Part shown: positions 1 to 55,588 of the stretch, one piece after another
Position numbering within the stretch: the first letter of the stretch is position 1
Layout: the number at the start of each line of letters is the position of its first letter
From: Candidatus Cloacimonadota bacterium
GTDB taxonomy: Bacteria; Cloacimonadota; Cloacimonadia; Cloacimonadales; PWNZ01
Assembly (NCBI GenBank): GCA_003564155.1
Contig: PWOA01000076.1
Location: 1 to 55,588 of the forward strand
Reading direction: 5' to 3'
Length of the DNA stretch: 55,588 nt
Position numbers and translations under genes: made by a program
The notes under the pieces: generated by a model
Told to the model about the DNA's origin: nothing
The model's database searches: none
Seen by the model: only the letters and a program-made list of their open reading frames with translations

Positions 1-93
1 GCAAAGATTATCTTGTACCATATTTGGGGAAAATACCACTATGGTCAAGATACAAATGGTAAGCAACACATCGGGAGAAGACGTTTGGAGTAG
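1..93 (+). CDS. possible C-terminal fragment of an ORF truncated by the window start
   Basis: Frame 1 reads AKIILYHIWGKYHYGQDTNGKQHIGRRRLE then TAG; no family recognised. Confidence 0.2.
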   Translation, partial: AKIILYHIWGKYHYGQDTNGKQHIGRRRLE

Positions 94-529
94 TTAATTA
101 CTCCTGCAATGCTCAAAAGCTCCCTAATAATGGTGATAACGTCTCAGAATAATAAAGATTTGAAATATCTAAGTTAATTAACCATAATAATTACTATTAC
201 ACAATCAGTAAAGAATACATGGTTCTTGTATTGAAAGTGAGGAAGTAGTAATAGATATGTTCTACGATTTATATTTGCCTGCCAATCAAAGATTTTTAAT
301 AATAGCTAAGCGAAGAAGTTGATTGGTATGTTGTAGGCAGTAATGGATTCTGAAAACATAAAAATCCGGACATTATCCCTGATAACTCACTTGAAAGTAT
401 ATAAGAGATTAGGAACTATTAAGCAAAATCAGAGATGCAGCAGTTTGTTAAGACAGTGTGCAAATGTTTCGTAAATCAGGGCAGTTTCTGTAATCGTCTG
501 AAATTGCGGGAAAGTTTCTTCCGGAAGTT

Positions 530-811
530 TTACAGCTGTTCTTTCAGTCTTTGAACTCTTTTCTTTATCATCACTTGATGGTCTTCTTCGGAATAGGAGG
601 GGTCTTTCAGTTCCATCCAGATGCGACAGGGGATTTGACTGCACAAACCGCAATGTTCTAAGTTCTTTTGCTCTGCACAGGAATATATCGGACAAGGTTT
701 GTTGTCGTAATACTTTATCCAGAAAGGTTTCCCTTTTATTGTCCGGCAACCTTCGCAAGTATCTTTGAAATGGGGACATTCTTTACAGTAATAACCACAG
801 GGGCTGTTCAT
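530..811 (-). CDS. DUF3795-like cysteine-rich protein
   Basis: MNSPCGYYCKECPHFKDTCEGCRTIKGKPFW...CPIYSCAEQKNLEHCGLCSQIPC matches the DUF3795 Cys pattern; start trimmed to the internal ATG. Confidence 0.7.
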   Translation of the reverse strand: MNSPCGYYCKECPHFKDTCEGCRTIKGKPFWIKYYDNKPCPIYSCAEQKNLEHCGLCSQIPCRIWMELKDPSYSEEDHQVMIKKRVQRLKEQL

Positions 812-824
812 TGGATCCACCTTA

Positions 825-1715
825 TCATTTTGTTTGATTGACGACTGTTCTGAAAACACGAAAACCGGTAAAAGAATCACCTCTACTAATATCGGTAACA
901 CTTTTATGCTTTAATTCACAGTATTCGTGGCTATAACAATATGCTCCACCCCGGGTCTCAGGGCTGGGGGTAATACGCTTAAAATAACCATATTCCCAAA
1001 CGTTGCCGTTCATATCATAGATTCCGAGTTCATTGGGAAGTCTTGTGCCGACAGTGTGGGTCCTGTTACCCGAATTGTCCTTAAACCAGGCATAATCAGG
1101 TAAATCCGTGAGATTGTCCGTTCCGGCATATCTATTGTTGAATGTCCCTGCTTGTTTAGCAGGTATTCCGCCTCGGGCAGCATATTCCCATTCAATGCGG
1201 TCAGGCAAGCGAAAACCGTTTTTCTCTGTATTAAACCGGAAATATTCGTGTGTCTCCCATGATTTGTTCCAATTCTGGGGCCAATTGTCGGGGTTCGTGC
1301 CGTAATCTTGATTTTCATCCACATAACTGTAACAGGGATCGTAATTATGGTTTATACTCAAGCGGTTACAGTATTCTATGACATTATACCAAGTAACATT
1401 CTCGACAGGCAGATGCGGACGGACAGGTACACCTTCTCTACTGAAAGCGGAAGGATTGTTGCCCATCACTTTAGTGTATTCTTCTTGAGTAACCAGATTA
1501 ATGCCGACATAAAATGATGGAGACACAATACCGGGTATCAGCTCTCCCCCTTCAACATAGACCATCTCTCCCGGTCTGGTGCCTTCTCCTAATTCATAGC
1601 TTAACAAACGAAAACCTTCTTTCTTCCTTCCGGGGTAAACCGTCAGCATTAAAACTATAAACAGCAGGGCTAATATACCGATAATAGTGGGAATGATAAC
1701 AAACAATTTTTTCAT
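825..1715 (-). CDS. formylglycine-generating-enzyme (SUMF1/FGE-sulfatase) domain protein with N-terminal membrane anchor
   Basis: GFRLPDRIEWEYAARGG, NELGIYDMNGNVWEYG, RGGAYCYS...GFRVFRTV motifs; GTGAGG SD upstream of ATG at 1715. Confidence 0.8.
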   Translation of the reverse strand: MKKLFVIIPTIIGILALLFIVLMLTVYPGRKKEGFRLLSYELGEGTRPGEMVYVEGGELIPGIVSPSFYVGINLVTQEEYTKVMGNNPSAFSREGVPVRPHLPVENVTWYNVIEYCNRLSINHNYDPCYSYVDENQDYGTNPDNWPQNWNKSWETHEYFRFNTEKNGFRLPDRIEWEYAARGGIPAKQAGTFNNRYAGTDNLTDLPDYAWFKDNSGNRTHTVGTRLPNELGIYDMNGNVWEYGYFKRITPSPETRGGAYCYSHEYCELKHKSVTDISRGDSFTGFRVFRTVVNQTK

Positions 1716-1730
1716 CTTAAACCTCACCTG

Positions 1731-3209
1731 TTAATTAACTGTTTTACCGACGGCATTGATTTTTGCGACAAAGATATCCCAGTAAGAAACGCCGGAAACT
1801 CCTTCAGGTGTAATCACGGTATTATCGACAAGACTGCCGCCGGTCAGATAGATATTTTCAGATTTATCAATAGCACAATCCCATAGAAATACTTCGATAT
1901 TCTCTCCCTCTTCAGTCGGAGTAACCCACAACCAGTTGCCGTTAGTGTCTAATTTGGCAACAAAAGCTTTATTCCTGGAAGATCCGGGAAGTTTTATATG
2001 ACCGAAATCAACCTTTACCAGATTAATCTTCAAAAGCTGTTTAATCAGCATTTTGGGAATACTTGACGAAGTAGAATATGACCCACCAAGATAGATGTGT
2101 TCTTCATTTTGATCGAGAAATATCCCATTACCCTGTCCTGTTAAAGTACCACCGGCTCGTCTGGCCCAGAGCCATTCTCCATCACTATTCAATTTTGCAA
2201 CAAATATGTCATTTGATTCTTTAACGGTCAACGTATGACCTCCAAAGCTTCCGCTCTCTCTAAAATTGCCTGTTATATAGCTGTTTCCTGATTTATCAAC
2301 GGTAATTCCCCTACCCATACCATCACCGGTAACTCCGGCACTCACAGCCCAAACCCACTCATTCCGGTTATTGAGTTTGGCTGCAAGAATATCTGATACC
2401 CCTTGACTATCCAGTTTAACATCTTCTTGCGTAATGATTCCGCTAAACATTCCCGTGATGTAACTGTTACCCTGGGCATCAAAATCAATTCCGAAAATAT
2501 TCACACTACCCGAAGATTCAATGCCGAGAACATCAAGCCACTCACCGGTGCTGCTTAACTTAGCTATAAATGCACCTTGTGCATCGCCGCTATCTAACTG
2601 TTTATCACCTAATTCCAGCTTGCCTTGAAAACTACCTGAAACGACAATATTATCTTCTTTATTGATTTTGATTAACGAACCACGGGTTGATTCGGTGGCA
2701 TTTGGTGTATTCACCCATAACCAATCACCATCAATACTCAGTTTAGCAACAAACATCCGGTCAGTATCACCGGCATCATATTGCTTACCACCAAAATCAA
2801 CTGCTCCCCTAAACTGACCAGTTATATAACAATTACCCGCACTATCTACAGCAATTCTTGACCCCGTACTGCTCTCTAATCCGGGAACCTGCCTTACCCA
2901 GAGCCATTCTCTATTACTGTTCATCTTAGCGATAAAAGCATCTTGCTCCCATTTACTTTCTATCTGGATCTCACCAAATACTGCTGTTTCACTAACAGCT
3001 CCCGTTATGTAAATGTTACCCTCATTATCTACTGCTATGCCGCGGGCAAAATCTGTCTCATTTCCTTCAGTGCTTACTAACCATTCCCATTCGGGAGGCT
3101 CTTCTAGCGAACTTTTTGAGCATCCGCTAATTATCATCCCCATAAAGGCAAAAACAAGCAATAATAATCCGGAAATTCCCCTGATTGATTTGTCTGTCAT
3201 CTTTCTCAT
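1731..3209 (-). CDS. lipoprotein with SBBP-like beta-propeller repeats
   Basis: Lipobox-like LLVFAFMGMIISGC; repeated D..GN.YITG.F...F/V AKL...G.WLW units; AAGGAG SD before ATG at 3209. Confidence 0.7.
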   Translation of the reverse strand: MRKMTDKSIRGISGLLLLVFAFMGMIISGCSKSSLEEPPEWEWLVSTEGNETDFARGIAVDNEGNIYITGAVSETAVFGEIQIESKWEQDAFIAKMNSNREWLWVRQVPGLESSTGSRIAVDSAGNCYITGQFRGAVDFGGKQYDAGDTDRMFVAKLSIDGDWLWVNTPNATESTRGSLIKINKEDNIVVSGSFQGKLELGDKQLDSGDAQGAFIAKLSSTGEWLDVLGIESSGSVNIFGIDFDAQGNSYITGMFSGIITQEDVKLDSQGVSDILAAKLNNRNEWVWAVSAGVTGDGMGRGITVDKSGNSYITGNFRESGSFGGHTLTVKESNDIFVAKLNSDGEWLWARRAGGTLTGQGNGIFLDQNEEHIYLGGSYSTSSSIPKMLIKQLLKINLVKVDFGHIKLPGSSRNKAFVAKLDTNGNWLWVTPTEEGENIEVFLWDCAIDKSENIYLTGGSLVDNTVITPEGVSGVSYWDIFVAKINAVGKTVN

Positions 3210-3330
3210 ACTTCTATTCTCCTTAAATGTATAGCGTTCAGTTGTACGGATAGGACACAACTCCTGTCCACATTAACCAATTGAATGAACTAAGATTGTG
3301 AAGAATCACAATAAAAATTCAGAATAACTC

Positions 3331-4218
3331 CTATTTACCTAAAAGCTCCCCATCAAACATATCGTCGGAAAGACCGGTATTAACCTGAACATCCAGCACC
3401 TCTATGGCCATAATATACTCACCTGTTTCAAGCGCTTCTCTCATCATATTGATATGCGTTTCCCACATACCTCCTGAATCGAACAGTTCTCTTTGCTCTT
3501 GAGGCATTTGTTCAAATTCTCTTTCCATTTCATCGAGTTTTTCTCTCATCTCTTGCTGTTTGTCAGGTGTTATATTGGGATAAGTAATCATTTTTGTAAT
3601 AAGAGGAACAAGCATACCTTCGTAATTACGGTAGTCTTCCATCAGAACAGTTAATGAATCGTGTTTATCTTCATCTTCACTGTCTTCAACAGGTATTATT
3701 AGCTCTAACTTTCTGGGAACCCAGTCATTAGCATCAATCCACACATCTCCGTCCATCCTCCCATAGTTTTTATCTGCTTCTTGCATATCAAGACCTTTAA
3801 CGTTCAATATATGTGTCTCATAGCCGTCAAGATCAGCTTTACCGACATATTCAGCTTCTGTATTCAATAATTGATGAACAACTTCTCCACGGTCGAATTT
3901 TTCTTTTTGTTTTTCAACTTTTCCGTCCGGACCGGCAAACCATTGATATTCTCCGTCCCAGATAGTTATAATTTTATCAACAGGCCCAACACCAATCTCA
4001 GTTCGGATCATATAAACTATTTCACCGTCTATTACAGTCCTTTTCATATGCTTAATATCAAAATCAGTTGTTATTTTCACATCTTCAATGTTGTACATCT
4101 GTTTTTCATAAGCTGTAAGCATATTCTCTATGACTTCTTCGGCTGTTAATCCGCGCATTACAGTTGGTAAGCTAAAAACAACTATTATAGCACATAGATA
4201 TATCATCGTTTTCTTCAT
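3331..4218 (-). CDS. LolA-like outer-membrane lipoprotein-sorting family protein
   Basis: Signal peptide followed by LTAEEVIENMLTAYEKQ...; clear paralog of the ORF at 54457..55362. Confidence 0.6.
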   Translation of the reverse strand: MKKTMIYLCAIIVVFSLPTVMRGLTAEEVIENMLTAYEKQMYNIEDVKITTDFDIKHMKRTVIDGEIVYMIRTEIGVGPVDKIITIWDGEYQWFAGPDGKVEKQKEKFDRGEVVHQLLNTEAEYVGKADLDGYETHILNVKGLDMQEADKNYGRMDGDVWIDANDWVPRKLELIIPVEDSEDEDKHDSLTVLMEDYRNYEGMLVPLITKMITYPNITPDKQQEMREKLDEMEREFEQMPQEQRELFDSGGMWETHINMMREALETGEYIMAIEVLDVQVNTGLSDDMFDGELLGK

Positions 4219-4474
4219 TGCGTCCTCTCTTTAGTATTTATTACTTCAAAAGTATTTCAGTGGAAAATGATCCAGTAATATGTCAATAATTTTGAGTCAT
4301 TCATTGCTTCTTTAAGTCGGTATGAGCCACAGTTATACTGTTATATTGATAATGTATGCTATATGTGTAAGTCTATCTACCATAGTAGCGGTAAGAAGAG
4401 TTCTTTGAAATTTCTTGCCACCTGTATCCGGTTGATTATGTTGTCTGATATATGACGATCATAAAGGCAATTGA

Positions 4475-4536
4475 GGGCGATTATCATTCGCCCGAGAGAA
4501 GAATGAACTCAAGAAACGGGCGAAAGATATTCGCCC
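4475..4536. repeat. twin-hairpin palindromic repeat
   Basis: GGGCGATTATCATTCGCCC followed 23 nt later by CGGGCGAAAGATATTCGCCC. Confidence 0.6.
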
Positions 4537-4557
4537 TACAAGAGGAGATGCTCTATT

Positions 4558-5364
4558 TTGAAAGCTTTAATAAATGAAAATCAGAACAAATTATCAGGCC
4601 GACCATATATTTATTTAACTGTATCAGCTTCCGCAGATGGTAGAATTTCCAAAGGATCTAATCTTACAATGTGGGAGGAAATGGCTGATACTAGAGCTCT
4701 GGTAGAAGATAAAGCAGGTGGGGTAATTTATGAAGAGGTCGAGAAAAAATTGAGATCAATTTATAAACCTCAAGTAGATATGTTAGGCAGTAATTCTTTA
4801 GTAAAGATAGGACAAGCATTAAAACAACTTCCACCATACGATGGCGATCCAAAGTCGGTTTACCAAGATTTCTTGCCAGAAGAAGTTATAAACAGTCAAA
4901 GTCACTTAGGATGGTTGCTTGCAGTTGATGGACAAGGTAGATTAAGAAGTGGATGGCAGGGTGGGAATCCTCGTGGATGGTACATGTTGCATTCCGTATC
5001 ATATAGTGTCCCTGCTGAATATTTATCATTTCTTCAAGCCAAGAAAATCCCATATTTGATTGCAGGGGAGAAGCAAGTGGATTTAAAAATAATAATGGGA
5101 AAACTCAAATCCAAACTTGGGATTACATGTTTAAGGACATCTGCCGGTGGCAAATTAGCAGGTGCATTGTTAAGATTGGGATTACTTGATGAAATCAATA
5201 TTGTATCTTCCCCTTACTTGGTTGGAGGTGTAGATACCCCAACATTATTTGATTCAAGCGATTTAAAATCCGGTGAATCTCTTACATTTTTAAAACTCGT
5301 TACTATACAAGTTAAAACAACTGGCCATATATGGACAAGATATCAAGTAATACATGAAAAATAA
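4558..5364 (+). CDS. RibD C-terminal/dihydrofolate-reductase-like reductase
   Basis: YIYLTVSASADGRIS near the N-terminus and LRTSAGGKLAGALLRLGLLDEINIVSSPYLVGG near the C-terminus; TTG start with upstream GAGGAG. Confidence 0.65.
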   Translation: MKALINENQNKLSGRPYIYLTVSASADGRISKGSNLTMWEEMADTRALVEDKAGGVIYEEVEKKLRSIYKPQVDMLGSNSLVKIGQALKQLPPYDGDPKSVYQDFLPEEVINSQSHLGWLLAVDGQGRLRSGWQGGNPRGWYMLHSVSYSVPAEYLSFLQAKKIPYLIAGEKQVDLKIIMGKLKSKLGITCLRTSAGGKLAGALLRLGLLDEINIVSSPYLVGGVDTPTLFDSSDLKSGESLTFLKLVTIQVKTTGHIWTRYQVIHEK

Positions 5365-5415
5365 ATTAAAAAAACTCACCCACATAGACTATCCAGCAGA
5401 CGTATTACAAAGGAG

Positions 5416-5910
5416 TTATCTTGTCCCATGAGAATCTTTATTTTTGTTTAATGCAATATTGTCTTTTTCAATTATAGAATTTAGTTGTTGCTGAGCTTCA
5501 TGATTTCCCAATAAAGCAGCCCGTCTAAGGTAAATCATAGCCTTTCCCGGTTGTTCGGAGCTGAGTAGCTTGGCGACTCTAAAACATATCATTGCATCAT
5601 TGGGAGTCTTACGTAAATACTGGAAGTAATAATCCAGAGCTTGTTCGATCTTACCTGCATTAAGATAGCTTTGACCCATTTCGAGCATTAGCTTTTCTTC
5701 TGTCAGGGCATTTTCATCTTTCTTGCATAAAACAAGTAACCTTTTCAAAGCTCTTATATATGCTCTAAAAAAAAATGGACCTATTATAAACATTGTATTT
5801 AATAGTATTAGAATGATAATAAGAAAGAGACTGAAGCCCCTCACGATCAATGAACAATTGATTAGAGAGAAGATTTCTGTCACTACTGAAGATATAGCTA
5901 TCATAGTCAC
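5416..5910 (-). CDS. membrane-anchored TPR-like protein
   Basis: N-terminal TM, then EEKLMLEMGQSYLNAGKIEQALDYYFQYLRKTPNDAMICFRVAKLL. Confidence 0.5.
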   Translation of the reverse strand: MTMIAISSVVTEIFSLINCSLIVRGFSLFLIIILILLNTMFIIGPFFFRAYIRALKRLLVLCKKDENALTEEKLMLEMGQSYLNAGKIEQALDYYFQYLRKTPNDAMICFRVAKLLSSEQPGKAMIYLRRAALLGNHEAQQQLNSIIEKDNIALNKNKDSHGTR

Positions 5911-6006
5911 TTAATATTTCATATCATAAATATATCAGGTACTGACCTAACAACGATATGTAAAAAGTAAAAAATAGCCGGCAAGCATTCGTATCACACA
6001 TCATCC

Positions 6007-7206
6007 TTAACTCTCTTTAATGTTTCGAGCTATGCGAAAACCAACATCCTTATAACGACCGGTTGCTACTCTAAAGAACCGATGATTAACACGACAGCGA
6101 ATAGGTCCGTATATCCAACTACCTCCGCGCAAAACCTTCCCTTTGGCTATTGTTGTATTGTCCGTGCTACTATTCTGCTCCTCATACCAGTCCCAACACC
6201 ATTCCCAAACGTTACCGGACATATCATAAAAACCTAACTCGTTTGGTTTTTTCATTCTTACAGGCATAGTTTTACCGCCGGAATTACTTTGGTACCAGGC
6301 TACTTCATCCAAGAGGTCGCTTCCGGCGTACATTGATTTCGTTCTTTTTTGTCCCCCGCTTGCAGCATATTCCCACTCTGCTTCTGTTGGTAATCTATAC
6401 CCTAAAGCATCTTTTCCCATCGTAACGGTAATCTTTTGGTTGTTAAAGCCTAATGCGTCATCATACTGTTCTTTATTAATCTTATAAGCACAGGTGAGCC
6501 CTTCAATTTCACTCAATTTGTTACAAAACACAATCACGTTATACCAATCGACCGACTCAACCGGTAAATCGTCACCTCTAAACGCTGACGGGAAATCCCC
6601 CATAACTTCTCTCCATAATCTCTGTGTTACGAGGTTTTTGCTGAGAAAGAAATCGTCGATAATCATTCCCTCAGCAGTTTGTGGGGATTCTTCTTGCTGA
6701 TTGTTCTCACCGATCCTGAATTTTCCACCCTTTACTGAAACCATATTAGTCTCATGCCGGATGATATCTTGCCTGTTCTCCGTATACGCAGTTTTGTAAT
6801 TATTTATTGTAAGTTTGTACCCGTACTTATCCATTGTTTCATAAGCCTTCTCTTGAGCTAACTCTTTTTGACTTTTCATACCTAAAAAGTAGAGGATAAT
6901 GATTGCAAAAATCGGAGAAAGTATTAAACTCACGAAAAAACCCATCCAAAAATTATTTCCGTGTTTCTTCCATAGTATCCCAATATAGAAGGCAAGAGGA
7001 ATTACTATTATATAATAATATTGGCTTCTCCAGAAGAATCTCGGGCTTGGACTTTGTTTACCGGATTGGTTAGCTCTTGATTCTTCGTAACCTTCTTCAA
7101 ACATATCCCCACCAGTACGGCGTTGGCAGGAGATAAAAGTAAAGCCTGATAAAACTGTTATCATGATGATCAATACTACTATGATCTGTTTGTTAAAACT
7201 TTCCAT
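6007..7206 (-). CDS. formylglycine-generating-enzyme (SUMF1) domain protein with two N-terminal TM segments
   Basis: GYRLPTEAEWEYAASGG, NELGFYDMSGNVWEWCWDWY, VLRGGSW...VGFRIAR; GGAG SD before ATG at 7206. Confidence 0.85.
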   Translation of the reverse strand: MESFNKQIIVVLIIMITVLSGFTFISCQRRTGGDMFEEGYEESRANQSGKQSPSPRFFWRSQYYYIIVIPLAFYIGILWKKHGNNFWMGFFVSLILSPIFAIIILYFLGMKSQKELAQEKAYETMDKYGYKLTINNYKTAYTENRQDIIRHETNMVSVKGGKFRIGENNQQEESPQTAEGMIIDDFFLSKNLVTQRLWREVMGDFPSAFRGDDLPVESVDWYNVIVFCNKLSEIEGLTCAYKINKEQYDDALGFNNQKITVTMGKDALGYRLPTEAEWEYAASGGQKRTKSMYAGSDLLDEVAWYQSNSGGKTMPVRMKKPNELGFYDMSGNVWEWCWDWYEEQNSSTDNTTIAKGKVLRGGSWIYGPIRCRVNHRFFRVATGRYKDVGFRIARNIKES

Positions 7207-7665
7207 CAAAGCTCCAGTATTATTTCCCATAAGAGGCGATGTGCATCAACAACTGACAAAATCGTAGAAACGAGGTAATTAGTCAATAATATATTGTATA
7301 AGTGACAAACTATGAAAAGTAGAATTATAAATATAATTCATAGATTATAGTAGAGTACATCGGAAAAAGATGATGTAGAAGCGTTCAATATTCAAAGTTG
7401 AGTATCGTGGAAATAGTGAGTGTGAATGAAGAAGAGAATGATTATGGGGAAAGAGCGAAAAAACTGAAAATGACAGTAAATCGTTAGTTGTCAATATTTC
7501 TATGAAAGTTTTTCTATTTTTCAAGTTGAAAACAAGAGATAATAAAAAGCATACCTTTATGAGGTTTAATAATGAGTAGAGATATATTGTACATATTACT
7601 TGACGTATAAGCCCAACTTCATTCTTTTAGTCGTAATCATATTAATAGAAAGAGGTAAAGTGATA

Positions 7666-8886
7666 ATGCCCAAAAAATTAACTTCTAAGAGGACAAATAC
7701 TTCGAAGAACCGATCAGTAAAGAGGAAAAAGAGAAACAACAGATCCCCATCGATTGGTTTTTTACTTATCATGATGATCGTAATTATCATAATCATTGTA
7801 ACAGTGATTAATCATGTAAGAAGAACAGAGTCAGAGATAGTTGTACCAATGATTACTGAAGAAGTTCGCTCTGAAGAACCTGATCCTACTGATGATATTG
7901 AATCAGCAATAAAGCATACGGCAGAACAATTGGGAGTTCCTTCACATTTACTAACAAAACGGTTTCAAGACGGACAAATACATTACAATCTGCAAATTGA
8001 TAGAGCAAGGCTTGATCTCAATTTTGCCAATATGATCGTCACCGGTCATATAGAGTTAGCGGGTGGCACAATATTAAAAGGTGAAGAAGTCTCGAGAGGA
8101 TCTTCTCATGTACTAACTGTTTTAACTCCGGATAATGAAAAAGAATATATTGTCAGATTATCTTATGCCAGAAGCGGTAATTATCCGCAAAAATTCCCCC
8201 AATTAGCCATTATAGTAGATGATTTTGGTGAGTACGCCGGAGATTTGCTTGATGAGTTCTTAGCAACAGATATCAACGTGACTTTTGCAATCTTACCTCA
8301 TTTGAGATATTCTCGTGAAGTTATGGATCGGGCTGTAGAAACAGGTAGGGAGGTTATGCTTCATATGCCTATGGAGCCTATTGGCTATCCGAGAGCTGAT
8401 CCCGGAATAAATCCGATATTAGTAGAACATACGGAGAAAGAAATAAACAGGATTATGCAAGGCTATCTACGTAACCTTCCAAAAATATCAGGAGCTAATA
8501 ATCATATGGGAAGTTTAGCTACTACAGATAGTAGAGTTATGGATATAGTTCTCAAGTTTCTCAAACAACATAACTTGTATTTTGCAGATAGCAAAACGAC
8601 TAATATGAGTGTAGGATATGAAATGGCCCAAAAAATGGTTTTACCGTCAGTGAGTCGGGATATGTTCCTTGATGTTCCGGATTCTTCGGAAGAAACTTTT
8701 ATGTCCAAGATAGAGGAATTGAAGAGTATGAAACATACAAAAGATCAAGTCGTAGTAATAACCCATTGTTTTGATAGACAGAGATTAACAATGCTAAACA
8801 GGTTTATAGAAGAAGCAAAAAAGTTAGGGTTTGAGCTTGTTCCGGTATCTCAATTATTCATCACTGATTTGCCTGAGATATTGTAA
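7666..8886 (+). CDS. divergent polysaccharide deacetylase family protein (YibQ-like)
   Basis: QLAIIVDDFGEYAGDLLDEFLATDINVTFAILPHLRYSREVMDRAVETGREVMLHMPMEP; start moved to ATG at 7666 with AGAGG upstream. Confidence 0.85.
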   Translation: MPKKLTSKRTNTSKNRSVKRKKRNNRSPSIGFLLIMMIVIIIIIVTVINHVRRTESEIVVPMITEEVRSEEPDPTDDIESAIKHTAEQLGVPSHLLTKRFQDGQIHYNLQIDRARLDLNFANMIVTGHIELAGGTILKGEEVSRGSSHVLTVLTPDNEKEYIVRLSYARSGNYPQKFPQLAIIVDDFGEYAGDLLDEFLATDINVTFAILPHLRYSREVMDRAVETGREVMLHMPMEPIGYPRADPGINPILVEHTEKEINRIMQGYLRNLPKISGANNHMGSLATTDSRVMDIVLKFLKQHNLYFADSKTTNMSVGYEMAQKMVLPSVSRDMFLDVPDSSEETFMSKIEELKSMKHTKDQVVVITHCFDRQRLTMLNRFIEEAKKLGFELVPVSQLFITDLPEIL

Positions 8887-8967
8887 GCTGATAATCAGGG
8901 AATTGACCGATAATACCTGTTTCTCGATTTTTTAATTTTCTATTAATAAAGATAAAAGAGGACATAC

Positions 8968-9777
8968 ATGTTATTTACCCTTAAATCAATATTATTGGGA
9001 ATCGTGCAAGGATTAACAGAATTCATTCCTGTTAGTAGTTCAGGTCACTTAGTGCTTTCTAATTACTTTTTAAATTTTGACATACAAGATATTACTTTTG
9101 ATGTTATGTTACACGTAGGAACAGTATTAGCCGTAATATTATACTTTCGTAAAGATATTAAGAGTTTATTGATATCTCTGTGGAAATTCAACGATAGATC
9201 AGAAGAACATATAGCTAACCGGAGAATAATGTTATTATTAATCATCGGGACTGTGGTAACCGGAGTTATCGGTTTGTCTGTTAAAGGATTTATTGAAGCA
9301 ATTTTTTATGAACCTCTTTTCTCTGCTATTATGATAATGATAACCGGATGTATAATTTTTACAGCAGACTTTATTAAAGACAAAAAAATAGAGGTTTCAA
9401 AGAGCAAGATTTGGAGAATTGTAATTATTGGAATTAGTCAGTCATTTGCATTATTACCGGGAATATCCCGCTCGGGGTCAACAATCACTGCTTCCTTAGC
9501 TGTTGGTATTAAAAGAGATCAAGCCGCAAGATTTTCTTTTTTACTTTCAATTCCAGCAATATTGGGAGCTGCATTATTAGATATTCGCCGGATCACAAGT
9601 GTAGATAACTCATTATATTTAGGATATTTTTTGGGAACTGCTGCTGCTTTTATTTCCGGGTATTTAGTAATTTCGTTTCTCTTAAATCTAATAAAGAAAA
9701 GGAAATTACGCTACATTTCTTTCTATTGCTGGGCAATAGCAACTTTTAGTATCATCATGATAAGTTTAGGGTATTGA
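8968..9777 (+). CDS. uppP: undecaprenyl-diphosphate phosphatase
   Basis: LGIVQGLTEFIPVSSSGHLVL and LLPGISRSGSTI signatures. Confidence 0.95.
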   Translation: MLFTLKSILLGIVQGLTEFIPVSSSGHLVLSNYFLNFDIQDITFDVMLHVGTVLAVILYFRKDIKSLLISLWKFNDRSEEHIANRRIMLLLIIGTVVTGVIGLSVKGFIEAIFYEPLFSAIMIMITGCIIFTADFIKDKKIEVSKSKIWRIVIIGISQSFALLPGISRSGSTITASLAVGIKRDQAARFSFLLSIPAILGAALLDIRRITSVDNSLYLGYFLGTAAAFISGYLVISFLLNLIKKRKLRYISFYCWAIATFSIIMISLGY

Positions 9778-9862
9778 ACTGAGTTTTGCAGATTATTCCG
9801 ACTCAGATTTGATTGAGAAAGGATAAGTCACTTAATTAAGCTTAATAATAAGGTATAGGACG

Positions 9863-10912
9863 ATGGCGAAACAAGAATCGAAAATAATGTTATGTCATGA
9901 ATTCATAACAAAATTCTTATCCCAAAAACTGACTAATCTATATTATATCTACGGATCAGACGACTATCTTAAACAAAAAGCTGCCAAGACAATTATTGAT
10001 AGAGCAATTTCGCCAGATAAAAGAGAGTTTGACTACATATCTCTATATGGTAACGATATGTCTGTTGCAGATACGATAGATGTAATCTCTACAAAACCAT
10101 TTATCGCAGAGCATAAGGTGATTTTTATCAATAAGTTTGATAAACTTAAAACTACTGACCAGCAAAAAATAATAGAAGAATTTATTAAGAATAATATTGA
10201 TAACATATTAGTTATAGTTTCTGAAACTTTTGATAGTCGCCTTAAACTATCCAAACTAATTCTTAATAATGGTCGGGTAGTACAATGTAAGAGTCCGTAC
10301 AAACCGGAAGATATGATACCTTGGCTTAATCAGGAAGTTAGATCTTCAGGGAAAACTTTAGACTATCAAGCAGCTTTGTTATTTGTTAATAAATTAGATC
10401 TTAATTATAACTATGCAACCAATGAGTTAGAAAAATTAGTACTATACTGCAAGGATTCCACAAAAATCACTGTTTCCGATGTCCAAGTATGTACTGGCGA
10501 TTCGAAAATTAACAATATATTTGATTTTATTGATAACATAGGTGAAAAGAACGAACGGCAAAGTTTCTTAATAATGGAGAATCTAATGAATAATAACGAG
10601 GCTCCGATTTTCATTATTACTATGTTAACCAGATTCTTTTGTCAAATGTGGCGCATTAGTTATTTACAAAAGCAAGGTCATTCTGATTATATTATTATAT
10701 CAAATCATCTGAGTGATATACACTCATTTTTCAGAAAAAAATACCTTAACTTTGCACGACATTATTCTTTACAGCATATTTCTGAGATTTTCAGTTTGCT
10801 ATTAGAAGCAGATACGGAGATAAAATCAACTAATTTGGAAGATAGTTTAATTATCGAAAGGATGCTATTTAGGTTGTTTAGAATTAAAGACAATAAAAAA
10901 AATGGGAGATAA
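9863..10912 (+). CDS. holA: DNA polymerase III subunit delta
   Basis: NLYYIYGSDDYLKQKAAKTIID..., PFIAEHKVIFINKFDKL, NELEKLVLYC; size and context. Confidence 0.8.
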   Translation: MAKQESKIMLCHEFITKFLSQKLTNLYYIYGSDDYLKQKAAKTIIDRAISPDKREFDYISLYGNDMSVADTIDVISTKPFIAEHKVIFINKFDKLKTTDQQKIIEEFIKNNIDNILVIVSETFDSRLKLSKLILNNGRVVQCKSPYKPEDMIPWLNQEVRSSGKTLDYQAALLFVNKLDLNYNYATNELEKLVLYCKDSTKITVSDVQVCTGDSKINNIFDFIDNIGEKNERQSFLIMENLMNNNEAPIFIITMLTRFFCQMWRISYLQKQGHSDYIIISNHLSDIHSFFRKKYLNFARHYSLQHISEIFSLLLEADTEIKSTNLEDSLIIERMLFRLFRIKDNKKNGR

Positions 10913-10914
10913 AA

Positions 10915-11802
10915 ATGCTAATACCTGAAAATTACCGGAGTGGATTTGCAACAATAATCGGTAAACCTAATGTTGGTAAATCAACTCTACTAAATCGGTT
11001 GATCGGCGAAAAACTTTCTATTGTATCCCCTAAGCCCCAAACGACAAGACATCGTGTGAAAGGAATTTATACCGATAAAGAAAGACAGATTGTTTTTATC
11101 GATACCCCCGGATATTTAAAACCTCGTTATGAATTGCAAAAACAAATGATGAAATCCATTGAAGAAGGGATTAATGATTCTGATTTACTAATCTTCATAA
11201 CGGACCATAAGTTTCCAACTGACTATGATAAACAGTTATGTGAAATCATAAAGAAAGAAAAAAGAGTGAACAAATTTGCAATATTAAATAAAATAGATCT
11301 GATGTCAGATGATATTAAAGATAACATAGTCAGTCAATTAACCGATATAGGTTTTAGCGAAATAGCGTGTATATCAGCTGTAAAAGACGAGAATATGTCA
11401 GTTTTAATCGAGAGTATTAGTAGATACCTTCCTCAATCGCGTCCCTATTATCCTTTAGATGATCTATCCGATATGCCAGTCAGATTTTTTGCTCAGGAAA
11501 TAATCAGAGAGCAGATATTTCTTAGTTTTCGAGATGAAGTTCCTTACAGTAGTACAGTAACAGTTGAAAAGTTTATCGAGTTGGATAATAAAATTGAAAT
11601 ATTGGCGAATGTGTGGTTTGAAAGGAGAACTCAGAAAATAATATTTATTGGCGAGAAAGGGAAAAAAATCCGTAGTATAACAGAACAATCCGAGCGTGAA
11701 CTTTACAAATTTTTGAAAAAGAGGGTTAAATTGGAGCTATGGGTAAAAATCAAACAAGATTGGCGCAAAAAGAAGAATGCCTTAAAAGAATTTGGTTACT
11801 AA
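10915..11802 (+). CDS. era: GTPase Era
   Basis: GFATIIGKPNVGKSTLLNRLIGEKLSIVSPKPQTTRHRVKGI, IDTPG, C-terminal KH-like region. Confidence 0.95.
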   Translation: MLIPENYRSGFATIIGKPNVGKSTLLNRLIGEKLSIVSPKPQTTRHRVKGIYTDKERQIVFIDTPGYLKPRYELQKQMMKSIEEGINDSDLLIFITDHKFPTDYDKQLCEIIKKEKRVNKFAILNKIDLMSDDIKDNIVSQLTDIGFSEIACISAVKDENMSVLIESISRYLPQSRPYYPLDDLSDMPVRFFAQEIIREQIFLSFRDEVPYSSTVTVEKFIELDNKIEILANVWFERRTQKIIFIGEKGKKIRSITEQSERELYKFLKKRVKLELWVKIKQDWRKKKNALKEFGY

Positions 11803-11834
11803 TATTTTTAATCCTTTTAATAGATTCTCAAAGT

Positions 11835-12584
11835 TTATTGAGTATTATTTGGAGTTGCTAATTTCTTGAGAACATAGTAAGTTGCCCACCCGGCAAAGAC
11901 AATCGGTAAGTAAGAAACTGAACCAATAGTGCCTCTGTTACGACCTCTAAAACATTTTTTTATGGGTATTTCTTTCGGAATCAATGGCAATTCGGAAGAA
12001 TAAACGACAGGAATACCCTCAACTATGCTTCTTTTGCGCAGGTATTTTTTTACTCTCTTTAGTAAAGGACACCCGTTAGCTGCACTGATATCATCAAGAG
12101 CAACTTTTGAAGGATCAACTCTATTACCGGCGCCCATGCAGGATATGATATTGTAGTTATTGAGGTAAGCAAACTCTATAAGTCCGACTTTAGGGCCAAG
12201 ACTATCAACCGCATCAACAATAAAGTTCGTATCTCTGAATATATCTTCCCGGTTTGATTCATCGCAAAAAGCATCATTGATTATAACATTGATATCCGGG
12301 TTAATTAATTTTAGTCTGGATGCTAAGCTGGTTGTCTTCTTTTTGCCTATGGTAACTGTAAGAGCTGTTAATTGACGATTGATATCACTCTCATTGATTA
12401 CATCAAAATCATTCAATATGATAGTTCCGATACCACTTCTAGCTAATAATTCGACTGCAGCTGAACCTACTCCACCTAATCCTGAAACTGCAATTGTTGA
12501 TTTCCGGAAAACATCCATTGCGTCGGAACCGTAAAGCATGGATGTTCTGGCAAAACTATTCATAAAGATACGAAATTCTCCCAT
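11835..12584 (-). CDS. tcdA: tRNA threonylcarbamoyladenosine dehydratase (TcdA/ThiF-like)
   Basis: SGLGGVGSAAVELLARSGIGTIILNDFDVINESDINRQ; ISCMGAGNRVDPSK. Confidence 0.85.
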   Translation of the reverse strand: MGEFRIFMNSFARTSMLYGSDAMDVFRKSTIAVSGLGGVGSAAVELLARSGIGTIILNDFDVINESDINRQLTALTVTIGKKKTTSLASRLKLINPDINVIINDAFCDESNREDIFRDTNFIVDAVDSLGPKVGLIEFAYLNNYNIISCMGAGNRVDPSKVALDDISAANGCPLLKRVKKYLRKRSIVEGIPVVYSSELPLIPKEIPIKKCFRGRNRGTIGSVSYLPIVFAGWATYYVLKKLATPNNTQ

Positions 12585-13309
12585 TGCTTATCAATTAGCT
12601 TTTTAACTGAGAAAGAAGATAATTCACTGGCTGATTTGATAGTATCGATGAGCTTATTAGTAATTTCAACCAATCCGGACATATCTTCATCGAAAACAGT
12701 ATCTGTTTCGAAATAGTAATATCCATAATCAAATATTGCTTTAAGAACTTGTTTAGCATTTTTTTGATTAATTATTTGCGTACCTATGGAAAAGCCGATA
12801 TTGAGTTTAGTGAGCATTTTCATTAATTGCAGAGATCCATGAAATCCATGAATATAACCACGAATATCAGGGAAATGATCTCTTAGTAAAGTAAATAATT
12901 CATTATAACGGCCTACAATATGGAATATGACCGGTAAATTGTAAGTTCTGGCTATTTCCAATTGTTCATATAAAATTTTATATTGGTAGGTGTGATCGGG
13001 ATTCCGTTTATCAAAACCAATTTCCCCGATACCCCAAATCATTTTATTTTTGGCTAATTGATGGATATCTTCAACTCTAAAAATATCTTGAGCTTGATAA
13101 TAAGGATGAATACCTGCCGTTAATCTGATAATAGAATGTCTATTATCAAGATGTAATTGAAAATCACTTTTTGTCAAAGCACTTGATATTATGGCAGACA
13201 TACCGTTATCAACAGCCTCTTGGATATAAGACTTATAGTTATCTGAAGAGAATATGCTTTTGTTCAGATGACAGTGTGAGTCGACTAAATTTTTATATAT
13301 ACAATTCAT
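12560..13309 (-). CDS. TatD family hydrolase
   Basis: LVDSHCHLNKSIF, IWGIGEIGFDKR, VIFHIVGRY, YIHGFHGS, YYFETD; start trimmed because the longer ORF reads through the tRNA gene. Confidence 0.85.
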   Translation of the reverse strand: MNCIYKNLVDSHCHLNKSIFSSDNYKSYIQEAVDNGMSAIISSALTKSDFQLHLDNRHSIIRLTAGIHPYYQAQDIFRVEDIHQLAKNKMIWGIGEIGFDKRNPDHTYQYKILYEQLEIARTYNLPVIFHIVGRYNELFTLLRDHFPDIRGYIHGFHGSLQLMKMLTKLNIGFSIGTQIINQKNAKQVLKAIFDYGYYYFETDTVFDEDMSGLVEITNKLIDTIKSASELSSFSVKKLIDKQWENFVSL

Positions 13310-13314
13310 GAATA

Positions 13315-13343
13315 TAAAAAAACCGCTACCAAAATAGCGGTTT
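13315..13343 (-). terminator. rho-independent terminator downstream of tRNA-Leu
   Basis: Minus strand AAACCGCTA-TTTTGG-TAGCGGTTT followed by a T-rich tail. Confidence 0.75.
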
Positions 13344-13348
13344 AATAA

Positions 13349-13437
13349 TGGTGCAGAAAGCGGGACTTGAACCCGCACACCCAGTTTAGGGCACAAGATC
13401 CTTAGTCTTGCGTGTCTGCCAATTCCACCATTTCTGC
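13349..13437 (-). tRNA. tRNA-Leu, anticodon AAG, CCA encoded
   Basis: GCAGAAA/TTTCTGC acceptor stem; GUGGAAUUGGCAGACAC D-arm; CAAGA-CUAAGGA-UCUUG anticodon arm; long variable arm; GCGGG-UUCAAGU-CCCGC T-arm; ACCA end. Confidence 0.95.
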
Positions 13438-13504
13438 AATTTCTATTGTTTTATCTTTGGACTACTAACAAATATCTCTTGGTGTGAGGCATCCGGGTAA
13501 ATGT

Positions 13505-13939
13505 TTATTCAGGATCAGGTTCTTCGCCTGGTGTCCCGGGAAGAACTTCTACTTCAACCGGTTCTGCAGGTGGAGTTTCGCCGGGCATGGCTTCAACTTC
13601 TCCGGGTGCAGGTTCCTCTGTTGGAAACACTGTTTCCATATCAGCAGGTTGTTGAGTGGTTTCTTCGCTGCTTCTAAGTCTTTCTAAAGCGCGGGCTCTT
13701 TGCGGAGCTGTCATTTGGCGGACATTAATAGCTAAAAATAGTGAAGATACTATCCACACACCACCAATTATTTTTGTCCATTTACTCAAAAATGCTGAAG
13801 CTCCATGAGAACCTAACATAGTACTTGCAGTGCCGCCAACTAGACCATCGAGAGCACCACCTTTGCTTGATTGGGCTAATATTACCATTACTAATGCGAT
13901 AGATATTACCACATGTATTGCCATTAAGAAAATGTACAT
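13505..13939 (-). CDS. secG: preprotein translocase subunit SecG
   Basis: MYIFLMAIHVVISIALVMVILAQSSKGGALDGLVGGTASTMLGSHGASAFLSKWT. Confidence 0.95.
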   Translation of the reverse strand: MYIFLMAIHVVISIALVMVILAQSSKGGALDGLVGGTASTMLGSHGASAFLSKWTKIIGGVWIVSSLFLAINVRQMTAPQRARALERLRSSEETTQQPADMETVFPTEEPAPGEVEAMPGETPPAEPVEVEVLPGTPGEEPDPE

Positions 13940-14671
13940 TATAATTTCTCCTATTATAGTATCAAATTTAATACTCAGTCAGACAAATTATGAAAATAGG
14001 TGGTTTATGTCAATAACTATTTCATCGGGGCAAAGATCGATTATGTTATAAAAGTTTGATATGAAAACTTCTAACTACAAATATTATAGAATTTTAGAAG
14101 ATTGTATACAGATAGGGTTATTCCATTGAGAAGAGAGTGATTGCCCAAGATGATTAGTCAACTACATTATTTGGATTATAGTAGATCATATATATAGTTT
14201 TTAAGATCAAATTATTGTGAAGTTTAGGTTATTACTGTAGTTTCCAAGAGTTTAGCGCTTAATATAAATCAACTAGTTTTCATTATTATCTACTCCAGAA
14301 AACATTACTTTAGATTACAAGTATGTAATATGTGTTAATGTAAGTAGGGTAAATAATTAAGTAATTATTGAAGGTAGAAGCATTAAGAAAATTTTTTAAA
14401 AGTTAATCAAACACTCTTAAGTGATGAATAACAGACAAGAGAAAAGGGAAAATAAGTATTGACAACAATATTGATGTTGCAAACCTTGGAATTAGTTTTT
14501 TAGGAATGGAGTTTTAATTCGAAGTAGTGATTATTAAATTTTTTTGCAGGTAAGAATTAATAAGTTTATTTAGTTTAGGAGTAAGAAGTAAGAGGTGTAA
14601 TTATTTAGTGTTAGTTATTGGTATAACAAAAAATCAATCAGTATTATTACAAACAAAAAATGGAGGTTGTT

Positions 14672-17600
14672 ATGGTTAATAAGTATAGAAACTATCTATA
14701 TTTATCATTAGTTGTTATGGTTTTGTTAGTATTTACCGGTGAATTGCCCGCGCAATTCGGAGGAGGCGAAGGTAGTGAAGATGATCCTTGGATAATTTCG
14801 ACAGCGACTCATTTGGATAGTGTCCGTTATTATCTTGAGGACTATTTTTTACAAGATGAAGATATCGATCTTGGTGTAGCACCATGGAATGAAGGAGAAG
14901 GATGGGAACCAATAGGTACTGAGCTAGTTCCATTTGAAGGACATTATGATGGGGGAGGTAATTTAATAATCAGACCAACGATTAACCGTCCGGAAACATT
15001 TGCGATCGGTGTTTTTGGTTATATTGCGGATGCAACGATTACCGATGTAGGTGTAATAGATGCCGACATAACCGGAGCGCAATGGGTTGGAGCTCTTGTA
15101 GGACGTATGGATGGAGGTACAGTAACCTATAGTTTTCATGAAGGAGGAATAGTCAGAGGAGAAAGCAGAGTAGGTGGCTTTATAGGCATTACTTTCGGGT
15201 TGGCCACTCCTGATCCTGAAGTCCATTACTGTTATTCAACAGCGGAAGCAATAGCTTACGGTGAAACCGACGGTATAGTAGGAAGTTTTGTAGGTTTCCT
15301 CAGTGTAGGGACGAATATGTCTAACTGTTATGCTACCGGAAGAGTTAGTGGTATCAACAGTGCCGGTGGTTTTGCGGGCAGGATTTATCTGGACTATCAA
15401 GCAACGGAAGAAGGTTATGTAGAACTTTGCTATTCAACCGGGTGGGTAGACAGCCCCGACACGTTACAAAGTGGTGGTTTTGCCGGTTGGGTTATCGCTG
15501 GAGATGTTGAGAATAGTTTTTGGAATGTAGAAACTTCCGGAAGAACTTTTGGCGGAGATGGTATCTCTGCAGATTTTGCCGCGGATACAGAAGATATGCT
15601 ATCAGACGAAACTTATGAAGATTGGGATTTCGATGATATTTGGGAAATATCGGATGGTACTTATCCTTACTTTCAATGGCAGGAAAATACACCCAGAGAT
15701 ATAAACTATCCCGGAGCTTATAATCTGAAGGCGGTTGCCGGGGTCGAACAAGTAACTTTAACATGGGAGATTCCACCTTTAGAACCTGATATGTATTTTA
15801 TCTACAGGCAAGGAACTGTTATAGACTCAGTAGCACATCCGATTTTAGAGTATGTTGATGAAGATGTTGAATATCAAGTTAATCTTGAATACTATGTTAC
15901 TATAGGTTATGAAGATGATATTGAATCCGGACCATCAAATAAAGCTCGCACTATGCTTTATTTCCCAGGATCCGGAGAAGAGAATAACCCCTATCAAATA
16001 GCTACAGCAACTGATTTAAATTATGTGAAGAAGTTTTTAGGAGAGAGTTATAGTGATATCTATTTTATTCAAACAGCTAATATCAGTTTAGCTGATACGC
16101 TTTGGAGTGGCGGAACAGGTTGGGAACCTATTGGAACCGACGATGACAGGTTTTTTGCCAACTATAATGGTAATGGTATGCTGATTGACAGTTTGACTAT
16201 TGATGATGAATTTGTAAATAATAAAGGATTATTCGGATTTATTGAAGATGCAGAAATAATTAATCTCGGTTTAACCAATGTTAATATTAGTGCCAACGAT
16301 CATATCGGTGGCTTAGTAGCTCAAGCATTCGATTCCAATATTGAGAATTGCTTTGTCACTGGAGATATAGCAGGATATTATTATGTTGGCGGATTAATAG
16401 GAATAGCATCTGATACAGTAATAAAAAATTGCTATACAAGAGGCAGCGTTGAAGGAGATTATATTGCCGCTGGTTTGATTGCTGATCTAAGGAGTTCTAC
16501 GGTTGAAAATTGTTTCAGTGCGTCATTTGTTGATTGTGACGATTTTGCCGGTGGTCTTATAGGTGTGGCAGATGATTCGGATGTCGATTATAGTTATTGG
16601 GATTTGGCAGTATCCGATCAAGAGTCAAGTTTTGGGGGTGAAGGGAAATCCACTGCCGATATGACTTATCCTTATGATGATGATACCTATGAAGACTGGG
16701 ATTTTAACAATATTTGGGGAGCTGATACCAGTTATTTAGCCAACGATGGTTATCCTTATCTACTGTATCAATTCAGTGCAAAACCATCAGCTGCAACAAA
16801 ACCCGTCCCTAAAGATCAGGCAACCGATGTTCCTGTAAATTTAGAGTATTTAAACTGGAGTTATATAATTGATCCGTTTTATATTCATCCTGTGGGATTC
16901 AGGGTATATTTTAACCAAACCGGTGAATTTGATGAAGAAAATGATTATTTCTGGGTTCCATTTGTTGATGAACAGGAAGAATATTCATGCTCTGAAGTAC
17001 CTGATCTGGAGCCGCTGACGGACTATTACTGGATGGTTGTGCCTACGACAGAAGATCCTAACAGAGGAAGGAGCAATGACTCAAGAATAAGAAATAATTT
17101 CTTACAACGTACTTCTCTGGTAAACACAGTAAACACACGTAACGATGCTGAAGATGTCGTAGTCTGGTCGTTCACAACCGGTCTGTATCCAGCTCCTAAT
17201 GTTGCAAGTAATCCACTTCCGGAAGACGAAGCAATAGATATACTGGTCGATTTGGAAGAGTTAGCCTGGAGCTATATTGTTGACACAACTTATGTGAATC
17301 CTTTAGGGTTTAGAGTGTATTTCGGAACAGACCCGGAGGATCTATCCCAACACGGTTCATTTATAGAGTATGAAGATGGCCAAGAATCATACTCAATAAG
17401 CAGGGTTCACGCCCCTCACTTGCTTTATGAAACTACTTATTACTGGCAGGTTGTTCCTACAACCATAGATCCTGACGACGGCAGAACAGATGATAGCAGA
17501 CGAAGACGAGTTACGGGAAGCCAAAGGAAAGCAAGTGTTGCAATAGAGTACCGAGGCGATGCAGAAGATTGCCCTATATGGTCATTTACTACAGAGATTG

Positions 17601-17908
17601 ATACTTCAGTTGATCCATTAGAACCACCTTTGGTTACTGAACTGAAAGTTAACTATCCTAACCCATTTAACCCCAGTACAACAATCCAATATAGTCTGCA
17701 GGAAGCTACAGAAGTATCGTTAACAATCTATAATATACTGGGACAAAACGTAAAACAATATAATCCCGGAATCCAACAAGCAGGAAGATATGAGTTGATC
17801 TGGGAAGGAATCAATGATCAGGGTCGACCCGTATCATCAGGGGTATACTACTATAGACTTACAACCGATCACTATGAAAAAACTTATAAGATGATGTTAA
17901 TTAAGTAG
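14672..17908 (+). CDS. large secreted modular protein: duplicated GLUG-type modules, Ig/Fn3-like modules, C-terminal T9SS type-A/FlgD-like sorting domain
   Basis: Signal peptide; repeated GxIxG...VGGLxG... motifs; two ...YEDWDFDDIWEISDGTYPYFQW-like units; C-terminal LKVNYPNPFNPSTTIQYSL...GVYYYRLTTDHYEKTYKMMLIK. Confidence 0.8.
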   Translation: MVNKYRNYLYLSLVVMVLLVFTGELPAQFGGGEGSEDDPWIISTATHLDSVRYYLEDYFLQDEDIDLGVAPWNEGEGWEPIGTELVPFEGHYDGGGNLIIRPTINRPETFAIGVFGYIADATITDVGVIDADITGAQWVGALVGRMDGGTVTYSFHEGGIVRGESRVGGFIGITFGLATPDPEVHYCYSTAEAIAYGETDGIVGSFVGFLSVGTNMSNCYATGRVSGINSAGGFAGRIYLDYQATEEGYVELCYSTGWVDSPDTLQSGGFAGWVIAGDVENSFWNVETSGRTFGGDGISADFAADTEDMLSDETYEDWDFDDIWEISDGTYPYFQWQENTPRDINYPGAYNLKAVAGVEQVTLTWEIPPLEPDMYFIYRQGTVIDSVAHPILEYVDEDVEYQVNLEYYVTIGYEDDIESGPSNKARTMLYFPGSGEENNPYQIATATDLNYVKKFLGESYSDIYFIQTANISLADTLWSGGTGWEPIGTDDDRFFANYNGNGMLIDSLTIDDEFVNNKGLFGFIEDAEIINLGLTNVNISANDHIGGLVAQAFDSNIENCFVTGDIAGYYYVGGLIGIASDTVIKNCYTRGSVEGDYIAAGLIADLRSSTVENCFSASFVDCDDFAGGLIGVADDSDVDYSYWDLAVSDQESSFGGEGKSTADMTYPYDDDTYEDWDFNNIWGADTSYLANDGYPYLLYQFSAKPSAATKPVPKDQATDVPVNLEYLNWSYIIDPFYIHPVGFRVYFNQTGEFDEENDYFWVPFVDEQEEYSCSEVPDLEPLTDYYWMVVPTTEDPNRGRSNDSRIRNNFLQRTSLVNTVNTRNDAEDVVVWSFTTGLYPAPNVASNPLPEDEAIDILVDLEELAWSYIVDTTYVNPLGFRVYFGTDPEDLSQHGSFIEYEDGQESYSISRVHAPHLLYETTYYWQVVPTTIDPDDGRTDDSRRRRVTGSQRKASVAIEYRGDAEDCPIWSFTTEIDTSVDPLEPPLVTELKVNYPNPFNPSTTIQYSLQEATEVSLTIYNILGQNVKQYNPGIQQAGRYELIWEGINDQGRPVSSGVYYYRLTTDHYEKTYKMMLIK

Positions 17909-17982
17909 GTTTGAAGTTGGATAATCTGTCATGCAAATAATATCTTGTTAAAAAGATATTGACAGATAAATAATTGATATAT

Positions 17983-18010
17983 AACAGGGGCAGATTAATC
18001 TGCCCCTGTT
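17983..18010. terminator. 28-nt perfect palindrome, terminator-like but without a clear T-run
   Basis: AACAGGGGCAGATTAATCTGCCCCTGTT. Confidence 0.5.
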
Positions 18011-18084
18011 TGCTTATGAATGAATTGTTAAAGAATTGTTGACTTGAGATTAGGAATTTTAATTTACATAAAGGAGAAACTGAA

Positions 18085-18543
18085 ATGAGAGATAAGAAAG
18101 GATTAATGATAATATCAGTTTTTATCATAACAACCTTATTGATAATTTTAGGAGCTTGTGATAGAATTAACCAAACGAGAAAGGTGATAACCGATTTAGT
18201 TCAGACAATAGAAGTATCTGATAAAATAAAAATGATTGCAGAAGAGGGAGAAGCTTTGACTGAACAAATTCCTGAAGATGAATTGGAGAAAATTATTGAC
18301 TTAGGTTCATATGCAGTAGAGAATGCAAAAAAAATCGATCACGAACTCCTTAACAAAATCTATCCGGATTTAGGTGATAAATTTCAGGAAAATCTAGTAG
18401 TAGGTATAGACTTAATCCTCAAAGGATATCGAGGAAAAAATGACGATATAACTCAAGAAGGTAAAGAATTAATTGAATCTTGGGGAGAATGGTTTGATAC
18501 AAACCTTGAGAAGATAAAACTTTTAAGTTTTCTTAGAGAATAA
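18085..18543 (+). CDS. putative lipoprotein, function unknown
   Basis: Signal peptide with IILGAC lipobox; AAGGAG SD. Confidence 0.6.
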   Translation: MRDKKGLMIISVFIITTLLIILGACDRINQTRKVITDLVQTIEVSDKIKMIAEEGEALTEQIPEDELEKIIDLGSYAVENAKKIDHELLNKIYPDLGDKFQENLVVGIDLILKGYRGKNDDITQEGKELIESWGEWFDTNLEKIKLLSFLRE

Positions 18544-18560
18544 GATGCATAAACCCTAAT

Positions 18561-18678
18561 TCCGAAAAGTTGAAGCCAAATTGTACCGGCAATCGGTTAT
18601 GGCGAGACGGTAAATATGGATCATATATAGCCCGTTCAAAATTTTGCCAACAAAAAAATGAAATTGATTCATAAGGTA
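18561..18678 (+). repeat. diverged copy of the dispersed element seen at 24030..24151
   Basis: Shares GAAAAGTTGAAGCCAAATTGTA.. on the left and ATTTTGCCAACAAAAAAATGAAATTGATTCATAAGGTACTAA on the right. Confidence 0.55.
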
Positions 18679-18702
18679 CTAAGTATTTATTGAATTATTA
18701 AA

Positions 18703-19047
18703 ATGACAACAAGCAAACAATGTCAAAAAAGTGATTTATCAAAGGGAATAAGATATGTTTGGATTATATTCTCAGTAATTAGCTTGATAGTGTTTATTGT
18801 ACTTTATCTGCCTAATCGAGACGATATTTTTCTACTGGTACCTCAATGTGAATGGCATGATGATTCTAACCGGCAATGTTTGTTATGCGGGATGACAACT
18901 GCTTTTAAACTGATTGCCCAAGGAGATTATATTGAGGCTAGTCAATCTAATAGGTTAAGTATGTACCTGTACATTATTTTAGTTGGCAACCAATTGATAT
19001 TGACAAAATATGCCTTGAGAAAAATTATATCCGTAAAAAGGATATAG
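18703..19047 (+). CDS. DUF2752 family membrane protein
   Basis: CLLCGMTTAFKLIAQGDYIEASQSN with flanking TM segments. Confidence 0.75.
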   Translation: MTTSKQCQKSDLSKGIRYVWIIFSVISLIVFIVLYLPNRDDIFLLVPQCEWHDDSNRQCLLCGMTTAFKLIAQGDYIEASQSNRLSMYLYIILVGNQLILTKYALRKIISVKRI

Positions 19048-19072
19048 ATTCCGATTATATAAAGGAGTGATA

Positions 19073-19321
19073 ATGCAATTATTAAGTATGGTTTGGGGAA
19101 TTTCGGTCGGACTAATAATGATAGTCGCTTTTTTCCCTTGTCTAGGTTGGATCAATTGGATTAACATACCCTTAGCATTGACCGGATTGATTATCAGCTT
19201 AATAGCTATTACTTCGAACAATCAAACATCTAAGTCAGGTTCTGTAATAGGCATTGTATGCTGTAGTTTAGCAGTGTTTTTAGGATCAATTCGACTTATT
19301 GCAGGAGCAGGTATCTTTTAG
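19073..19321 (+). CDS. small membrane protein (DUF4190-like)
   Basis: Alternating hydrophobic segments; adjacent to the DUF2752 gene; GGAG upstream of the start. Confidence 0.4.
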   Translation: MQLLSMVWGISVGLIMIVAFFPCLGWINWINIPLALTGLIISLIAITSNNQTSKSGSVIGIVCCSLAVFLGSIRLIAGAGIF

Positions 19322-19436
19322 TAACATCAAATAATAATGGATTAATTATGACCATTAAACTTCAAACAGGTGAAGTATTTATTGCTTTAAAGTCTTAATA
19401 TTTTAAAAATATCAATGAAATAATTAAAAATAATAT

Positions 19437-19532
19437 CTTATTCAGGGGTGCCCGGTACTGTATGTTACGGTTCCGAGCTGAGATGAAACCCTCAGTACCT
19501 GATACGGGTAATGCCGGCGTAGGAAGATAACA
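19437..19532 (+). promoter_or_regulatory. TPP riboswitch (THI element)
   Basis: GGGGTGCC...GAGCTGAGATGAAACCCTCAGTACCTGATACGGGTAATGCCGGCGTAGGAA, immediately upstream of thiamin genes. Confidence 0.95.
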
Positions 19533-19574
19533 CTATTGGGTTGATCCTCCTGATAAGATTTGTAAGGAGGAAAT

Positions 19575-20351
19575 ATGGAAAACAGCGTTTCGAAAGGTAT
19601 AGTAGAATCCTTTTTTGATAAGCTCAATAATCATCTTGATAATGATGTCATTGTCGCAGGAGGAGGGCCGTCCGGTTTAGTCGCAGCCCATACACTTGCA
19701 CAGAAAGGTTTTAAGGTAGCACTTTTTGAAAAAAACTTAGCTCCAGGAGGTGGAATGTGGGGCGGTGCGATGCTTTTCAATCGTATAATTGTGCAAAAAG
19801 AGGCAATAACGATACTCGATGAATATAATATTTCTTATGAATATTATCAAAATGATCTATATATCTGTGACTCTATTGAATCTACCTCAGCTTTAATATT
19901 TGCATGTACAAAAGCGGGAGTTGCTTTTTTTAACGGGATAAGTGTAGAAGATGTTATTATATCACAAAATAGAGTTGGAGGTATAGTTGTAAATTGGTGG
20001 CCTGTAACCCAGAACAGGATGCATGTAGATCCATTAATGATAACTGGCAGAGCAACTTTAGATGGAACAGGGCACCCTTCGGAAGTTGCCAAATTATTAG
20101 CAAACAAGAATGATATAACCCTCAATACACCTTCCGGGATGATCTTAGGCGAACTATCTCTTTCAGTTGAACAAGGAGAGAAAGCAGTTGTTGAAAGCAC
20201 CGGTAGTATTTACCCTGGTTTATATGTATCAGGTATGGCAGCGAATAATGTTTTCGGTAAAAGCCGTATGGGCCCAATTTTTGGTGGTATGTTACTATCA
20301 GGGAAAAAAGCAGCGGCATTAATTGCTGATGAACTTGAAAAAGAGTCATAG
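19575..20351 (+). CDS. thi4: Thi4-type thiazole synthase (sulfide-dependent type suggested)
   Basis: DVIVAGGGPSGLVAAHTLAQKGFKVALFEKNLAPGGGMWGG; MHVDPLMITGRATLDGTGHPSEV; GMAANNVFGKSRMGPIFGGMLLSGKKAA. Confidence 0.9.
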   Translation: MENSVSKGIVESFFDKLNNHLDNDVIVAGGGPSGLVAAHTLAQKGFKVALFEKNLAPGGGMWGGAMLFNRIIVQKEAITILDEYNISYEYYQNDLYICDSIESTSALIFACTKAGVAFFNGISVEDVIISQNRVGGIVVNWWPVTQNRMHVDPLMITGRATLDGTGHPSEVAKLLANKNDITLNTPSGMILGELSLSVEQGEKAVVESTGSIYPGLYVSGMAANNVFGKSRMGPIFGGMLLSGKKAAALIADELEKES

Positions 20352-20353
20352 TT

Positions 20354-20989
20354 ATGGATAACATAGGTATTTATGTAATTATAACTAAACCGGTTCTTTC
20401 TTATGTAGAAATTGCCGAGATATGCGTTGAAGAGGAAATAAAGTATCTTCAACTTAGAGAAAAGCATTTAACGGACAAACAACTATTGTCAGTTGGAGCA
20501 CAGATACAAAGTATTACCAAAGGAACTAAGACAAAGTTCATCATAAATGATAGGGCGGATATTGCACACATATTAGATGCTGACGGATACCATTTGGGAC
20601 AGGATGATATACCGTTACCTGCTGTTAGGAAGTGTTTTTCGACGTTAGAAACCAATAATAAAATGATCACCGGTCTTTCGACTCATAATCTAAATCAACT
20701 CCGACAAGCAATGAAATTGAGACCTGATTACGTTGGTTTCGGACCGGTTTATAAAACTCCAACTAAGGCTGTACCCGATCCAGTTGTTGGTACGGAATTA
20801 TTACAACAGGCTTTAAAAATAGCTAATGTTCCTATAATAGCAATAGGAGGGATTAATGGTGATAATGTCAATGAGGTGTTGGCTGCCGGAGCTATAAATA
20901 TTGCACCGGTTCGTTATTTAATGGAAACAGAGAAAATGCAAAAGCGACTAAGATTATTGAAACGGATAATTCAATCAAACCAGGAGTAG
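20354..20989 (+). CDS. thiE: thiamine phosphate synthase
   Basis: YLQLREKHLTDKQLL, FIINDRADIAHILDADGYHLGQDDIP, DYVGFGPVYKTPTK, IIAIGGINGDNVNEVLAAG. Confidence 0.92.
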   Translation: MDNIGIYVIITKPVLSYVEIAEICVEEEIKYLQLREKHLTDKQLLSVGAQIQSITKGTKTKFIINDRADIAHILDADGYHLGQDDIPLPAVRKCFSTLETNNKMITGLSTHNLNQLRQAMKLRPDYVGFGPVYKTPTKAVPDPVVGTELLQQALKIANVPIIAIGGINGDNVNEVLAAGAINIAPVRYLMETEKMQKRLRLLKRIIQSNQE

Positions 20990-20991
20990 AA

Positions 20992-22269
20992 ATGACACAA
21001 ACACAATTAGCCCGGGAAAATATTATAACTACAGAGATGGAACAAGCTGCAGCATATGAAGATTTAGCACCAGAGTTTATAAGGGAAGGTTTAGCTAATG
21101 GGACTATAATAATCCCCAAAAATATTAATCATGAATTTCCAGCACGTGCGATAGGAAAGGGATTAATAACGAAAATTAACGCTAATATCGGAACTTCGGA
21201 GGTTAGTTGTAACCTTCCTGCAGAGATATCAAAATTAAACACGTGCCTAAAATTTGGAGCACATAGTGTTATGGATCTTTCAACTGGTGGTGATCTATCA
21301 GCAATCAGGAAGAAGCTGCTAACTTCTTCATCCATTATGTTTGGTACCGTTCCCATTTATGCTGTAGCCACAAAATTATTCAGAGAAGAAAAAGATATTG
21401 CTGACATGGTTGCTGAAGAATTGTTTTCAGAGATTGAACTGCAGGCAGAACAAGGAGTAGATTTTATAACAGTACACTGTGGTATAACAAAATCAAGTAT
21501 AAAAACCTTAGATAGTGTTGCTCGTTTGATGGGTGTAGTTAGTAGAGGAGGTTCGATACTTGTTGATTGGATAAAGAAAACCGGAAATGAAAATCCTCTG
21601 TATGAATATTACGATAGATTATTAGAAATTGCTGAAAAATACGACGTGACAATAAGTTTAGGCGATGGGCTCAGGCCGGGATCGTTATTTGATGCATCTG
21701 ATAAGCCGCAGATAAGTGAACTATTGATTTTGGGTGAGTTGGTACAAAGAGCCCAAGAACGTGGCGTACAAGTGATGGTCGAAGGACCAGGTCACATACC
21801 ATTAAACGAAATAGAGATGAATGTTCGTCTTCAAAAGAGTATATGTAATAATGCTCCTTTCTATGTATTAGGACCGTTAGTAACGGATATAGCACCTGGT
21901 TATGACCATATAACCGGTGCAATTGGCGGTGCTTTAGCTACTTCGTTTGGAACTGACTTTTTATGCTATGTAACTCCTTCTGAACATCTTTGCCTGCCAA
22001 ATGAAGATGATGTGAAACAAGGGATAATAGCATCCCGAATTGCTGCTCATAGTGGAGATATTATTAAAGGTGTAAAAAATGCTCGAAAGGCAGATGATTC
22101 TATATCGAAAGCCAGACGTGAATTGAACTGGCCTGAAATATTTAAGCATGCTATTGATCCGGAGTTAGCAAGAAAAAGAAAGGAAGAAACTCAAACAGAA
22201 GGTGAGGATTATTGTTCAATGTGCGGTTCTTTATGTGCTGTAAAGATTAACCGAGGAGAAAAACGTTAA
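20992..22269 (+). CDS. thiC: phosphomethylpyrimidine synthase
   Basis: HCGITKSSIK, EGPGHIPLNEIEMNV, YVLGPLVTDIAPGYDHITGAIGGA, C-terminal EDYCSMCGSLCAVK Fe-S motif. Confidence 0.95.
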   Translation: MTQTQLARENIITTEMEQAAAYEDLAPEFIREGLANGTIIIPKNINHEFPARAIGKGLITKINANIGTSEVSCNLPAEISKLNTCLKFGAHSVMDLSTGGDLSAIRKKLLTSSSIMFGTVPIYAVATKLFREEKDIADMVAEELFSEIELQAEQGVDFITVHCGITKSSIKTLDSVARLMGVVSRGGSILVDWIKKTGNENPLYEYYDRLLEIAEKYDVTISLGDGLRPGSLFDASDKPQISELLILGELVQRAQERGVQVMVEGPGHIPLNEIEMNVRLQKSICNNAPFYVLGPLVTDIAPGYDHITGAIGGALATSFGTDFLCYVTPSEHLCLPNEDDVKQGIIASRIAAHSGDIIKGVKNARKADDSISKARRELNWPEIFKHAIDPELARKRKEETQTEGEDYCSMCGSLCAVKINRGEKR

Positions 22270-22305
22270 TTAACTGGTATTAAAACATAACTGAAAAGTT
22301 GTTGC

Positions 22306-22350
22306 TATTAAAGGCTTGCTGGGCGTTTTTAAAAATGTGCTCAGCAAGTC
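22306..22350 (+). terminator. rho-independent terminator after thiC
   Basis: AGGCTTGCTGGGC...GCTCAGCAAGTCT followed by TTTTT. Confidence 0.8.
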
Positions 22351-22643
22351 TTTTTCGTTATTTATAGATGATTTCTTACAATCAATTTGTTGTGTCTTTT
22401 CATCTCTATTGAAAATATATAATCCGCAACTAATCTCTGAGTTGATAGTTTGTAATAATCTATCTATGCTTATTAAACCGTTCATTCAGTAATAAAAGTG
22501 TTCCTTATTTACCGGTCTGATGATCGAGTTACGGATGTTAAGTGTTTATAAATTTATAACACGGATCATGCAACAAAAAGATACACTAAGAAGAATAATT
22601 ATCGAATAAACAGTAATCTCAAAACCAACTGGGATTATTTGGT

Positions 22644-23498
22644 TTAAAACTGCCAAACTAAACCAAGTCCTAACAGCTGACGAAATTGAACATCCTTGTC
22701 TTGTTCTTTATCAAAAATCAGGTCAAAGTTAAAAGATAAATTGATAATAGTCCATAATTTTGTGATAATGCTATTTTCCCATGTAATGTCGAGACTTTTC
22801 CAGTCATCATCAATATCATCCCCTTCCGAATTGTACAGAGCTTGGTATAGAATAAGCCGGCTGCTAAAATTTATATTACCAGAGTCAAGATTACCACGAT
22901 ATTCATTGATAAGTTCAATCCCACCATCAAAAACTAAATCATCTTGGACAGAATCACTCCGATCTAATGTTTGTCTGAATGCGCCTCCTAAACGGGCAGA
23001 TAGCTGGTGATCATCTAAGTTTATGATTTCTTTAGTTATACCTAAAGAATCAGTAAATCTCATTGGATTAATAATAAGAGTGTTTTCACTGTCAGATTTA
23101 TCAATGAATTGACTTTCCCATCTGATGCTGAAAAAAGGATCAACATATTTTTTTAGCTGCAGAATAAACAAATTATCCCAATCGATTTTGTCAGAAGATT
23201 TTTTTGCTTTTTCCCACGATTTTTTGCCATCTTCATCTAATTGTTGTTGATGTGTTTGCCCAAATGCGAGCGTGAGATTACTTTTCAACAGAATTAACTC
23301 ACTTAAGTGACGAGAAGCTCGGGTTTTTGAGTTAATAACCCAGGATACTGTCCCCAATTCCTCTCCAACCCAGTTGTCGCTATAAGCACTCTGACTTAAA
23401 GTCAAGCTGATATTAGTCGAAAACGATCGTTCCTCAGCGTATAAGGGTATAATAATGCATAAAGTAATAACAGTAAAAATAATCAAAAATCGTATCAT
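22644..23498 (-). CDS. DUF3078-like outer-membrane protein
   Basis: Signal peptide; LTLSQSAYSDNWVGEELGTVSWVINSKTRASR...; beta-rich with terminal aromatic LVWQF. Confidence 0.65.
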   Translation of the reverse strand: MIRFLIIFTVITLCIIIPLYAEERSFSTNISLTLSQSAYSDNWVGEELGTVSWVINSKTRASRHLSELILLKSNLTLAFGQTHQQQLDEDGKKSWEKAKKSSDKIDWDNLFILQLKKYVDPFFSIRWESQFIDKSDSENTLIINPMRFTDSLGITKEIINLDDHQLSARLGGAFRQTLDRSDSVQDDLVFDGGIELINEYRGNLDSGNINFSSRLILYQALYNSEGDDIDDDWKSLDITWENSIITKLWTIINLSFNFDLIFDKEQDKDVQFRQLLGLGLVWQF

Positions 23499-23850
23499 AG
23501 TAACTCCATCGTTGTATTTATATATGATTATTTATGAGAGTGTTTTTTTAGTGATAATGTCAAGTTAATTTCGATTTTTTCTCAAACGGATACTTATTCA
23601 AACAGAATAAGCAGACAATTTATAACAATGTGTCAAGTCCTGAAATAGTGAGTTCCTTTTTTAGTCCACTTATTTCACGACTCCTAATCCCCTTAGTCTA
23701 AACTGTCAAACAGCCCAATACTACAATATTTTGCGTAACGTCTCAAAAAGTGGTGTAAATATTTAGGTTTAAGTTATAAAAAAGGTTGAACCAAATTCCC
23801 CTCACTATTTAACGGTTTTTATTAGTACAAAAAAAACAAGGAGGTAGAAA

Positions 23851-24260
23851 ATGGTTCAACTAGTATCAAGGGATCAGGAGTAGACGAAACTGTCAAGTAG
23901 ATTCGAGCCGGAGGAGGGATGGATTTTCCTCTGGAGCATTGGAGCAAGATTAAAAGTACCAATCCTATAGAACGGATCAATAAAGAGCTTCTTCGCAGAG
24001 ACAGAGTTGTTGTTATCTTTCCTAATGCGGACAAGCCGGAACCAAAATGTAGGGGCAACCCTTGTGGTTGCCCATTATCGGGCAGGGGCAAGCCCAGCCC
24101 CTACAATGAGAATATTCTGCCAAAAAAAACATGAATATTTTTGATAAGGTACTAATGCGAAAAGCTGCATGAAGCTGATAGGAGCCCAGCTTCAAGATAT
24201 CTCTGAGAAATGGTTGAGCAGTCAGGAATACTTGACAAATCCGATAGCAAGAATTAAAGA
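23851..24260 (+). pseudogene. IS256-family transposase pseudogene
   Basis: 5' end AAGGAGGTAGAAAATG (MVQLVSRDQE*), then MDFPLEHWSKIKSTNPIERINKELLRRDRVVVIFPNA, interrupted, then AKSCMKLIGAQLQDISEKWLSSQEYL. Confidence 0.8.
24030..24151 (+). mobile_element. 122-bp small insertion element (MITE-like) carrying a GTAGGGGC...GCCCCTAC hairpin
   Basis: Flanked by direct repeats CTAATGCG (24022..24029 and 24152..24159); removing it restores the transposase frame. Confidence 0.75.
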
Positions 24261-24358
24261 ACATCAAATGCATAATAACGTAATGCAAAAACACTCGATA
24301 AAGCCGGTAATAATGAGGTGGAATTTACACCAACATTTGAGACACTACTAAAACTTCT

Positions 24359-24423
24359 AAGAAACCATTAGGGAGAGTAGGAGTCGAATAGTATCCGACT
24401 CCTACTCTCCCTAATGGTTTCTT
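24359..24423. repeat. perfect 28-bp inverted repeat with 9-nt loop
   Basis: AAGAAACCATTAGGGAGAGTAGGAGTCG-AATAGTATC-CGACTCCTACTCTCCCTAATGGTTTCTT. Confidence 0.9.
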
Positions 24424-24775
24424 ATTGGTAGGAATACCAAAAAATGCAAAGTACCAAGATCTTCCAGACTTTGGTATTCTATTCTTCGTCAGTATATCAA
24501 AACTATATCCGGTTAAATATTGGTTTGCATCTAAAGGGTAAACTTATTGGGGAGAAAAGCAAAATATCTTTTACACGGCTTTTATGCATTCATTTATTTA
24601 CTGCATTATCCGAGTCGAACTATGTTATTCACAAGATATCTTTTTAAGAGTTTATCAGGAAACCTGTAGCAATTACTGATTATGTAGATACTTGGAAATT
24701 ATTGCCGATATATCGGTTAATTTCTTAATAAGATAATTATAAAAAAGACACTAATTTTAGATTATCAATTCAAGT

Positions 24776-25894
24776 CTATTGAGGTTTCCATACGAATAAT
24801 TCAAAAACACCTAATACTGCAACTGCTAAGATATAAAATGGTTGGCTAAGCGACCAAATAGGTACGAAGGATATTCTTTGATTATCTGTTTCAAATTTCT
24901 TGAAATGAATCGAAATGAATACAAACTCACTGATCAACTTAATAAAGAATAGAAGTAATGCAAGTTTCCAGTTTACAATGAGAAGGGTAACAATTGATAA
25001 GCTGAGCATGAACACAGCTGAAAGGTATATAAAAAACTCAAGATTTAAAAATAGCTGCCATTTTGAGTTAGAAGCCCAACGAGAACGCTGATTAATAAGT
25101 TCAAGCCAACTATTGACTGGTTTTGTGTATATGAAAGTATGATGAATGAGAGAAAAACTGATATTCATTTTAGCTTTACGGAATAGTTGCATCAAATTAA
25201 CATCATCACCCGAAGTGATATTTTTGATTTTTTCGAAACCGCCAACTTCTAGAAAGGATTTTCTTTTGTAAGCCAAATTCTGATTAGAACAGGAAAAGGC
25301 TTTTTTTGAGAGGATTGCTCCTGCAGCTGCCATAAACATGACTAAAAAGTCTAAAAATTCAAATTTAGTGACCAATTTTGCCTTTTGCCAGTTGGAGATT
25401 TTCGTACGAGAAAAACCAGCTACAAAATCTGTGTTATCCTTAAATTGGCTGACCATTGCTTCTATCCAGAATTTGTTAACCATGCAATCAGCATCAGTAA
25501 GAAGAATTATTTCACTGGAAGAAGATTCGATGGCTTTGGTAAGAGCATACTTTTTAGGAGAGAAGGGCTTAGGTGTATTGTTGATATTTATTAGCTTTAT
25601 ATTATTCCACTGATTTTGGAATTGTTCAACAATGTGTTTAGTTTTGTCATTAGAACGATCATTAGCTATGATAATTTCGTACAAATCATTAGGATAAGAT
25701 TGATTGATAAGGCCAGTTAATAATTTACCAATATATCTTTCTTCATTACGTGCAGCTACTACAACAGAGACAGTTCTTTTAATATAAGATAATTTTTTGG
25801 CAGGTCTATTTAAGCCTATAGAAAAAATTACTATGTAAAGGATATATATTAGGACAGAGATTATCCCTATTATTAATGCTATATTTACAATCAT
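24776..25894 (-). CDS. family 2 glycosyltransferase, membrane-anchored
   Basis: VSVVVAARNEERYIGKLLTGLINQSYPNDLYEIIIANDRSNDKT, LLTDADC, SGDDVNLM, QRSRWASN; C-terminal TM segments. Confidence 0.85.
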   Translation of the reverse strand: MIVNIALIIGIISVLIYILYIVIFSIGLNRPAKKLSYIKRTVSVVVAARNEERYIGKLLTGLINQSYPNDLYEIIIANDRSNDKTKHIVEQFQNQWNNIKLININNTPKPFSPKKYALTKAIESSSSEIILLTDADCMVNKFWIEAMVSQFKDNTDFVAGFSRTKISNWQKAKLVTKFEFLDFLVMFMAAAGAILSKKAFSCSNQNLAYKRKSFLEVGGFEKIKNITSGDDVNLMQLFRKAKMNISFSLIHHTFIYTKPVNSWLELINQRSRWASNSKWQLFLNLEFFIYLSAVFMLSLSIVTLLIVNWKLALLLFFIKLISEFVFISIHFKKFETDNQRISFVPIWSLSQPFYILAVAVLGVFELFVWKPQ

Positions 25895-26051
25895 GCGATT
25901 AACCTTTTTCAGTCATTGATAATCAGAAAAATCTACAAACAATAATTAATAATATAATACTCCTATACAGCTAAAAAAACGGATTATAACTAGGAGTGAA
26001 AATGTGACATATTCCATATAATGATTGGACAGTATAAACATAGGTTTCTGG

Positions 26052-28229
26052 TCAATTACGAAGTTTGATAACATTAGGATCATTTAAGTCGAATACACGC
26101 AAAGAATCAATTTCGGTTACTTTGCCACCTAAATCAAAAAACAAAGAATCGAAATCGTTTTCACGATACATGGTTGGATAGAAGTTGTATGATAAACTAT
26201 CTGAAAGTGGAATAGGTTCAGTACCGGCGATGAATAGTTCGTTAATTATATCTTCTGTTATACTTTTTGGGAGCAGTCCGGTTTCGGCGGATATTCTCCT
26301 TTCAATTAATCCATCGGGTCTATTCAACTCCAGAATAGACGCATCGACAATCGGTTCTCCATGTCGGTTCAATGGTGCTTTATCTTCAACAGCTTTTCGC
26401 ATAATATACGGCCAGGAGGGTAGAGCCACAACTGCACCGGATTGATCTTTACCTAAGGAGGTGTTGTCATCAAAACCAGCCCATATTCCTAAGACTAATT
26501 GACTGTTAAAACCTATAAACCAAGCATCCCGATAGTCATCAGTAGTTCCAGTTTTTCCACCAGCATACCAAGGATAACCTCGCCACCTAATTCCTCTTCC
26601 GGTTCCTTCATCGATAACAGTTTTTAATAAATCAGCTGTTAGATAAGCAGTTCTGTCATCAATAACCCTAACTCTTTCAAGCTCAGCAACTTCTAATATT
26701 GAACCTTCGCTATCTTCCACCCTCCTTATAAATATTGGGTTTACTCTTTCCCCTTGATTAGCAAATGCTGTGTAAGCAGTAATGAGTTCCATAGGAATAA
26801 CTTCAAATGATCCAATAGCTAAAGAATAATATGGCCTTAATGGCGTATTCAAGCCAAAACGTCTTCCTAGATCAACTACCCTTGAAGGGCCTAAATCGAC
26901 TATAGATTTTACAGCAACAGTATTAATGGAATGGTTTAAGGCTTCACGCAATCTGGTGTAACCTCTGAATCCAGGAGAATAATTTTTTGGTGCCCAAAAG
27001 AGAGTGTCACTTTCAATAAAGCTTATAGGTTCGTCTTTTATCACTGTTGCCGCAGTATATCTATTTTGTAATGCTGCAGTATAAAGGATAGGTTTAAAAG
27101 CCGAACCTGGTTGTCTTTTGGCTTGGGTCATACGATTAAATTTACTGTGGTTGAAATCTCTTCCACCTATCATAACATGTACAAATCCGGTTCTAGGATC
27201 TATAGCAAATGCACTACCTTGGAGGTAAGGAGTTTTAATATCAGTTGAATCTGGAGGGAAATCCCGATAAACAAATTCATATTCTTGCTTATCCTCAATT
27301 TCAGACAAATGATGGTTAAGTACGGAATCAGCATAAGCTTGAAGTTCAAAATCTAAAGTTGTATATATTTTTAAACCTTCAGTAAAAAGACGTGTTGTAC
27401 CGTATTTTCTTTCTAAATTACGTCTGATATGTTCGATAAAATAAGCTGCAACTCCTTCAACCTCAGATTCAGATTCTAAGGATATTGGCTCTTGATGCGC
27501 TAATAGATACTCTTGATGGTCGATAATTTCTAAATCTCGCCAAACTCTTAATACTAAGTTTCTCCTTCTAAAAGCTCTGTCAGGGAATCTAATAGGAGAA
27601 TATGCGTTTGGTAGTTGAATTATTCCAATTATTAAAGCAGCTTCAGAAATGGAGAGATCTTTAGCTTCTTTTCCGAACAACCTGTGAGAAGCAGCTTCAA
27701 TTCCGTAAGAACCTGCACCTAGATAAACTTTATCTAAATACATTTCTAGAATCTCATCCTTAGCGTAATTTTGTTCAATTCGAACTGCTAACATTGACTC
27801 TTTTATTTTTCTGGGGATTTGTTTATCAAGTGTAAGAAACATATTACGAGCGAGTTGTTGGGTTATTGTACTTGCTCCCTGAGCAAAACTGCCTCTCATC
27901 AAGTCAACACCTAAAGCTCGCATTATACCCAATAAATCAATCCCCCAATGACTGTAAAACTTTCTATCTTCGATAGCTAAAACGCCATCAATTAGATATG
28001 AAGGTAACTCTCTCAAATCTGTACGTCTTCGATGCTCAACAGCAAACACATGTATCAAATTATCATTTATATCGTATACTTCCGAACCTGTTTTCATATC
28101 ATAACTTTGGAGTTCCGATAAAGGTGGTAATTGATCGCTGAAATAGTAAAAAACGCCTAAAATACACCCGCTGACTAGAAAAAGCAGAGAAAAGACTGCA
28201 AACATATATTTTGGTAAGTATTTTTTCAT
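26052..28229 (-). CDS. class A penicillin-binding protein (PBP1a/1c-type glycosyltransferase-transpeptidase)
   Basis: AIEDRKFYSHWGID, QGASTITQQLARNMFL, RQPGSAFKPILY, SINT, GGKTGTTDDYRDAWF. Confidence 0.95.
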   Translation of the reverse strand: MKKYLPKYMFAVFSLLFLVSGCILGVFYYFSDQLPPLSELQSYDMKTGSEVYDINDNLIHVFAVEHRRRTDLRELPSYLIDGVLAIEDRKFYSHWGIDLLGIMRALGVDLMRGSFAQGASTITQQLARNMFLTLDKQIPRKIKESMLAVRIEQNYAKDEILEMYLDKVYLGAGSYGIEAASHRLFGKEAKDLSISEAALIIGIIQLPNAYSPIRFPDRAFRRRNLVLRVWRDLEIIDHQEYLLAHQEPISLESESEVEGVAAYFIEHIRRNLERKYGTTRLFTEGLKIYTTLDFELQAYADSVLNHHLSEIEDKQEYEFVYRDFPPDSTDIKTPYLQGSAFAIDPRTGFVHVMIGGRDFNHSKFNRMTQAKRQPGSAFKPILYTAALQNRYTAATVIKDEPISFIESDTLFWAPKNYSPGFRGYTRLREALNHSINTVAVKSIVDLGPSRVVDLGRRFGLNTPLRPYYSLAIGSFEVIPMELITAYTAFANQGERVNPIFIRRVEDSEGSILEVAELERVRVIDDRTAYLTADLLKTVIDEGTGRGIRWRGYPWYAGGKTGTTDDYRDAWFIGFNSQLVLGIWAGFDDNTSLGKDQSGAVVALPSWPYIMRKAVEDKAPLNRHGEPIVDASILELNRPDGLIERRISAETGLLPKSITEDIINELFIAGTEPIPLSDSLSYNFYPTMYRENDFDSLFFDLGGKVTEIDSLRVFDLNDPNVIKLRN

Positions 28230-28580
28230 GATATCATCTTATATTAATTATTATATTATTTCTCCATTATTTAATCAACATACCTGGCAAAATCACCTAA
28301 CTTTCTATTGAAACATGCAATATGTCTATTGAATTAACCGTTATATAACCGTATTATTACACTTCATTGACTGTTCATGAAAAACATGAATATCATTATG
28401 ATATCAGTCTGTATATTTGGTAATAGAGTCAACCAAAATTATTCATTTTACTTTTAAATTACACCTCAAACTCATTATTCTTATTGATTTTCAGATATCC
28501 GTTCATAGATTTGTTGTTGCGAACATCTATTGACACTAACAAGGTTATAAAATTTCTGGATAGACGGAGATGAAAAACTT

Positions 28581-29864
28581 ATGAATTTGAACGATCAAGA
28601 GAAGAAGACGTTTATCTTGTTATTAATATACACTTTTTTCAACGGGTTTGTGATCAGTATTTCTCAAACACAAGACATAATAGCCAAGAAAGCACTATCA
28701 GGATTAAATTGGCATATAGCCTTGCTTACCATGATATGGCCGGTTGCCAATTTTTTCTCTATCTGGTGGGGTAAAGCATTAGAAGAGAGTGATAGTATTA
28801 CGAAATACCTAATCATAGCTGCGATTTTTGGGAGACTTATACTTGTTTTAGTATATTGGAGTGTTAGTATTTATGACTATCTGGTGATATTGATATTAAT
28901 GTATTCTTTCAGTTCGCTGATATTGCCAGCCCAGAATTCAATCATACAGATTAATATACGCAATATAAATAGAGGTAAAATCTTTGGTTATATAACCAGT
29001 CTTGCTACGTTATTGACAATAATAATCTCTTTATTCACCGGTTATATTTTAGAAGAACAAGAGACGTTTTTTAGACATCTATTCGTCATAGTAGGCATTG
29101 CAGGCTTTTTAGGTGTACTTACATTGACATTTTGTAATACAAAAAAACATCATATTGTTAAAAAATCAAAAGGTTTTAGTTTATTACAACCAATAATAAG
29201 AACTTATAATTTGCTGAAAAATGATCAGGAGTATTTTAAATTTCAAAGAAATTTTATGTTGTATGGCTTTGGATTTCTCATTCTATTACCAATAATTCCC
29301 TCATATTTGGTTGATAATTTGAATATGGGTTATCAATCATCATTCATTGCAAAAGGAGTTGTTTCACAAATAGGTATCTTGTTATTTTCTCCTTTATTTG
29401 GTAAAATATTTGATAAAAGTCATCCTGCAAAATTCACAGCCATAGGTTTTGCAATTTTTGCATTATTCCCTGTAAATCTGTTTATTTCTACTCTCTTTAG
29501 TGGGAAATATGCTATAATAGTAGTTTATATAGCATATCTATTTTTTGGAATCGGTATGTCATTTATTTATATGGCATGGAATATTAGTTCAATTTATTTT
29601 GCCGGCGAAAGAGATGCATCAATGTACCAAAGTGTACATGTAACTTTGACAGGTATCAGAGGAATACTAACACCTGTTGTAGGATATTATACTATGAAAT
29701 ACTTTGGCATGAGAACTGTGTTTTTATTGTCAGTGCTAAGCCTTCTTTCTGCTTCCATTCTTAATGTACGGCACTACCATTCTTTTGAAAACAAGTATTT
29801 TGACTGGAAAAAAACAACTGAGAAATTTATCTGGAGTTTACGACAATTATATCCGTTTAGATAG
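28581..29864 (+). CDS. MFS-type transporter
   Basis: About 12 hydrophobic segments; internal loop after TM6; MFS-like layout. Confidence 0.6.
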   Translation: MNLNDQEKKTFILLLIYTFFNGFVISISQTQDIIAKKALSGLNWHIALLTMIWPVANFFSIWWGKALEESDSITKYLIIAAIFGRLILVLVYWSVSIYDYLVILILMYSFSSLILPAQNSIIQINIRNINRGKIFGYITSLATLLTIIISLFTGYILEEQETFFRHLFVIVGIAGFLGVLTLTFCNTKKHHIVKKSKGFSLLQPIIRTYNLLKNDQEYFKFQRNFMLYGFGFLILLPIIPSYLVDNLNMGYQSSFIAKGVVSQIGILLFSPLFGKIFDKSHPAKFTAIGFAIFALFPVNLFISTLFSGKYAIIVVYIAYLFFGIGMSFIYMAWNISSIYFAGERDASMYQSVHVTLTGIRGILTPVVGYYTMKYFGMRTVFLLSVLSLLSASILNVRHYHSFENKYFDWKKTTEKFIWSLRQLYPFR

Positions 29865-30036
29865 AGAATTAGTATGTTTAACATTAGCCAAATATAAAGA
29901 AGGATTTGGAGAGATCCGAAGTATTTTATAAGTTTCATTTATTACTTCAAAAGAATGGGTAATTATAAATAAGTCAATAATAGATCTTGACAGATAATAC
30001 AAGTATCTATAATCTTACGTATTATTGAGGTGGTCA

Positions 30037-31023
30037 ATGTTAAAAAAGATATATTATTCTAGTATGTTATGTATAATAACCTTGTTCCTAGTTGTGTATG
30101 GTTGCAGAATAACTGATTCAAATGGAACAGCAAGGCCTAGTCCGTATATCTCCTTTGTTGGGGATTTAAAGACTCCTGGTCACACTTATGCAGTTTCAGT
30201 ATCATATGATAGAGCTTTTTTAGCCGACGGAGTATCCGGCTTGCGAATAATTGACATAAGTAGTCCTTATTTTCCTAACGAAATCGATAAATATGAGAGT
30301 AATGGAATAGTATATGATGTAAAACACCGAGGAGATTATGCTTTTTTAGCCTGTGGAGAGAGTGGATTTAAGATTATTGATATTGAAAGTCCCTTCGGTC
30401 CGGAGAAAATGGGAACATATCCAAGCGTTAATGCCTTTGGCTTTGATTACGCCGGCGATTACGTATATTTGGCAGATTTTACTGCAGGTGTAAGAATATT
30501 GGATATATCCAATATTTTTTCGATATCAGAAGTAAGTAGATTTCATGTAAGTGGTCAAAACACTTATTCAACCGCTGTAAATTGGCCCTATCTCTATGTT
30601 AGTTCAAGATATGGATTTTCTATAGTTAATATTGAAAATGTATATTCTCCTCAAGAAATATACTTTGAATCATTAAGCTACGTCTATGAGATCGATATTG
30701 TAGCAGATTATGCATTCATTGCTTTCTATGGTGGTTTAAGAATTTATGATATAAGTGATGTTAGAAATCCGGAGTTAAGAGGTGAACTTATCTTGCCTGC
30801 ACCTGCCCGATCTGTTAAAGTTAGAGGAGATTTTGCTTATATTACCATGGGTGGTGGTGGTCTGTCAATCGTGAGAATATCTAACCCATATCAACCTTAT
30901 GAGGTAGATTGGTATAATCCCCTAAGAGCTGAGATGAATAATTTGGCACTTTCGGGAAGATATCTTTATATAGCAAACGGTGATAAAGGACTTTTAATTG
31001 TGGATTTCTGGCCTGGTAGTTAA
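30037..31023 (+). CDS. lipoprotein with LVIVD-type beta-propeller repeats
   Basis: Repeated AFLADGVSGLRIIDISSP / AFLACGESGFKIIDIESP / LYIANGDKGLLIVDF; lipobox-like VVYGC; GAGG SD before ATG at 30037. Confidence 0.75.
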   Translation: MLKKIYYSSMLCIITLFLVVYGCRITDSNGTARPSPYISFVGDLKTPGHTYAVSVSYDRAFLADGVSGLRIIDISSPYFPNEIDKYESNGIVYDVKHRGDYAFLACGESGFKIIDIESPFGPEKMGTYPSVNAFGFDYAGDYVYLADFTAGVRILDISNIFSISEVSRFHVSGQNTYSTAVNWPYLYVSSRYGFSIVNIENVYSPQEIYFESLSYVYEIDIVADYAFIAFYGGLRIYDISDVRNPELRGELILPAPARSVKVRGDFAYITMGGGGLSIVRISNPYQPYEVDWYNPLRAEMNNLALSGRYLYIANGDKGLLIVDFWPGS

Positions 31024-31031
31024 CATTAATA

Positions 31032-32903
31032 TTACCATTCGTAATTTATACTAAAGTCAACTCTCCAGGTTATATCGTCAATTGATTTACCTCTGGGATT
31101 AAGTAATAAGGAAGAAAATCCAGTCTCACCGGGAAGGTAATAATTTAATCCCAGTTTATGATTAAACTCATAGGTGTCATTTGTCCGAACATAACGAGGT
31201 GTTACAATTAAGTCAATACGGCTGAATTTTCTCATCAATTCTAATTCGTATGTATGATAAACATTACTGGCATAAATGTCATATTTATCATTAACCAGAA
31301 AACCGCTATCGTTAGTGTCATATGTATATCGTAAATTTATGATAATGGATTGTCTGTTATGAAAATTGCCATACTCTAGGTAGTTTTCATAATTATTCCC
31401 ATTAAAATAATAGGGAATATTATTGTCAAAATATGATATAGAGTCAATTCCTAAGGGTAAATGTGATAAAATTGCATAAGAAGCAGAGAATTTTCGATAC
31501 ATCCTGTCATTATGAAACCCATCCCAACTATAATCATCATAATCAGCTCTAAGGTGATAATCTTGTCTTAATCTTAAATAGTTGGAGATTTCGATATCTA
31601 ATGAAGGTAATAGGTGGTAAGTTCTCGTAATTTTATTATTACCCGACATACTTGATTGTAAATATACTTCATGTCTCCGTGTATAGTAAAAATGATTAAT
31701 TAAATTAATACTTGGATTAAGTTTTAAGTAGGCACTGACCTGAGTCTCGTCAATAAGTTCGTCATTATCAAGCCTGTTAGATAAAATGGTATAATCTGTT
31801 CTTGTAAGAGCAAATCTCTGGCTAACTACCAAAGAATCAGTGAGACTGTGTTGGTAGCTTATTCCTGTATGGAAAATATTCTGTGATTGTTCTCTACTTG
31901 ATTGATCATCAAAAAAAGATCTTGAAAATATATTGTATTCTCCACTGTTAAAGAATCTTAATCTCCATATATTATAATTTGAGTGAATCTTAGCCTGATT
32001 TTCCATATCTAAATAATTTCTACTGCTATTGTATTTCAATTTATTATCCCTTGCATTGTAGCGGTTGATAAAGTATATCTCCATTCCATCGGCTATTGTT
32101 GCAGCACTACTGAGTGATGTTCGATAATTTGTTCTAGTATGGGTATCAATTTTATTATCCAATAAAAATATGTTTCTGGTTTGTTTATCGAAGGCTAACA
32201 AGGTATTTATCCTACGATTAGTCAAGGTAACGTTGCTTTTAAAACCATAATTTCGATGATAATCATAATCTATAGTTAGTTGGTCAAAGTAACTGCTTAA
32301 TTCAATACTAGTTCCCGGAAAATTACGAGAAAATGTTAATTTACTATTGAGTCTATACCCATCACTGTCTACGTTTTTATCGTAATGTTGACTATTATAC
32401 TCATTAGATTTTATATAATCTAAGTTTGACAGAATTGATAAAGTATCCGTTAAGGAAAAATTGAAGGACAATCCGGCACTATTATTTTTACGTGAAACTT
32501 CGTAGGATTCGAAATCAGGTTTAGCTTCATCTGTAGATTTATCTTGATTGAAAGTTAATGAATAGGTTACATCAATATTTTCGGATATATGCTCGGTTTT
32601 GCTTACTGACCATAAAAAGTCGTGATGATAGCTACTTCTATCGAAACGCTCATTTTTTGTCTCTCTGATATTTCCCCAGTGTTGAAAACTCCAATCTGAA
32701 GACATTGAAATAAAATACTGATAACGATTAAGTAGAGAGGATTTTTGATCGAATGACCGGTATTCACTTTGCCAGCTGATCCCGGAATCATAATATGTTG
32801 ATATTGAAGAAAGTGGGATCTGAGGTTGATCAAAAGATTGCTTAGCAAAGTTTACTCTGTACAATATCGATAATATTGTACAGATGAATATAATCTTCTT
32901 CAC
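31032..32903 (-). CDS. putative outer-membrane beta-barrel protein
   Basis: Signal peptide MKKIIFICTILSILYRVNFA; alternating aromatic/polar strands; terminal WRVDFSINYEW. Confidence 0.55.
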   Translation of the reverse strand: MKKIIFICTILSILYRVNFAKQSFDQPQIPLSSISTYYDSGISWQSEYRSFDQKSSLLNRYQYFISMSSDWSFQHWGNIRETKNERFDRSSYHHDFLWSVSKTEHISENIDVTYSLTFNQDKSTDEAKPDFESYEVSRKNNSAGLSFNFSLTDTLSILSNLDYIKSNEYNSQHYDKNVDSDGYRLNSKLTFSRNFPGTSIELSSYFDQLTIDYDYHRNYGFKSNVTLTNRRINTLLAFDKQTRNIFLLDNKIDTHTRTNYRTSLSSAATIADGMEIYFINRYNARDNKLKYNSSRNYLDMENQAKIHSNYNIWRLRFFNSGEYNIFSRSFFDDQSSREQSQNIFHTGISYQHSLTDSLVVSQRFALTRTDYTILSNRLDNDELIDETQVSAYLKLNPSINLINHFYYTRRHEVYLQSSMSGNNKITRTYHLLPSLDIEISNYLRLRQDYHLRADYDDYSWDGFHNDRMYRKFSASYAILSHLPLGIDSISYFDNNIPYYFNGNNYENYLEYGNFHNRQSIIINLRYTYDTNDSGFLVNDKYDIYASNVYHTYELELMRKFSRIDLIVTPRYVRTNDTYEFNHKLGLNYYLPGETGFSSLLLNPRGKSIDDITWRVDFSINYEW

Positions 32904-33966
32904 TGAGTTCTTCTCCCCTTGAAGATAAACTAAAATGTGTAGTTGCCGGAAGTTGTATGTTTTTTAACTTAAGAGAATTAATTGTAACATCATCTACGAT
33001 GCAATTATGGGAATCAACAATCTTGGAGCTACTAACCTCTGACAAATACAATAAAATATCTTCAATTAACTTGATCTGTTGGTTATTAAACATTGTCTTT
33101 AAGTTATTCTTTAAGGTTTTCCTCCTTGAACTAAAGGCACATTCCACGATACGCCAAAATAAATTATGGTTTATATGCCTGAATTTTTGGTATATATTAC
33201 AACGAGGAATAAGTTTAACGACCATTGAATTGACTTTTGGTTGTGGTTTGAACTGATTGGCCTTTACTGTAAATAGTGACTTTACTTCAAAATAGTATTG
33301 CATTTTTAAACTCAGAACTCCGTAGCTCTTCTTTTTGGGCTGAGAGGATATTCTGTCGGCGACTTCTTTTTGGAGCATTAAAACAATCACTCTAAAATTA
33401 TCGCTGTGCTTACACAGTTTTTCTAGTAATGGTGAGGTTATATTATAAGGTATGTTAGCTACCAATATGGTTTGTTCCCTTAGATTATTACCATGGCGAT
33501 TATGCCCTGAAATAATACACTCTTTGCCTTGACCATAGTCTAAACTGCTCTCCATATTAATATGATTTTCTGGTAAATTTGGTGTTTCATTTTTACTGGA
33601 TGATTTCGGTTGATTACTATGAATAATAGGAGAAGGAATACTATCATGGAAATTCTCTTGATTAACGGGGAACGAGTTGTGTATATGTTTAGTAAAATAA
33701 GTTTCCCAATCAATCTTTAGAATATCTTTATTAATAAGGTTAATCTTGTTATGATATTTATTCTTTAAATAAGGTATTATGTCCCTATCGATTTCAAAAC
33801 AAGTTAGATTGCAGTTATGCTTTAATAAAAAATCAGTTAAGATACCTTTCCCCGGGCCTATTTCCCAGACATTATCTCCTGCTTCTATATCTGCGGATTG
33901 AACAATATTTTCAGCAATATCTTTATTCTGCAAGAAGTTCTGACCGAATCTTTTTTTGGGTTTCAT
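32842..33966 (-). CDS. rsmA: 16S rRNA (adenine1518-N6/adenine1519-N6)-dimethyltransferase with internal insertion
   Basis: MKPKKRFGQNFLQNKDIAENIV, WEIGPGKGILTDFLL, VANIPYNITSPLLEKL, QKEVADRI, QFKPQPKVNSMVVKLIPR, FSSRRKTLKNNL. Confidence 0.9.
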   Translation of the reverse strand: MKPKKRFGQNFLQNKDIAENIVQSADIEAGDNVWEIGPGKGILTDFLLKHNCNLTCFEIDRDIIPYLKNKYHNKINLINKDILKIDWETYFTKHIHNSFPVNQENFHDSIPSPIIHSNQPKSSSKNETPNLPENHINMESSLDYGQGKECIISGHNRHGNNLREQTILVANIPYNITSPLLEKLCKHSDNFRVIVLMLQKEVADRISSQPKKKSYGVLSLKMQYYFEVKSLFTVKANQFKPQPKVNSMVVKLIPRCNIYQKFRHINHNLFWRIVECAFSSRRKTLKNNLKTMFNNQQIKLIEDILLYLSEVSSSKIVDSHNCIVDDVTINSLKLKNIQLPATTHFSLSSRGEELSEEDYIHLYNIIDIVQSKLC

Positions 33967-34094
33967 TTACAGACCTTATCAAATATTTTGCGACACGTTT
34001 TATTAACTCTATGAAATAGTGTTACCATTGGATAGTTTATATAATATATTATTAGGCGGTAGCATGCAACTATTTTGCAATCTTTACTGATTTG

Positions 34095-35441
34095 CTAATT
34101 AATTTGTAGTATTAAAGTAGCCAAAGTAAAATAAACCATAAGAGATAGAGCGTCGACAATAGTTGTTATTATCGGTGCAGCCATAACAGCCGGGTCAATT
34201 TTTAACTGTTTGGCAATTATTGGGAGGATGCAACCAATACTTTTAGCTATAATTATTGTAAACATTAGTGCCGAAGATACAGTGATTGCTAACAATATAT
34301 CTTGTTCCATAAATAAAATTCGAAAGAAATTGATAATCGATAAAACGAATCCAACAAGAATACTAACCCTAACTTCTTTATAGAAAACCTTTAGAAAATC
34401 TTTGATTTGTATTTCTCCAAGCGCCATACCACGAATTATCAGTGTTGCAGCTTGAGAACCAGCATTACCACCTGTATCCATTAACATTGGTATAAAAGCA
34501 GCTAAAATAACTACTGAGGTGAGTGCTTGTTCAAAATGTTGTATGATGAGGCCGGTGAATGTGGCAGAAATCATAAGAAACAGAAGCCAGGTTATTCTTT
34601 TTTTAGATAATCCAATTATACTGGAGTCTAAATATTCCTCATCAGTATATATCAAAGCTGCCATTTTTTCAAAGTCTTCTGTGTTTTCATCTCTCAATAC
34701 AGCCAAAATGTCATCATATGTTATTACACCTTGTAGCCTCTTATGATGGTCAACTACGGGAATACTGGTAAAACCGTAGCGTTGAAACAATCTGGCGACT
34801 TCTTCTTGGTCCATATTAACCGGAACACTTATAATATTTTCATTCATTATGTCAGAAATTATTTCATTAAAATCGCTTGTTACTAATACATGAAGAGATA
34901 CTACACCTTTTAAAACTTTCTGATCATCTGAAACGTAAAGGTAATTAGTTGTCTCTGCCTGTTTACCCTCTTTTTGTAACTGATGGATTGTTTCCCAAAC
35001 AGTCTGATTTTCTTTTATGGTAACAAACTCTGTGGCCATAAGACCACCTGCCGCTTCCGGATCATACCCCATTAATTTTCTTATTTCGAACGCATCATCT
35101 TTATTCAACTTGCTAATAATTTGAGTAGCTATTTCTGGGGAAACGGTCTCCAAAAAATCAACTAATTCATCAGAAGCCATTTTGCTCGGTATCATACTTT
35201 GCTTAGATAAAGATAAAGCATTGTAAATTATAATTTTATCGTCTGAGTCGGCTTCGTTTATGATTTCAACAATCATTCCGAGGGGTAGTTTGTTGATTAA
35301 AGCTTTTTTGTCGCCTTCATATTCAAGTATTGCTTCGAGTAAATCAATTGGTTGAATATCTTCTAAAAGTTCTCGTAATTGAATACTACTATAACTTGTT
35401 AATAACTGTATTAGATCATACTTCGCTGTATGTTGGCTCAT
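34095..35441 (-). CDS. mgtE: magnesium transporter MgtE
   Basis: N-domain, CBS pair (VPVNMDQEEVARLFQRYGFTSIPVVDHHKRLQGVITYDDIL), PMLMDTGGNAGSQAATLIIRGMALGEI. Confidence 0.92.
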   Translation of the reverse strand: MSQHTAKYDLIQLLTSYSSIQLRELLEDIQPIDLLEAILEYEGDKKALINKLPLGMIVEIINEADSDDKIIIYNALSLSKQSMIPSKMASDELVDFLETVSPEIATQIISKLNKDDAFEIRKLMGYDPEAAGGLMATEFVTIKENQTVWETIHQLQKEGKQAETTNYLYVSDDQKVLKGVVSLHVLVTSDFNEIISDIMNENIISVPVNMDQEEVARLFQRYGFTSIPVVDHHKRLQGVITYDDILAVLRDENTEDFEKMAALIYTDEEYLDSSIIGLSKKRITWLLFLMISATFTGLIIQHFEQALTSVVILAAFIPMLMDTGGNAGSQAATLIIRGMALGEIQIKDFLKVFYKEVRVSILVGFVLSIINFFRILFMEQDILLAITVSSALMFTIIIAKSIGCILPIIAKQLKIDPAVMAAPIITTIVDALSLMVYFTLATLILQIN

Positions 35442-35948
35442 AACTTCCTCAATTAGTCCAATATAAATTATGTTTTGATTTCATCTTGTTAATCGAATAA
35501 TCATAAAAAATGATTAGCTACATCTTGTCAACAAACAGTTAGTAAATTGATGACTTAAGAGTTAGATAGGAAATGTCTTTATAAAATATAATGAATTCTA
35601 ACAATTATTTAATAGCTATATTAAAAAATAACCAATAAAAGGTTATTCGCTAATCTTCCGCAAAAAGATTAATTGCATAAGTTAGAGAATTATTGTTAAT
35701 AAGTTCATGATCCATAAAAAAACGTAGATCATGGAAATAAATGAATGGCATTCAATATTCCGTTAAACATTGAAAGACAGTTATATGTGTTTATAAAATA
35801 TGGTCATGTTATGTTTGTAAAGCAAAATTATATCAACTATTTGTTGACAACATTCTTAATTTATATTTATTGTAAGGGCGTAGACAATAAACAATATGTA
35901 GATTTGAGATACTCTAAAAAATCTATAATAAAAACATGAGAGGTATAT

Positions 35949-36149
35949 ATGGAGAAAGAAAAAGAGAAAAAAGGCGTTGTTGACACAAGAGGAAGAATTA
36001 CTTTTAGAGTAGATGTGGATACCGCTGCAAAGTTCAAAGCAATAGCCGTTATCAAAAGAATGAAACTTGATGAGTTAGGGAAAGTTGCCATTGATGATAT
36101 GATCAGGAAAGAAAAAAATACTGTCAAAAATTTCGTGCTTTCTGATTAA
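35949..36149 (+). CDS. small ribbon-helix-helix-like protein 1
   Basis: RITFRVDVDTAAKFKAIAVIKRMKLDELGKVAIDDMI; GAGAGG SD. Confidence 0.6.
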   Translation: MEKEKEKKGVVDTRGRITFRVDVDTAAKFKAIAVIKRMKLDELGKVAIDDMIRKEKNTVKNFVLSD

Positions 36150-36205
36150 AAGATTTCCGAAATCCATAGGCAAGTGCAAATATTATTCAGCATTTGAGGC
36201 AAAAT

Positions 36206-36436
36206 ATGTCCATTCGAAGAGGAAGAAAGAAAATTACAAATCCTAATTATATTTCGTCCAGAGCAACTCGTTTAACTTTCAAGTTAGAACCTGAGTTAAT
36301 TAGGACATTTAAGGCTTTGGCAATTATAAAAAATATGACTATTGAAGAACTAGGGCTATTGGCACTAAAAGAGCTTTTTAAAAAAAGAAAAAGACTTTAT
36401 GCACAGATGGTCAATAGATTGCTAGTTCTTCAATAA
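36206..36436 (+). CDS. small ribbon-helix-helix-like protein 2
   Basis: RLTFKLEPELIRTFKALAIIKNMTIEELGLLALKELF; paralog of neighbours. Confidence 0.6.
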   Translation: MSIRRGRKKITNPNYISSRATRLTFKLEPELIRTFKALAIIKNMTIEELGLLALKELFKKRKRLYAQMVNRLLVLQ

Positions 36437-36479
36437 GTTAAAAAATCAATTGAATAAGCTATTCAAAAGTGAGGTACAA

Positions 36480-36695
36480 ATGAACAAAGGAAAAAAAATC
36501 AACGATTATCCTGTAAAAAAGAATCCTGATAAAGCAGTTAGGCTGACTTTTAGAATTGATCAAGATGTAGTAGCTGAGTTTAAAGCTATAGCAGCTTTAA
36601 GAAAAATGAAAGTAGAAGAGCTTGGTAAACAAGCTTTATTAAATATTATCAAAAAGGAGAAGCAGACTGTAAAAAATTGGCAAGAAAATATTTAG
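36480..36695 (+). CDS. small ribbon-helix-helix-like protein 3
   Basis: RLTFRIDQDVVAEFKAIAALRKMKVEELGKQALLNII; GAGG SD before ATG at 36480. Confidence 0.6.
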   Translation: MNKGKKINDYPVKKNPDKAVRLTFRIDQDVVAEFKAIAALRKMKVEELGKQALLNIIKKEKQTVKNWQENI

Positions 36696-36730
36696 TATAT
36701 TGTGGCTATATTATTATTGTCTACATTGTT

Positions 36731-36762
36731 AAAAGCCCGCCCTATTTAGGCGGGTTTTTTTT
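36731..36762 (+). terminator. rho-independent terminator after the RHH-like cluster
   Basis: CCCGCC-CTATTTA-GGCGGG followed by TTTTTTTT. Confidence 0.9.
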
Positions 36763-36821
36763 GTAACAGTTTTTTAAAACATATATATTATAGATGATAT
36801 TGTTTCTTATGATCTAAATAA

Positions 36822-39800
36822 TTACCAGAATGAAAAAGAGCGTCTGATAAATATTTCATGAGAGTTCGGTTCATTTACCGGTTTTAAATAAAATCGGTAA
36901 GCTAATCTCATCCTTAATGGTAAATTATAGTGAAATGTGAAGTTATGATAGATATACAAATCATCAGTTATTGCTACATCAACAGGTTTTTGCATAAGAA
37001 ATTCATAATCTAAAAAGAAATCGTGTGCCAGAAATTTGCCCATTGTAACTGATAAATTATTCAGTAAAATATTTCTGCCCCACTGAACGGTTTCCCTTTC
37101 TGTTTCGCGAATGAAATCTCTTTCTGAGTGAGTATAAGTTCTTACAATATTTTCGACAAAACCGGTTTTGATCGAAAAGAAATCGAGATTAAGAAATTGG
37201 CGAATCCGGTTTTCAACTGGGTGAATAAATGGATCTATAAAAGCACCGGATAATCCCAGACCGGCAATCTGCAAAAATTCATCCTGTAGCAAAGAATTCT
37301 GTTGAGATTTTGGGATGTCTTCTAATCTTCTATTATATCTTAGTTTCGATAGAATGTGCATAATAGTTCTATCTTCCGGATTATCGGATTCTATACTAAA
37401 GTTCAGATTATTAAAAATGTTTCTATTTGTTTGATCTGTTTCATTATAGATATTGAGTGTAATATTACTTCCATCTAATGCAAATTTATAAAAATAACCT
37501 CTGAGTCGATAATCATCAAGTTGATAATTTATAACTAAATTTGCGTAATCGGTTGTAAATGATGTTCCAAATATTTCGATATTTCCGGATTCGGAAGTAA
37601 TAAGTGCGTCTGCTGGAATCCATCTGCCATCCTGATAAAGCAGATGAAGATAGCTTTCAGGAGTAACCAGTAAATTCAGAGGGTAAGTGACATATTTAAC
37701 TTGGTTTTCAGCAATTAACAATAGATCTAAGGAAAAAGGAAAAGGATCGGTAACTCTGCGAGTTCTTCTCTCAGTGGCAATATTGATAATCTTAAAAAGA
37801 TTATCTGTTTCAGGGGGATAAAGTATAGATACATTATTTAGATAACAATCGGCAATAATGTTTATACTATCAAAAGGACCAATGATCTCAGCTTCTTCTT
37901 GCTCCCTTCCTTTGATAACAATTGTCGCTGTTGTTCCTTGCGGCAAATATCTCGGTAAATGAATAGAAATACCATCTTTAGGTGTATGGATAAAAAAACG
38001 CCCTAAATTAAGCATTCCTACTTGAAAATCATTGATGTCATTTTGGACTTCATTTCGTAAAAGAAAAACACCTTCCCCCATTACTCCACTGAATTTACTA
38101 AGATGCATTACATTGTCCGAGATATCTAAATCTATCTCAATTTTCGAAATTGGATAAATTTGATTAATAATTGATATTTCTCCTTTTGACAGTTTAAACT
38201 TTCCATCTTTTAATGAGAGACCTTCATCTTCTATCGATAAAGAGAACCGAGCAAAAGTATCAGAATAACCATTTTCAAATATATTTAAACTCTTGCTTAA
38301 TGGTTTTAAAAGATCGCCTGAGAATTCGATGCTCAAGGATTCATCTCCGGGAAGATATTCGCGAGTAAATATGTTATAATTTATTTCACCGTGGGCATTT
38401 ATATAAAATACATCGTTATTAATTACTTCAAAGTGTTCGATAGTTAATAAATTATCATTTTGTCTCTTTGATAATAATAAACTATCAATCTCTATGTCAT
38501 TATATATAATGTCGTAGGCATTTATAAATAAATCTGATTTGAATTTACCATTGTATACTTCGATTTCTAATTGGGAGCTTATTTTGCCATTCAAGTCAAT
38601 ATCTTGAATGATTGATTTCAACTCGGATTCAAAAATTTCAGCGGATATGCTTGTATCATAATTAGTATTAAGGTGAGTATATCCTGTTGCTTGTGATATA
38701 AGGAGGTTATCCTTAGATTTTAATTCATTGTTATAAAATAATGTTCTCTTAGTTCTCGTAGACAGTTTTTCTTGTGATTTGTTTGAGGAATCTTTTACTG
38801 CAGAGAAAAATGTCAGTTTATTATTATATGGTCCCAGCATATTGTAGTTTAAACCGGATATATCTATTGAGCCGGTTAGTTCATCGTGGTATAGCAATTC
38901 AAGATCTGCTTGACCTGAAAAATTATTAGCAGTATGAAGAGGTAGAAAGTATTTTAAGTATTTGTTTAAGTCGACACTTGTAGCCTTAAGTTCTAAGGTT
39001 GTATCAAGCGGTTGATCGGCATAATGTTTAGTGCTGTTCAATCCGGTGAAAAAAGATATTATCGATTCAAAATTTGAAATACTTAAATCAACAAATAATT
39101 CTTCATTAATATTAAAGTTATGTGTTCTTAAACTGTCAGAAGATCCGTAAGCAAGTAAATTTAAAGACAAAGGTTCAAAATTATACGACACGCCGGATGT
39201 CCTGATATTAACATACGAACTGTCTGAATTCGTATTATAAAGAAATTCACCGGTTAAATTACCTGCTAAATGTCCTTGATGAATACTAGTCATTTCTAAA
39301 CCAGTTGTTATGTTGATTTGTTTTTGTGATGTATCGAAGTCAAACTTACCTGTTAAAAAAGGATATGATTTTAGAAGGGGAAGTTGATATTGCATTGTAT
39401 TATTAAGATTAAATCTTTGTAAGTCTACTTCACCTTGGTAATGATGTTTATGAATATTACCATTGAATTGAGCTTTCAATCTTGGGCCTTCAACTTGCGA
39501 ATAAAATGTATATTCGTCAAGATTTACACTAATCTTCATATCCCTGAGGACAAAATCTTTATGGCTAATATCAAGGTTATTCCATATTGTGTTAATCTTT
39601 AGCTTATCTTCATATTGTACAGTTATTTCATTATCTCCACGAAAAACAGTTTTGGCAAATGTAAATGATAGATCGTTATGGCTCATCTTAAGTACCAACC
39701 CTTCATCACTAGAAAAATGCCCATGCCCTGTAATCAAGTTATCTTGCCAGATTGCATTATCAATAGAAATAAAACTTATATCACTATAATATCTGCCATT

Positions 39801-40976
39801 AACTCTAAGATCTTTAACAACTTCACTATAGATCTTTAAACTATCACTGGATAGTTCGAGATTAACATCCGGACTGTATATTATGCCTTTGGCTGTTATG
39901 TTTGCACTTAAAACACCGTTGGCAGCTGTATGATAATTGTTTGATAAGATTTCTTCTGTTTGTAATGAGGCTGTCAATATTGGTGCGTAACTAAGATAAT
40001 CAGCAATATTTGATTCTAATGTAAAAGGAATATTATCTATTTGTATCTCTTGTGAAGAGATATAAACATCATTATTTGAAGCATATAAATTAATGTTTTC
40101 TGCAGTAATATCTATGTTTTCGTTTTCCCACGAGGATTCGGAAATATTTCCTTGAAAACTCAGACGGTTGTCATATAATTTTGCTTCTATATTTAAGAAT
40201 CCGTTTATTTGGCCAATGTTTCTTATAGAAAATGTATCCGGTTGATAATTGTGAAATATAAATTCTGCTTGTGATAGGGTGTTATCTGAAATGTCAGCTG
40301 TTATTTCTATCAATTGCAGAGAGTTAACATTTTCAGCTTCACTTTCTCCGGGTAAGTTTCTTCTATTATTTAGATCATCATTATGGTTTAAAGCTCCGAT
40401 AATTATATTAGTACTAGTAACTCGATTGTTATTGATGGTGATGTTTACTGGATTAAAAACATCTGTATAGTGAACATCTTCACTTTCAAAATCTATTTCT
40501 ATAGTTCCATTACTGAGATTTAATTTTTTAAAGTAACCGGATATGTCAGGCAAAGATAGGTTTTCAATGATTTCTTGGGGTGATATATTATGACTTTTCT
40601 CCAAGTGACTTTGTTTTCGGGTACAAAAATTCAGGTTTATAATCGGCTCTTGAATAGTAATAGATTCTACTGTTTTAAACAATCTGAAATTTGCAAAGAT
40701 CGCTTCAAATAAATTATAGTTTACATATATATAGTTAATCGAAGCTTGTAACGAAGAATCTTCATTTTTGACCATAACCCCGGTTAGCTTTATTTGCCGG
40801 TCACTTAAAATCATACTTTCTATACTTATCTCTAGATCATAACGTGCTTCTATATATCTGATTAAGAAGTTTTTGACCATTTTTTCATAAGGAGTGTATT
40901 GAGTTACAATGAAAATTCCTATGTTAATTAATAAAAGGAATAACAAGAGGAAGAAAAACCATCTTTTAACTTTCAA
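36822..40976 (-). CDS. TamB/AsmA-like translocation and assembly module protein
   Basis: N-terminal TM anchor, very long beta-rich body, C-terminal DUF490-like region (...NILLNNLSVTMGKFLAHDFFLDYEFLMQ...LRMRLAYRFYLKP). Confidence 0.75.
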   Translation of the reverse strand: MKVKRWFFFLLLFLLLINIGIFIVTQYTPYEKMVKNFLIRYIEARYDLEISIESMILSDRQIKLTGVMVKNEDSSLQASINYIYVNYNLFEAIFANFRLFKTVESITIQEPIINLNFCTRKQSHLEKSHNISPQEIIENLSLPDISGYFKKLNLSNGTIEIDFESEDVHYTDVFNPVNITINNNRVTSTNIIIGALNHNDDLNNRRNLPGESEAENVNSLQLIEITADISDNTLSQAEFIFHNYQPDTFSIRNIGQINGFLNIEAKLYDNRLSFQGNISESSWENENIDITAENINLYASNNDVYISSQEIQIDNIPFTLESNIADYLSYAPILTASLQTEEILSNNYHTAANGVLSANITAKGIIYSPDVNLELSSDSLKIYSEVVKDLRVNGRYYSDISFISIDNAIWQDNLITGHGHFSSDEGLVLKMSHNDLSFTFAKTVFRGDNEITVQYEDKLKINTIWNNLDISHKDFVLRDMKISVNLDEYTFYSQVEGPRLKAQFNGNIHKHHYQGEVDLQRFNLNNTMQYQLPLLKSYPFLTGKFDFDTSQKQINITTGLEMTSIHQGHLAGNLTGEFLYNTNSDSSYVNIRTSGVSYNFEPLSLNLLAYGSSDSLRTHNFNINEELFVDLSISNFESIISFFTGLNSTKHYADQPLDTTLELKATSVDLNKYLKYFLPLHTANNFSGQADLELLYHDELTGSIDISGLNYNMLGPYNNKLTFFSAVKDSSNKSQEKLSTRTKRTLFYNNELKSKDNLLISQATGYTHLNTNYDTSISAEIFESELKSIIQDIDLNGKISSQLEIEVYNGKFKSDLFINAYDIIYNDIEIDSLLLSKRQNDNLLTIEHFEVINNDVFYINAHGEINYNIFTREYLPGDESLSIEFSGDLLKPLSKSLNIFENGYSDTFARFSLSIEDEGLSLKDGKFKLSKGEISIINQIYPISKIEIDLDISDNVMHLSKFSGVMGEGVFLLRNEVQNDINDFQVGMLNLGRFFIHTPKDGISIHLPRYLPQGTTATIVIKGREQEEAEIIGPFDSINIIADCYLNNVSILYPPETDNLFKIINIATERRTRRVTDPFPFSLDLLLIAENQVKYVTYPLNLLVTPESYLHLLYQDGRWIPADALITSESGNIEIFGTSFTTDYANLVINYQLDDYRLRGYFYKFALDGSNITLNIYNETDQTNRNIFNNLNFSIESDNPEDRTIMHILSKLRYNRRLEDIPKSQQNSLLQDEFLQIAGLGLSGAFIDPFIHPVENRIRQFLNLDFFSIKTGFVENIVRTYTHSERDFIRETERETVQWGRNILLNNLSVTMGKFLAHDFFLDYEFLMQKPVDVAITDDLYIYHNFTFHYNLPLRMRLAYRFYLKPVNEPNSHEIFIRRSFSFW

Positions 40977-41027
40977 TTATAGCTCCGATAAATTCTATAA
41001 GTATCAAACAATAATGATAATAAGTAT

Positions 41028-41801
41028 TTATTTTGTTTTTTCCAAATAACCGTTATCAAGGATATAATGTCTTTGCATTAGTTCTGCTATATCTTTGTTA
41101 TGAGTTACTATTATGAGAGAACAGTTGTGTTGTTTATTGAGTTGAATAATCAGATCAATTACCTCTTCGCTATGTTTTTGATCTAAATTGCCGGTTGGTT
41201 CGTCCGCTAAAACCATTTTCGGATTGTTAATTAAAGCTCTTGCTATTGCTACTCTTTGCTGTTCTCCACCACTTAACTGATTAGGATAGTGTTCTTGTCT
41301 GTCGATCATATCAATCTTTCGCAACAATTCTTGTGCAAGGTGGATACTTTTTTTCCAGTTACCTGTTTTTATGAAACTTGGCATGGCAATATTTTCACAT
41401 GCTGTTAGATCTTCTAACAGATAATGATACTGGAAGACGAAACCTATATTACGGTTTCTAAAACTGAAGACATTTTTATCATCAAAGGATCTTTCTTGAC
41501 CGAAATAAAAAATCTGGCCATCGTCCGGTCGGTCTAAAAGACCTAAAAGATGGAGAAGTGTACTTTTGCCAGAACCTGACTCACCTGTTATGGCAATTGA
41601 CTGATTGTAACCAACTGAAAGGTTTATTCCTCTCAAGATACTCAATATATCACCAACATCAGAGTAAGATTTTTTTAATTCCTTTATATCTACTATTAAA
41701 TTTCGGTCGTTATACATTTCCATCCGTTGTAGTTTATCCATGTTTTTCCGGTTTGGAGTGATTGATTTGTTAGAGTGAATACCTTTATGATTTATATTCA
41801 T
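41028..41801 (-). CDS. LolD-like ABC transporter ATP-binding protein
   Basis: GESGSGKSTLLHLLGLLDRPDDG, QLSGGEQQRVAIARAL, MVLADEPTGNLD. Confidence 0.9.
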   Translation of the reverse strand: MNINHKGIHSNKSITPNRKNMDKLQRMEMYNDRNLIVDIKELKKSYSDVGDILSILRGINLSVGYNQSIAITGESGSGKSTLLHLLGLLDRPDDGQIFYFGQERSFDDKNVFSFRNRNIGFVFQYHYLLEDLTACENIAMPSFIKTGNWKKSIHLAQELLRKIDMIDRQEHYPNQLSGGEQQRVAIARALINNPKMVLADEPTGNLDQKHSEEVIDLIIQLNKQHNCSLIIVTHNKDIAELMQRHYILDNGYLEKTK

Positions 41802-41811
41802 TTTTTAAACC

Positions 41812-43095
41812 TTATTTCCCTAAAATAGTTTCGATTACTGTTAATTTTGATACTCTTTGTAAGGAAACCACAGAAGCTAAAACTGCAATACTCAGAGATA
41901 CTACGATAATTATTAAAATGGTCAAGAGATCAAGTGTTATAGTGAAACTCTCGATAAAATAAACATCCCCTTTGAGCATTAAGACGGTTTGTTTTGTTAA
42001 AACCCAACTGAAAAGAATACCTCCTGCTATTCCCAGAACAATCGATATAAAACCCAGAAGCGTCATTTCACCCATTAAATATGCTTTTATCATATTTTTA
42101 TCAGCACCAATAGTCGACAGGATTCCGATTTCTTTCTTTTGTTCAATGATTGTTTTGGCTGTATTACTTACTATACCAAATGATGCGATAAGAATGATAA
42201 AGGAAAGGATTATGAAAATAACCCACCTCTGAACAACTAACATTTGAAAAAGATTCCCATTATAATCTATCCAATTATTTATTACGTAATAGTAGCCTAA
42301 TTCTCTGAGCCACCTATCAGAAATTGATTTGACGTTATCAATGTAATTACCTTTAACACTAACTTCTACTAATGTATATTCATCTTCATTTTTATGGTAA
42401 TTATGAAGCTTATTAACTGTTTCACGATTCATGAATATCGTTTTCGAATCGGTTTCATATACACCGGAACGATATTTACCTACTACTTTCGTGCTCTTTT
42501 CTCCGGTCTTTAATCCAAATATTGTAAATCGCATACTTGCAGGGTTTATTAATTTTAACTCATCATGCAAAGAAATATTTAGATAATTTGCTAACTGATC
42601 ACCGATAACTACATCATTTTCATTCAAAAGCTCTGATGTCCCTTCAATAACTAGATTGCTATAGTTTATTGGGAGATTATCATTATTCCAATCTATTGAT
42701 CTAACTATAACACCTTTAATTTGTTCATAAACGCTTTCATTTTTAGTATTACTGTTCTTCCCTTTATATGACATGGCTTGGGTAAGTAATACAGGTGAAT
42801 ATGCTTCTACTTCAGGTTGATTATCTAAATAATCAGTAATTATTCGGATATCATCATCACCTAAATTTCTACTGTAAGCATTGTAGAAAAAGATATGACC
42901 ATTAGTCCCCAACAAACCTTCTTTGAGAGTATTTTGATAACCTTGTAGTAGTGATAATGCTGCAGTTAATATAGAGATAGAAACTATAAATCCTCCATAA
43001 GATATCAAAGTATCATAACTTTTATTTCTTTTGTGAGGAAACCTAAAAAATTTGAAAAAAAATAATTTGATCAGTTTTTTTAAACCGGTTATTAT
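41812..43095 (-). CDS. LolC/LolE/MacB-like ABC transporter permease; N-terminus extended beyond the ORF-track TTG start
   Basis: ISYGGFIVSISILTAALSLLQGYQ..., IVSNTAKTIIEQKKEIGILSTIGADKNMIKAYLMGEM; in-frame N-terminal extension ITGLKKLIKLFFFKFFRFPHKRNKSYDTL and upstream TAAGGGGGTG. Confidence 0.8.
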   Translation of the reverse strand: MITGLKKLIKLFFFKFFRFPHKRNKSYDTLISYGGFIVSISILTAALSLLQGYQNTLKEGLLGTNGHIFFYNAYSRNLGDDDIRIITDYLDNQPEVEAYSPVLLTQAMSYKGKNSNTKNESVYEQIKGVIVRSIDWNNDNLPINYSNLVIEGTSELLNENDVVIGDQLANYLNISLHDELKLINPASMRFTIFGLKTGEKSTKVVGKYRSGVYETDSKTIFMNRETVNKLHNYHKNEDEYTLVEVSVKGNYIDNVKSISDRWLRELGYYYVINNWIDYNGNLFQMLVVQRWVIFIILSFIILIASFGIVSNTAKTIIEQKKEIGILSTIGADKNMIKAYLMGEMTLLGFISIVLGIAGGILFSWVLTKQTVLMLKGDVYFIESFTITLDLLTILIIIVVSLSIAVLASVVSLQRVSKLTVIETILGK

Positions 43096-43288
43096 GATAC
43101 ACCCCCTTACATCTCTATCTTAACTTGAAATGTTTGAAACAATCCGGTTACGCTTAATTGTCAAAAGTTCTGATTTTATTGATTACAATAACAAACTATG
43201 CAAGCATATTTACACACGACTATATGCAGATTCACTTGTTGAAGTGTAAGCTATTACAAGAATCTTAACGGAAACTAATAAAACAGAC

Positions 43289-43350
43289 TCCTGCCTGATA
43301 ACACCTCATAAAAGGTATATCCCTAAGTTATCAAGTATATACAGGCAGGA
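43289..43350. other. nested inverted-repeat structure downstream of the PpiD/SurA-like gene
   Basis: TCCTGCCTG/CAGGCAGGA outer stem, GATAAC/GTTATC inner stem, ACCT/AGGT hairpin. Confidence 0.5.
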
Positions 43351-43435
43351 CGTACGATTATTATAATTAACAGATGTAATTATTATCTCAATAAATATAT
43401 GTCATTGTTGAAAAAGCCGAAGATGTTGTATTAAG

Positions 43436-45241
43436 TTAGAAGAATTCATGTCGATTATCAACAATATTAGCATTGTCCATTAATTTCTGAAACCATTCAT
43501 TGAGGTGTAAAGACTGTTTGCTGTTTTTAAGTTGACTAACGTGAAACTCTTGATTAGATTCAAAATCTTCCATATCAGGGTAATATCTATTTTCAACATA
43601 TGCTAAATAAGCCCCTCTTTCTCCGATGATGAGATCAGTAAACGAACCTTCTTCTGAAGCCAATATTGATTTATTTAGATCTTCAACCAAACCTATTTGA
43701 GGTATACTCTTTTCGACAGTAATATCTTCAGCTTCTAAAATCTCCCATCCTTCTTCTGTTGCTGCACTCAAGTAGTTTGACGGATCATAAGTTTCAAAGA
43801 ACTCTTGAGCCTTAGTTTTTGCTATTTCAATTCTTTTTTGATTCCTTAAAGCTGTTCGAATACGTGCTCTTACTTCCGAAAAATCTTGATAGTGTTCCGG
43901 TCGTCTTTCTGCTAATTGTAGAACATAGAAATCTCCTGCCATAGATTCTTTAATTTCTGGAACAGCTCCAACTTGATTATTAAAAGCAAATTCTACCATA
44001 TCATCAAATCTACCTAATCCTTGAATGAAGCTTGCTCCTTCTTCAAAGCTGCCTGATTTTCTAACATTATACTCTTGCTCAGAAGCAGCTTCATCGATAC
44101 CTACTCTTTTAACTAACTGATGAAATTGCTCAACCTCTTCCCGTATCGCATCAATTGTTTCATTAAAAGGTTCCGAATCAATCAAAATGTGACTAGCAGC
44201 AATTTCTATTTCATTATCACTGACTTCTCTTCTATCGGTTAACTTTATAATATGCCAGCCGAATTGGGTTTCTACAGGACTACTCACTTCTCCGATATTT
44301 AGATCAAAGGCAACTTTTTCAAATTCTGGAACCATAGCCCCTTTACCAAAATATCCTAAATCTCCACCTTGAGGTGCATTACTTTGATCTTGTGAATACT
44401 CTCTGGCAAGCTCTGCAAAACTTTCTCCTTGTCGTATTCTATCTCTCAACTCTTGAATTTTATCCCTGGCAAATTGTTTCTCTTGCTCGGTAGTTTTTAC
44501 TTCAAAACGGACATAATCAAAACGAGATGTAGGCGGTTTTTTATAATTATCGATATTTTCGTTATAATATTGTTCCATTTCTTCGTCGGAAATATCTACT
44601 TGCGAAACTTTTTGAGGATCAAAAAAGATTATTTTTGTATCTGCTTTATCATTATTATTGATAAAATTCTCTCTGGCATCTTTAACTGAAACTGTGACTT
44701 CAGATCTAACATCTTCAAGCAACAAATCATAAGGTAATTGATCCCTAACATGATGTTCAAGCCAATCGAGATCGATTGGTTGGCCATCTACTGTTTGACC
44801 TGTTAGCAAAACATTAAGGTATTTTTGATGATCAAAAGCGCCGTCGGTTTGAAACATTTCAGCTTCCCTAATAAAGTGAGGCGGATCATTTTTTAATCTG
44901 TCAATAACATCACTGTCTCTCACTCTGATACGCCGTTTTCTTATCTCTTGATCAAAAAGTACTCTTTGTACTAATTGTTGCCAAGTTTGGTCATTCAATC
45001 TGGCAAACATTTGATCATCAAGCTCTTCATCAGGATTTTCTCGTACATGGTTTTGTAATGTATTTTGGAACAACTGTACATATTCTTGATAAGAAATGGA
45101 CTTTCCGTTTATTCTTCCTACATTATTACTTCTGCCTTGATCAAATAGTCCGCCAATACCCATTATTGCCATTCCGACAATAAAGACAAAGGCTGTTAGA
45201 TAGATAATTATCTTAGCTTTTTTTCTGAATACATCTAGCAT
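43436..45241 (-). CDS. PpiD/SurA-like periplasmic peptidyl-prolyl isomerase chaperone
   Basis: N-terminal TM; SurA_N-like region; Rotamase ARDKIQELRDRIRQGESFAELAREYSQDQSNAPQGGDLGYFGKGAMVPEFEKVAFDLNIGEVSSPVETQFGWHIIKL. Confidence 0.9.
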   Translation of the reverse strand: MLDVFRKKAKIIIYLTAFVFIVGMAIMGIGGLFDQGRSNNVGRINGKSISYQEYVQLFQNTLQNHVRENPDEELDDQMFARLNDQTWQQLVQRVLFDQEIRKRRIRVRDSDVIDRLKNDPPHFIREAEMFQTDGAFDHQKYLNVLLTGQTVDGQPIDLDWLEHHVRDQLPYDLLLEDVRSEVTVSVKDARENFINNNDKADTKIIFFDPQKVSQVDISDEEMEQYYNENIDNYKKPPTSRFDYVRFEVKTTEQEKQFARDKIQELRDRIRQGESFAELAREYSQDQSNAPQGGDLGYFGKGAMVPEFEKVAFDLNIGEVSSPVETQFGWHIIKLTDRREVSDNEIEIAASHILIDSEPFNETIDAIREEVEQFHQLVKRVGIDEAASEQEYNVRKSGSFEEGASFIQGLGRFDDMVEFAFNNQVGAVPEIKESMAGDFYVLQLAERRPEHYQDFSEVRARIRTALRNQKRIEIAKTKAQEFFETYDPSNYLSAATEEGWEILEAEDITVEKSIPQIGLVEDLNKSILASEEGSFTDLIIGERGAYLAYVENRYYPDMEDFESNQEFHVSQLKNSKQSLHLNEWFQKLMDNANIVDNRHEFF

Positions 45242-45574
45242 TTATTTATTCCTCCCAATAGTTGCTATATATAACACTCATAAACGATACCATAACCAAT
45301 AAACACTGTTTTTGTCAATCATAACTTTTGTGTATGGGCTGTTTAACTTAACCTTATTTATGAACCTTTATGTCAGGGATATGTATCTTTTTAAAGAAGA
45401 TTCCTTTAGTTTAGATAAGGATTTATTGTAATAACTGTTGTTTGTAACGTTCCGCTTATAAAGATCTAACATGGGGATCTAATGTGAAGTATAACCATAA
45501 ACTTTATATGTCTTTTATCAAATTGATTGACACTTGCACTTCCAAAAAAAAAGTATCCCAATGAGGTGAATATT

Positions 45575-48500
45575 ATGTTCAACAAAGTATTGAAAAAGGT
45601 TTTCGGTGATAAGCATGAGCGAGATATCAAAAGAATTGAGCCGATATTAAATCAAATTAAAGAGATTTATCCGGATTTAGAAACCAAAAGTGATGATGAT
45701 ATCCGACAACGTGTACAGGAAATAAAAACAGAAATTCAAAACCAACTACAACCATATGTAGATGAGTTGGAGAAGTTAAATAAAGAAATTGCAGAAGAAT
45801 CGGAAGATAATCTAAAGGAAGGGTTAGAAAGCTTACTGGATAATAAAATTAAAGAACTCAAAGATACTCGTCAAGAACTACTAAATTCTTATTTACCTGA
45901 GGTCTATGCTATTGTTAAAGATACATGTCGGAGATTAGTCGGCTATGAATATGAAGTCCGTGGCAGCATGGATAAATGGTTTATGATTCCTTTTGATGTG
46001 CAGTTGATCGGTGCAATTGTTTTACATGAGGGCAATATCGCTGAAATGGCCACTGGTGAAGGAAAGACTTTGGTAGCTACACTTCCGATGTTTTTGAATG
46101 CTTTAACCGGGCTTGGAGTCCATTTAATTACTGTTAATGACTATCTAGCTCAAAGAGACTCTGAATGGATGAGACCCATATTTAATTTTCATAATCTTCA
46201 AGTTGGTGTTATTACCAATAGAATGGAACCTAACGAAAGGAAGGAGTCTTATAAATGTGATATTACTTACGGAACTAATAGCGAATTTGGGTTCGACTAT
46301 CTTCGTGATAATATGGCTACTCGTGGTGACTACCTTGTTCAAAGTGAATTATATTATGCTATTATTGATGAGGTTGATAGTGTTTTGGTAGACGAAGCAA
46401 GAACTCCATTAATCATTAGTGGTCCGGTTGCAGAAAGTAAGAATTACTACATTGAACTTAAACCGCAGATAGTCAAATTGGTTAATTCGCAAACAGTAAA
46501 ATTGCAAAGAATACTCTCAGAAGTTAAAAGAAGCCTTGAAAGTGACAACGTTGATTGGGAAGAAATCGGCAAAAAACTGTTATTGATTAAACGAGGAGCA
46601 CCTAAGAATAAAGGCTACACTAAGTTAATGAAAGATAGTAACCTTAGAAAGCTGGTTAATGATATAGAGGGCTACTATCTAAGAGACAAGAAAATGCACG
46701 TATTGGACGAGGAACTGTTTTATGTTATAGAAGAGAAGGGGAATTCTGTAAATCTTTCAGACTTAGGCAGGGATCAATTATCTAAACAAGATAGTTCATT
46801 ATTTATCGTAGATCAATTAGATGACCTTCTAAACGAAGTAGATAGTGAGGAATCTTTGAGTTTGGAAGAAAAAAGAGAAAAAAAAGACAAAATTACCCAG
46901 TTTTATATGGAGAAAAATGAACAACTCCATAATATTTCTCAACTCCTAAAGAGCTATTCTCTTTTTGAAAAAGATGTGGACTATGTAGTAGACAATAATC
47001 AAGTTGTAATAGTTGATGAATTCACCGGAAGAATGATGCCGGGAAGACGATTTAGTGACGGACTTCATCAAGCTCTTGAAGCAAAGGAAGGAGTAAAAAT
47101 CGAAGGAGCCACACAAACATTGGCAACCATTACGTTACAGAATTATTTCCGTATGTACGATAAAATTGCCGGTATGACCGGGACAGCTGTAACCGAGGAA
47201 AGTGAATTTATGGAGATTTATAAATTGCCCGTAATTGTAGTTCCAACAAATTTACCTATAACGAGAATTGACTATGATGATATGATTTACCTGACTAAAC
47301 GTGATAAATATAATGCGATTATTGAAGAGATTGAATATTGGCACAAAAGTAATAAACCTGTTTTGGTAGGAACAGTTTCAGTAGAAGTATCAGAAATATT
47401 AAGCCGTTTGTTAAAAATGCGAAAAATAAAACACAATGTTTTGAATGCCAAGCATCACGAACGTGAAGCTGAAGTAATTAAACAAGCAGGTGATCCAGGA
47501 TCAGTAACTATAGCAACGAATATGGCTGGTCGAGGAACTGATATTAAGCTGGGTAAAGGAGTAGTATCAAAACCGCAAGAAGAATATCGTCTCATGAATA
47601 AATCAACATCGGATGAGCATCCTTTCGGAATTCCGGAAGACGGACTACATGTTATAGGAACGGAACGTCATGAGAGTAGAAGGATCGACCGACAACTCCG
47701 GGGTAGAAGCGGTAGACAAGGAGATCCAGGCACTTCCAAATTTTACCTGTCATTAGAAGATGACTTAATGCGTCTCTTTGGTTCTGAGAGAATTGCTCCA
47801 TTGATGGGGAAACTCGGTCTGAAGGAAGGTGATGCAATTACTCATCCTTTGATTAGTAATTCAGTTGAAAAAGCACAAAAGAAGGTAGAGGCTCATAACT
47901 TCGAAATCAGAAAACAACTGTTAAAATATGATGAAGTGATGAACCAGCAACGGGAAGTGATTTACAAATATAGACGTGATGTACTGCGAGGATACAATCT
48001 TAATTATGAGATAGTTGATATGATAAAAGAGACAATATCACAGATCGTTGATATCTATATTGCTGATGAATCTTATACTGAAAATTGGGACTATGAAGGT
48101 ATTTGCAAATGGTTGCAACTGAATTTAGGAATTAGTGTACAAACGGATGACTTGGAAAGTGATGTCATGAACACAGATGTTTTAATTGCTAATGTGGAAG
48201 AAGTGGTTTTTAATGCATACCAAAATAGAGAGCAAGAATTAGGTGAAGACCAGCTCAGAGAAATTGAGAGGTTGTCATTGTTACGAGTTGTTGACAATCA
48301 ATGGAGAGATCATTTACATGAAATGGATTTATTAAAAGAAGGTGTTAGTTTCCGAGCTTATGCCAATAAGGACCCCCTCATTGAATACAAAAAAGAAAGT
48401 TTTACTCTTTTTCAAACACTTATTTCTTCAATTCAAGAAGAAGTCACTAAACGTGTTTTTACGTCATACTTTGCTCCTTCCAGAGAAAAGTTTATAGATT

Positions 48501-48709
48501 TATTGAAAAATATGCAGACTTCTCACACTGGTGTTCCTGTATTTGAACAGGGTGGACAAAATTTTGATACACAACAAAATAATGACAAGAAACAAACTAA
48601 AACACAACCAATAAGAGTTGACGTTAAAATTGGTAGAAATGAACCATGTCCTTGTGGAAGTGGGAAAAAATACAAAAAATGCTGTGGGGGTGTAGAAAAT
48701 ATGCAATAA
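45575..48709 (+). CDS. secA: preprotein translocase subunit SecA
   Basis: [65 protein letters not shown]-terminal [25 protein letters not shown] before ATG at 45575. Confidence 0.98.
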
Positions 48710-48753
48710 GGAATTAATATTGCTTATTTCTATAGAAAAGGTAAGTGTATTTT

Positions 48754-49119
48754 ATGGAAAAAATAACTGAAGAACAAAGAAATGGAATATATCAACAAGT
48801 TGAGCATATTATTAACTCGAAGAAAAAGAATTATAATAGAATTCTTACTTCGGAAGAAAAAGAATATTTAGAAACAGATTCTTATGGGTATCTTCTGAGT
48901 CTATATTACCATGGAACAATTGATGATGTTAAATTGGAAAATCTTATTCATTGCTGTATCTCAATTGCCGTCAAACTAGATGAACAACTTAGTCTGAAAA
49001 AAACAAAATCATTAGTGGATAAGTTGTTATTCCATGACAATGTTCTCTTCCATATCCAAGAATTGATACCTTTCTTAAATATTATTATTGAGCAAACAGA
49101 ATCTGAAATAGTAAATTAG
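48754..49119 (+). CDS. hypothetical protein
   Basis: Open frame MEKITEEQRNGIYQQ... between secA and topA; no recognised motif. Confidence 0.5.
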   Translation: MEKITEEQRNGIYQQVEHIINSKKKNYNRILTSEEKEYLETDSYGYLLSLYYHGTIDDVKLENLIHCCISIAVKLDEQLSLKKTKSLVDKLLFHDNVLFHIQELIPFLNIIIEQTESEIVN

Positions 49120-49294
49120 CTAAAATCCTCGCAGATTACTTTATCTATTGAACCGACTCAACTTTATAAAATTCTATATCCCCTCATTGACTTTATATGT
49201 TAAACAAAGATTTGTAGTTACAAAATAATATAAATGAACGACAGCTTGTCATAGATCATAACTCGAATTAATTAAGAATTTAAAGGTGGAATAA

Positions 49295-51496
49295 ATGGCA
49301 AAAGATTTAATAATAGTAGAATCTCCTACAAAAGCAAAGACATTAGGCAAATTTTTAGGTAAAAATTACATCATTAAGGCATCTATGGGGCATATACGCG
49401 ACTTACCTAAGAAAGAAATTGGAATCGATATAGAAGGGGGATTTAAACCAAAATATGTTACTGATCGATCAAAAGCTAAGGTGATTAAGCAGTTAAAAGA
49501 GTCAGCTAAGCAAAGTGATGCAATATATTTAGCACCTGACCATGACCGTGAAGGTGAAGCAATTGCTTGGCATCTGCAGCATATTCTCAAGGATGTATCG
49601 AAAGGTAAACATGTGTTTAGAATAATATTTAATGAAATTACTAAAAGAGCTGTTACAGAGGCTTTGGAAAAACCAGGTGAAATCGATCAACTTAAAGTCG
49701 ATTCCCAGCAAGCTAGAAGAATATTGGATCGTTTAGTCGGATATTCAATTAGTCCCTTATTATGGAAAGTTATCTCCGGTGGGCTAAGTGCCGGTAGAGT
49801 GCAGTCTGTTGCTTTGAGAATAATTTGTGAACGTGAGGAAGCAATAAAAGCATTTAAGAAAACAGAATATTGGACTATAGAAGCTGATTTTTTTAAAAAT
49901 GAATTGAATCCTTTCCATTCCGTATTACATAGATGGAAAGATGAGAAACCAACACTAAATAATAAAAATGAAACCGATAGTATTTTATCTACCATTGAGA
50001 ACAAAGATTTCCATATCTCCGATAAAAAAGTTTCTAATAGAAAAATTCATCCACTGCCACCATTTATAACCAGCACTTTGCAACAAGAATCGAGTAAGAT
50101 TTATAATTTTTCTTCTAAAAAGACAATGATGATTGCTCAACAGCTCTATGAAGGAGTTGATATTAATGGTGAATCAACCGCCTTAATTTCGTATATGAGA
50201 ACAGATTCATTGAGATTATCACAAGAAGCATTATCGAGTGTGAGAAAATATATTGGTGATAATTATGGTGATGATAAGTTATATCAAAAAGAAAGGGTTT
50301 ACAAAAATAAGAGTTCGGCTCAAGATGCACACGAGGCGATAAGGCCTACCGATGTGAAACATGTACCGGAAAGACTAAAAGATAGTCTGTCTCCGGATCA
50401 CTATAAACTTTATTCCTTAATATGGCAAAGAACAATAGCAACTCAAATGATACCAGTAGAAGTACAAACAATTAATTTGGAAATTGCCGGAGGGGATGCC
50501 CTTTTCAAAGCTTCAGGCGGGACCATAACGAATCCGGGTTTCTTGGAAGTATATAAACACCTCAAACTAAATATGGGCGAAAATATTGATTCTTCATATA
50601 AGGTAAAAGATGGTTTACAAAAGAATAATCTTAAAGGTCATCAACATTTTACAAAACCACCGGCTAGATATTCCGAAGCTACATTAATCAAAGAACTCGA
50701 AGCAAAAGGTATCGGGAGACCTTCAACATATTCTTCAATAACCAGTACAATAAAAGAAAGGCAATATGTTGATATAATGGAGAAGAAATTTTTCCCGACT
50801 GAATTAGGTATGGCAGTGAATAAGTTTCTTGTGGATAGGTTTGACGAAGTATTTAACGTAGAATTTACAAAAGTATTGGAAGATGGGTTAGACAAGGTCG
50901 CTGAAGGTAAGAACGATTGGCAGTCTTTGCTCAAAGATTATTATGGTAAAATCGATAAATTGATTAAAAGTACTGATATCAGAAAAGCAAAAAACTCTCT
51001 AGATGTTCAAACCGATATCAAATGCGATAAATGTGGAGCTCCTATGGTTATTAAATGGGGTAGACGAGGCCGGTTTTTAGGATGTTCTAATTATCCTAAT
51101 TGTTCTAATATAAAAAATTTCTATAACGATGAAAACGGTGACATTAAAATTGAAAAACCGGAAATACTAGACGAGAAATGCCCTCAAGACGAAGGATCTT
51201 TAGTTGTAAAAAATAGCCGTTATGGTAAGTTCATTGGATGTAGTAATTACCCTAAATGTAAATATACTAGGAAATTGACTTTAGGTATAAAATGTCCTAA
51301 ATGTCTTAATGGAGAGATTGTCGCTAACAAGGATAAAAAAGGACGAACTTTTTATGGATGTTCTAGTTATCCGGAATGTAAATTTATTTCTAATAACAAA
51401 CCAAAAAATGTCCAGTGCCCTGAATGTGATAATAATTATTTAGAAGAAACTTCAGGAAAACTCGTCTGTCCGAAATGTAAAACAGATTATTCCTAA
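49295..51496 (+). CDS. topA: DNA topoisomerase I
   Basis: LIIVESPTKAKTLGKFLG, APDHDREGEAIAWHL, ALISYMRTDSLRLS, several C-terminal CxxC zinc ribbons. Confidence 0.97.
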   Translation: MAKDLIIVESPTKAKTLGKFLGKNYIIKASMGHIRDLPKKEIGIDIEGGFKPKYVTDRSKAKVIKQLKESAKQSDAIYLAPDHDREGEAIAWHLQHILKDVSKGKHVFRIIFNEITKRAVTEALEKPGEIDQLKVDSQQARRILDRLVGYSISPLLWKVISGGLSAGRVQSVALRIICEREEAIKAFKKTEYWTIEADFFKNELNPFHSVLHRWKDEKPTLNNKNETDSILSTIENKDFHISDKKVSNRKIHPLPPFITSTLQQESSKIYNFSSKKTMMIAQQLYEGVDINGESTALISYMRTDSLRLSQEALSSVRKYIGDNYGDDKLYQKERVYKNKSSAQDAHEAIRPTDVKHVPERLKDSLSPDHYKLYSLIWQRTIATQMIPVEVQTINLEIAGGDALFKASGGTITNPGFLEVYKHLKLNMGENIDSSYKVKDGLQKNNLKGHQHFTKPPARYSEATLIKELEAKGIGRPSTYSSITSTIKERQYVDIMEKKFFPTELGMAVNKFLVDRFDEVFNVEFTKVLEDGLDKVAEGKNDWQSLLKDYYGKIDKLIKSTDIRKAKNSLDVQTDIKCDKCGAPMVIKWGRRGRFLGCSNYPNCSNIKNFYNDENGDIKIEKPEILDEKCPQDEGSLVVKNSRYGKFIGCSNYPKCKYTRKLTLGIKCPKCLNGEIVANKDKKGRTFYGCSSYPECKFISNNKPKNVQCPECDNNYLEETSGKLVCPKCKTDYS

Positions 51497-51511
51497 GAAA
51501 ACACAGATGTT

Positions 51512-52792
51512 ATGAATATTACTGATACTTTAGGCAGTAGTGTACAAAACGTAATAACTCATCCTTTACGCTCAATAATGACACTTATTGCACTAGTAAT
51601 CGGAATTTTTGCCGTTGTTGTTATGTTCTCTTCTGTTTATGGCATCAAAACTCTAATTACTGCTAATATGGAAAATATGGGGTTTAATAATTCAGTCATT
51701 ATTTATCCCGACAGAAGTCAGGCAATGAGACATGCCGGACATGGATTGAGCCGACGTCAATTTTTGACCGCACCTAGACAGGTCAAACCTCTTGATTATG
51801 GAGATTATTTAGCTCTGAAATACAATGTGGAGCATAAATATTTATTCGGTGTAGTAGAAAAATGGTATCAAAATACAGGTTTTTCCAGAGAAGAAAGCAT
51901 AAGACTGATTGCAACTAATTCTGACTTTTTTGAATCCAAAAATTATTTAGTTAAAAATGGCAGAATTTTTAATACCATTGAAGAAAAAAATGCTAATAAA
52001 GTATGCTTATTAGGTGCAGGTATTGTTGAAAAATATTTCAAAAATAGAGAAGTCATAGGAGAAAGAATTGTACTGGGTAATAATATATATTCAGTTATAG
52101 GAATTATTGATGAAATAAAAACTGCTGATAGTCCTATTATTGATTTTAACAGTTGGGAAAGACAAAGAGATTTAAATACCGTATATATTCCTTTGAGTAC
52201 AGGTATTAGTCATTTAAAAAGTGATAAATCAGTAGATTATCTATCTATGACTAGTTATGATTCCGATTCTTATAGATATATGATGAACAGATTACGGCAA
52301 GTACTGCTTGCGAATCATAATATGGCTCATAATTTCGGTTTCCGTGATATTGGATCATTTATAGCCATTATTACAAATGAAATGGAAGATTTCATGCAGA
52401 AATGGAATATTACGCTTACTACTATAGCATCCATTTCACTTTTAGTAGGAGGACTAGGTCTTTTCAGTACTATGTTGATTTCTATCAGGGAAAGGCTGTT
52501 GGAGATCGGTATTAGAAAGAGTGTCGGAGCCTCACCAGCCAATATATTTTCGCATTTTTTGATTGAATCTTTAATTTTTTCTCTGTTTAGTGCGGGTATT
52601 GCAATAATATTAGCAACCGGACTAGTTAAGTTGATTTCTGTTACTGTAAATTTCGATTTCCCGTTACCTTTAGAAGGTATTCTATTGGGGACAGGATTTT
52701 CTTTAATAGTAGGTATATTATCCGGTATTTATCCTGCCTTAAAAGCTGCTGAAATAAACCCCGTCCAAGCAATATATTATAACGAATCTTAA
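51512..52792 (+). CDS. MacB-like ABC transporter permease
   Basis: HPLRSIMTLIALVIGIFAVVVMFSS, SISLLVGGLGLFSTMLISIRERLLEIGIRKSVGASPANIFSHFLIES, GILSGIYPALKAAEINPVQAI. Confidence 0.88.
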   Translation: MNITDTLGSSVQNVITHPLRSIMTLIALVIGIFAVVVMFSSVYGIKTLITANMENMGFNNSVIIYPDRSQAMRHAGHGLSRRQFLTAPRQVKPLDYGDYLALKYNVEHKYLFGVVEKWYQNTGFSREESIRLIATNSDFFESKNYLVKNGRIFNTIEEKNANKVCLLGAGIVEKYFKNREVIGERIVLGNNIYSVIGIIDEIKTADSPIIDFNSWERQRDLNTVYIPLSTGISHLKSDKSVDYLSMTSYDSDSYRYMMNRLRQVLLANHNMAHNFGFRDIGSFIAIITNEMEDFMQKWNITLTTIASISLLVGGLGLFSTMLISIRERLLEIGIRKSVGASPANIFSHFLIESLIFSLFSAGIAIILATGLVKLISVTVNFDFPLPLEGILLGTGFSLIVGILSGIYPALKAAEINPVQAIYYNES

Positions 52793-52816
52793 TAAATACA
52801 CCTTCTTTATTAGCAG

Positions 52817-54130
52817 TTAATCTTTCTTCAACTGTTCATATTTTAGCTTTTGCCACCAATCTAATCTCCTTTTGATATCTTTTTCAAATCCATAATTCGA
52901 TGGAGTATAATATACTTTTTCATCCATTTCATCAGGAAAATACTTCTGATAGTAATAATTATACCTAAACTGATGATCGTATTTATAGTCCCGACCGTAA
53001 TGTAAATCTTTCATAAGATTTGTCGGAGCATTACGTATATGCAATGGTACCGGACAGTGTGCTGAAGATAAAGCATCTTTGGCAGCTTTAGAATATGCAG
53101 TGTAGATTGAGTTACTTTTTGGAGCAGTCGCGAGATAAATCACTAATTGTGCTAAGGCATTATTCGCTTCCGGAAACCCTAAAAAGTGCACTGCTTCTTT
53201 GACTGCTATTGCTTGCACAAGTGCATTAGGATCTGCTAATCCTACATCTTCAGAAGCGAATCTGACTAACCTTCGTGTTATGTATAAAAGATCTTCACCC
53301 GCTTCAAACATCCTTGCCAACCAATAAAGAGCTGCTTGAACATCACTGCCCCGTAGAGATTTATGTAAAGCAGAGATGATATTATAATGTTCTTCTCCCA
53401 TCTTGTCATAAAAAAAAGTTTTATTTGAGAGTATTTTTGAGACATTATCCAAAGTTATATCTTCATCTGATGGATGATGTGTCAAAATTGCTTCCAAATT
53501 ATTTAGTGCCTTACGAGCATCTCCACCACTATGGTTGATTAAATAGGTGATAACTTCTTGAGAAATATTTAATGTGTCAGCATTAACTATATTTAAAGCT
53601 CGGGTTAAAATTGATCTTAAATGATCTTCTTTGAGATGTTTTAAGACAAATATATGACATCTTGATAAAAGTGCAGATATAACCTCAAAAGATGGGTTTT
53701 CTGTTGTTGCTCCTATTAAAATGATTGATCCTTTTTCAACATACGGAAGAAAAGCATCTTGCTGAGATTTGTTAAACCTATGAATCTCATCAATGAATAT
53801 TACAGTTGGTTTTTCGGAAAATAATAGATTGCTTTCGGCATCTCTCATTACCTGCTTTACCTCTTTAATACCGGTAAATACTGCACTAAAGGGGATGAAA
53901 TTATAATGTGCTGAGTCTGCTATTAGTCTGGCAATAGTAGTTTTGCCACTACCAGGAGGGCCCCATAATATAAAAGAGGACAGTTTGCCTGTTTTTAACA
54001 TTCGATATAGCAATGAAGATTCACAAAGAATTTCTTCTTGTCCTACGATATCTTCCAAATCATTCGGACGGCATTGCTCAGCTAAAGGTAACTGATTTTT
54101 ACTTTCAAAAATGTTTCTTTGATCTGACAT
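52817..54130 (-). CDS. rarA: replication-associated recombination protein A (RarA/MgsA AAA ATPase)
   Basis: [77 protein letters not shown]. Confidence 0.95.
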
Positions 54131-54456
54131 AATTTCTCCTTTAGTAATTAAGTAACCATATATGAATATAATTCGAGTAAAATCGTATTATTCTGTCAAG
54201 ATAGATATTATGAATAATTAGACAGTAAACTGTGAAGAAGATCAAAACTGAGAAAAAAAGACAAAAATCGGAGGATTGATCCTGTTTCCTAATTATTATT
54301 TATTAACTACAAATTTTTCGCCCTAAAGTTGATCAGAGAGAAAATCAACTTGCAATAACTACTATTCTATAAAAATAAGTATAATGCTTGACATGTTAAC
54401 AGTTTATCATCCATATGGTTACTTGTTAATATATATAATTCAAGATGGAGGTTTAA

Positions 54457-55362
54457 ATGAGAAATAATATGTTAAGAGTAACAGTATTAATTGTAGTTAT
54501 ATTATCATTACATCTCGCCTTAGTATCTATGACAGCGGATGAGGTTCTCGAAAATATGTTTACCAACTATGAAAAACAAATGGAGAATATTCATGATCTT
54601 CAAATAATTTCGGATACGGAAGTTAGATACCAAAAAAGAGCTACGATTGATGGGAGTGTAGTCTACAAAACGAGAACCGAAATTGATTTAGGAAGAGGTG
54701 ACACTTTTGTCACGATATGGGATGGCCACTATTTATGGTCACTTAACCCTGCGACTGGAGATGTTAACCGTGAGGCAGCTAATTATAACTCTCTGGAGAT
54801 GCTTTATGACTTAAAAAAGGCTGAAGTTGAATACATAGGCACGGATAGTTACGATGGATTTGATACTCATGTTTTAAAGGTTAAAGATATGAGTATGCAC
54901 GTGGGTACAGATCAAGCTGAAGCAATAAGCGGTCACATGTGGGTTGATGCTCAAGATTGGATTATAAGAAAACTTGAAGCCTCCTTAGAGGATGAACTTG
55001 ATGTTGATTCTGAAATGTCAATCAAAGAAGGGAAAGTTACCGTTTATATAAAAGATTATAATAATATTGAAGGTTACTTGATACCATTCAAAACTGAGAT
55101 TGCCATTACCGGCATAGAAACAGACATGACACCCGAAGAAAGGGAAGAAATGAGGCAAGGTATACTAGAGATGGAAAGAGAGTTAGAACAAATGCCTCCT
55201 ATGCAAAGGAGAATGGCTGAAGGAATGATGGGTTCACAAATGGAAACGATGAAGAGCATGTTGGCAGATAGTGAAGTTGTAATTACGATTGAAGTCGACG
55301 ATGTTAAGGTCAATCAAGGTCTTGCTGATGATCTCTTTGACGGTAACCTTTTAGGCCAATAA
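54457..55362 (+). CDS. LolA-like outer-membrane lipoprotein-sorting family protein
   Basis: Signal peptide; MTADEVLENMFTNYEKQMENIHDLQ...; paralog of 3331..4218; GGAGG SD. Confidence 0.6.
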   Translation: MRNNMLRVTVLIVVILSLHLALVSMTADEVLENMFTNYEKQMENIHDLQIISDTEVRYQKRATIDGSVVYKTRTEIDLGRGDTFVTIWDGHYLWSLNPATGDVNREAANYNSLEMLYDLKKAEVEYIGTDSYDGFDTHVLKVKDMSMHVGTDQAEAISGHMWVDAQDWIIRKLEASLEDELDVDSEMSIKEGKVTVYIKDYNNIEGYLIPFKTEIAITGIETDMTPEEREEMRQGILEMERELEQMPPMQRRMAEGMMGSQMETMKSMLADSEVVITIEVDDVKVNQGLADDLFDGNLLGQ

Positions 55363-55588
55363 TGAATACTTGTTAGGTTGTTAAAAAAACGAATCTTTAT
55401 AACTAAAAATAATGGACTAATCTTGATAACAAAATATTTATTAGCGCCTCTCCATGATCTAACTCATTACAATCTTAGTAATTTACTTTCTTTATGTGGT
55501 TATTTTGGGTTTAGTTAATACGGTTTAAAGCACAAATAATTTGACATTAAAAGGGTTGAATATTTATTGGTACGACACTGCAGTTAGC

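Follow-up and report, generated by a model that had tools for sequence, protein, structure and literature searches.

The window, by which we mean the whole 55,588-nucleotide stretch of Candidatus Cloacimonadota DNA under analysis, carries on its forward strand (as it does the insert, its parts and the second copy described below) the remnant of an IS256-family transposase gene (Pfam PF00872, E 7e-10), interrupted after the codons CCT AAT by a hairpin-rich insert of non-coding DNA. The part 5′ of the insertion occupies positions 23919–24020 (profile positions 323–358) and the part 3′ of it positions 24155–24310, its flank starting ATGCGAAAAGC and translating as NAKSCMKLIGAQLQDISEKW. The octamer CTAATGCG stands at both sides of the insert, and deletion of one copy together with the insert restores the IS256 reading frame (...VVVIFPN|AKSCMKLIGAQLQDISEKW), such that the restored stretch reads PNAKSCMKLIGAQLQDISEKW. 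In all of this the original prediction was right; the insert that it had put at 122 bp is, however, a net insertion of 130 bp, spanning 24025–24154 directly 3′ of the target CCTA (24021–24024, host IS256 sequence). The same insertion recurs in a further IS256 copy at the beginning of contig C46 (98% identity over 295 bp), so it predates duplication of this IS256 copy.

The insert (ATGCGGACAAG...AAGGTACTA) can be divided into three parts. Its left end (24025–24050) forms a small hairpin, GCGG-ACAAG-CCGG, with one stem mismatch in the GCGG arm, and follows the form YCTA|AYCYGGACAAGCCRGAACCAAA that we derive below (left-end profile E 1e-8 over 24021–24050). The interior (24049–24104) is a GTAG-headed REP doublet (GTAG hairpin ... 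hairpin CTAC) of REPIN/BIME-like appearance, with DNA fold z-scores of −2.6/−3.0. The right end (24111–24154) consists of a hairpin, AATATTC...GAATATT, followed by TTTTGATAAGGTACTA, and conforms to a shared pattern of hairpin plus TAAGGTACTA (right-end profile E 2.7e-9 over 24113–24155). A second, degenerate copy of the same kind, CCTA|ATTCCGAAAAGTTGAAGCCAAATT...CATAAGGTACTA, lies at 18559–18681; its right end was detected by profile (E 0.00055), its left end by visual inspection alone. A near-perfect palindrome, ACCATTAGGGAGAGTAGGAGTCGAATAGTATCCGACTCCTACTCTCCCTAATGGT (24356–24431; L002, L028), follows shortly after the IS256 remnant, and a RAYT pseudogene locus on C109, another contig, contains a close copy of it. 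At the window site, Rfam returned nothing beyond chance miRNA matches on a nearby palindrome.

A 138-bp query gave 24 matches in the host genome, which holds about 15–20 copies of the element, so that the original prediction was not refuted for want of other copies. When these were aligned with their flanks, a fixed left end of ~26 bp and a fixed right end of ~45 bp enclosed a variable interior, which consists of REP doublets in many copies, single palindromes in two (L012, L014) and unrelated hairpins in two others (L017, L019). Other genera of the order (G001, G019, G027, G044) keep the ends around unrelated interiors. Because the ends are constant and the interiors are not, it is its ends that the element conserves, as one would expect if a transposase reads them. 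These ends are not inverted with respect to one another, the left being CCTA|AYCYGGACAAGCCRGAACCAAA and the right AATATTCTGCC..GAATATT..TAAGGTACTA. One host locus (L023, contig C107, 40.0–40.9 kb) has two inverted left ends with no right end recognised between them, and is possibly a rearranged element. Three host copies (L003 on C107, L004 on C82 and L007 on C55) abut the 3′ end of a RAYT pseudogene or its tail.

The same ends extend well beyond the host. An exact search with a degenerate left-end pattern, for which we estimate a chance expectation well below one match, found at least 118 stretches, distributed over Chloroflexota, Bacteroidota (with Ignavibacteria), Desulfobacterota, Nitrospirota, Acidobacteriota, Bacillota, Pseudomonadota and Cloacimonadota. 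Among 117 distinct left-end sequences, two base pairs of the hairpin stem show covariation, C-G being exchanged for T-A (Fisher p 8e-21 and 2e-8, values that are overstated because the sequences are related; the search pattern fixed Y and R at these positions but not their combination). Right ends from seeds in several phyla align nearly gap-free as TTCTTGCC.AAAAA.CAAGAATTT......TAAGGTACTA, and the right-end hairpin folds clearly in several members. Rfam searches of autonomous and miniature copies gave nothing above gathering thresholds.

Insertion occurs directly 3′ of (C/T)CTA without duplication, as can be read from three empty sites and from seven identical full-length copies. The latter, each of 1663 bp, lie at seven unrelated sites in an Anaerolineales genome (G127); all seven have CCTA to the left of ACCCGGACAAGCC, end in GGCACTA and then pass into unrelated sequence. 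The empty sites, AAAAG(T/C)CTA|CTG(C/T)A.., come from three Cloacimonadota loci (L043, L177, L181) in a dispersed ~110-bp repeat and correspond to filled sites of the form AAAAG(T/C)CTA|ACYYGG...GGTACTA|CTGCACAA; this flank may itself be mobile, and the junctions agree. The repeat in question is palindromic, ends AAAAGYCTACTGCACAAAATGGG and houses Cloacimonadota elements at L033, L038, L043, L048, L177, L179 and L181, with empty copies also present. For the copy on a Paraburkholderia plasmid, an empty site was sought among plasmids and the filled record alone was found. Across 63 complete copies, CCTA precedes the left end in 59, and the match at the two ends beyond the shared CTA amounts to 0 bases in 18 copies, 1 in 34, 2 in 5, 3 in 3 and 4 in 1; the two outliers are the window copy (5 bases) and one tandem copy (10 bases). 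Tandem host copies have CTAA in common.

These junctions bear on the original reading of the insert as MITE-like, flanked by an 8-bp target duplication. Mobilisation as a classical MITE by a DDE transposase, for example that of IS256, would account directly for CTAATGCG at both sides in two host IS256 copies, but the ends are two different hairpins without inverted repeats (their lack of obvious inverted repeats had been seen correctly), 61 of the 63 complete copies match at 4 bases or fewer beyond CTA with the tandem copy as the only other exception, and the seven identical autonomous copies show no duplication. We regard such a DDE origin as barely credible, and reject IS256 as the mover for want of terminal inverted repeats and of an 8–9-bp target duplication. 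The flanking repeat of CTAATGCG thus stands as an observation but falls as a target duplication, and the search for further copies with 8-bp duplications came out against it. Since nearly every left end begins A-Y-C-Y-G-G, the ATGCG of the window copy is, on comparison of the aligned ends, a slightly mutated left end, one change from ATCCG, that happens to match the right flank; the shared CTA plus this ATGCG match make up the apparent 8-bp duplication, and either chance or a local conversion may account for it. What survives of the MITE-like description is a small, non-autonomous element that is presumably moved in trans and whose empty site can be reconstructed; lacking both terminal inverted repeats and an 8-bp duplication, it falls outside the MITEs of DDE/IS256-type transposons.

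The interior of the window copy raises the possibility of a different mover. GTAG REP doublets are RAYT-type repeats (PMC3733652), and the insert might accordingly be a REPIN/BIME moved by a RAYT, an IS200/IS605-like Y1 transposase. The GTAG...CTAC doublet itself speaks for this, as do Y1_Tnp matches in the host (one to a pseudogene adjoining the copy at C55:39709) and the occurrence of the same RAYT tail beside L003 and L004. However, the ends persist around REP-free interiors (L017, L039, L052), the same doublet occurs without these ends in two other genomes (G001, on contig C106, and G016), and what the autonomous copies encode between these ends is an unrelated protein, no transposase with a Y1_Tnp domain having been found between ends of the family. 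We therefore reject the RAYT as mover, because the same ends enclose other interiors, and judge this explanation very improbable. The doublet resembles REPIN/BIME sequences (PMC3733652), yet it is passenger DNA and does not form the ends of the element. The window copy thus makes for a nested locus, with a RAYT-type GTAG REP doublet within a mini-transposon within an IS256 remnant.

An autonomous element with the same ends, which the original prediction had proposed looking for, exists in other genomes, and its protein is the candidate mover. Autonomous versions measure 1.6–1.7 kb and hold one gene of ~500 aa, and left ends at several loci precede such a gene. In a Prolixibacteraceae genome (L071, Bacteroidota), a left end, a 500-aa gene and a right end that directly follows the stop codon make up a complete 1.6-kb element; the same gene lies between the same ends in a complete element from Anaerolineales (L163, Chloroflexota) and on the Paraburkholderia plasmid (L182), where it carries the annotation ArsR regulator on account of its C-terminal winged helix. 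G127 also contains a second subfamily, whose three near-identical copies have different hairpins and follow the same rule, with CTA at the left junction and GTGACTA at the right end; L256, from a viral contig, has similar flanking sequences. Plasmids of Caballeronia, Mycobacterium and Rhodococcus (L183, L184, L185) carry a third, distant branch of the ~500-aa protein family, hypothetical where annotated. Viral contigs yielded three relatives only.

The host assembly (82.6% complete) gave no transposase gene, and when the host and 125 genomes of its phylum were searched with the protein, none matched at 1e-5. For one order-mate (G044/G125) this is because contigs break inside multi-copy elements: five contigs are interrupted within the left end or first codons, and the last codons plus right end are found at six places, the pattern to be expected when an assembly collapses a multi-copy element.

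We compared the ~500-aa protein with Pfam, NCBIfam, PHROGs and PDB sequences and found no significant match except for the C-terminal winged helix. Neither the L071 nor the L128 protein passed an IS family cut-off in NCBIfam 20.0, which places the protein outside every IS family modelled there; the Pfam search gave no match to PF02486 (Rep_trans), and we therefore liken the protein to Rep_trans in its working and do not file it as a member. In Rep_trans catalytic domains the catalytic residues lie on β-strands, whereas the tyrosine of HUH enzymes lies on a helix. Rep_trans endonucleases are characterized by an N′ aspartate, RxD, T/SxY/ExG, YxKxxE and W/L-R-x-E motifs, with a tyrosine nucleophile and D-D-E metal ligands (PMC5714925). 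Across nine of our proteins (18–55% identical to the first), D146, K315, Y317, K319, L324, R325 and E327 are invariant, among others, and D20 (in a CxDR motif) is present in every one that covers that region. The N′ aspartate (D20), motif III YxK (Y317-x-K319) and motif IV LRxE (L324-R325-x-E327) are thus found, in order; of motif I, D146 is invariant and the arginine absent, and motif II is not recognisable. The resulting KxYxK...LRxE is comparable to RIYNKKQE...WRVE in pT181 RepC, as read from its plasmid.

An AF2 model of the catalytic half (pLDDT 78, pTM 0.78) places D20, D146, Y317 and E327 all on β-strands, Y317 being on strand 312–319. Foldseek against the PDB gave few matches of probability above 0.5, most of which are TATA-binding proteins (TBP; best E 0.016–0.03, not significant), and RepDE was absent from the best 50 matches listed; the Rep_trans fold has been compared to TBP (PMC4797284). 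The matches in a viral library included A0A2N9QVX7 (E 4e-5, probability 1.00) and an inovirus protein, and A0A2N9QVX7 and an inovirus Rep_trans protein are reported as matches of Rep-Arvir, an experimentally supported Rep_trans relative (PMC13107129). The N-terminal domain of the transposase therefore probably resembles Rep_trans, with a predicted TBP-like sheet, on evidence that is good, not conclusive, and that for the fold assignment rests on shallow alignments.

The same family and the same ~500-aa transposase could instead be built on an unrelated or HUH-type catalytic core. The moderate AF2 models, the non-significant PDB matches, the incomplete Rep_trans motif I and the unrecognisable motif II leave some room for this; against it, KxYxK...LRxE and two further acidic residues are invariant, the tyrosine is modelled on a β-strand, the invariant columns of the nine proteins contain no HUH motif, and the fold matches include TBP-like and inovirus proteins. 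We consider a core of another type unlikely, though deserving of some weight. The explanation we favour, and hold to be likely, sees in the insert a non-autonomous member of an IS superfamily whose insertion 3′ of (C/T)CTA leaves no duplication and whose autonomous members encode a ~500-aa transposase with a Rep_trans-like catalytic domain and a C-terminal winged helix. Relative to the family libraries searched (Pfam, NCBIfam, PHROGs, PDB), we conclude that this superfamily is undescribed, and a literature search among open-licence papers turned up neither this element nor a Rep_trans transposase.

At the level of sequence, the comparisons establish the ends, the target, the lack of duplication, recent multiplication and a gene between the same ends; from these we infer tyrosine catalysis, a single-strand intermediate and mobilisation of the window copy in trans. 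The most probable mechanism is single-strand transposition, in which the transposase would recognise the two different subterminal hairpins on single-stranded DNA and cut via a phosphotyrosine, behind CCTA on the left and behind ACTA on the right, with Tyr317 as putative nucleophile and the acidic residues D20, D146 and E327 joining it in the catalytic domain. The strand between the cuts would be excised or copied (a choice between cut-and-paste and copying that we can only infer) and then joined 3′ of CTA in single-stranded target DNA. With respect to replication, the orientation of insertions in G127 (14 versus 13, in a genome of weak GC skew) gave no signal for the lagging strand.

Elements of the IS200/IS605 group and their miniature derivatives (PATEs) lack inverted repeats and duplications, have subterminal hairpins and insert 3′ of a fixed short sequence. 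The new family resembles them further in the related short sequence at its right end and in its multiple non-autonomous copies, and departs from them in a transposase of ~500 aa with a C-terminal winged helix and no HUH motif or Y1_Tnp match, in its (C/T)CTA target and in a hairpin located 2 nt from the left cut site. With IS91, ISCR and Helitrons it has in common the absence of duplication, a hairpin near the end and a probable tyrosine endonuclease functionally related to rolling-circle initiators; those, however, are HUH Y2 enzymes with two tyrosines, whereas the new family has a single invariant tyrosine, in KxYxK, on a modelled β-strand. Further parallels to the predicted enzyme are with Rep_trans/Phage_CRI initiators, MobT relaxases and Rep-Arvir (PMC13107129), in the YxK tyrosine, the order of the putative D-D-E ligands, the predicted TBP-like sheet and the hairpin substrate; Rep-Arvir and the C-terminus of the new family are also alike in having a winged-helix domain (PMC13107129). 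Known Rep_trans members replicate plasmids or phages or transfer ICEs, whereas the new family would use its enzyme for transposition and has no PF02486 match.

Many non-autonomous interiors (L055–L172, L218–L245) are the repeats ccacgaaggacacgaag, gcaaaggcgcaaag and accacagattacacagatt, which yield spurious ORFs in environmental genomes. Among 103 left ends with enough sequence, 34 precede the repeats CACGAAG/TTCGTG, GCAAAGGCGCAAAG or ACAGATT, and inverted-repeat arms of at least 10 bp occur in 18% of interiors versus 1% of control segments. On balance we lean, with some reserve, towards the broader reading that these elements form an unrecognised class of bacterial transposon with a Rep_trans-type tyrosine transposase (neither HUH nor DDE), present in at least eight phyla, whose non-autonomous copies carry and disperse some of the palindromic repeats (ccacgaaggacacgaag, gcaaaggcgcaaag, accacagattacacagatt) that abound in environmental genomes.

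An orphan insert thereby gains a candidate mover, and a large transposon superfamily emerges that is missing from the family libraries tested and whose genes are currently annotated as “hypothetical” or “ArsR regulator”. The (C/T)CTA target, the lack of duplication and the hairpin ends open the way to direct cleavage assays on single strands. Should the enzyme prove Rep_trans-like, transposition would be added to plasmid and phage replication and conjugation, the only processes for which this nuclease fold is known. The non-autonomous copies would account for how some of the palindromic repeats came to be spread through many environmental genomes, and for the spurious ORFs that arise there.
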